Source of the DNA: a virus
Length of the DNA: 30,868 nt
Direction: 5' to 3' (one strand)
Virus record (IMG/VR): IMGVR_UViG_3300036651_000466
Span: 1-30,868 of that record
In this document: positions 1 to 30,868 of the stretch, one piece after another
Layout: each line of letters opens with the position of its first letter
Numbering within the stretch: the first letter of the stretch is position 1
The notes under the pieces: model-generated
Databases searched by the model: none
The model's input: the letters and a program-made list of their open reading frames with translations, nothing else
Told to the model about the DNA's origin: nothing
Program-made: the position numbers and the translations under genes

Positions 1-316
1 GCTCAGATAACGGGAGGTTTTTTTGATGCCGTCTACGGCCACTAAGAGGTTTTCTTAATGCTGGTGTTGTGAGTGGGTTCTTGTGACATCAGCACGGAGA
101 AAATCTCCTGGACCGGGGAACATATCGAGCTTGTGCGAGTCTTGCTTGATACCCCGGAGCATCAGCGGGAAACAACCAGTTTTTCAAGCGTACCCTCGCT
201 TTTCTGGTAAGCGGTAACCAATCCGTTCTCGCTGGCCCCCAAGGGGAATCCCACACCGGGGATTTATACGGTGAGGTGATAACCGTGCGGAAGTTTCCCA
301 GAGCTTCCGTCCGGTT
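1..316. other. Leader region upstream of the plus-strand operon
   Basis: No confident gene lies in this stretch. A frame open from the left edge stops at 43-45 and could be the tail of a gene outside the window. GGGAGG at 12-17 followed by seven T residues could be a ribosome binding site or the end of a terminator whose other arm is off the edge. Two hairpins precede the first good gene: CACCG/CGGTG with a 10-base loop near 263-282, and CGGAAG/CTTCCG near 287-309. No convincing -35/-10 pair was found, so the operon promoter may lie to the left. A chain of tiny ORFs is listed separately. Confidence 0.5.
73..210 (+). CDS. Possible 45-residue protein in the leader
   Basis: This reading frame starts with GTG immediately after a TGA and encodes a protein-like sequence containing ISWTGEHIELVRVLLDTPEH. 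It has no ribosome binding site of its own. Upstream, a 10-codon ORF (26-58) has GGGAGG eight bases before its ATG. Its TAA overlaps the ATG of a 4-codon ORF (58-72), whose TGA abuts the GTG at 73, so translation could reach this frame by re-initiation. A competing GTG frame at 83-217 (44 residues, with CESC) overlaps it and looks less natural because it is rich in Ser, Arg and Pro. No family is recognised. It may be non-coding. Confidence 0.25.
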   Translation: MGSCDISTEKISWTGEHIELVRVLLDTPEHQRETTSFSSVPSLFW

Positions 317-538
317 ATGGCTTCATCTAAGAAGTCAGGAAAGGCAGTCATAAAGATGACGTTAGACATCTTTTCAATAAGGGAAATCAACAACGGATTT
401 CTCGTAACGCTCGACGACAAGGAGAGGGTCGAAGTCTTTGTCGATACCTATACAGAGGCGCTAGACGAAGTTAGCAAGCGCCTTGTAACGCTCAAAAAGG
501 AGGCGCTGAAACCTCATAGGGAGGAAGTACATGCCTAA
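317..538 (+). CDS. Small phage protein of unknown function
   Basis: A 73-residue protein, if the ATG at 317 is used. That ATG has no clear ribosome binding site. An internal in-frame ATG at 356 has AGGAAAGG about ten bases upstream and would give a 60-residue product starting MTLDIFSIREINNGFLV, so 356 may be the true start. The core reads as alternating beta strands (GFLVTLDDKERVEVFVDTY) followed by an amphipathic helix (EALDEVSKRLVTLKKEAL), a small alpha/beta fold. It is the first well-supported gene of the plus-strand operon and overlaps the next gene by eight bases. No function is assigned. Confidence 0.65.
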   Translation: MASSKKSGKAVIKMTLDIFSIREINNGFLVTLDDKERVEVFVDTYTEALDEVSKRLVTLKKEALKPHREEVHA

Positions 539-692
539 GCTACTAGACCGCAAGGCTACGTTCGAGACGTTGAACCGGCGCTTCGATAGCTTACCAGACG
601 GTGCGTATTTCGCAGCGATGGAGGAGCACGGCTTCACTATAGACGACATTATCGAGCTTTCAGATAGCGAGGTAGAAGATGGGCAGGATTAA
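531..692 (+). CDS. 53-residue acidic hypothetical protein
   Basis: A short gene with a strong ribosome binding site, AGGGAGGAAG, ending about four bases before the ATG. It overlaps the end of the preceding gene by eight bases and the start of the following gene by fourteen, as expected for translationally coupled phage genes. The product begins MPKLLDRKATFETLNRRFDS and continues with an acidic helical C-terminal half (IDDIIELSDSEVEDGQD). No domain, cysteine cluster or membrane segment is visible. Its reality rests on the ribosome binding site, the close packing and the natural amino acid composition. Function is unknown. Confidence 0.65.
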   Translation: MPKLLDRKATFETLNRRFDSLPDGAYFAAMEEHGFTIDDIIELSDSEVEDGQD

Positions 693-885
693 ACAGGCTA
701 TTTACGCTGCAAGTGGCGTTGATGAAATCGACGTTACGCCCGAGGCACAAGACGAACTCGAATCAAAAGGCGCGGCGTTGATATTGGATTGGCAAACCTT
801 CGCCAAAGAGTACAACCCACAAGCGGCAGGGATGCCGTACAGCGGGCTGATACCAATCGACGATTACGAACCAGAAAGGGAATAG
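679..885 (+). CDS. 68-residue hypothetical protein
   Basis: The ATG at 679 is preceded by AGGTAGAAG and lies inside the last codons of the preceding gene in another frame, so the two are likely coupled. The product begins MGRIKQAIYAASGVDEIDV, has a helical middle (PEAQDELESKGAALILDWQTF) and an acidic C-terminus ending DDYEPERE. It is soluble with no cysteines and no recognisable motif. The gene is separated by twelve bases from the next gene of the operon. Function is unknown. A small early or middle phage protein is the safest description. Confidence 0.65.
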   Translation: MGRIKQAIYAASGVDEIDVTPEAQDELESKGAALILDWQTFAKEYNPQAAGMPYSGLIPIDDYEPERE

Positions 886-897
886 GGAACAGGGGGT

Positions 898-1272
898 ATG
901 AGTAGCGAAATAACTTCAGAAGATTTTGGTGAGAAGCAGTTGCACTCTCAAAAGGAGTTTGACGAGCATAAAGCGAAAGACCTCAAGAAGTATAAGGAAG
1001 AAGCAATCCGGTTTATCGAGAAAACGGAAAACTCTTTCGTGATTATCACGGCCAAGCCGATTGACTTAGATAAGTTAGACGATGGCATAAGTTTGGAAAC
1101 ACGATTGTTGAACGCGTTAGTCGGTAACATGGGCGAGTTTGCGTCCATTGTCATGGCTATCCATACAGCACCTTCAGAAATCATGCAGAGCCTCGCAAAG
1201 CAGATGCCGGAGGAAGAAATGAACCACTTACTTAAACTTGCAGAATTGGTGAAAAAAGATGTTAGAACCTAA
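898..1272 (+). CDS. 124-residue charged helical hypothetical protein
   Basis: The ATG follows a purine-rich GGGAACAGGGGG, which serves as ribosome binding site at close spacing. The N-terminal 45 residues are rich in Lys and Glu and should be helical (KEFDEHKAKDLKKYKEEAIRF). A beta-rich stretch, FVIITAKPIDL, follows, and then a hydrophobic helical region around residues 65-95 (LLNALVGNMGEFASIVMAIH). The C-terminus (MPEEEMNHLLKLAELVKK) is helical again. It overlaps the downstream nuclease gene by fourteen bases and sits with a nuclease and an OB-fold-like protein, so an accessory role in DNA metabolism is possible. That role is inferred only from position. Confidence 0.7.
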   Translation: MSSEITSEDFGEKQLHSQKEFDEHKAKDLKKYKEEAIRFIEKTENSFVIITAKPIDLDKLDDGISLETRLLNALVGNMGEFASIVMAIHTAPSEIMQSLAKQMPEEEMNHLLKLAELVKKDVRT

Positions 1273-2017
1273 GACTCTATTGCACGACTGGGTACAGTCC
1301 CTTCCCGAAAAGGAGTACCCATACCTCAGCCCGTCATCCTTGGGCGGTTGTCCTCGGGTTCACTATTGGAAACTCAAGAAGATAGCACCCACTACGCCAC
1401 CGACATCCGGCGCGCTGTTGAACTTTCAGATTGGTTTTCTATGGGAGGACCTCTGGGACAAAGCCCTCAAGTGGAAGGGTATCGAGTACAAGGCCCAGGA
1501 GAAGTTCATCGACCCGAAATATAACATTGGCGGTACTTGTGACTTCCTGGTAAAAACCGGCGACGATGAATGGGAAATCTGGGACTCAAAGACCCAAGGC
1601 TCGAAGTGGTTTTGGTACACCCAGTCCCGTATAGACAAGGGCCAGTACGACGAATTTCATGAGGAGTTCGGGTATATCGTACAGCAGCTTGTCTATATCT
1701 GGCTGGCTCGGAAAGCCGGTTACAACGTGACCAAAGCGAAGTTAGCCTATATCTCGAAGGACGATGGCATCGTAGGCAAGATAACAACGGTCTACCTGAC
1801 ACCGGAACTAGAGCGGCTAATGCTCGACCGCATTAACTATATGAATGATTGCCTCAAGAATGAGGTGCTGCCGAAGTGCGAATGTGAGAACTGGAAGATT
1901 GGCTATTGCGGCTATGGGAATCCGCTCACACGAGAACTGAGTAGAACGAAGAAGATGGTAAACACCGATTGCTGCCCCAACAGCACACTAACGGTGGAGA
2001 AATGGAGAAGCGAATGA
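1259..2017 (+). CDS. Cas4/RecB-like PD-(D/E)XK nuclease, possibly iron-sulfur
   Basis: A 252-residue protein with the layout of phage Cas4/RecB-type exonucleases, which trim DNA ends in recombination or replication. GGTCDFLV supplies the first metal ligand (D95). EWEIWDSKT supplies the (D/E)-x-K core (D109, K111, possibly E106). QQLVYIWLARKAG at 142-154 matches the conserved Q-x-x-x-Y helix. Cys31 in SSLGGCPR and the cluster C207, C209 and C217 near the C-terminus are placed like the four cysteines that bind an Fe4S4 cluster in Cas4 and AddB. That binding is inferred from spacing. The start overlaps the upstream gene by fourteen bases, and the stop is nested with the start of an OB-fold-like protein at 2014. 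No CRISPR array or other cas gene is present, so a phage recombination role is more likely than spacer acquisition. Confidence 0.82.
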   Translation: MLEPKTLLHDWVQSLPEKEYPYLSPSSLGGCPRVHYWKLKKIAPTTPPTSGALLNFQIGFLWEDLWDKALKWKGIEYKAQEKFIDPKYNIGGTCDFLVKTGDDEWEIWDSKTQGSKWFWYTQSRIDKGQYDEFHEEFGYIVQQLVYIWLARKAGYNVTKAKLAYISKDDGIVGKITTVYLTPELERLMLDRINYMNDCLKNEVLPKCECENWKIGYCGYGNPLTRELSRTKKMVNTDCCPNSTLTVEKWRSE

Positions 2018-2463
2018 CATACACGATTTCAGACGTAGGGAGCGTGAACGAGTACCAGAGCAAGTACGGTCCTATGAAGAACTATAACGTTAAGTTCAAC
2101 GAAACGGGCGATACCATCGTTCAGTGGTCGAAGAAGGCCAGCAGCCCCGCACCGCAAGTCGGGGACGTGCTTGAAGGCACTATCGACATGAGCGGCGAGT
2201 ACGGTCCGAAGTTCAAGCAGGATTACCAGGCCAAAGACGCACCCGTTAAAGGCGCGAAGGTTGACCCCCACACCATGTACGTGGCCTACGCCAAAGACAT
2301 TGTGGTGGCGCTCCTACCGGACGACCCGACTACCGATGAATTCAAGACTAAGTTTGAGAAGGCGTTGTCTTATGTACGAGCTGGTGCAGCCGTACTAGAA
2401 AAGACCCCGGAACAGCGTAATACCGAAAACGTAGCTAAGACATTTGGCGACGGAGGATTCTAG
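2014..2463 (+). CDS. OB-fold-like, putative single-stranded DNA-binding protein
   Basis: The frame is open from 1969, but the ATG at 2014 is preferred. It overlaps the nuclease stop as ATGA and has GGAGAAG six bases upstream. The 149-residue product starts MTYTISDVGSVNEYQSKYGP. Its first 75 residues show short strands with paired Lys-Tyr-Gly and Tyr-Gly-Pro-Lys turns (SKYGPMKNY, GEYGPKFKQ) and WSKK, a pattern of OB-fold nucleic-acid-binding proteins in phages. The C-terminal half is helical and lacks the acidic tail typical of bacterial SSB. Coupling to a nuclease supports a single-strand binding or recombination-accessory role. The fold is judged by eye and could be wrong. Confidence 0.6.
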   Translation: MTYTISDVGSVNEYQSKYGPMKNYNVKFNETGDTIVQWSKKASSPAPQVGDVLEGTIDMSGEYGPKFKQDYQAKDAPVKGAKVDPHTMYVAYAKDIVVALLPDDPTTDEFKTKFEKALSYVRAGAAVLEKTPEQRNTENVAKTFGDGGF

Positions 2464-2520
2464 CCTATGGAGTAAACCAGAAAGGTACCGCACATTACAC
2501 AATCTAAGAGGGGCAAAAAG

Positions 2521-3135
2521 ATGCAGTTATTTAAAAACCAGTCAGACGAAGAAGAACTGAACGAACGGATTAACGAACTTGAGGCTCAAGCAGAGCGCAT
2601 GTATAACGCGCATCAGCGTACCGTCCAAAAGCTCAACGACGAAATAAACCAGCTTAAAAGCCTAGAGTATTCGCACGCGGATAACATACGGAGGGAGCAC
2701 GAGCTCGACGAGCGTGAGCGTGACCTCAACCGGCGCGTTGATGCGTTCGCAACCGCGCAAGAAGCCGACGAAAGAGTCAGGGACGTTAAACACGAAAGCC
2801 GCACCGCCCGTCTCGATGAGCGTGAGAAATCTATTTATGAGCGTGAATGCCAACTCAAGGAACGAGAAAGCAAAGTAGCAGACGCGGAAACCGATAAGGA
2901 AAATGCGAACTTGCTCAGCGGTTACGCCAACGGTTATGCAGAAGGACACCGCGATGGGGTTGCATCCATGCGGACAGTTATTGATAAAGCCCACGAGCTT
3001 TTGAAAGTCCATGCGATTGGCGTTCACCTTCCAAAGACCGCTACCGAGGACGAAGAAAACCCGTTAGCAGTAGCCTACGGTGAACTCGGAGCAAATCTCG
3101 TACAACGATTAGTCGGTGAATCCGAAGAAGAATAA
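2521..3135 (+). CDS. Coiled-coil hypothetical protein
   Basis: A 204-residue protein with AAGAGGGG as ribosome binding site eight bases upstream. Residues 8 to about 130 form an almost unbroken, highly charged coiled coil (ELNERINELEAQAERM, then ELDERERDLNRRVDAF). The repeated LDERE/LKERE blocks suggest internal duplication of heptads. A Gly-rich hinge, SGYANGYAEGHRDGV, follows at about 139-153, then a helical C-terminus ending in EESEEE-like acidic residues. There is no membrane segment or catalytic motif. Such proteins often act as structural or assembly scaffolds, but nothing here identifies a partner. Confidence 0.75.
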   Translation: MQLFKNQSDEEELNERINELEAQAERMYNAHQRTVQKLNDEINQLKSLEYSHADNIRREHELDERERDLNRRVDAFATAQEADERVRDVKHESRTARLDEREKSIYERECQLKERESKVADAETDKENANLLSGYANGYAEGHRDGVASMRTVIDKAHELLKVHAIGVHLPKTATEDEENPLAVAYGELGANLVQRLVGESEEE

Positions 3136-3157
3136 ATCCTACAAGGGGAATTACATT

Positions 3158-3904
3158 ATGGCTAAAGTAACAGATAAAGCGTTTCCGTCGAACGTTATAC
3201 AAGAAACGGCGGATTATAGCATCTTCAAAAGACTACCGGGTAACCGCGTGGTTCACGAAGGAATGGTTAAGAGCCTCATGGAATCTTTCGGTGAGAAGCC
3301 TCAGTTGAGGGTAGCTCGACCACTCCTGTTAAACGAGAAGTACCAAATCATTGACGGGCAGCACCGTAAAGAAGCGTCAGAGCGCATGGGTGTCTCTGTC
3401 TACTACATGGTAGTACCCGGCTTGACTATCGCAGACACGCGGCTGTTGAACGCGCTCCAAAAGAGCTGGACGTTGACCGACTTCGCGGAAAGCTTTGCGA
3501 GTACCGGAGAAGCTGATTACATACGGTTCCTGGAACTCCGCAAAGAGTTTCCGCTACCGCCTGCTATGATGCTGCATTACACCACGGCTGAGGGTGAGTA
3601 CTCACAGGCTCGACAGAAATTCCGCATCGGAATGTACGAGCCGCAAGACGAGGACATAACAATGTCATACCTGAACGACCTCAAATCGTTCCAGCCGTAT
3701 CTGGCACAGTGGTACGAACAAGCCTTCGCTATGGCAGCGCTGCACTTGTTCCGCCACAAAGACTACGACCACGAACGGATGCTTCGGAAGCTCGACACCG
3801 TAGGCCAGCTTACGCACCGCAGCGGTTCAGCAGATTACATCCGTGACCTTGAAACGGTCTACAACAAGAACGTGCCTATGGGCAACCACGTGAGGTTCAT
3901 CTAA
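3158..3904 (+). CDS. ParB/Srx-like nuclease-domain phage protein
   Basis: The start at 3158 is chosen over an in-frame upstream ATG at 3116 because AAGGGG lies nine bases before it and the upstream ATG falls inside the preceding gene. The 248-residue product carries the ParB/sulfiredoxin-like core: VHEGMVKSLMESF, then YQIIDGQHRKEASERMGV at about 62-79. The DGQHR box (66-70) corresponds to the conserved nucleotide-binding G-x-H-R of ParB-like proteins. The remaining 150 residues are helical and unlike chromosomal ParB. There is no ParA or parS-like repeat nearby, so partition is not indicated. DNA or nucleotide processing in phage replication is more likely. Confidence 0.8.
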   Translation: MAKVTDKAFPSNVIQETADYSIFKRLPGNRVVHEGMVKSLMESFGEKPQLRVARPLLLNEKYQIIDGQHRKEASERMGVSVYYMVVPGLTIADTRLLNALQKSWTLTDFAESFASTGEADYIRFLELRKEFPLPPAMMLHYTTAEGEYSQARQKFRIGMYEPQDEDITMSYLNDLKSFQPYLAQWYEQAFAMAALHLFRHKDYDHERMLRKLDTVGQLTHRSGSADYIRDLETVYNKNVPMGNHVRFI

Positions 3905-3905
3905 G

Positions 3906-4271
3906 ATGCCGAAGCTTTCATTCAGCGCTCAACTGTTAAAGGTTACCTCAAAGGTAGACCGCACCCTCAACCTGACCCTGAACACTCAGGAGATGGGCGA
4001 TGACGCCGGGAAGCTTACGAACCTAACGGGACAACAGTTAAACATACTGTTCGTGGGAGCTGATGAGGGCTTCAAAGAGGAGGACATCCCGGAGACACCG
4101 TTAATAGAGGAAGATGGCGGGTTAAGCCCGTCCCGAAGGCAGCGGAGCATCCTGTTCAAGATATGGGAAGCCAAGGGTAAGCCGATGGAAAACTTCGAGG
4201 TCTATTACCGCTTCAGGATGTCCAAGAACGAACACATGCTCAAAGACGAGCTAGATAACCTGACACTTTAA
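3906..4271 (+). CDS. 121-residue phage hypothetical protein
   Basis: The ATG is one base after the stop of the ParB-like gene, with a GAGG about eleven bases upstream. The product begins MPKLSFSAQLLKVTSKVDRT and has a beta-rich N-terminal half (LNLTLNTQEM, QQLNILFVGA). An acidic linker, EGFKEEDIPETPLIEEDGG, follows, then a basic helical half with RRQRSILFKIWEAKGKP and FEVYYRFRMSK. The SILFKIWE and VYYRFRM pairing recalls phage proteins found next to single-strand-annealing or replication genes, but no family is named with confidence. It closes the first block of the operon, since the next 230 bases are largely non-coding. Confidence 0.7.
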   Translation: MPKLSFSAQLLKVTSKVDRTLNLTLNTQEMGDDAGKLTNLTGQQLNILFVGADEGFKEEDIPETPLIEEDGGLSPSRRQRSILFKIWEAKGKPMENFEVYYRFRMSKNEHMLKDELDNLTL

Positions 4272-4345
4272 CAGCCTGGGTGTGGCCTGACGTTAGATAG
4301 GGCCTGCGTAGAAGCGAGGAACAATCGATTCTCCTTCGAGGGGAT

Positions 4346-4492
4346 ATGGGGGATTTGCTGACTGCCTTTCCTGACACGATTGTACCTACGGCCCAGGAAC
4401 ACAATTTGGGGAGCTATTACGGTGTAGTCGCTGAGTCCACCGCGCTGGCTCCAACTGGGGGGAATAACCACCACGGCTGCCCCCCAGTCTAA
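4346..4492 (+). CDS. Possible 48-residue protein in an intercistronic gap
   Basis: This ORF lies in the gap between two firm genes. GAGGGG ends about three bases before the ATG, which is a short but usable spacing. The product begins MGDLLTAFPDTIVPTAQEHN and ends NHHGCPPV. It has natural composition and possible metal ligands (HH, C), but no recognisable motif. Its last third coincides with a strong hairpin (4454-4488) that could be the main reason this DNA is kept, in which case the ORF is accidental. The rest of the gap (4272-4345) shows only a weak imperfect hairpin around AATCGATT. Confidence 0.35.
   Translation: MGDLLTAFPDTIVPTAQEHNLGSYYGVVAESTALAPTGGNNHHGCPPV
4454..4488 (+). promoter_or_regulatory. 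Strong intercistronic RNA hairpin
   Basis: ACTGGGGGG at 4454-4462 pairs perfectly with CCCCCCAGT at 4480-4488, a nine-base-pair stem with a 17-base loop. It ends about twelve bases before the ribosome binding site of the gene at 4510. No T-run follows on either strand, so it does not look like a standard intrinsic terminator. A role in mRNA processing, stability or translation of the downstream gene is inferred. Confidence 0.7.
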
Positions 4493-4509
4493 GGGATTTG
4501 AGAGGATAT

Positions 4510-4746
4510 ATGGTTGAGTTTGATATATGGGCTCCTAGATGGCACGATAGAACGCTCCTGCTAGCAGCCTGGAAAGTCGGGGAGAAAAACAAGGTAACCG
4601 TGAAAGACCCACGCCTTCCGGTACCGCTTTATATAACCGGGGAAAAGGCTAATGCCTACCCCATAGAATACTTGAAGGCCAAGAACGGCCACAAGTTCCA
4701 AGTACGCGCCGTTCCTATCAACGACTTCACCACGGAGCCGCTGTAG
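4510..4746 (+). CDS. 78-residue hypothetical protein
   Basis: The ATG at 4510 is preferred over an in-frame TTG at 4498, because AGAGG sits just before the ATG at good spacing and would be inside the gene otherwise. The product begins MVEFDIWAPRWHDRTLLLAA and is beta-rich with many Lys residues (KVGEKNKVTVKDPRLPVPLY, KNGHKFQVRAVPI). It looks like a small soluble domain with an aromatic N-terminus. No family is recognised. It precedes the NinG-like gene, whose GTG overlaps its TAG, so the two are probably co-translated. Confidence 0.7.
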   Translation: MVEFDIWAPRWHDRTLLLAAWKVGEKNKVTVKDPRLPVPLYITGEKANAYPIEYLKAKNGHKFQVRAVPINDFTTEPL

Positions 4747-5120
4747 TGGCAGGCATCAAGCTCGACCGGGCAGACAGCCTGTTCAGCTTATGGATAAGGA
4801 CGAGAGACAAATGGACCTGTCAACGATGCGGAAAGTATTATGAACCACCTACACAAGCCTTACATTGTTCGCACTTCCAAGGGCGGGGGAAGGAAGCCAC
4901 GCGCTTCGAGCCCCTTAACGCCGATGCTATGTGTTATGGATGCCACAGGTACTTCACCGCGCATCCGGGAGAGCACTACGCCTGGCAGCTTACCAGGAAG
5001 GGTGCGGCGACGGTCGATAAGATTATTGTCCTCAGTAACAGTTACAAGAAGAAAGACCGTAAGTTAGAAGCGTTGTATTGGAAGCAACGCCTGCTGGATG
5101 ATTTCAATGTCAAAGGATAA
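4746..5120 (+). CDS. NinG-like / HNH-family recombination nuclease
   Basis: A 124-residue protein starting with GTG that overlaps the preceding stop (TAGTG). It carries two zinc-binding pairs, C25-x2-C28 (WTCQRCGK) and C63-x2-C66-H67 (MCYGCHR). These flank HCSHFQGRGKEATRFEPLNAD at 40-60, the His-rich HNH core of lambda NinG/Rap-like proteins, including the R-F-x-x-x-N-A-D segment. Lambda NinG (Rap) acts on branched recombination intermediates such as Holliday junctions, and a similar role with the upstream nuclease and OB-fold-like protein is reasonable. A generic HNH endonuclease is the alternative. The length is shorter than lambda NinG (about 200 residues), so only the core is present. Confidence 0.8.
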   Translation: MAGIKLDRADSLFSLWIRTRDKWTCQRCGKYYEPPTQALHCSHFQGRGKEATRFEPLNADAMCYGCHRYFTAHPGEHYAWQLTRKGAATVDKIIVLSNSYKKKDRKLEALYWKQRLLDDFNVKG

Positions 5121-5364
5121 ACACGAGCATGAGTTCAAAGAAATACAGCTTATACGAATTACTCAAGTACAGACCAACTATAAAGGCACGTCTGGTGACA
5201 AAGCGCTGCTGGTGCGGGCATGTAAGTGTTCCAAGTACAAGGCCATCGAATACGGAGGTTTTACCGACATGGTGAAGTTTGGCAAGAAACTAAAGGGAGT
5301 AACCACTCAAGAGGAGGGGGAGGATGAGGGCAATACAAGTACCGAGGAATCTGGTACGGAATGA
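5107..5364 (+). CDS. 85-residue hypothetical protein, possible zinc site
   Basis: Two in-frame starts exist, at 5098 and 5107. The second has GGAT about eight bases upstream and is chosen, though both signals are weak and the gene overlaps the end of the NinG-like gene. The product begins MSKDKHEHEFKEIQLIRITQ. The H-x-H near the N-terminus (H6, H8) and C-x-C at 39-41 (ACKCSKY) could together bind a metal ion, which is inference. The last 20 residues are acidic and low-complexity (EEGEDEGNTSTEESGTE), and that DNA also holds the strong ribosome binding site of the next gene. Function is unknown. Confidence 0.6.
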   Translation: MSKDKHEHEFKEIQLIRITQVQTNYKGTSGDKALLVRACKCSKYKAIEYGGFTDMVKFGKKLKGVTTQEEGEDEGNTSTEESGTE

Positions 5365-5530
5365 GGTGGTCTGGGTAAAAGAAGGTGTCTATATCCTTGA
5401 ACGTGTAACCGCACGAGGGTATCTGGTCCGGGTCAATAAAGAGAAGTATAACAAGCGTCGCCTGCTGGCGATAATACCCTTCGAGGAGGGGGTTCTCATT
5501 GAAAAAGTCGAACAACCAACCGCCGTATAA
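5324..5530 (+). CDS. 68-residue basic beta-rich hypothetical protein
   Basis: The ATG is preceded by GAGGAGG at ideal spacing, and the gene overlaps the previous one by 41 bases in another frame. The product begins MRAIQVPRNLVRNEVVWVKE and reads as a run of short strands (GVYILERVTARGYLVRVNKE), ending with PFEEGVLIEKVEQPTAV. It resembles small SH3- or Kyrpides-type beta-barrel proteins in composition only. No family is recognised. The unusually purine-rich overlap means that the acidic tail of the upstream protein may be a by-product of this ribosome binding site. Confidence 0.65.
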   Translation: MRAIQVPRNLVRNEVVWVKEGVYILERVTARGYLVRVNKEKYNKRRLLAIIPFEEGVLIEKVEQPTAV

Positions 5531-5723
5531 GCCTGTCATGCGCGTCGTGGAGATGCCTGAGACTGATTGGAAGTGGCTCACCGGATGGATGAAAGAGCTG
5601 CTGAAGTCTATCGGTATGGACGAGCTGCATCCTGACGTGCTCCGCTTGGGTGCAATTTTACGTGTACTCGAAGCTTCGCAACGGGCTACAGTAGATAAAG
5701 ATAAGGGAGACGAGCAAGCCTAG
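5499..5723 (+). CDS. 74-residue hypothetical protein with TTG start
   Basis: The start is a TTG, chosen because GAGGAGGGGG lies seven bases upstream and the first in-frame ATG would cut away conserved-looking sequence. It overlaps the preceding gene by 32 bases. The product begins MKKSNNQPPYKPVMRVVEMP, then has an aromatic amphipathic region (DWKWLTGWMKELLKSIGM) and helices (PDVLRLGAILRVLEASQRA), and ends with charged residues. It could be a small helical regulator or membrane-surface-associated protein. No family is recognised. Its stop TAG overlaps the GTG of the next small gene. Confidence 0.65.
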   Translation: MKKSNNQPPYKPVMRVVEMPETDWKWLTGWMKELLKSIGMDELHPDVLRLGAILRVLEASQRATVDKDKGDEQA

Positions 5724-5863
5724 TGCTTGTGCCAATGGATAGCATCCTTGAATCTTGGAGTTTTGGCTGGGAAGATATGCCGCTGAAGTTTCACGGCAAG
5801 CGGGTGAAGAAACACCGCAAACCTAAACCAAGAGAGATAGTCCAACTGAGCCTATTCAAATGA
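5723..5863 (+). CDS. 46-residue basic protein with C-terminal sliding-clamp-binding motif
   Basis: The GTG at 5723 overlaps the upstream TAG, and the stop at 5861-5863 overlaps the ATG of the glycosyltransferase (ATGA), so the ORF is packed on both sides. An ATG at 5735 would shorten it to 42 residues but has no ribosome binding site. The N-terminal half contains SILESWSFGWEDMPLKFHGK, the middle is strongly basic (KRVKKHRKPKPRE), and the protein ends IVQLSLFK. QLSLF matches the known bacterial beta-clamp-binding consensus QL[S/D]LF, usually found on flexible tails of clamp partners. A role as host-clamp recruiter or replication inhibitor is inferred. Chance occurrence cannot be excluded in so short an ORF. 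Confidence 0.6.
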   Translation: MLVPMDSILESWSFGWEDMPLKFHGKRVKKHRKPKPREIVQLSLFK

Positions 5864-6465
5864 TTGCAATAGCGATTCCCAGTAGAGGCTTAATGCACTC
5901 CCGTACCATGCAGGATGTGTACGCTAACATCCGATACTCCGGTATGGACTGTGAGCTATTTATGGCACACGGGCTCCCACAGCCGGAAGCGCAGAACAAG
6001 GTAACTGAAGATGCGCTGAAGCTTGACCCGACACATATCTGGTACGTGGATGATGACATGGCATTGCCCAAAGAAACGCTGTCGCACATGCTCCTGACTG
6101 ATAGCGAGATTGTGGTGGCGGATTACCCGATAGACCGCAACAAGCACTCCGTCTGCTACAAGAACGGTATATTCCAGTACGCCGGGCTAGGGTGTGTGTT
6201 AGCGCGTCGTTCCGTCTTTGATAAACTCGCGGCTCCGTACTTCCATAAAGGGCTTCACTACATTTGGGAAGGCGACCATTTCTATACGCAGCCAGCACCG
6301 CCCAGTGACCCGCAAAGTTATTTAGATGTCGATTTCTTCCAGCGGTTGTTAAAGACAGGCGTCGAGCCAGCCGTTATCAAATCTACCGTAGGCCAGTACT
6401 GGGCCGAGCGCTACGCGGGTACGAAATTCCAGCAGGACTCAGTGCAAACCTGGCGATTTGAGTAA
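5860..6465 (+). CDS. GT-A-fold glycosyltransferase
   Basis: A 201-residue protein beginning MIAIAIPSRGLMHSRTMQDV, typical of the first strand and loop of nucleotide-sugar glycosyltransferases. HIWYVDDDMALP at 59-70 supplies the D-x-D metal-binding motif (D64-D66). Then come a strand/loop region EIVVADYPIDRNK, GLGCVLARRSVFDKL, and an acidic acceptor-side segment IWEGDHF with SYLDVDFFQRLLKTG. The size is that of a single catalytic domain with no membrane segment. Such phage enzymes modify DNA, virion or host surface sugars. The substrate cannot be told here. It is the last gene of the plus-strand operon and ends nine bases before the oppositely oriented late genes. Confidence 0.8.
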   Translation: MIAIAIPSRGLMHSRTMQDVYANIRYSGMDCELFMAHGLPQPEAQNKVTEDALKLDPTHIWYVDDDMALPKETLSHMLLTDSEIVVADYPIDRNKHSVCYKNGIFQYAGLGCVLARRSVFDKLAAPYFHKGLHYIWEGDHFYTQPAPPSDPQSYLDVDFFQRLLKTGVEPAVIKSTVGQYWAERYAGTKFQQDSVQTWRFE

Positions 6466-6474
6466 GATAGTTGT

Positions 6475-6909
6475 TCAGATATAGAGGTCGCCAGCACCTA
6501 CGAAGTCGTCAGGTACCAGATGATTATTCATAAGCACGTACCCTAAGAAGGCAACTCTTTGCTCTTGGCGAGGCGTTAGTTCCAACCGTTCGGGCATCAC
6601 GAACGGTGGGGTAAAGCAGCGCTCATACGCTTCGCGGTCGTTCTCCGTGACGCTTTGCTCAACGATGGTGTAGTTCCTGTCTCGCATCATCTCAACCACC
6701 GCGTCAAAGTCCTCTATGAAAGTTCGCCAGACAAACATGCCCTCGGTGACTTCCTCATCATCGTCCGGCTCAGTGTTGAACAGAAACACATGGTCGTACT
6801 GTGCTTCTTCAGTGGGGTGTGTAAAGGCTATGGCGTTTTGCGGCGTAGCCAAAAACTCGTCCCCGTCTATGTTAAATACTAAAGGCTCCTGGTTGGGTTC
6901 GCGTTCCAT
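6475..6909 (-). CDS. 144-residue acidic hypothetical protein, last late gene
   Basis: The ATG at 6909 overlaps the preceding TAA (TAATG) and has GGAGGAGGCGGG upstream. An in-frame GTG at 6930 would add seven residues made of that ribosome binding site, so 6909 is preferred. The product begins MEREPNQEPLVFNIDGDEFL and contains an acidic patch (TEPDDDEEVTEG), a helix around EDFDAVVEMMRDRNY, and a C-terminus ending DDFVGAGDLYI. It resembles small phage tail-assembly-type proteins in composition only. It ends the leftward late operon, head-on to the glycosyltransferase gene. Confidence 0.65.
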   Translation of the reverse strand: MEREPNQEPLVFNIDGDEFLATPQNAIAFTHPTEEAQYDHVFLFNTEPDDDEEVTEGMFVWRTFIEDFDAVVEMMRDRNYTIVEQSVTENDREAYERCFTPPFVMPERLELTPRQEQRVAFLGYVLMNNHLVPDDFVGAGDLYI

Positions 6910-7280
6910 TATGCTACCCGCCTCCTCCACATTAACCCTTCTTCAATGAAGGGGATTTGTTCTTCTAATGCCTGTATCGTCAGCTCACCGAGCGCCCGTT
7001 GCAGCTCCGTCTCACGTGGGTGACGCAGGCTTTCTTCCAGCGATATACAAAAATCCCCGATGCTTCTGATGAAATCACCGGGGGTTGATTCAAAGTCGCG
7101 GCGTACTCTAGCCAGCGTGTTCCAGTCCAGCGCGGGAACTATAGCGACCGCTTTATGTAATTCCTGGTGGGCATCCCTCGTAATGGGAGGGATGAGCCAC
7201 CTATCTTCTCGTAAGTCTCGCCTTACGTCTGATGAACGCCACGCCGCTCTGTCAAAGAGGACGTGGTGCCTATCGACCAT
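6909..7280 (-). CDS. 123-residue hypothetical protein with conserved His pairs
   Basis: The ATG directly follows the TAG of the endolysin-holin gene (TAGATG) with no clear ribosome binding site, so it is probably coupled to it. The product begins MVDRHHVLFDRAAWRSSDVR and contains RDAHQELHKAVAIVPALDW. The HH at 5-6 and H-x3-H at 38-42 with nearby Arg residues resemble small phage and actinobacterial-type proteins of unknown function that sit near lysis genes. A metal-dependent nuclease fold is possible but not demonstrated. The C-terminal half is helical (EELQRALGELTIQALEE-like) and ends with WRRRVA. Confidence 0.6.
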   Translation of the reverse strand: MVDRHHVLFDRAAWRSSDVRRDLREDRWLIPPITRDAHQELHKAVAIVPALDWNTLARVRRDFESTPGDFIRSIGDFCISLEESLRHPRETELQRALGELTIQALEEQIPFIEEGLMWRRRVA

Positions 7281-7487
7281 CTACTTAGATAAGCTGTTAG
7301 TAAGCGCAGCCTTTGCCGCTGCTAGACCAACTGCTACCGCCGTGCCAACTGCCAACTTAACGTCAGCGGTGCTTTTAGCGGTTATGAGGCCAGCGAATAG
7401 CGCACCACCGGCAGCTTGCCAGAAGGTGTGAATCACTCTCTTAATACCGTCCGGGACTCTTGCCCATAGGCTCTTTGCTTTATTCAT
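7281..7487 (-). CDS. Putative separate r1t-like holin from an in-frame internal start
   Basis: Inside the endolysin gene, AAGGAGGAGAT lies immediately before an in-frame ATG at 7487, a better ribosome binding site than most genes here. The 68-residue product begins MNKAKSLWARVPDGIKRVIH, then has two hydrophobic segments (about 25-36 and 43-60) separated by a polar turn, TAKSTADVK. This is the length, charge pattern and topology of r1t-family holins, which form membrane lesions that trigger lysis. Making it from the same frame would yield endolysin-holin fusion plus free holin. The internal start is inferred from sequence only. Confidence 0.7.
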   Translation of the reverse strand: MNKAKSLWARVPDGIKRVIHTFWQAAGGALFAGLITAKSTADVKLAVGTAVAVGLAAAKAALTNSLSK

Positions 7488-8306
7488 ATCTCCTCCTTGG
7501 GAGTTACTTTGCGGCACAACTTGCGGTTGCGCGGGTTGGATGACTGGTGGGGTTGGGGGTTGAACTACCGGCTTTGGCGGGGCTATGACGGGAGCTGGAG
7601 GGATAACCGGAGCTGGTGCGGGAGCTGGAGCCTCTACGGGTGCAGGAGCAGCGATGACTGTCTGCGGTGCAGGAGCTACGGGAGCTGGTTTACCAAGCTT
7701 GAAGAAGTCGGTTATGTGCTCCGCGAAGAAGGCGTCCGTATCGACTGGACCCGCGATGCCGGGGAAAGTTCCGTTGTCCTTGAACTGGTGGAAGGTGTAT
7801 GTCGGACCGGGAATGGTTTGCTCCGGCGTGAACCCATAGTTCGCTTCCCACAGGGGAGACGTTGTTAATACATCTACGAACCCGAAGCGTCTAATTCTGT
7901 CGGTATCGACATAGAGAACCATGTGGAAACCCAGTAATCCCTCAAGCGTGGACTTAAATGCCCCAACCCATGCGTTCGCGTTCGGTACTTCTACCTCGAA
8001 GTCCAGGGCTACTGCTTCGCCTACTTGGAGGTCGGAACATACATTGTCGAAGAAGTACTGCGCTTGGGATTGCGGGGATGTCTTGTTGCCTGCGAAGTGG
8101 AAATATCCGTGCGGCATCGCGGCTCCGAGGGCGCGTACACCGCTTTTGTTATTGGCGAGTTGCGCGTCTACATAGTGGGGCGTAGTAACGCCGTCACCAC
8201 CGGAGCCCTTAATCCAGACGAACGCTGCGCCAGGATTAAATGCAGGCCAGTTGATGACACCCTGCCATTCCGAGACATCCGCTCCGTAAAATGTTTGTAC
8301 TGCCAT
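7281..8306 (-). CDS. Endolysin: GH25 muramidase fused to r1t-like holin domain
   Basis: The start at 8306 has AAGGAGACTAT directly before ATG. An in-frame codon at 8378 is not needed. The 341-residue product opens with a glycosyl hydrolase 25 lysozyme domain (residues 1-205) that cleaves the MurNAc-GlcNAc bond of peptidoglycan. YGADVSEWQG at 7-16 holds the conserved Asp10, ALDFEVE at 100-106 gives the catalytic D102-x-E104, and HGYFHF, LYVDTD and WEANYG are family signatures. Residues 206-273 are a Pro/Ala linker. Residues 274-341 form two hydrophobic helices (VIHTFWQAAGGALFAGLI, LAVGTAVAVGLAAAKAAL) matching r1t-type holins. No signal peptide is present. An internal start (7487) may release the holin alone. 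Confidence 0.88.
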   Translation of the reverse strand: MAVQTFYGADVSEWQGVINWPAFNPGAAFVWIKGSGGDGVTTPHYVDAQLANNKSGVRALGAAMPHGYFHFAGNKTSPQSQAQYFFDNVCSDLQVGEAVALDFEVEVPNANAWVGAFKSTLEGLLGFHMVLYVDTDRIRRFGFVDVLTTSPLWEANYGFTPEQTIPGPTYTFHQFKDNGTFPGIAGPVDTDAFFAEHITDFFKLGKPAPVAPAPQTVIAAPAPVEAPAPAPAPVIPPAPVIAPPKPVVQPPTPPVIQPAQPQVVPQSNSQGGDMNKAKSLWARVPDGIKRVIHTFWQAAGGALFAGLITAKSTADVKLAVGTAVAVGLAAAKAALTNSLSK

Positions 8307-8322
8307 ATAGTCTCCTTGATTA

Positions 8323-8997
8323 CTAAAAAAATGAAAAGAACTGACCAGGGTTAGGCGTCGTGCCGCCCGACGGTGCAATCAAGATGGTTGTACCGATAGC
8401 GTTCACGCCGCCACCGTTCATGCTGGATATAGTGGCATTGATGGCGGTCGTTGTATCAGACGTCAGACTATTCCTGGTAAATAACCATGACGGTTGATAA
8501 GTAGCGTTAGCGTACTGTTGCTGAGTCCATCCACTAGATATAGTCGCGGTATTTGTACCCCCACTACCATTGTTTACGAATGCGGCGATAGCGAGACAGT
8601 TCAACACCGTCGGTGTCGCGCTGCCTGAAGTGAGGCTAGTTGGTGATGCGCTAGAGTAACTATCGACGATTTGGTTGAAGGGGGTGCTGCCTTGGCCTGA
8701 TACTTCCAGCATGAAGCCAGAGTTTTGGTCATTGGTGCTATCGTAGGTCAGTGTCCAGTTTGTCCCGTCACCCGATTGAACTATCCGATAAAATACCGCT
8801 ACACCAATTCCGATAGGTTCATAGTCGTGTTGGAGCGTCCAGCCGCTCGGTGTAACTAACGGTCCATCGCCGTCGTACCACTCTGCGATGAAGATGAGCA
8901 AATTGCCGACAGTCGGCGTCGAGCCAAGCGTGAACACCATCGTCGTCGTGGCGGCGGTTCCGGCATATTGAGCCGATTGAACGAGCGATACAGCCAT
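8323..8997 (-). CDS. Beta-rich virion accessory protein, tail-associated
   Basis: The ATG follows the TAA of the spike gene with no gap (TAAATG), so translation is likely coupled. The 224-residue product begins MAVSLVQSAQYAGTAATTTM and is almost entirely short beta strands rich in Thr, Ser, Gly and Asn. PTVGNLLIFIAEWYDGDG, SGWTLQHDY, FYRIVQSGDGTNWTLTY and MLEVSGQG form a pattern common in Ig-like or jelly-roll structural domains of phages. Its place between the spike and the endolysin suggests a decoration or receptor-binding accessory. There is no enzymatic motif. Confidence 0.65.
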   Translation of the reverse strand: MAVSLVQSAQYAGTAATTTMVFTLGSTPTVGNLLIFIAEWYDGDGPLVTPSGWTLQHDYEPIGIGVAVFYRIVQSGDGTNWTLTYDSTNDQNSGFMLEVSGQGSTPFNQIVDSYSSASPTSLTSGSATPTVLNCLAIAAFVNNGSGGTNTATISSGWTQQQYANATYQPSWLFTRNSLTSDTTTAINATISSMNGGGVNAIGTTILIAPSGGTTPNPGQFFSFF

Positions 8998-11868
8998 TTA
9001 GTACCCCGTAGCGTCGGCTGATAAACATATCCACTTCACAGCTGCCGCGTCGTAGCGCAAGCCGATAGTGTGTGTTTTCCCTGCAACAGTGGTGGTAAGG
9101 AAGCTGGCTACGCCTGAGTTAGTGACATTCGTTGGGGCGGTAATCGTTCTGGCCGTGCCGTTGTCCTTGATACGGAGCAGTAAGTCTTGGCCGTCGGTCG
9201 GCGTACCGGAGAGGGTAAAGCTCGTGATATTGGCCGCAAGAGCGGTGATGTTGTACTGGTCGTAGGTGTCGGTGTTGACCGATGGGGTGGCGCTGGAAGC
9301 CGTCGTACCGATACGCTCCGTAATGCGCTTGTTGGTGAGCGTTTGGGTGCTTGTCAGCATGGCAATACTCGCCGTGTCCGAGAGGTTGGTAGAGGCTATG
9401 GAGATGTTAGCTGAACCGTCGAATGAAACGCCTGCGATAGTCCGAGGAGTGGTGAGTTTGGCAGCCGAGCCAGTCGTGTTCTGGTTGAATGTCGGGAAAG
9501 TGTTGCCTACGCCAGTGAGGTCTTTATTGGTGAGGGCTTGGGTGTCAGTCGTGCCGACAATGGTGCCTGTTGGAGCCGCCTTAGACGTACCCCATGCCGC
9601 ACCAGTCGAAACGGCGATACCGCTGCCAGGATAAACCATGCTGCCGCCGCTCACGGTAATGTCGTAGCGAGTGCCTGAGCCATCACCGGTAATTCGTGTA
9701 CCGGATCCAGTAATCATGCCTAGCTCGAACTTCAGGTTGGTCGCCCCGTTGATATTGACGATACCCGTGTTCGGGGTGGCGTCCATGAATATCTGGTCGA
9801 TGAGGATACCGCCAGACATCGCACCAGCGCTGTCATTGATGTTGATAACTGAGTTGCCGATGTTAGCCGTCGGTCCGGTATTCATAAAGATGTTGGTGAA
9901 GCTGGCTTGATTGTAGCCAGGAGAAGCGGAAGCCGACCCGAAGGTAATGGCGTTAAATGGCGTTGAGTAGCCGGAGTTGTAGTTACCAGCGCTGAAGAAT
10001 ATCTGGTCCATGTAAAGTTGCTGCGTGTAGGAGTCGAATACGCAGAAGTCGCCGTTGACGGTTGGGTAGTTCTCAAACTTACACTGGCTGAAGAAGAAGC
10101 CGTTGTTACCCCCACCTGTCGCACCCGTGCCTCGGTAAATGTGTAACGCTCCCAGCAGGAACGTTTCAACGCGAACCTGGCTGAACCAGAGCATATTGGA
10201 CGTGCCATACGCGTCGCCGTAAATCTCGATGACACGCTTCGTGGTACTGCCACAGTTGTTGAATGTCATCTGGTTGAAGTAGCTGTCTTGGCTGGTGCCG
10301 ATGTCGAGGGCCACGTCATTATTGCCGACCATCGAAATGCCCCGGAAGAACATCTGTTGACAGCCGTACAGGTGCGCGAGACTTCCGGCGGAGGCGTTGC
10401 CGTCAAGCGTGATGTCTATTAAGCCGCCGAACTGGTTGGGGAATGTTGGTCCTTGATAACCAAGCCATTCCACAATCGGTGCGGTACCACTGGTGCGTAT
10501 AATACGAGTGGCTTGATGCCCGGCGCCCCGTAGAATGACCCCCTTGCCAGATGCGCTAGATGTCGCGCTGGAGCAGTTAATAGTACCCGTTACCTTATAT
10601 GAGCCAGCCGGTAAGTCCACTGTCGCCGTTCCGTTGGTCATGGCGAGTGATGCGGTGACGGCCGCCTGAATAGCACTCGTGTCGTCATGGCTGCCGTCAC
10701 CGACTGCGCCATAAGACATAGCGTTGAACCCAGTGCCACGCACCCATGCCGGTAAGCCGCCGACGACTGACAGATATTCGCTCGTCGTGCCAATCGGCAA
10801 ACGGGCTGGTGTTGTACCGCTTGAGCTATAAATCGTATCGCCGGTCGTGGTCATTGGGTTGGTCATGCCACCCCCACCCGAATACTGGGGGATGTTCAGG
10901 GTATTACCACTGAAGGTAGCCGCTCCCGAGGTTCCAGTCGTAGTAAGACTGATTGGGGCCTGGTAATCCGTGCCTGCGGTAGCTGAGGAAACCGACGTGC
11001 CGTTGCCTTTCATAATGCCGTTGACGCTCGTAGACACAGTAATAGCTGGGGTAGTAGTAGGGGTTGCTACCGAACCGCCGAAGCCATTGGCGCTACTAAC
11101 TGACACGCTCGTAACCGTTCCCGAGCCGCCTCCACCTGTACCGTTTGCGGCTGCCGTGACGCGGCCTTTAGCATCAACGGTGATGTTCGCGTTCGTGTAA
11201 CTGCCCGGTGTGACTGCGGTGCTGGCAAGAGTTGCCGGTGCGCTACCGGGACCGCTAGCGGTCACATCTCCGGTAAGAGCCGTGATGTAGTTACCCGTTG
11301 CTTGCTTACCGGCAAGGTCAGTCGTGAGGTTTGTCACCTGTGATTCAGCAATTTGTATGGAGTTAGCGCTGGCGGCTGTGACACGTCCCTTAGAGTCAGT
11401 CGTGATAGACAGGGAGTGCGAAGCGTCTCCATTAGTGCCTGCGGTTCCTACGGCCGCAAGCGTCGGGTTCGGGTAGGTTCCAGTGAGGTCACCACCTGCC
11501 GTTGCGCCAGTTTGAATCGCGTTGACGATACGCGTGTCGTTACCCTGGGCTACCGTGTTTGAAGCTGTCCCATAGACAGGGGAGATATCCGTCGTCCCGT
11601 TCGCCGCGTCATCAACCGCCTGGATGCCGTTCTTAAAGTTAAGGTCTGACTCTACAGGTAGGTTGCTGCCTGAGTTCTGTACCTGATAAATGGAGCCATT
11701 CCTACCGGCTGCGCCCGGAGCCCCCGAAGGACCGGGAGCACCCGTAACTTGGTTAATGCCGGTGATGTTGGTTACGTTCACAACCGAACCGCTGGAGGAA
11801 GTGCCGTCAGCATTTAGCTGGGCAGTAAGGTCGTAAGTTGTAACTCCTTCTTGTGTAGGTGTTGGCAT
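8998..11868 (-). CDS. Tailspike with collagen-like stretch and pectate-lyase-like beta-helix
   Basis: A 956-residue receptor-binding protein. Residues 1-35 are a beta-rich head. GAPGPSGAPGAAGRNG near 41-56 is a short collagen-like repeat. Residues 70-340 hold repeats of the type TGTYPNPTLAAVGT and TVDAKGRVTAA seen in long fibre shafts. From about 380, FNAMSYGAVGDGSHDD starts a pectate-lyase-3/beta-helix domain running to roughly 750, the fold that binds and often degrades cell-surface polysaccharide. The C-terminal 170 residues (TNKRITERIG, LRIKDNGTARTITAP) form a trimerisation or tip-like region. The start follows the preceding stop by one base. Catalytic residues of the beta-helix cannot be fixed by eye. 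Confidence 0.85.
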   Translation of the reverse strand: MPTPTQEGVTTYDLTAQLNADGTSSSGSVVNVTNITGINQVTGAPGPSGAPGAAGRNGSIYQVQNSGSNLPVESDLNFKNGIQAVDDAANGTTDISPVYGTASNTVAQGNDTRIVNAIQTGATAGGDLTGTYPNPTLAAVGTAGTNGDASHSLSITTDSKGRVTAASANSIQIAESQVTNLTTDLAGKQATGNYITALTGDVTASGPGSAPATLASTAVTPGSYTNANITVDAKGRVTAAANGTGGGGSGTVTSVSVSSANGFGGSVATPTTTPAITVSTSVNGIMKGNGTSVSSATAGTDYQAPISLTTTGTSGAATFSGNTLNIPQYSGGGGMTNPMTTTGDTIYSSSGTTPARLPIGTTSEYLSVVGGLPAWVRGTGFNAMSYGAVGDGSHDDTSAIQAAVTASLAMTNGTATVDLPAGSYKVTGTINCSSATSSASGKGVILRGAGHQATRIIRTSGTAPIVEWLGYQGPTFPNQFGGLIDITLDGNASAGSLAHLYGCQQMFFRGISMVGNNDVALDIGTSQDSYFNQMTFNNCGSTTKRVIEIYGDAYGTSNMLWFSQVRVETFLLGALHIYRGTGATGGGNNGFFFSQCKFENYPTVNGDFCVFDSYTQQLYMDQIFFSAGNYNSGYSTPFNAITFGSASASPGYNQASFTNIFMNTGPTANIGNSVININDSAGAMSGGILIDQIFMDATPNTGIVNINGATNLKFELGMITGSGTRITGDGSGTRYDITVSGGSMVYPGSGIAVSTGAAWGTSKAAPTGTIVGTTDTQALTNKDLTGVGNTFPTFNQNTTGSAAKLTTPRTIAGVSFDGSANISIASTNLSDTASIAMLTSTQTLTNKRITERIGTTASSATPSVNTDTYDQYNITALAANITSFTLSGTPTDGQDLLLRIKDNGTARTITAPTNVTNSGVASFLTTTVAGKTHTIGLRYDAAAVKWICLSADATGY

Positions 11869-11869
11869 A

Positions 11870-12217
11870 TTAGCTCGCTATGTTAGTTGCAATACCTGAT
11901 ATTAGAATCGTTCCTGTAAGGGGTGTAACCACACTCCCGTCTGTGTACTGAATCGTGATGTCCCAGTAATACGTCGCAGGGGCAACCCAGGTCTTTGTAG
12001 CAGGGACGGTCAGCGTACAGGTATTTCCGGTATTGCCGGAGCTCGTGACTTGCCATGTAGCAGTCGAGTCATTCGCTACCGAGTCGTACCCAGGCGAAGG
12101 TTTGGCGGTGAAGTAGATAGTCGCCCCGCTCAAACTGATGGGGTTACCAGCGTTATCCTGGTTCGTGTAGTTGATAATAAGCGTGTTGCCACGCGGCAGG
12201 GACATTCTACTTGCCAT
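11870..12217 (-). CDS. Baseplate/tail Ig-like (BppU-like) protein
   Basis: AGGAG lies six bases before the ATG at 12217. A second ATG four codons later is not needed. The 115-residue product begins MASRMSLPRGNTLIINYTNQ and is a single beta-sandwich: GNPISLSGATIYFTAKPSPG, STATWQVTSSG, CTLTVPATKTWVAPATYYWDI and YTDGSVVTPLTGTILIS. This resembles the N-terminal domain of baseplate upper proteins (BppU) that attach receptor-binding proteins to the tail. The gene lies immediately before the spike gene, with an 11-base overlap with the upstream gene. The role as spike adaptor is inferred from this order. Confidence 0.7.
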   Translation of the reverse strand: MASRMSLPRGNTLIINYTNQDNAGNPISLSGATIYFTAKPSPGYDSVANDSTATWQVTSSGNTGNTCTLTVPATKTWVAPATYYWDITIQYTDGSVVTPLTGTILISGIATNIAS

Positions 12218-12452
12218 GTTTAGCTCCTATCTCGGGGTGGTGTTTCTTGCAGTACTTGTACTTGCCGTTGTCAAAGTGGTGCTTACCGAATCTCCAACAG
12301 CCATTCTCGTGGCATTTCAGAATCCGGTACACGATGCCTAGTCCGGCAAACTCACTGAGGTCTGAACCGAAGCCGGACCAGAAACCATACGCGGGACCAC
12401 TGACGTTATCTGCGCCAGTAAAGTGCATGAACCAGTGAGTTATTTCGTGCAT
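12207..12452 (-). CDS. Small conserved phage protein with C-terminal zinc-knuckle-like Cys/His set
   Basis: The ATG overlaps the preceding TAA (TAATG) and has AGGAAAGG seven bases upstream. The 81-residue product begins MHEITHWFMHFTGADNVSGP, followed by AYGFWSGFGSDLSEFAGLGI, a segment often seen in small proteins of phages infecting Gram-positive bacteria. The C-terminal half carries C47, C52, H58/H59, C68 and H71/H72 spaced like a zinc site. The middle is moderately hydrophobic and could sit on a membrane. Function is unknown. Position between an XhlA-like protein and tail genes suggests lysis or tail accessory. The HEITH at the N-terminus is probably not a protease site. Confidence 0.7.
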   Translation of the reverse strand: MHEITHWFMHFTGADNVSGPAYGFWSGFGSDLSEFAGLGIVYRILKCHENGCWRFGKHHFDNGKYKYCKKHHPEIGAKHGK

Positions 12453-12739
12453 TAGTGAGCCTTTCCTAACATGAATGTTGCGTAGGCGCTTACGGCTGCT
12501 GCGATGACACCTATGATTTCGATGACTGTGCGCCGGTTATTGTTCACGCCCGTACTGGTACCTTTACTAATCTCGAGGGTGTTTTCCAGAGAACGGATGC
12601 GAGCTTCATGGTCGGCAATCACTTTCAAGGTATTGGAATTTGAATTTCTAATCTCATCTGTTAGAGACTGTAGTTGCGAGTGAACCCGTATAAGCGTGTC
12701 ATGGTCGCTTTGTTGCATAATGTTTGTTTCATCGCCCAC
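12452..12739 (-). CDS. XhlA-like membrane protein, lysis accessory or antiholin-type
   Basis: A 95-residue protein with AGGAG upstream of ATG at 12739. Residues 8-60 form a coiled coil (TLIRVHSQLQSLTDEIRNSN, DHEARIRSLENTLEI). A short Asn/Arg linker and one C-terminal membrane helix follow at about 72-91 (VIEIIGVIAAAVSAYATFML). This is the architecture of XhlA-type hemolysin proteins of Gram-positive phages, which work with a holin and endolysin. Here it lies about 4 kb upstream of the holin-bearing endolysin in the same late operon. It has no enzymatic motif. A purely structural membrane-anchored coiled coil is the alternative. Confidence 0.72.
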   Translation of the reverse strand: MGDETNIMQQSDHDTLIRVHSQLQSLTDEIRNSNSNTLKVIADHEARIRSLENTLEISKGTSTGVNNNRRTVIEIIGVIAAAVSAYATFMLGKAH

Positions 12740-12748
12740 AGCTAGCTC

Positions 12749-13180
12749 CTAGCGCTCCATTGGTCGTCGAGAGCTTGGGCTTTGCATACTCTCCTTCATA
12801 GGGTTGTTGTAATCGCTCACACCGCGCTTTGCAGTCCGTGGGCCGCCCATAGTCTTGCCGCCGCCTGAAGGACTTGCACATGCGCTGGATGGGGTTGAAC
12901 GCTTGTAGTTCTTCTCCATGTTGTTCAGGCTGGCGAAGCTTGGTCCACCGTAAGGACCGCGACTCTTAGCGCCCCGTAGGAACGTGCCGATGCTGTTGTG
13001 TGTGCTTTGGCCTTGCTGTGTTACTGCTGGGCTGCCTAGCTTTGCAGAGCTGCCTACTTTAGCGCTTGGACCGCTCGCACCCCGGCCCGAAGGTGTATAA
13101 GGTGCGCGACTCTTGGCTGACACTTTTCCTAACGTGTTGCCAGCGCGACCCATTCCTGCGAATTTACTTGCTTTACTCAT
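12749..13180 (-). CDS. Basic Gly/Ser-rich low-complexity protein
   Basis: AAGGAGGAATAAATA before the ATG is one of the strongest ribosome binding sites in the window, indicating high expression. The 143-residue product starts MSKASKFAGMGRAGNTLGKV and is rich in Ser, Gly, Arg, Lys and Pro (SGRGASGPSAKVGSSAKLGS), with few hydrophobic residues and no predicted fold. Short motifs, KSRAPYTPSGRG and KSRGPYGGPSF, echo each other and suggest an old internal repeat. It may be a nucleic-acid-associated virion protein. That is inference from charge and position among structural genes. A gap of 60 bases separates it from the fibre gene. Confidence 0.65.
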   Translation of the reverse strand: MSKASKFAGMGRAGNTLGKVSAKSRAPYTPSGRGASGPSAKVGSSAKLGSPAVTQQGQSTHNSIGTFLRGAKSRGPYGGPSFASLNNMEKNYKRSTPSSACASPSGGGKTMGGPRTAKRGVSDYNNPMKESMQSPSSRRPMER

Positions 13181-13240
13181 TATTTATTCCTCCTTAGAAT
13201 TTCTTTCTCATACGTTGTTATAGATACATCATAGGCATTT

Positions 13241-14251
13241 CTAAATTTGGCTCACTAAGAAGCCCTTGAAGTTACAGTTATAGGAACCCCCGTTGCCACC
13301 CCAACCGCCACTACCGCCTCTGCCAGCAGACACAAATACGGTATCACCGACATTTAGTTGCACCAGCGCGGTGACATGCATGTTTACATTTGTCGCCGCT
13401 GCTGTTGCGGGCTGCCAGTCTTGCTCAAGGGGGTTAGCTGTAGAGTTCTTATACAGGTCCATAACTACATATCCATCAGTCGGACCGTTGTTTATCTGAA
13501 GGTTGGCGTTGAACCAGTAGAAGCCCGATACGGGGACGGTATAGGTATAGGTGCTGGTGTTGAAGTTGTTATTGGTGTCAAAGCCCTTAGCGCTGAAGGG
13601 AACAACCTCCCCGGCGTTTGTAAAGTAGTTGGCGGGCGGGCTGCCGTAAACATTGAATTTATACGGGTTGGAGAGGGCGGCTGAGGAGATGGTGCCGTTA
13701 GGAACTACGACTTTACCCGTGCCTTTCGGCGTAAGGTCGATGTCGATGTTCGTATCGCTTCCGACTGCCGATAAGCCGATACCGTTACCAGCCGCAGCGT
13801 TCGCTACCTGGAGACGGTTGACCGCGCTCGTTGTAGCTACTTGGTCAATCCAGGGGTTGCCGTTCGGGTCGGTCAGAGATTTGTGGTAACCGTGCAGCTG
13901 CCCGTGGTTAGCAAGGAAGGCGCTCTGAAAGTCGTTCCAGAGGTTCGCGGTAATCCACATGACGACACTCGCACCCGTTGAGTGCGCTTGTTGGGTGCTG
14001 CCGTCCTGACCTCGGTTGAGGTTCACCACTTGCGAGCCGGAAACCACACCCGTCACTACTTCTTTTACCGAAGGGGTCGGCTGGCCGCTCGCGTTCGTAG
14101 CGTCGATAACCAGCGTGACACCCGTACCTGTAGGCAGGCCGGTAACCGATGATAGGGTCATCGAGGTGTCGCTATTCGCCATTGATGCCGACAGGGTAGT
14201 GGCGAACAGTGGCGTTGCGTTTCTTACGAGGTCATTGGCCGAAGCACTCAC
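13241..14251 (-). CDS. Fibre protein with C1q-like C-terminal domain
   Basis: The GTG at 14251 has AAGGAG six bases upstream and is the first gene after a late promoter module. The 336-residue protein begins MSASANDLVRNATPLFATTL. It has a beta-rich N-terminal region with VVSGSQVVNLNRGQDGSTQQ-type capsid/tail attachment sequence, and a middle shaft (VANAAAGNGIGLSAVGSDTN). The C-terminal 140 residues match the C1q/TNF jelly roll, with YTYTVPVSGFYWFNANLQI, YVVMDLYKNS and LVQLNVGDTVFVSAGRGG. Such domains form trimeric tips that bind receptors. It is likely a second receptor-binding protein besides the spike. Confidence 0.8.
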   Translation of the reverse strand: MSASANDLVRNATPLFATTLSASMANSDTSMTLSSVTGLPTGTGVTLVIDATNASGQPTPSVKEVVTGVVSGSQVVNLNRGQDGSTQQAHSTGASVVMWITANLWNDFQSAFLANHGQLHGYHKSLTDPNGNPWIDQVATTSAVNRLQVANAAAGNGIGLSAVGSDTNIDIDLTPKGTGKVVVPNGTISSAALSNPYKFNVYGSPPANYFTNAGEVVPFSAKGFDTNNNFNTSTYTYTVPVSGFYWFNANLQINNGPTDGYVVMDLYKNSTANPLEQDWQPATAAATNVNMHVTALVQLNVGDTVFVSAGRGGSGGWGGNGGSYNCNFKGFLVSQI

Positions 14252-14330
14252 AGCTTACTCCTTATATGAGTCGCGTGAGCTCTGCTCTCGGCGTTTGATT
14301 CTAATGTAGCAGATGTACTGATTTTGTTCA
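14249..14330 (-). promoter_or_regulatory. Late promoter and hairpin leader module A (fibre operon)
   Basis: Read on the minus strand, an extended -10-like box TGCTACATT is at 14311-14303. After it come a 22-base hairpin (14293-14272) made of outer stem CGC/GCG, conserved CGA, inner stem GAGC/GCTC with an AGA loop, then AAGGAGTAAGCT and the GTG at 14251. The same layout occurs at 17626-17705 and 29250-29335. A -35 is weak (ATGAAC, 17 bases upstream of TACATT). The predicted start is just before the hairpin, putting it at the 5' end of the mRNA. Confidence 0.75.
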
Positions 14331-14341
14331 TCATATTTTTG

Positions 14342-16411
14342 CTAGTTCACTATCCATGACGACGGTGGTTGGACTGGTACCAACTGGCCGGTTACATATA
14401 TCTGGTTCAGCGTCCACGATGTATTGACCGCGTAAGAGGTGACATCAGCCTCCCAGTTGTTCACGATTTTGTTAATCATGCGGCGCTTCTTGACGGAGAT
14501 TTCAGACTCAACCGTGGGAGCTACGGAGGCGAAGGAGAACGGTTCGGCGCTAAAGGCGTAGGTACCAAAGCCAACGTTTGCCTCTGTCGTCCCGAAGGGA
14601 AGTGTCTTTTCAAATAACTGTTCCAATGTCGGGTTGCTGCCTAACGGGGTGCCTGACATACCCAGCGTTATGTTTCCCTGGGGCGTACCGAATTCGTAGA
14701 ATATATACATAATGTGTGACCAGCTCATGTGGTCAGGCGTCACGTGGATAAGTCCGGTCTGGAGGTGGCACTCAAACGGAGCCCCATTGTCGTCGTAGTA
14801 GTTGGGGCTGAGTTCGACTAGGTAGTTACCGGCTTTCGGGTTTGTCGGGATAGCAAGTAGGTGAAGCTCGCCAGAGTTATCCGTATACCGGATGAACTGC
14901 TGCACACCGAAGTCAAAGGCGTAGGGGTTCCAGTTTTGCTTTTCGAGGTCCCATACCATGATGCGGTTGTTTTGCGAGGCCCCGTAGGGGACAGAGATAA
15001 ATAGCTTCCGGTCAAACTCTGTCGCGCAAATGTTGGTTTGGGCTGAAAGGGGAATCGCTTTTAGGTCGGTGCGAATCATCAGGGAAATTTCATTCGTTGA
15101 CAGCACGTTAAAGAGCGTCGGGATAGAACCCGTGGAGTAGATGCCTGCGACACCGCCGGAGTGGAAGTAAACGTTCTGCTCGGTTTGGACAACGGAGCGA
15201 GGCGCACCCGTCCCAAAGGTAGCGAGCGATTGCATCAAGGTAGGGATAGAGACGACTGAGTTTCCGATTGTCGAGGTGGTGATTTGACAATGCCAGGTAG
15301 ACCCGTACCCGGATGGCTCCTCGGTAAGGATGGTAGTCATCGGGTCGCCTTTACCGTCGCGGAACTGTCCGACGTACTTCGGTATCTGTGTACCGCCAGG
15401 CATGATGTCCACCCAACCACCGCCGACATACGGCGAGAAGCCTTCCAGGTAGGGCGGCGTAGCTGAAGCGAAGTACAGCCGCCACGGGTGGTTCGGGTCG
15501 CCAAGCGCGTAGAGGCGGTTGTCTGAGATAGCCAACCAACTAAACGAAGGAGCAGTCGTGGTGTCCGTTTGCGGGACTTGAATAAAGTCGTTGATGGCAG
15601 CGAGCCCGTAGTCGGTGTAGTTGACGGTTGTACCGGAGGTAGGCTGTACGACGCTATCCAGGTAGAACAGTGTGCCGCTAATGTTGTCGCTGGCGTAGAT
15701 GTTGTAACCGATAATGTTTGTAGCCGTCAGCTTCGTCCACGAAAGTCCCACGTAGTACGAACTGGTAGACACCTGGGTAGCGTTCGGGTTGTACCACGCG
15801 TTCCGGTCAACGTTCACGTTTACGGTTGCCACGGTTGAAGGGAGTGTCTCGCCGTTCGATGTGACTGCGGTAATCTCGTAAGAAATCGCGTAAGTACCAG
15901 CTGCAAGGGATGAACTCAAAGTTGTAGTAATCGCCCCTGGAGCGGCTACGTGCGTGTAGCCAACCCAGGTAAACGTCGTGAGGTCGATATACGAGAAAGC
16001 ATCCACACCGTTAGCGATGAGGATTTTGTTATCGTACTGGAGCATGTTTGTCCAGATTGATGTATTCCAGGTGAAGCCGGAAATGGTTGTCCAGGTACCG
16101 CCGTCCTTGGCGTACTTGAACACACCGTTGTCGATGATTCCGTAGTAGTTCGTGCCGTTGTATGAGAACTCCACCGCTCCCGTTACTGGACCCGTGTATG
16201 CTGTACCGTAGTTTCTTGAGCCCCACCGTGTACCCCAAACGCCGTCCTGGGTTTGCATCATGTTTTGTGCCGATACGACTGCACCTATTGGTAGACGGTC
16301 TTCCGCCACCAGAGATATACAACCTGGCTTCCAAGTGAACGTTCCGCTGCCTATAACCTGGTTATAGCCTTTTGGCTGCGATAGCTTGATTTTGGGCATT
16401 GTAGGCTGCAT
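14342..16411 (-). CDS. Tail nozzle / tail-tubular-B-like protein
   Basis: GGGAG lies eight bases before ATG at 16411, inside the end of the endonuclease gene. The 689-residue product begins MQPTMPKIKLSQPKGYNQVI and is built of many short strands typical of the propeller/nozzle proteins of short-tailed phages (T7 gp12 type). LPIGAVVSAQNMMQTQDGVW is followed by repeated blocks such as YYGIIDNGVFKYAKDG, NKILIANGVDAFSYIDL and DNRLYALGDPNHPWRLYFAS. A fibronectin-like insert at about 155-270 contains GTYAISYEITAVTSNGET and NIIGYNIYASDN. It follows the connector candidate in the late order, supporting the tail role. No enzymatic motif is seen. Confidence 0.75.
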   Translation of the reverse strand: MQPTMPKIKLSQPKGYNQVIGSGTFTWKPGCISLVAEDRLPIGAVVSAQNMMQTQDGVWGTRWGSRNYGTAYTGPVTGAVEFSYNGTNYYGIIDNGVFKYAKDGGTWTTISGFTWNTSIWTNMLQYDNKILIANGVDAFSYIDLTTFTWVGYTHVAAPGAITTTLSSSLAAGTYAISYEITAVTSNGETLPSTVATVNVNVDRNAWYNPNATQVSTSSYYVGLSWTKLTATNIIGYNIYASDNISGTLFYLDSVVQPTSGTTVNYTDYGLAAINDFIQVPQTDTTTAPSFSWLAISDNRLYALGDPNHPWRLYFASATPPYLEGFSPYVGGGWVDIMPGGTQIPKYVGQFRDGKGDPMTTILTEEPSGYGSTWHCQITTSTIGNSVVSIPTLMQSLATFGTGAPRSVVQTEQNVYFHSGGVAGIYSTGSIPTLFNVLSTNEISLMIRTDLKAIPLSAQTNICATEFDRKLFISVPYGASQNNRIMVWDLEKQNWNPYAFDFGVQQFIRYTDNSGELHLLAIPTNPKAGNYLVELSPNYYDDNGAPFECHLQTGLIHVTPDHMSWSHIMYIFYEFGTPQGNITLGMSGTPLGSNPTLEQLFEKTLPFGTTEANVGFGTYAFSAEPFSFASVAPTVESEISVKKRRMINKIVNNWEADVTSYAVNTSWTLNQIYVTGQLVPVQPPSSWIVN

Positions 16412-16414
16412 CTA

Positions 16415-16819
16415 TTAGCTCCCGTCCCGTTCTAAATAACTGACCATCCGTTGTGCCTGCTCTAAGCTGTCGCCAATAAGTCCGAGTGCTCTGTTACAGT
16501 TATTGCAGAGAAGCCCGCGAATCTTCCCCGTTTCATGGTCGTGGTCTACGCTTAACAACGTACCCCTGAATGACTCGGGCCTTTTGCAAATATCGCAAAG
16601 ACCATCACGAGCCTCGAACATACTCTCGTATTCTTCATGGGTTATCCCGTAGTTGATTTTGAGGCGACGTTTGCGTTTGTATTCGTGCTCTTTGGAGTTG
16701 TACCACTTTGACCAACGGACGTTCATACAAGGTTTGCAGTACGGTTGTGTGGGATGAAAATCCTCAAGTGGTCTTTCCGTTTGGCAGTCTCGGCAATATT
16801 TAGTTCCTTGAACTTCCAT
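16415..16819 (-). CDS. Endonuclease VII-like HNH enzyme inside the structural operon
   Basis: The ATG at 16819 is preferred because AAGGAT lies eight bases before it. An in-frame TTG at 16849 falls inside the upstream gene. The 134-residue product has C9-x2-C12 and C28-x2-C31, then C75-x2-C78 and C105-x2-C108 around the active site LLSVDHDHETGKIRGLLCNN (D92-H95, followed by N109). This is the recombination endonuclease VII family (T4 gp49), which cuts branched DNA. It sits between the connector and nozzle genes, away from the recombination cluster. It could be a packaging-related resolvase or a free-standing homing-type endonuclease that inserted here. The zinc ligands and HNH core all look intact. 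Confidence 0.87.
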   Translation of the reverse strand: MEVQGTKYCRDCQTERPLEDFHPTQPYCKPCMNVRWSKWYNSKEHEYKRKRRLKINYGITHEEYESMFEARDGLCDICKRPESFRGTLLSVDHDHETGKIRGLLCNNCNRALGLIGDSLEQAQRMVSYLERDGS

Positions 16820-16824
16820 CGCCG

Positions 16825-17628
16825 TTATCCTTGAACACCATACGTCCAATAAGTGCTTGAATACCTGTTAGGGATTCGTGGTCCCATACCGGTCAGACCA
16901 TCAATATCTTTCACGTAGTCGTCCTGGAAGTTGGACGGCATCTCGTTACCGGCTACCATCTGCTTGAGCGCGTCGTTCGCCTTAGCCTCAAGGATTTGGT
17001 ACATGTTCATGTTGTAGTTGACGGCCGACAGTTGGGCGGCAATCTTGTAGATGATGAAACTGGGGTTCGACATCTCTGGCGTGTCGTTCGGGTCAATCAG
17101 GTTACCCGCTGAATCGAAAGTCGGGATGTTGGCGTGTTTGTAATACCGGAAGCTGATATTGGCCCCGATTTCTGCTGCCCCAGATTGCGGTACCCAGCCG
17201 GACTGTAGCGTATAGCCAACCACCGGGTTACCATAGATATAGAAACACGGTTGGTTTTGTAGACTATTTAACGACAGTTCCTCAATCTTCTTAACAGGGA
17301 AGGAGCGAACTGCCGGAGCGCCTGATGTGCTGCCGGGGTAAGTGACCCAGATGAAACCGTCACCGATGAATTTGTAGTCAACGGGCAGGGACCACGTTTG
17401 CGGTCCGTTCGTCTGAGCCTGGATAGTGCCGTAATTTGGTTCAGGTACCCAAAGCTCCTGCCACAGCACCCCTCGTTGGTTTTCCCATTCGGGGATAGCT
17501 AGGTTAGCGATAAGATTACCGAGAATCTGGTAATCCTGGTCACCCGATACGGGTGCAGTTGGATTATTCAACGCTTGCAGTTCTGCTGCTGCGATGATTT
17601 GTCCGTAAGTTAAGCCTGTGTTCGCCAC
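16825..17628 (-). CDS. Head-tail connector / tail-tubular-A-like adaptor
   Basis: GTG at 17628 has AAGGAG seven bases upstream and is the first gene after promoter module B. The 267-residue product begins MANTGLTYGQIIAAAELQAL and continues with ANLAIPEWENQRGVLWQELW, TWSLPVDYKFIGDGFIWVTY, a beta-rich middle, and a helical part (IYKIAAQLSAVNYNMNMYQI, LEAKANDALKQMVAGNE). The mixture of helices and strands and its place before the nozzle gene match adaptor proteins of podoviruses such as T7 gp11 or P22 gp4-like proteins. The identification rests mainly on gene order and size. Confidence 0.65.
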   Translation of the reverse strand: MANTGLTYGQIIAAAELQALNNPTAPVSGDQDYQILGNLIANLAIPEWENQRGVLWQELWVPEPNYGTIQAQTNGPQTWSLPVDYKFIGDGFIWVTYPGSTSGAPAVRSFPVKKIEELSLNSLQNQPCFYIYGNPVVGYTLQSGWVPQSGAAEIGANISFRYYKHANIPTFDSAGNLIDPNDTPEMSNPSFIIYKIAAQLSAVNYNMNMYQILEAKANDALKQMVAGNEMPSNFQDDYVKDIDGLTGMGPRIPNRYSSTYWTYGVQG

Positions 17629-17705
17629 GCGATACTCCTTAGAGTTACGCGTGTGTTCTACACTCGGCGTTTAAATTTAATGTAACAGAACGTTCGGAAT
17701 TTGTT
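17626..17705 (-). promoter_or_regulatory. Late promoter and hairpin leader module B (connector operon)
   Basis: On the minus strand, TGTTACATT at 17687-17679 is followed by a hairpin (17670-17647). Its outer stem is ACGC/GCGT, then CGA, inner stem GTGT/ACAC with an AGA loop, and AC on the 3' side. AAGGAGTATCGC and the GTG at 17628 follow. TAAACA, 17 bases upstream of TACATT, is a fair -35. Both stems differ in sequence from module A while keeping pairing, which supports a selected RNA structure. Confidence 0.78.
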
Positions 17706-20700
17706 TAGCCAATTTTGAGCGGGCCCGGATGACCTATCTTTGTCGGCTTAAGTACCTCGGTTTTATTGATGTGGATGCGAGACGATTTTTTAATCTTCAC
17801 TTGATGCGGTTTGACCTTCTTGAGCCTTACCAGTTTTTGCTTCTTACCCTTTGTATTGTGTTTAAGCGGCGCAACGTATGGTCGTTTCTGCGAGCTGCTG
17901 CCGGAGCCGCTACCTGACTTTCCTTGTGAGTAGGCAAGGGATGGGTTGAGCGAGTAGTCTGATGTGCCATTCCCGTTTGCGCCCTTAGCGATGTCGTAAT
18001 GGCCCACGTTGTATATGCTCCCCAGGAATGAGCTGGTAGGTTGGTTGCCTTTTAGTTCGGCTAAAGCTCCACCTTTTTCAATACTGAATAGCGCCTGTGC
18101 TTCTGATTGGTTTTGCATCTGGTTCCACAGGTCTTGGTGCGCGTTAATCCATGAAGTCTTCTGTCCTTTCGGGATGGCATTGTATTCAGTCCATCCTTCC
18201 GTGACGGCAGGGCTTTGGGCGGGTGGGTAGTTAATCGGCTCATAGCCTCTCGCTTGGCGCTCGGCGTTCGTGTACGCTTCGGTTGCCTGGAACGCTGCCT
18301 GTAGTTGGGGATTGTTCATCAAGGACTGGTACTGCTGTTCCTGGTCGGGGGTGCGTTGGTCTAAGGGGACGCTGCTCAACTGGTTGAGCTGGTTCTCCAG
18401 GTCATTTTGCTCTGGAGTCATGGTGGGGTACGGGTTGTTTTTGGCAAAGTCGCTCTTTACCGAGTTACCCTGTATGGCATTGTTGTTGAACCACTGTTCA
18501 TCCGCAGTTATCGTGTCCTTAATCCAAGGGTTTTTATTGAGGAGGTCGGTCCGGTCTGCACTACCGGGTGCCATCATTTCGTACTGCACGTAGGTCTTGT
18601 ACTTATCCGGCGATAGGTCGTATACGGGCTCGTGGTTCGGCTGTGACTTCTGGAAGTTCAAGTACGTGTTTCGACCCTTATCGTCAGCGTACAGGTCTGC
18701 CGCGTTGCTGGCTGATTGCGCTGGGCCTAACTGGATTGTCTGCCCCTGGTCGGTCTTGTTGCGGGCGATAGCCTTGTTGAACGTAGCCAACGAGCCCGCG
18801 TCGTTCGCGCCGTTAAGTGACTGCCTGCCCTTATTCAAGGTGTTGTAGTAGGCATTCGCTTGGTCTATACCAGTCTTATCAGAGATATTTCCTTCATCTG
18901 GTGCGGCCTTTGCACCCTTAGTATTTAATATCTCTCCAGGAATGCCCGTGAGGTTAGGGGCTGCTGGAGCGCCCTTAGTGTGAGGGAGAGTACTACCCGT
19001 AAGTAGTTGGAGTGCTTCCTGACCGATTGACGCCTTCCCGTTGTTCACTTTGGTGATGTACTGTGAGGGGGATATAAGAGTGCCTTCAAGGTTCTGCATC
19101 CTCCCTTGACCACCGTTGGCAGTACCCTTACCGACCGTGACTCCTGTTCGTAAGTCTTCACCGTATGCCTGGTTAGCTAACGCCGCCGCCATAGGGTTTA
19201 CGTGGTTTATTATGGTTCCCGCTGCGCCTTTGTAGTTGTGCTGGCGTGAATCACTCACAGCGGTTCCGACATCTTTAACTAGCCCTAAAGTACCTCCCGC
19301 GTGTATGGTCGCGTGTTTGTTACCAGTCCAATCCCGATACGCTGCCTGTAGGCCAAGGTACAAAGCGCCCATCAATGCGAAGTTTGCGGTTGCCCCGTAG
19401 TTTCCCTTGATGTTTACAACACTGACTCCCGCTCTGGCAGTAGTCTTGAGGTAGTTGTAGAAGATAGTGGTATAACGCAGGGCGGTAGGTACCGATTTGT
19501 CATCACCCATGAAGTGGTCAATGTCAGCGTTGACTGCTTTCCCGTCGTTCCCCATCCGCTTACCGGCGTCATATATAGCGGCACGGAACGCATTATCCAC
19601 GGCGCTCATGGTACCCGAGGTTACCTTATTAGCATGGGGCAAGTTCATCTTATCCAGCACCCCAGTGATAACCGTCTTCTCTCCAGAACCGTAGTCTGCC
19701 ACATGCCCACCATCACGTAAGCGCTGTATTGTTACTGACTTACGGAAGTCTGAGTCGGTCGCGTAACGGACGAGTGATTTAGTCATCTGGGCAATACCCA
19801 GTGGACCAGATTGTATGTCGTGTCCTGCTACGTTCACCGTCAACTTACCGGCAGCTAACCCAGCCTGTACCATCTGGTTAATAACGTGGACGTTCGCAAC
19901 CATCATAATAAGGTTCTGGACACCCCGGTTGGCCTTATCCAACATGTGGGGGATAAATGACTCTGGCGTGGGGTGGCCGAAGTTTTCCTTTAGGAGATTG
20001 TACCCCTGCTTGGAGATGAACTTACCGCCGAATAGCGTGTCCACGTCCTTACCAATACCCGTAACTTCGCGGTCACCAGGCATTTCCTCGTCGTGTATGC
20101 CGAACTTCTCAGGGTTTCTGATGACTTGCTGTAGGGCATCAAACCGGGCTTTAGAACGACCGACACTCGTGTGGTACTCGTTCCCGATTTTCCCGTAGTT
20201 CCTCTCGTACTTGAACCCGTTTTCCTCTAGTTCTCGCGTAGGTACATTACCGTCTGCGCGGAAGACCTTTTTCCCTGACACAAGATTTCCTTCGGAGTCT
20301 TTATGAATACCCGTAGACTCCTGGGTTCCGTACCGTGTCTCACCGTCGTCTGCTACGAACTTCTGAATCATACGGTGCAACCCATGTCCCGACTTGGGGT
20401 TCAGAAAGTCCATCAGCGAATCCCTGGCTTTCTGTATTGGTGTTGCGCCCGCTTTCTTTAGACCCTTGCGGTAGAGACGAGTAGCGTAGTTTTTCAGCCG
20501 ACCGAAACCTGCTTCTCTGTGGGAAGACTCAAGAACGTTAGCGCCCATCTCGTTCAACCGGCGAGCCATCTGCGTAACCGCTTCAATCTTCGGGGTTACT
20601 TCTTCAGGTTTAGCCGAACCCTCCAGATTGTCCCGCACCGCCTGGCGTTCCTCTGGTGTGAGTTCTTCTTCGACGGCCTTCTCAAAGGCGTCACCTTTAA

Positions 20701-22459
20701 TACTGAATTGTTGTTCTTCGGCCTTCGTATTACGTCTTAGTTCTTCAAGGTTGTTAGATTCATCCTGGGTATGGAGATATTGTTCCTCTATATCCTGAGC
20801 TGCCTTAGCAGTCTTGGGCGGTGCACCTTCTGGAACCTCCATAAGCCCGTCGTCCTGATGGATGTCAGAGGCTTTCAATATACGTGCTTCTTGCAGCGCT
20901 TGACTGGTAGTAGTAAGAGCGGTCATCGGGTCAACCCCAGCCTCTTTCGCATACACTAATGTAGCTTGCCGTAGGTCACCGCTTTTCTTGTATTCATCTA
21001 TCGCCGCGCGTTCAGCATCGGCGTTCCGTGGTCCAAACCCATTGGCATCTTCAGGTTGAGGTGGGGAGTCCTGTAGGCGCTTCATAAGGTTTTTGGTCAT
21101 ATCTAACTGTGTGGCTTGATACGCCGTGCGTTCATCCTTGGGGATAGAACTTAGCTCATTGAACCTATCAATCAGTTGTGTCTCAGTAACGGTTTTGCCT
21201 GCACCATCAACCACCGTTCGTTCAGCATCGGCGTTCCGTGGTCCAGAACCATTGACATTTTCTGGTTGAGGGGTATTGTTGGGGGATGTTAATGACGCTT
21301 GCTCAGTGGGTGGTTTCTCTGCTTCTAATTGTTGGGGGCTTTCTCGGTATTCGGTCGAGCCTTGAGGGGAGGGAATACTTTGGGGTTGGGGTGTCGTGCC
21401 TGATAGCTCTGCTTGGCCTGTGGCTGGTTGGGGTGGACCTTCACCTTTGGAGTTATTAAGCAGCGCGGCAGGGTCTACTTTCGCACCCCCTTTTATAGCG
21501 TTAAAGACGGTGTTTACGTCTGGCACATCGGCAAAGGCCAACGGAGCCGTTGCTCCGGCCATAGTGTTTAGTACTTTACCAAGCAAGTGAGAGGTAGACT
21601 CGTTCGGGTCCACACCGCCTTCTTGCATGAGTTGCTGAATCAGGGCAGCCTCGTAAGCCTTACCCTTGGCTTCCGCGTCATTCTTGTTGGCTCCTGGCAT
21701 TGATGCTTCAGTTTGCGTGACCATGTTGCCCGTTTGCTGCGCCTGCTTCTCAACGCTCGGGGCAGCTAACGCCGTACCAAGCATCTGACCGGCATGTGCT
21801 ACAGGGGCGAATGGGTTGTCGTTTACCGCGTCTCGTTCGGCGTTGTTATAAGCTTGCTGGTCACCGACTACCTGTGCGTGGAGTTGCTTAATAGGGTCGA
21901 TGATGCCCGCCGTGATAGGGGAGACGGTATACTTTGCCGTACCCTTTAAGAAGTTTCCCATACCTTTCATCACGGAGTTAGGGTCTTCACCGCCGTTATT
22001 CGGGTTCACCTGCAACGGTTTCCCGGTTTGGGCGTTGGGGTTCATATTCGCAATCTTAATCGGAGTAACTGACGGAGGGGTGAACGGTTTAACGGGGGTA
22101 GGTGTCTGGGATGTCACCATCCTCGGAGTAGAGATGTTTGGTTGCTGGATATTGATTGGCTTCGGTTGGTTGCCGTTCAAGTTCTGTTGGGCGTTGTTCA
22201 TCCCCGGAAAGTTCTGTACTCCCGGAGCGGTGTTGTTGAGGTTCGTCCTACCAATCTGCTGGGCAAGGGAAGGGCCCTGTGGCTGCTGCGGAGACTGGGG
22301 TGCTTGAGGTGCCTGCTGCTGGGGCTGTGCGCCAGTGTTCAACCCGAATACCGATTTAACGGCGTGGGTTACGTCGTTGCCTACATCAGAGCCCCAGTTC
22401 TCTACGTCAGAGAGGCCCTGGTTTAGTTTCTGCTTGATGAAGCCTAATGCGTCATCCAT
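17705..22459 (-). CDS. 1584-residue internal virion / ejection-type protein
   Basis: The largest gene in the window. The N-terminus (MDDALGFIKQKLNQGLSDVE) leads into a Gln/Pro-rich disordered region at about 40-130. An acidic, low-complexity stretch at 330-560 contains two copies of GPRNADAER, 70 residues apart. The middle is helical, with ARRLNEMGANVLESSHREAG, a segment rich in membrane-active small residues (FALMGALYLGLQAAYRDWTG), and AAALANQAYGEDLRTG. The last 60 residues are highly Lys-rich (KQKLVRLKKVKPHQVKIKKS). This is the size and composition of podovirus ejection proteins that travel with the DNA through the envelope. No lysozyme or polymerase motif was recognised. Function is inferred from place and size. 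Confidence 0.7.
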   Translation of the reverse strand: MDDALGFIKQKLNQGLSDVENWGSDVGNDVTHAVKSVFGLNTGAQPQQQAPQAPQSPQQPQGPSLAQQIGRTNLNNTAPGVQNFPGMNNAQQNLNGNQPKPINIQQPNISTPRMVTSQTPTPVKPFTPPSVTPIKIANMNPNAQTGKPLQVNPNNGGEDPNSVMKGMGNFLKGTAKYTVSPITAGIIDPIKQLHAQVVGDQQAYNNAERDAVNDNPFAPVAHAGQMLGTALAAPSVEKQAQQTGNMVTQTEASMPGANKNDAEAKGKAYEAALIQQLMQEGGVDPNESTSHLLGKVLNTMAGATAPLAFADVPDVNTVFNAIKGGAKVDPAALLNNSKGEGPPQPATGQAELSGTTPQPQSIPSPQGSTEYRESPQQLEAEKPPTEQASLTSPNNTPQPENVNGSGPRNADAERTVVDGAGKTVTETQLIDRFNELSSIPKDERTAYQATQLDMTKNLMKRLQDSPPQPEDANGFGPRNADAERAAIDEYKKSGDLRQATLVYAKEAGVDPMTALTTTSQALQEARILKASDIHQDDGLMEVPEGAPPKTAKAAQDIEEQYLHTQDESNNLEELRRNTKAEEQQFSIKGDAFEKAVEEELTPEERQAVRDNLEGSAKPEEVTPKIEAVTQMARRLNEMGANVLESSHREAGFGRLKNYATRLYRKGLKKAGATPIQKARDSLMDFLNPKSGHGLHRMIQKFVADDGETRYGTQESTGIHKDSEGNLVSGKKVFRADGNVPTRELEENGFKYERNYGKIGNEYHTSVGRSKARFDALQQVIRNPEKFGIHDEEMPGDREVTGIGKDVDTLFGGKFISKQGYNLLKENFGHPTPESFIPHMLDKANRGVQNLIMMVANVHVINQMVQAGLAAGKLTVNVAGHDIQSGPLGIAQMTKSLVRYATDSDFRKSVTIQRLRDGGHVADYGSGEKTVITGVLDKMNLPHANKVTSGTMSAVDNAFRAAIYDAGKRMGNDGKAVNADIDHFMGDDKSVPTALRYTTIFYNYLKTTARAGVSVVNIKGNYGATANFALMGALYLGLQAAYRDWTGNKHATIHAGGTLGLVKDVGTAVSDSRQHNYKGAAGTIINHVNPMAAALANQAYGEDLRTGVTVGKGTANGGQGRMQNLEGTLISPSQYITKVNNGKASIGQEALQLLTGSTLPHTKGAPAAPNLTGIPGEILNTKGAKAAPDEGNISDKTGIDQANAYYNTLNKGRQSLNGANDAGSLATFNKAIARNKTDQGQTIQLGPAQSASNAADLYADDKGRNTYLNFQKSQPNHEPVYDLSPDKYKTYVQYEMMAPGSADRTDLLNKNPWIKDTITADEQWFNNNAIQGNSVKSDFAKNNPYPTMTPEQNDLENQLNQLSSVPLDQRTPDQEQQYQSLMNNPQLQAAFQATEAYTNAERQARGYEPINYPPAQSPAVTEGWTEYNAIPKGQKTSWINAHQDLWNQMQNQSEAQALFSIEKGGALAELKGNQPTSSFLGSIYNVGHYDIAKGANGNGTSDYSLNPSLAYSQGKSGSGSGSSSQKRPYVAPLKHNTKGKKQKLVRLKKVKPHQVKIKKSSRIHINKTEVLKPTKIGHPGPLKIG
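21009..21245 (-). repeat. Internal direct repeat in the ejection-protein gene
   Basis: A 27-base sequence beginning CGTTCAGCATCGG occurs exactly at 21009-21035 and 21219-21245, 210 bases (70 codons) apart and in frame, with diverged flanks. It encodes GPRNADAER twice, each followed downstream by a short variable spacer. This points to a recent partial duplication of a 70-codon unit in a disordered region. Confidence 0.9.
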
Positions 22460-22467
22460 AGGGCCTC

Positions 22468-23517
22468 CTAGCTACTAAAGGGTTGTTGCTGTTGTTGCTG
22501 TAACAACGAGTATATGGAACCACCAGCCGGTGCTCCTGTAGAAGTGGTGTTGCCAGCTCCAGGTGTTACGGTGGCGTTCGCGCTTAACTGCGGCATCGTA
22601 ATCGGGTTCACGTTCTGAACGGTTGGGAGTGAACCTTGCTTGAGTGTTTCCATGCCGCTGGTTAGAGAACCTTGAGTGTTCTTCTCGAGTTCAGATTCTA
22701 CGTTCCCAAGAGCGGTGTTAGCGGCGTCCGTAAGGTGCTGACCAAACTCCGCAAGTCGGGCTTTTTCCTCACCCTGAGCCGAAGCTAGGGCGTTATCCAG
22801 GTTCAGCATCAACTGTGAGTAATTGTTCTTAATCGTCGCTACTTGGTCAGCGGCGGTTTTCTTGTAGCCTTCGATAAGCGTCTGCGTGTCGGCGTCCTGC
22901 GCCTGAGACTGGTTCTCAAGATTTGTGACATCGCTACCGGCTTGCTGCTGAATGTTCGCGCGTTGGGTGTTCTGTTCCTGTGCGATACCTTGGTCACCCA
23001 TTATAGAAGCCGAGGATGAACCTGCGCCCGAAGCGCCGAGCTGCGCCCCAAGTCCTTGGTGCATAGCGCGAATCTGATTAGCGAGCTCCTGTAGAGAAAG
23101 GGCTTGGCCCTTCTGGGTACTGTCTATTTGCCCATGAATGACCGCTTGGTTCCCGGCGTTCTGCTGCTGGGCGTTAGCGATTGCTGCTTGCGACGCGTCG
23201 TTTGCGGATTGCTCGGCGGTCGTCTGACCTGTATTGAGGATGTTCTGAGCCGTCGGCGCGTTGCCGATGGTTTTGCCGTATTCTTCTTGAATACCTTGTA
23301 TATAAAGGGGGGCGTTGAAGTTGGAACCTAAGCCGCCCGTACTACCAGTTACTCCGGTGACACTATTCTGGTTGTTTGTGTTTTGCGTTTGGGGTGGTGC
23401 AGGGTTAGCGATTGGAACGCCAGATGTAGGGTGTGCTACCTGCAACCCGATAGCTGGGTTTAGTTGGGGTGGAAGCGCGCCGGGTAGTCCGACTCCGAAT
23501 CCAGGTAAGTTTGCCAT
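22468..23517 (-). CDS. Gln/Asn-rich internal virion protein candidate
   Basis: The 349-residue product begins MANLPGFGVGLPGALPPQLN, and a GGAGAG-type ribosome binding site precedes it. Most of the protein is helical and rich in Ala, Gln and Asn (QSANDASQAAIANAQQQNAG, LSLQELANQIRAMHQGLGAQ), a composition typical of T7 gp14/gp15-like or P22 ejection proteins. The C-terminus ends in a seven-Gln run (QQQQQQQ) and PFSS. It is adjacent to the 1584-residue protein and eight bases upstream of it, so the two likely assemble together. There is no catalytic motif. Confidence 0.65.
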   Translation of the reverse strand: MANLPGFGVGLPGALPPQLNPAIGLQVAHPTSGVPIANPAPPQTQNTNNQNSVTGVTGSTGGLGSNFNAPLYIQGIQEEYGKTIGNAPTAQNILNTGQTTAEQSANDASQAAIANAQQQNAGNQAVIHGQIDSTQKGQALSLQELANQIRAMHQGLGAQLGASGAGSSSASIMGDQGIAQEQNTQRANIQQQAGSDVTNLENQSQAQDADTQTLIEGYKKTAADQVATIKNNYSQLMLNLDNALASAQGEEKARLAEFGQHLTDAANTALGNVESELEKNTQGSLTSGMETLKQGSLPTVQNVNPITMPQLSANATVTPGAGNTTSTGAPAGGSIYSLLQQQQQQPFSS

Positions 23518-23534
23518 TTTCTCTCCTAATCAAA

Positions 23535-23582
23535 GAACGGCGGAAGAAGCCGTACCTTTCGGGTTAGCTCCTCCTGCCGTTC
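23535..23582 (-). promoter_or_regulatory. Long structured leader hairpin upstream of the Gln-rich gene
   Basis: GAACGGC (23582-23576) pairs perfectly with GCCGTTC (23541-23535). Inside this, GGAGGAGC pairs with GCTTCTTCC through G-U pairs and one mismatch, and ACC/GGT closes an inner loop CGAAA. The stem is about 18 pairs long. TTCTTTGATT follows, which is too weak a T-run for a firm terminator call. It lies just before the ribosome binding site of the gene at 23517. Confidence 0.7.
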
Positions 23583-23607
23583 CAGATACAGGGGAATTAC
23601 ACTATTT

Positions 23608-23616
23608 AATATAGCA
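23608..23616 (-). promoter_or_regulatory. Possible fourth late promoter (extended -10 TGCTATATT)
   Basis: On the minus strand, TGCTATATT at 23616-23608 matches the extended -10 consensus TGnTATAAT closely and resembles the boxes of modules A and B. Its downstream sequence lacks the conserved CCGAG hairpin, but a different long hairpin follows at 23582-23535. No good -35 is visible. It would drive the Gln-rich and 1584-residue genes. Confidence 0.45.
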
Positions 23617-23640
23617 GTTATCGCCTGCGATTAGCTAGAC

Positions 23641-23889
23641 CTATTGCCAGTCCCTATCGACTTTTTTGGCCTCTGCTGCAATTTTCTCCGCAGCATCCTT
23701 GTCGCCGCGCTGGGCAGCGGCAAAGAGCTGGTCGCGCATCTTGCTGATGCTCTTGAATCTGGCCTGTTCCTTTATGGAGTAGAGAGCATCCTGGATGCGC
23801 TTCTTCTCGTGTTCGGGAACATTCGGGTCGTTCAACTTCCGCTGAAGGGAGACTATATCAGCCTGCCTGCTGGCATCGTAATCCGGCAT
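23641..23889 (-). CDS. 82-residue charged helical protein
   Basis: AAGGAC lies before the ATG, which directly follows the upstream TAA (TAAATG). The product begins MPDYDASRQADIVSLQRKLN and is helical throughout, rich in Lys, Asp, Glu and Ala (EHEKKRIQDALYSIKEQARF, QRGDKDAAEKIAAEAKKVDR). It has no cysteine, membrane segment or known motif. It lies between head genes and the ejection proteins and may be a small head-associated or assembly protein, on position only. Confidence 0.65.
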   Translation of the reverse strand: MPDYDASRQADIVSLQRKLNDPNVPEHEKKRIQDALYSIKEQARFKSISKMRDQLFAAAQRGDKDAAEKIAAEAKKVDRDWQ

Positions 23890-24459
23890 TTACAGTCCTT
23901 GTGGGAGTTTGTAACCGAGGTCTTTAATGACCTGCCAGACTTCTTCGGTGCTCATGCGAAGGACTTTCGACATACGCATAACGTTCGCGTCACCGGCTTC
24001 CCAGTGGGCTTTTACGAAGTCGTCAATGCTCGCGTGAACGCCTGAATCGAGTTCGTCCTCAAGTTCGTTTTCGAGCTTCTGAACAAGTACCTTACCTGGT
24101 ACTGGGACGTTGTTAGCAACCGCCTGTTGCGCCAATACTTCAGGTACAGCTGAAGCCACAGGTGCTACGGTTACAGTAGGGTCTGGAGCGACGTTGCCTT
24201 GAGTCGTATCGGTACGACCGCCTAGTTCAGGTTGCGCCGGTGCTTCTGGAGCTTGTACAGGTTCCGCTGGGGCATCAGCCGCAGGAGCGCTCGGAGCCGC
24301 TGCCGGTTCGTCAGCTGCGCTTCCGTCATTAGTTGATGGGTTATCTGCTTCAGCAGCAGGCTCAGTGGTAACTTCTGCATTTGGTACCTCCGGTGCTATG
24401 GCTGCTTCAACAGGGGTCGTAGGTTCGGCCGGAGCCTGCGAGTTTGTGGAATTATCCAT
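23890..24459 (-). CDS. Pro/Ala-rich acidic head-associated protein candidate
   Basis: GAGG lies nine bases before ATG at 24459. The 189-residue product has a long disordered acidic N-terminal half made of Ala, Pro, Glu and Thr (SNSQAPAEPTTPVEAAIAPE type repeats) up to about residue 110. A compact helical domain follows (VPGKVLVQKLENELEDELDS, VHASIDDFVKAHWEAGDANV, STEEVWQVIKDLGYK). The C-terminal segment resembles a small helix-turn-helix-like or head-completion domain. Its place directly downstream of the major capsid gene suggests a decoration or head-completion role, which is inference. Confidence 0.65.
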   Translation of the reverse strand: MDNSTNSQAPAEPTTPVEAAIAPEVPNAEVTTEPAAEADNPSTNDGSAADEPAAAPSAPAADAPAEPVQAPEAPAQPELGGRTDTTQGNVAPDPTVTVAPVASAVPEVLAQQAVANNVPVPGKVLVQKLENELEDELDSGVHASIDDFVKAHWEAGDANVMRMSKVLRMSTEEVWQVIKDLGYKLPQGL

Positions 24460-24488
24460 GTATTTATCCTCGTTAGTTTATTTGGGAA

Positions 24489-24508
24489 GGGAGGGCCGAA
24501 ACCCTCCC
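24489..24508 (-). promoter_or_regulatory. Hairpin downstream of the major capsid gene
   Basis: GGGAGGG (24508-24502 read on the minus strand) pairs perfectly with CCCTCCC (24495-24489) around a six-base TTTCGG loop, about 40 bases after the capsid stop. A second small stem, GTCG/CGAC, lies just upstream. No T-run follows, so it is more likely to protect or process capsid mRNA than to terminate it. A weak terminator is possible. Confidence 0.6.
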
Positions 24509-24547
24509 AAATGACCACTAGGCTTCTAGCGTTAGCCGTCGAAACGA

Positions 24548-25429
24548 CTAAGAAATAGAAGCTTTCGTCTTAACATCGAGCAACCAGTTGGTGTTCAAAA
24601 CAACGCTGGCGAACTGACCTGCCCACGAAATGTTGTGGAAGCGTTCTGCCGGGTTGCCTGAATCCGCGCCGGTGACAATGTAGAGCTTCGGTGGGTCAAG
24701 CTTGTTGTCGAATACACCGAACGACTCACGCCCGTGGATGAAGTTGTGGTACAGCACAGTGGTGGTTCCCGTAGTGTAACCTTGGTTGGTTACGAGGAAG
24801 CGAACACCGTACAAAGCACCAATTTCACCCGCGTACAACGCTTGTACGTTGGAGTAGACGGCAGCGTTCTGCCAAGTTGTAGACTGAATAAGGTCGTACT
24901 CTGATTCAGGTTGGATTTTACCAATCCAGCCAAAAGTGCCAGGGTACATAAGAGCCTTGTTCTCTTTCAACGTAGCGACTGCTTGAGCAACGAGAGCAGG
25001 GGTCAGGTTACCAGCAGAACCGTCGATAACGGTTGCACCGGAAGCCATCGCGTTACGCACAAGTGCGTCCAGCGTTTCACCCATGTTCTGAGCTACTACA
25101 TCAATCTTCTCTTTGTCGCGGTCATCAATGTCTACGGTACTCAAGAGGCGAGTGACCTGGATGTTGTTACCATACTCTTGCAGGGTTACGGTTACCTGGG
25201 TGTCAGTCAAAGTAACTGCACTCGGGTTCGTACCTTCTGTCAGAGGAGTGGTAGCAAGAGCCAATGGGCTGAAGCGGTTGAAGATAACTTCTTTACCAAC
25301 GTTGCCGTCGATACCGCGCAGCTGTCCACCTTCTTGGTGTACCAACATCGCACGAGCCCTCTGAAGGAATAGACGACTATAATAAATCGCTACTTCATTG
25401 GACAGGTTTGAGGTGTTATTCTGTGACAT
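24548..25429 (-). CDS. Major capsid protein, N4-gp56 family (HK97-fold)
   Basis: A 293-residue protein with AAAGGTCC upstream of ATG. It begins MSQNNTSNLSNEVAIYYSRL, continuing FLQRARAMLVHQEGGQLRGI, GNVGKEVIFNRFSPLALATT and PLTEGTNPSAVTLTDTQVTV. Then come TLQEYGNNIQVTRLLSTVDI and MGETLDALVRNAMASGATVI, which matches the N4-gp56-type capsid family (pLTEG, tv.qYG, D-E-type helix). HK97-fold capsid proteins of podoviruses form the shell. The scaffold lies immediately upstream. It lacks a long N-terminal delta domain, consistent with a separate scaffold gene. The identification is from motif pattern and order. Confidence 0.88.
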   Translation of the reverse strand: MSQNNTSNLSNEVAIYYSRLFLQRARAMLVHQEGGQLRGIDGNVGKEVIFNRFSPLALATTPLTEGTNPSAVTLTDTQVTVTLQEYGNNIQVTRLLSTVDIDDRDKEKIDVVAQNMGETLDALVRNAMASGATVIDGSAGNLTPALVAQAVATLKENKALMYPGTFGWIGKIQPESEYDLIQSTTWQNAAVYSNVQALYAGEIGALYGVRFLVTNQGYTTGTTTVLYHNFIHGRESFGVFDNKLDPPKLYIVTGADSGNPAERFHNISWAGQFASVVLNTNWLLDVKTKASIS

Positions 25430-25466
25430 GATTTAGGACCTTTGCTTTTAACGACTGTTCTGGGTG

Positions 25467-26288
25467 CTATGAGCGCCCATTCTGGGAGTGAATGTAGGTT
25501 TCCAACTCCTCAAGTGACATTTCCTCTGGAGCCTTTTGACTTCTTCGTGAAGAAGCGGTGCTCCTGTTTGCTGAAACGCCTCGATTTCCTACCCCGGAAG
25601 TCGCGCCTTGCGGCGTTGTATTTGCGACCTCTAGAACTGGCTGGAATGACTTTAGGTATTCAGTAAAGCTGTAGTCCGGATTCGCCTTGAAAATCTCGAA
25701 ATACCCATTACCGATAGCCTCGTCGAGCTCCTTGTTGTAGTGTTCCTCGTCGTTTTCATTAAGGACTGCGTATTTCTCCTTAGCCTTCTCGATTTCCTGC
25801 AACGCTTTGCCTGCTGCGCTCCGCCGTGTAACCTTCGAGTCCAAGCCCTTTGCCAGAGCACCCATCTTGATGTCCACAATCTGCTCCGCAGCCTTCAGAA
25901 TGTCTGTCTGAATTTGCTGTGGAGTTACCGTTTCCATCTGTGAGTAGTCCGGTAAGTCTACCTGGGAAGGGCTCACTTTGGTTTGCTGCAAGGTACGCGA
26001 GAGGTCGTCTTGACCGCCAAGTTGAGTTTCCAGTTCCTTAATGCGCGAGGTGAGCTCGCTTATCCGTCGTTCCGCGCGTCCTGGACGTTCGCGGCCCCCG
26101 TCACCTCCGTCTCCACCGTTGTGCCCATCACCGGCACCGGCATTACGATTACCCTCAGCGCTACCGCCTTCGACCGGGGCGGCGTTTGCTGGTTGAGGTT
26201 GAGTCGGGTCCTGCTGTGTTGGATTCGCTGCTGGTGACGTTCCAGCAGAAGCGCCAGCAGATGCGCCGTTTTGCGTCTGTGGGTTCAT
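25467..26288 (-). CDS. Scaffolding protein
   Basis: A 273-residue protein with GGGAG upstream of ATG. A disordered N-terminal third is rich in Ala, Gly, Gln and Asp (GASAGASAGTSPAANPTQQD, GDGHNGGDGGDGGRERPGRA). A coiled coil follows (RRISELTSRIKELETQLGGQ), then a charged helical middle (ALQEIEKAKEKYAVLNENDE) and a C-terminal helix LEELETYIHSQNG. This profile and its position directly before the capsid gene are those of phage scaffolds, which guide shell assembly and leave or are cleaved before DNA packaging. No protease gene is seen in the window. About 100 bases of structured leader precede it. Confidence 0.78.
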   Translation of the reverse strand: MNPQTQNGASAGASAGTSPAANPTQQDPTQPQPANAAPVEGGSAEGNRNAGAGDGHNGGDGGDGGRERPGRAERRISELTSRIKELETQLGGQDDLSRTLQQTKVSPSQVDLPDYSQMETVTPQQIQTDILKAAEQIVDIKMGALAKGLDSKVTRRSAAGKALQEIEKAKEKYAVLNENDEEHYNKELDEAIGNGYFEIFKANPDYSFTEYLKSFQPVLEVANTTPQGATSGVGNRGVSANRSTASSRRSQKAPEEMSLEELETYIHSQNGRS

Positions 26289-26316
26289 AAAAAACTCCCG
26301 TTTTCCACACCTGTTT

Positions 26317-26376
26317 AGGCTCGTGCGTCGCCTGGGGGTGATGTCCCCCTACATGGATGCTGTGCTCGCAGCACCC
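26317..26376 (-). promoter_or_regulatory. Three consecutive hairpins in the scaffold leader
   Basis: In the 102-base gap (26289-26390) three stems follow one another on the minus-strand RNA. GGGTGCTG/CAGCATCC has eight pairs including one G-U and a six-base loop (arms 26376-26369 and 26362-26355). GGGGG/CCCCC has a six-base loop (26349-26345 and 26338-26334). AGGC/GCCT has a nine-base loop (26333-26330 and 26320-26317). No T-run follows. The set probably forms a compact mRNA structure controlling processing or translation of scaffold and capsid. Confidence 0.65.
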
Positions 26377-26390
26377 GTGCAGAAGGAAAT

Positions 26391-26657
26391 CTAAAATCTG
26401 TCCTCTAAGACGAACCCTCCTTCCTCGTTGAGCCCGACAAGTTTCTTCCGGACACCGACCCACTTGAGCGTGTGCTGATTACCGCATGAAACACATACAA
26501 TCCACGGACCTTGTTGCCTCGGGGTGTGCGCCACATTCGCCTTAGAACGCGTTTCAAGGTTCTCTTTAACCTGAGCGAAATCCGGGAACTGGGCAGGGTT
26601 GGCGTTCTTAATCGCATTAGCGAGCTCCTGACTGTTTCGGTCGAGCTTTTCTTCCAC
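26391..26657 (-). CDS. 88-residue hypothetical with one CxxC motif
   Basis: The GTG at 26657 has AGGAG seven bases upstream and is preferred over a TTG at 26675. The gene overlaps the upstream one by 41 bases in another frame. The product begins MEEKLDRNSQELANAIKNAN and ends with a compact domain containing IVCVSCGNQHTLKWVGVRKK. The CVSCG is a half zinc ribbon. A second cysteine pair is absent, so a metal site is incomplete or dimeric. It sits between portal and scaffold, where small head-assembly proteins are common. Function is unknown. Confidence 0.6.
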   Translation of the reverse strand: MEEKLDRNSQELANAIKNANPAQFPDFAQVKENLETRSKANVAHTPRQQGPWIVCVSCGNQHTLKWVGVRKKLVGLNEEGGFVLEDRF

Positions 26658-27048
26658 GAGCTTTCTCCTGTTCAACTGCGTCAGCGGCGGCTTCTACGGT
26701 GTTAAGTTCCTTCTCCAACTCATCGGCTACGAGCATTCCTAAGCGCATGAGCTGGCCGAATTTAGCGTCGTCAACCTCGGCGTCAACCGCAGCGGCTTTG
26801 GCGTATTCACCTGAACGAAAGTGGGCGATAGTCTTCAGGCGAGCTGCGCGCATCATCTGGTACCCAGGGTGCTCTTTCACGGAACCGAGGGTGGCAAGTG
26901 TTCTAAGGTCTTCGTCGCGCTGTCGCTCCTCATCGGTGAGCTCGCGTTCGGATAAGCCAAGCATTTGCTCATCGAACAGGGGACGGTAGTTCGCCCGGTG
27001 AGCACCAGTGGCTTTATTTGCTATCTCTGTGACATTAAATTCAGGCAT
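26617..27048 (-). CDS. 143-residue helical protein next to the portal
   Basis: GGGAGG lies five bases before the ATG, which overlaps the portal TAA (TAATG). The product begins MPEFNVTEIANKATGAHRAN and contains RELTDEERQRDEDLRTLATL, MMRAARLKTIAHFRSGEYAK and LGMLVADELEKELNTVEAAA. It ends with a basic tail, EQEKARGRKARPKQSGAR. It is soluble and mostly helical. Its position between portal and scaffold, and the strong ribosome binding site, suggest a head-assembly accessory role. No family is recognised. Confidence 0.65.
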   Translation of the reverse strand: MPEFNVTEIANKATGAHRANYRPLFDEQMLGLSERELTDEERQRDEDLRTLATLGSVKEHPGYQMMRAARLKTIAHFRSGEYAKAAAVDAEVDDAKFGQLMRLGMLVADELEKELNTVEAAADAVEQEKARGRKARPKQSGAR

Positions 27049-29252
27049 TAAATCCTCCCGTGCGCGATGTCATCGTGTAACTTTTGATGGGTCTGTGCGT
27101 GGCGCGCTTGAATAAAGGCCCGCGCCTGGGCAATTTCCGGCATGGCCGCTGGGTTCGGCGGTTGCATCGTAGATTCAGGAGCCTTCGGAACCGCATCCTT
27201 AACCGCTATCTGGCTCTTGGTCTTGCGGGCTGCTTCATCGTCAGCCTGTTGCTCAAAGTCTTCCGGTTTCAGTTGGATTCCTGCCTGAGCCGCGAGCTGT
27301 ACCGCGCCTGCTGGCGGGAGGTCCTTGATGTTGATTTGCTCAGTCATGCGGTTTTCAGGGCCTTGCGGTTGGGATTGCTGGGTCTGCGGTGCAGCGCCTT
27401 GGTTCTCGCCCATAACAATCGGCTTAACGAGCGAGTTAACGTCTTGAATACCACCGGAGTGGAGGAGCTTCTTGAAGAATCCGGCAAAGTCGAACTGTTG
27501 CCCCTGATTCTGAAGTTTCTGGTCGATGACTTCGCCATTTTGGGCGTACTCGGTGTAGATTTCCTGTAAGCGGGCGTGTTCGAGCTCCTTATCCTGGAGA
27601 CGGGTGCTCATCGGGTCAATCTTGTACAGGTAGCCCTTTTCGTTCTTGATTCTGGAAGGTTTGAGAGTTATCTTGACCGCCTTCGCATTGGCAATATCCG
27701 CGCCCTTTGACTGGCCCTCGAACTTGATGCAGTCCTTCACGTCAGGGTAGTTCTGGGCGATTTGGGCAATCTCCTGGCCGAATTGGTAGAACTCAATCGG
27801 CTTCGACCACTCAACGTCATTGATGAGCCCAACCATACCTTCAACGAGTTCCGTAATAGCGGAGGCCATCAGCTTGAGGTCGATGTTATCTCTCGTGGAT
27901 TGGGAGGCGTTCTGAGACTTAATAGCTTGGGGCGACTTGCCTTGGGTGGAGTCGGTGTTCTCAGCAGATACTTGCGTCGTGGTGTTGCCCAGGGTGTTAT
28001 TGAGCGCACCTTTAAGGAACTGGTAGGTGAGGTTCATGTTTTCCTGGACATCCGGGAACTGGTGATGGGAAACGTCGTTCGGGTTAGAAACAAGCCACTT
28101 AGCGCCCGGCTGGAACCTAATGGACGGCATTACCACATTCCCGTTAACAACCTTAATAGGCGGGTAGGTCGCCAGGCGCAAGCGGTCGATTTGAAGGTTG
28201 ATGGTGGTGTCCATCGCGTATTGCTGGAACCGTCCGGCTTCCATGTCACCGCGTCCAATAATGGAGTCGAGGGTAGGGAGGCCCGGTTTGAGGACAACGG
28301 GGATTCTCCCGTTCTTGTGCGGGTTCGGGATGTTGCGGATAACCATGTTGCCGAAGTCAGGGCAGAAGTCTATCCATCTTCCGTTAGTGCCGGATTCATA
28401 CTTGGTGACGACTTCAATCTCTCCGGTGTCAGTCCACGGAGCCCTACGCCGCCACTCCCACATCGGGTTGTTCCGCAGGTAATCCTGGCGGGCTTTCGGC
28501 ATCGTCGCGCCTTGCTCGGTGTCTTCAAGTACCTGGTCAATCGCGTCCAGGTCATACGTTGTTACATTGTCATCAACGAGGGATTGGAGGTATTCACGGG
28601 AGACATAATTCGATACGAACACGTAGTCACAGTTCTTAATAGATAAACGCCCCTGTTGCGGGAAGAAGTTACGCATCGGGACCAGCCAGCAGTCAGGACC
28701 AACGTACTGGTCGTTCTCCACCCAGTCGTAGCACATAGCCATCGAGCCGTAGACGTTGGAGTACATGTCCCACATGAACAGTTTGGTGTCCATGTCGTAC
28801 TGACAGTTGGCGTTCGGGTAGACGTATTTCTCCCACGCGAGATTCATCAACATGCCTTTGCCCATATTCTGAATACCGAGGGCGTGAACCGTCCCGGTCG
28901 GGGAGTTCGCCATATTCCGTCCGGCGCGTTCTATAACGATGGTCGAGAGAGAGCCCTCTGATACACGGACATGCGTGTTGTCCGGTGAGCGTCCCTGTAC
29001 GAATAAGAGGTCTTCGTACTCGTCCCAGTCCAGAGAGAAATAGCGGATTGCAGATTGCGATGCTTCGTATTGTTTCGAGAGCATCCCGCGAAGATTCGGG
29101 TCACCCCCGATAGAGTCGAAGGTACCTGTTTCTTCTAGTTCTTTCAGCCAATCAGCGTCATCTTCCGTTTGGTTAGAAGTCCGTCGGTTGAGTGGGCGTT
29201 GCCCTAGTCTCCGACCGCTGTTTGCTTGTCCGTTTGGCCCGTTTGGTGGCAC
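27048..29252 (-). CDS. Portal protein
   Basis: A 734-residue protein starting with GTG at 29252, with AAGGAG eight bases upstream, at the head of module C. The N-terminus is disordered (PPNGPNGQANSGRRLGQRPL). The core at about 60-450 shows the portal pattern: QYEASQSAIRYFSLDWDEYE, LSTIVIERAGRNMANSPTGT, DTKLFMWDMYSNVYGSMAMC, and WRRRAPWTDTGEIEVVTKYE. The C-terminal part is a long helical, Gln-rich segment (GAAPQTQQSQPQGPENRMTE) typical of the portal crown and barrel. Portals form the dodecamer through which DNA enters and leaves, and its length matches large podovirus portals. It lies just after the terminase and two small genes. Confidence 0.87.
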   Translation of the reverse strand: MPPNGPNGQANSGRRLGQRPLNRRTSNQTEDDADWLKELEETGTFDSIGGDPNLRGMLSKQYEASQSAIRYFSLDWDEYEDLLFVQGRSPDNTHVRVSEGSLSTIVIERAGRNMANSPTGTVHALGIQNMGKGMLMNLAWEKYVYPNANCQYDMDTKLFMWDMYSNVYGSMAMCYDWVENDQYVGPDCWLVPMRNFFPQQGRLSIKNCDYVFVSNYVSREYLQSLVDDNVTTYDLDAIDQVLEDTEQGATMPKARQDYLRNNPMWEWRRRAPWTDTGEIEVVTKYESGTNGRWIDFCPDFGNMVIRNIPNPHKNGRIPVVLKPGLPTLDSIIGRGDMEAGRFQQYAMDTTINLQIDRLRLATYPPIKVVNGNVVMPSIRFQPGAKWLVSNPNDVSHHQFPDVQENMNLTYQFLKGALNNTLGNTTTQVSAENTDSTQGKSPQAIKSQNASQSTRDNIDLKLMASAITELVEGMVGLINDVEWSKPIEFYQFGQEIAQIAQNYPDVKDCIKFEGQSKGADIANAKAVKITLKPSRIKNEKGYLYKIDPMSTRLQDKELEHARLQEIYTEYAQNGEVIDQKLQNQGQQFDFAGFFKKLLHSGGIQDVNSLVKPIVMGENQGAAPQTQQSQPQGPENRMTEQINIKDLPPAGAVQLAAQAGIQLKPEDFEQQADDEAARKTKSQIAVKDAVPKAPESTMQPPNPAAMPEIAQARAFIQARHAQTHQKLHDDIAHGRI

Positions 29253-29335
29253 GAAAGCACTCCTTGGTGTTTCGTACTTGCTTTACATAGGCTCGGTACT
29301 TTGATTTCAATGTAGCGAATCAGTGGTTATAAATA
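29250..29335 (-). promoter_or_regulatory. Late promoter and hairpin leader module C (portal/head operon)
   Basis: On the minus strand, CGCTACATT is at 29317-29309. The hairpin (29299-29274) has outer stem GTAC/GTAC, the conserved CGA, a weaker inner stem GC/GC and AA on the 3' side. AAGGAGTGCTTTC and the portal GTG follow. TTGTAT, 18 bases upstream of TACATT, is a moderate -35. The outer stem is unrelated in sequence to those of modules A and B but keeps the pairing and the CGA position. Confidence 0.75.
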
Positions 29336-29350
29336 CAACCCTAATTTTGT

Positions 29351-29701
29351 CTATTTCAATAATCTGTTGTGATACTCGTCTAAGAGGATTCTGTTTATCT
29401 TGCCCTTGTTATACACGACGGTGAAGGTCCGGGCTCCGTCAAATCCTACCTGGGTGGCTTCCTCGAGTTCCTGAGCGATAGCCGTTTTCGCCGCGTCGTC
29501 ATCTGGGTAACGGGTGTTCACGGAGATAGACCGTATCAGAACTGAAGGGGTACCACGCTGGAACTTCACCTCCACTAGGGACATACCGAAGCCCATCGCT
29601 TTGCCTTGCTCCAATACCTCGCGGCCGACCGCTTCTAGTTGGACCCAGAACTCTTTTTCTTCAGGACTCACTTCGCCTCCGTTGCCTTCTTTATCTGCCA
29701 C
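29351..29701 (-). CDS. 116-residue hypothetical protein
   Basis: The start is a GTG at 29701 with only a poorly spaced GAGGC upstream, and it overlaps the preceding gene by 34 bases. Translation probably depends on coupling. The product begins MADKEGNGGEVSPEEKEFWV, then has a helix, LEAVGREVLEQGKAMGFGMS, and beta-strand blocks VEVKFQRGTPSVLIRSISVN and RTFTVVYNKGKINRIL. It looks like a compact alpha/beta domain. Its place between terminase and portal suggests a packaging accessory, but no family is recognised. Confidence 0.6.
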   Translation of the reverse strand: MADKEGNGGEVSPEEKEFWVQLEAVGREVLEQGKAMGFGMSLVEVKFQRGTPSVLIRSISVNTRYPDDDAAKTAIAQELEEATQVGFDGARTFTVVYNKGKINRILLDEYHNRLLK

Positions 29702-29907
29702 GCCTCGCGTTGGTTCATCATCACGAGGTCCGTCTGGAGCCGCTTAATCTGCCGCTCCTGTTGTTCTAAGTTCATAAACAGGGAGATAGTTGTAGCCTGG
29801 GAATAGTTGCCAATTTTTATCCCGATGTCCTTATGGGTGGCGTCTCCCGTAACCACGACCCGTTCCGCTTTGTTGGCGATTTCCTTAATCTGTTCATCTG
29901 TTAACAT
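29668..29907 (-). CDS. 79-residue helical protein after the terminase
   Basis: AGGAG lies seven bases before ATG at 29907. The product begins MLTDEQIKEIANKAERVVVT and contains GDATHKDIGIKIGNYSQATT, followed by a coiled-coil C-terminal half (NLEQQERQIKRLQTDLVMMN). The size and coiled coil resemble small proteins beside terminase genes, but a specific role such as head-tail joining cannot be shown. It precedes the portal and overlaps the next gene by 34 bases. Confidence 0.6.
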   Translation of the reverse strand: MLTDEQIKEIANKAERVVVTGDATHKDIGIKIGNYSQATTISLFMNLEQQERQIKRLQTDLVMMNQREAWQIKKATEAK

Positions 29908-29937
29908 GCGATTCTCCTATGTGGACCGTTGGGGTCC

Positions 29938-30868
29938 TTATCTAACAAACCCTCTGGTATCAAACGCGTCAGTCGATAGCCCCGTTACGTCTTGTCCTTG
30001 CGGCCGAAACGGATTGCCTCTAGGCGTGTAAGCCGCTGTGAAGCCGCCTCCAGCCTGCGCGTAGAAGGGAATATCATCCTGCGGAACCTGCCGAGAGTTA
30101 GCGTTCTTTTTAAGCGATACAGCCAGATAACGAAATGCGTCAGCGCCGTTAGAGCTCCAGTCGTGAAGCGGTTTGTTGTCATAGACCCTTAACTCCTCGT
30201 TATACTTACGGTGGTAGTTTTTGAGGGCAGCGACTCCACTCTCACACTTCTTCGCGTCGAAGTAGCATCGAGGAAGGATAGTACGCGCCGCATTGATGCC
30301 GTCCTCAATGCTGAGCTTCGGGGCAATCTTGAAGTTAAGACCGAGGGAGCGAGCCACCTCGATACGAGAAAGGCCTGACCCCATCTCTCTGACACGTATA
30401 TCGTGCGGGGCGTAGTGGTCTTCATAGACATAGGGAAGTTCCTTTATGTGCTTTATATAAAAATCAAGTCCCTTGCCGTTGGACTCGTAGTAGTCAATCA
30501 AATGGATTTCATCACCGATGTGTTGGACGAACCAAATGGACATCGCATCCCCAACCCCGAGGTCCCAGTAGGTAGATACGGGAATCTCACCGTGGTGAAC
30601 GACATTCCCGATACGCCCGTCATCTTCGGCTCTGGATATGAGGTCACCGTAGTAGGAACCTTGAATCGGCTCGTCGAAGGAGCACATCATCTCCTGGTTA
30701 AATAATCGGGTATCTCCGTAGATGGAGATGTACTCTTTCTCGATTTCTTTTAACTCGCCCTCATTGAAAACCCCGGCGTCCTTAGCGGTCATAAACGAAA
30801 CGAACCAGTTTCTTTTAAGCGCTTCCTGGTATAAGGTCCTCGCATGGTTATCTCCACGAGGGGTGATT
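29938..30868 (-). CDS. terL: Terminase large subunit, C-terminal part (cut by the right edge)
   Basis: The frame is open from the right edge (it reads ITPRGDNHARTLYQEALKRN) to the stop at 29938, about 309 residues of the C-terminal half. A start codon at 30792 is internal and is not the true start. TPRGDNHA and LFNQEMMCSFDEPIQGSYYG are typical of the ATPase-to-nuclease linker. YWDLGVGDAMSIWFVQ contains the first nuclease Asp. YAPHDIRVREMGSGLSRIEV is a middle nuclease segment, and SSNGADAFRYLAVSLKK supplies the last conserved Asp of the RNase H-like nuclease. This subunit pumps and cuts DNA into the head through the portal, whose gene follows two genes later. The ATPase part lies outside the window. 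Confidence 0.88.
   Translation of the reverse strand, partial: ITPRGDNHARTLYQEALKRNWFVSFMTAKDAGVFNEGELKEIEKEYISIYGDTRLFNQEMMCSFDEPIQGSYYGDLISRAEDDGRIGNVVHHGEIPVSTYWDLGVGDAMSIWFVQHIGDEIHLIDYYESNGKGLDFYIKHIKELPYVYEDHYAPHDIRVREMGSGLSRIEVARSLGLNFKIAPKLSIEDGINAARTILPRCYFDAKKCESGVAALKNYHRKYNEELRVYDNKPLHDWSSNGADAFRYLAVSLKKNANSRQVPQDDIPFYAQAGGGFTAAYTPRGNPFRPQGQDVTGLSTDAFDTRGFVR

Follow-up and report, generated by a model that had tools for sequence, protein, structure and literature searches.

A small 5'-terminal hairpin common to the late-operon leaders of a group of uncultured phages, a candidate default-OFF switch

The timing of phage late genes usually depends on a new sigma factor or polymerase, or on a Q-type antiterminator that works at a single promoter. 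The viral record IMGVR_UViG_3300036651_000466, analysed here over its positions 1 to 30,868 (30,868 nucleotides, referred to below as the window), raises the question of what a small hairpin is doing at the predicted 5' end of one late operon after another. An earlier note on this DNA had described three minus-strand sites, at each of which an extended -10 box precedes a hairpin, AAGGAGT and a GTG start, and all three read as it described. All sites and leader elements of the window given below lie on the minus strand.

Site P, ahead of the portal-like operon, has an extended -10-like box (CGCTACATT, 29309–29317) followed by a 5' hairpin (GTAC CGA GC CTATGTAAA GC AA GTAC, 29274–29299) whose inner stem closes a loop of 9 nt (GC-(9 nt)-GC). 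The box was recognized from its sequence, from a motif unique to the three sites and from the relatives, which carry TATAAT, mostly TGnTATAAT, at this position; the hairpin is matched by the covariance model R1 (39.4 bits) and shows outer-stem covariation with eight relatives. Site C, ahead of the g16825 operon, was read from the sequence as a box TGTTACATT (17679–17687) and a hairpin ACGC CGA GTGT AGA ACAC AC GCGT (17647–17670), with the same layout at the homologous gene in related contigs L012, L137, L138 and L144. Site F, ahead of the fibre-like operon, was likewise read as a box TGCTACATT (14303–14311) and a hairpin CGC CGA GAGC AGA GCTC AC GCG (14272–14293), and the layout recurs at the homologous gene in L114 and L116–L119. 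The label "fibre" reflects C1q and tail-fibre matches, and "portal" and "connector" are putative labels taken from gene order only. In the whole 30,868-base record, the 15-base motif TACATTNNANTNAAA has three copies, all on the minus (late) strand and none outside these sites. At each of them an A-rich gap separates the -10 box (TGYTACATT or CGCTACATT) from the hairpin, TACATT and CCGAG are 11–12 nt apart, and AAGGAGT is followed by a GTG start.

At window positions drawn at random, 7–9 nt after a hexamer, the bare layout with no fewer paired bases than at the actual site has a chance of 0.10 (P), 0.025 (C) and 0.053 (F); once Y[GC]A and A bulges are demanded, a rule learned from the same data, it becomes 0.0021, 0.0006 and 0.0012, respectively. 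Folding z-scores of the individual hairpins are -0.5 (P), -1.9 (C) and -1.4 (F). Single-sequence folding energy is weak evidence here, and comparison across relatives is the decisive evidence.

Searches with the capsid, portal-like, TerL and g16825 proteins of the window recovered about 22 other IMG/VR contigs, which belong to one phage group and have the same late gene order. Contigs related through TerL only (L047–L113) were set aside, as no other window gene was common to the compared stretches. No relatives of the window portal or major capsid protein were found in GTDB genomes, and hence neither a host nor a prophage; INPHARED gave no DNA match and no portal match, only distant major capsid proteins of 25–35% identity. 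The relatives are well diverged, since their base composition spans 36% to 54% G+C. At the homologous genes they have a -10 box, usually TATAAT and often TGnTATAAT, followed after 6–10 nt by a hairpin of the same layout, and most late (structural-gene) operons of this group begin with it. Copies in related phages, on which the earlier note had made its late-operon module depend, thus exist at the same late genes in about 22 contigs, and its extended -10 box and its placement of the hairpin foot at the predicted transcription start both extend to the relatives. Examples are the leaders of L006 (AGTAC-TGA-GCCTAGGCAAAGC-AG-GTACT), L004 (AGCAC-TGA-..-AG-GTGCT), L019 (AGTAG-TGA-..-AG-CTACT) and L041 (AGTAT-CGA-GCG..CGC-AG-ATACT), and the fibre leaders of L114 (CAC-TCA-GTA..TAC-AG-GTG) and L117 (AAC-TCA-GTC..GAC-AG-GTT). 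The outer stems at P and F are degraded in one genome, G004 (L022). The covariance model R1, built from portal leaders, found portal copies only and did not reach the other operon classes. A layout descriptor combined with a competing-helix term gave 25 matches in 324 kb, all at late-operon leaders and some of them close copies in related contigs, versus 2–4 in Markov controls.

The general layout is an outer stem, a 3-nt bulge (mostly YGA), an inner stem, a 2-nt bulge (mostly AG) and the returning outer stem. In a gapless alignment of nine portal leaders, both-sided changes were identified in four of five outer pairs; 84.7% of cells pair, versus 74.2% after shuffling and 14–33% in slid registers, and the covariation score of 0.316 (versus 0.108) was equalled by none of 500 shuffles and by no slid register. 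A second alignment brought together 17 distinct sites from four operon classes, aligned by structure and by hand to fit the layout. In this set, outer-stem cells pair in 59 of 68 cases, where 20,000 permutations averaged 39.8 and never exceeded 53; inner-stem cells pair in 45 of 51, where the permutations averaged 24.6 and never exceeded 38. The portal alignment is the cleaner test because the all-class alignment was hand-fitted. The earlier note had taken compensatory changes as a sign of selected RNA structure, to be given up should an alignment show no excess of them; the excess over permutations is present, and as a comparative prediction the hairpin structure is secure. Across classes the internal loop is also kept: its first base is a pyrimidine in 17 of 17 sites and its third base A in 16 of 17, and on the opposite side A is found in all 17 and the following G in 13. 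Outside the stems this internal loop, about five unpaired positions, is the only sequence kept across classes, and the terminal loops differ between operons. The CCGAG box that had been described as conserved is found at all three window sites but is not general, since the bulge elsewhere reads TGA, TCA, CCA or TGG.

A layout scan designed on the portal, fibre and g16825 sites ranked a new class at the top, namely the leader of g22468 homologues (site T), which adds a fourth operon to the three previously described. The T leaders of L020 (GTATAA-TGA-CTTTG-AAAT-CAAAG-AG-TTATGC), L011 (CAA-TGA-CTTTG-AAAT-CAAAG-AG-TTG) and L022 (TAAC-TGG-CTAAG-AAAT-CTTAG-AG-GTTA) follow the standard layout, and between CTTTG/CAAAG and CTAAG/CTTAG both sides of the inner stem have changed around a constant AAAT loop. 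The T hairpin of L022 is not accompanied by a terminator. In the window, a possible site T precedes g22468 (23536–23616), where TGCTATATT (23616–23608) is followed by a short hairpin and by a strong terminator-like hairpin (23581–23536). The short hairpin is the weaker one and overlaps the terminator-like hairpin; its layout is unlike the standard one, and this site possibly follows the same two-state logic in a different form.

Full-leader RNAfold predictions in the relatives revealed a second fold of lower energy, in which the 3' half of the hairpin pairs downstream. In L006, CAAAGCAGGTACTCC (the hairpin 3' half plus TCC) pairs with GGAGTATTTGTTTTG, a stretch that includes both the TTG start and the Shine–Dalgarno (SD) sequence. 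The corresponding partners in L041 are CAACGCAGATACTCC and GGAGTATTAGCGTTG, so that both competitor strands have changed together. Sequestor-type competitors, covering the SD and a TTG or GTG start, are present in the P leaders of L006, L007, L011, L019, L041 and L005. Terminator-type competitors with a U-tract are present in L004, L012, L114 and L117 and in the T leaders of L011, L020 and L008, most of these leaders having a separate SD after the terminator. The 5' hairpin as an antiterminator overlapping the 5' strand of an intrinsic terminator is thus found in L004, L012, L114, L117 and the relatives' T leaders, and is absent from the three window sites. When only the downstream RNA was shuffled, the mean z was -3.4 and p fell below 0.05 in 16 of 19 leaders; cognate duplexes sum to -268 kcal/mol, a value that none of 20,000 permutations of the partners reached (permuted mean -167). 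The predicted competitor helix therefore co-varies with the hairpin across the family. The hairpin itself is worth -3 to -11 kcal/mol and the alternative (OFF) fold about -9 to -23, the latter being 5–16 kcal/mol lower wherever the competitor is significant, except at T of L022. The earlier one-hairpin picture missed that in most relatives the hairpin is half of a two-state leader.

Exclusive, co-varying alternative folds over a terminator or SD are encountered across the family, and in the window reach significance at site C only. There GCGTAACTC...GAGTATCGC (17628–17650) would overlap the outer 3' strand of the hairpin and cover AAGGAG (RNAfold, p = 0.026; duplex, p = 0.003). A possible sequestor at site P, formed by TACGAAACAC...GTGCTTTCGTG around AAGGAG (29265–29260) and the GTG start (29252–29250), is a weak candidate (29250–29276; RNAfold, shuffles p = 0.33; duplex p = 0.06). 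In the leader of site F (14249–14271), with AAGGAG at 14263–14258 and a GTG start, an ACTC/GAGT pairing is not significant (p = 0.47; duplex p = 0.08). As a separate observation, the portal gene of L006, L007, L011, L019 and L041 starts with TTG, a codon that belongs to the OFF-helix 3' strand and faces CAA of the hairpin loop; this weak start may be kept for pairing in that helix.

Sequence comparison by itself establishes that the hairpin exists, that it co-varies, that it sits at late operons and that most relatives have a competing helix. Whether these parts make up a default-OFF leader switch of the late operons, with the hairpin as antiterminator or recognition element for a putative factor, we judge to be evenly balanced. 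In such a switch, each late operon would start from its own sigma70-type promoter, usually with an extended -10 box, and the late mRNA would begin, at the predicted start site, with the small hairpin. The leader RNA would have two exclusive folds. In the OFF fold, presumably the default inside the cell, the 3' half of the hairpin and downstream RNA would form a U-tract intrinsic terminator or a helix hiding the SD and start codon. In the ON fold, the 5' hairpin would form and be held by a factor reading the internal loop, which would break the OFF helix and allow the late genes to be transcribed or translated together; the timing of late expression may be set in this way. Given the lower energy of the OFF fold, the ON hairpin would not be expected to prevail unaided, and the internal loop, as the one stretch outside the stems that is conserved between classes, suggests a factor that reads it. 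Most likely, this trans-acting factor would be an RNA-binding protein of the phage, produced ahead of late gene expression; binding of a phage regulator, one of the roles the earlier note had offered for the hairpin, is plausible. In the window phage, where one site has a clear OFF helix and the other two a weak one, the hairpin may serve chiefly as a translation recognition element. A wider proposal, which we put forward tentatively and with some doubt, is a previously undescribed regulon of as many as four late operons, all turned on by a single RNA-binding factor of the phage that holds the 5'-terminal hairpin they have in common; depending on the phage or operon, this would lift either termination or the occlusion of SD and start codon. 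Against the two-state switch stand two of the three window sites, which are without a significant competing helix; genome G004 (L022), with its T hairpin lacking a terminator and its P and F outer stems degraded; and the failure to find a known antiterminator domain in nine records.

The other role offered by the earlier note was protection of the 5' end of late mRNA. For the leaders of T7 gene 10 and ompA, decay protection by a 5' stem-loop has been argued, and a stem-loop that only shields late mRNA from 5'-end-dependent decay, with internal loop and downstream hairpins incidental, would account for a hairpin foot where the start is expected, 6–10 nt past the -10 box, as well as for the two window sites and the T site of G004 that are without a convincing competitor. 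It leaves unexplained the bulges kept across four operons and the terminators or SD sequestors that overlap and co-vary with the hairpin 3' half. Plain protection is thus incomplete, as the hairpin is also half of a two-state leader in most relatives, and as the sole function we regard it as unlikely. A ligand-free kinetic device, in which the 5' hairpin folds first, leaves fresh mRNA open and then gives way to the OFF fold, setting a fixed read-through fraction or a translation timer, fits a hairpin that is transcribed first and is weaker than the OFF fold; it does not require the kept bulge sequence, and the terminator versions would have to decide within tens of nucleotides, leaving little room for a timer, so that this reading is less probable still.

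We give low probability to a metabolite riboswitch, with the hairpin as a very small aptamer for a host or infection-state compound. Terminator and SD-sequestor expression platforms both occur, a pattern typical of riboswitches, but only about five unpaired positions are kept, loops vary between operons, Rfam gives no match and nothing links the genes to metabolism. A Q- or AlpA-like antiterminator loaded on promoter DNA, with terminators just downstream and the 5' hairpin incidental, would follow the lambda pR'-tR' and alpB design of a late promoter and an immediate terminator (PMC7969949, PMC7171158). We consider it very improbable: the -35 to -10 regions of the operons of one genome have no common element, no Antiterm or Phage_antitermQ domain was found in nine records, and hairpin covariation would be left without explanation. 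That the three leaders resemble each other by chance would agree with the weak single-site folding z-scores, but is hardly credible; it is already contradicted by copies in synteny on about 22 contigs, by covariation and by the specificity of the genome-wide scan.

Searches for the factor behind the proposed switch covered nine family records, some of which may be fragments. CAT_RBD (PF03123) was identified in none of the nine, and control genomes gave matches; no ANTAR domain was found, a weak negative as control genomes gave only sub-cut-off matches; Phage_antitermQ and Antiterm domains were likewise not found. In genome G006 no 6-mer is common to the upstream regions of all four operons, and no common element was found in the -35 to -10 promoter spacers of the four operons. 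This leaves the RNA hairpin as the common feature and disfavours a DNA-loaded Q- or AlpA-type factor. Conserved non-structural proteins were considered as the regulator and rejected; they look enzymatic or packaging-related, presumably of NinG/zinc-finger, glycosyltransferase-like and TerS types, identities that are partly motif reading, and none is a convincing RNA binder.

Rfam gave no match at the gathering score and only chance-level matches at a relaxed threshold, and our search of the open-access literature found no equivalent. The nearest RNA parallel is the RAT of the LicT-BglG-SacY systems, a small hairpin with unusual internal pairing whose stabilized form excludes an overlapping intrinsic terminator (PMC3369936). 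The same antagonism between hairpin and overlapping terminator is predicted for some of these phage leaders, but they have neither a CAT_RBD protein in nine records nor an Rfam match, their element stands at the transcript 5' end before late genes, and some copies use SD sequestration. In ANTAR systems (EutV/NasR) a protein-stabilized hairpin also overlaps a terminator (PMC3369936), whereas each phage leader has a single hairpin rather than two with A1/G4 loops, the domain negative being weak. Lambda pR'-tR'-Q and AlpA offer a similar arrangement, in which a conditional terminator follows closely on the promoter that serves the late or lysis genes. Q and AlpA load at promoter DNA elements (PMC7969949). 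In the phage group, by contrast, the common element is RNA and is carried by as many as four operons of a genome, and the nine records searched gave no Q-type domain. HK022 put is likewise a phage RNA structure that lies immediately downstream of promoters and alters termination. It has two stem-loops, however, and its target is RNA polymerase at terminators far away; the late leaders differ in having one hairpin that directly overlaps a local terminator or SD. In the T7 gene 10 and ompA leaders, too, an abundant mRNA has a stem-loop at its very 5' end or close to it, but these leaders lack the conserved bulge and, to our knowledge, are not mutually exclusive with a terminator or sequestor. 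The late hairpin would work like RAT-type leaders and, at system level, like lambda pR'-tR', yet fails tested defining features of both. By kind we place it with the cis-acting two-state RNA leaders, which are known; a phage late regulon of such leaders looks uncatalogued. If the proposed switch is real, an RNA switch repeated from one structural operon to the next would synchronize particle assembly by other means, and an element that drives a terminator in one operon or phage and blocks the SD elsewhere would illustrate the exchange of expression platforms. The hairpin also provides a defined bait for finding a phage RNA-binding regulator.

Several minor observations concern the surrounding genes. 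A protein encoded at 5860–6465 of the window, at the end of the early block, is conserved in every large relative covering the region; it has no Pfam match above cut-off, and by eye we take its motifs (EDDQ in relatives) to be GT-A glycosyltransferase-like. AlphaFold models of the portal-like and g16825 proteins (pLDDT 33 and 45) were too poor for use. The window TerL (29938–30792) comprises about 284 C-terminal residues only, versus 461–476 in relatives, and appears to be cut by the contig end. Extra sequence lies between g29351 and the portal leader in L004 (66–480), L008 (2500–2900) and L041 (1750–3880), the leader always staying with the portal gene, and this gap looks like an insertion hotspot. 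In L132 (G004, IMGVR_UViG_3300047496_000036), an insert at 8242–9769 splits the major capsid gene, and it contains a group I intron match (E = 6e-4, below the gathering score) together with a LAGLIDADG-like ORF.
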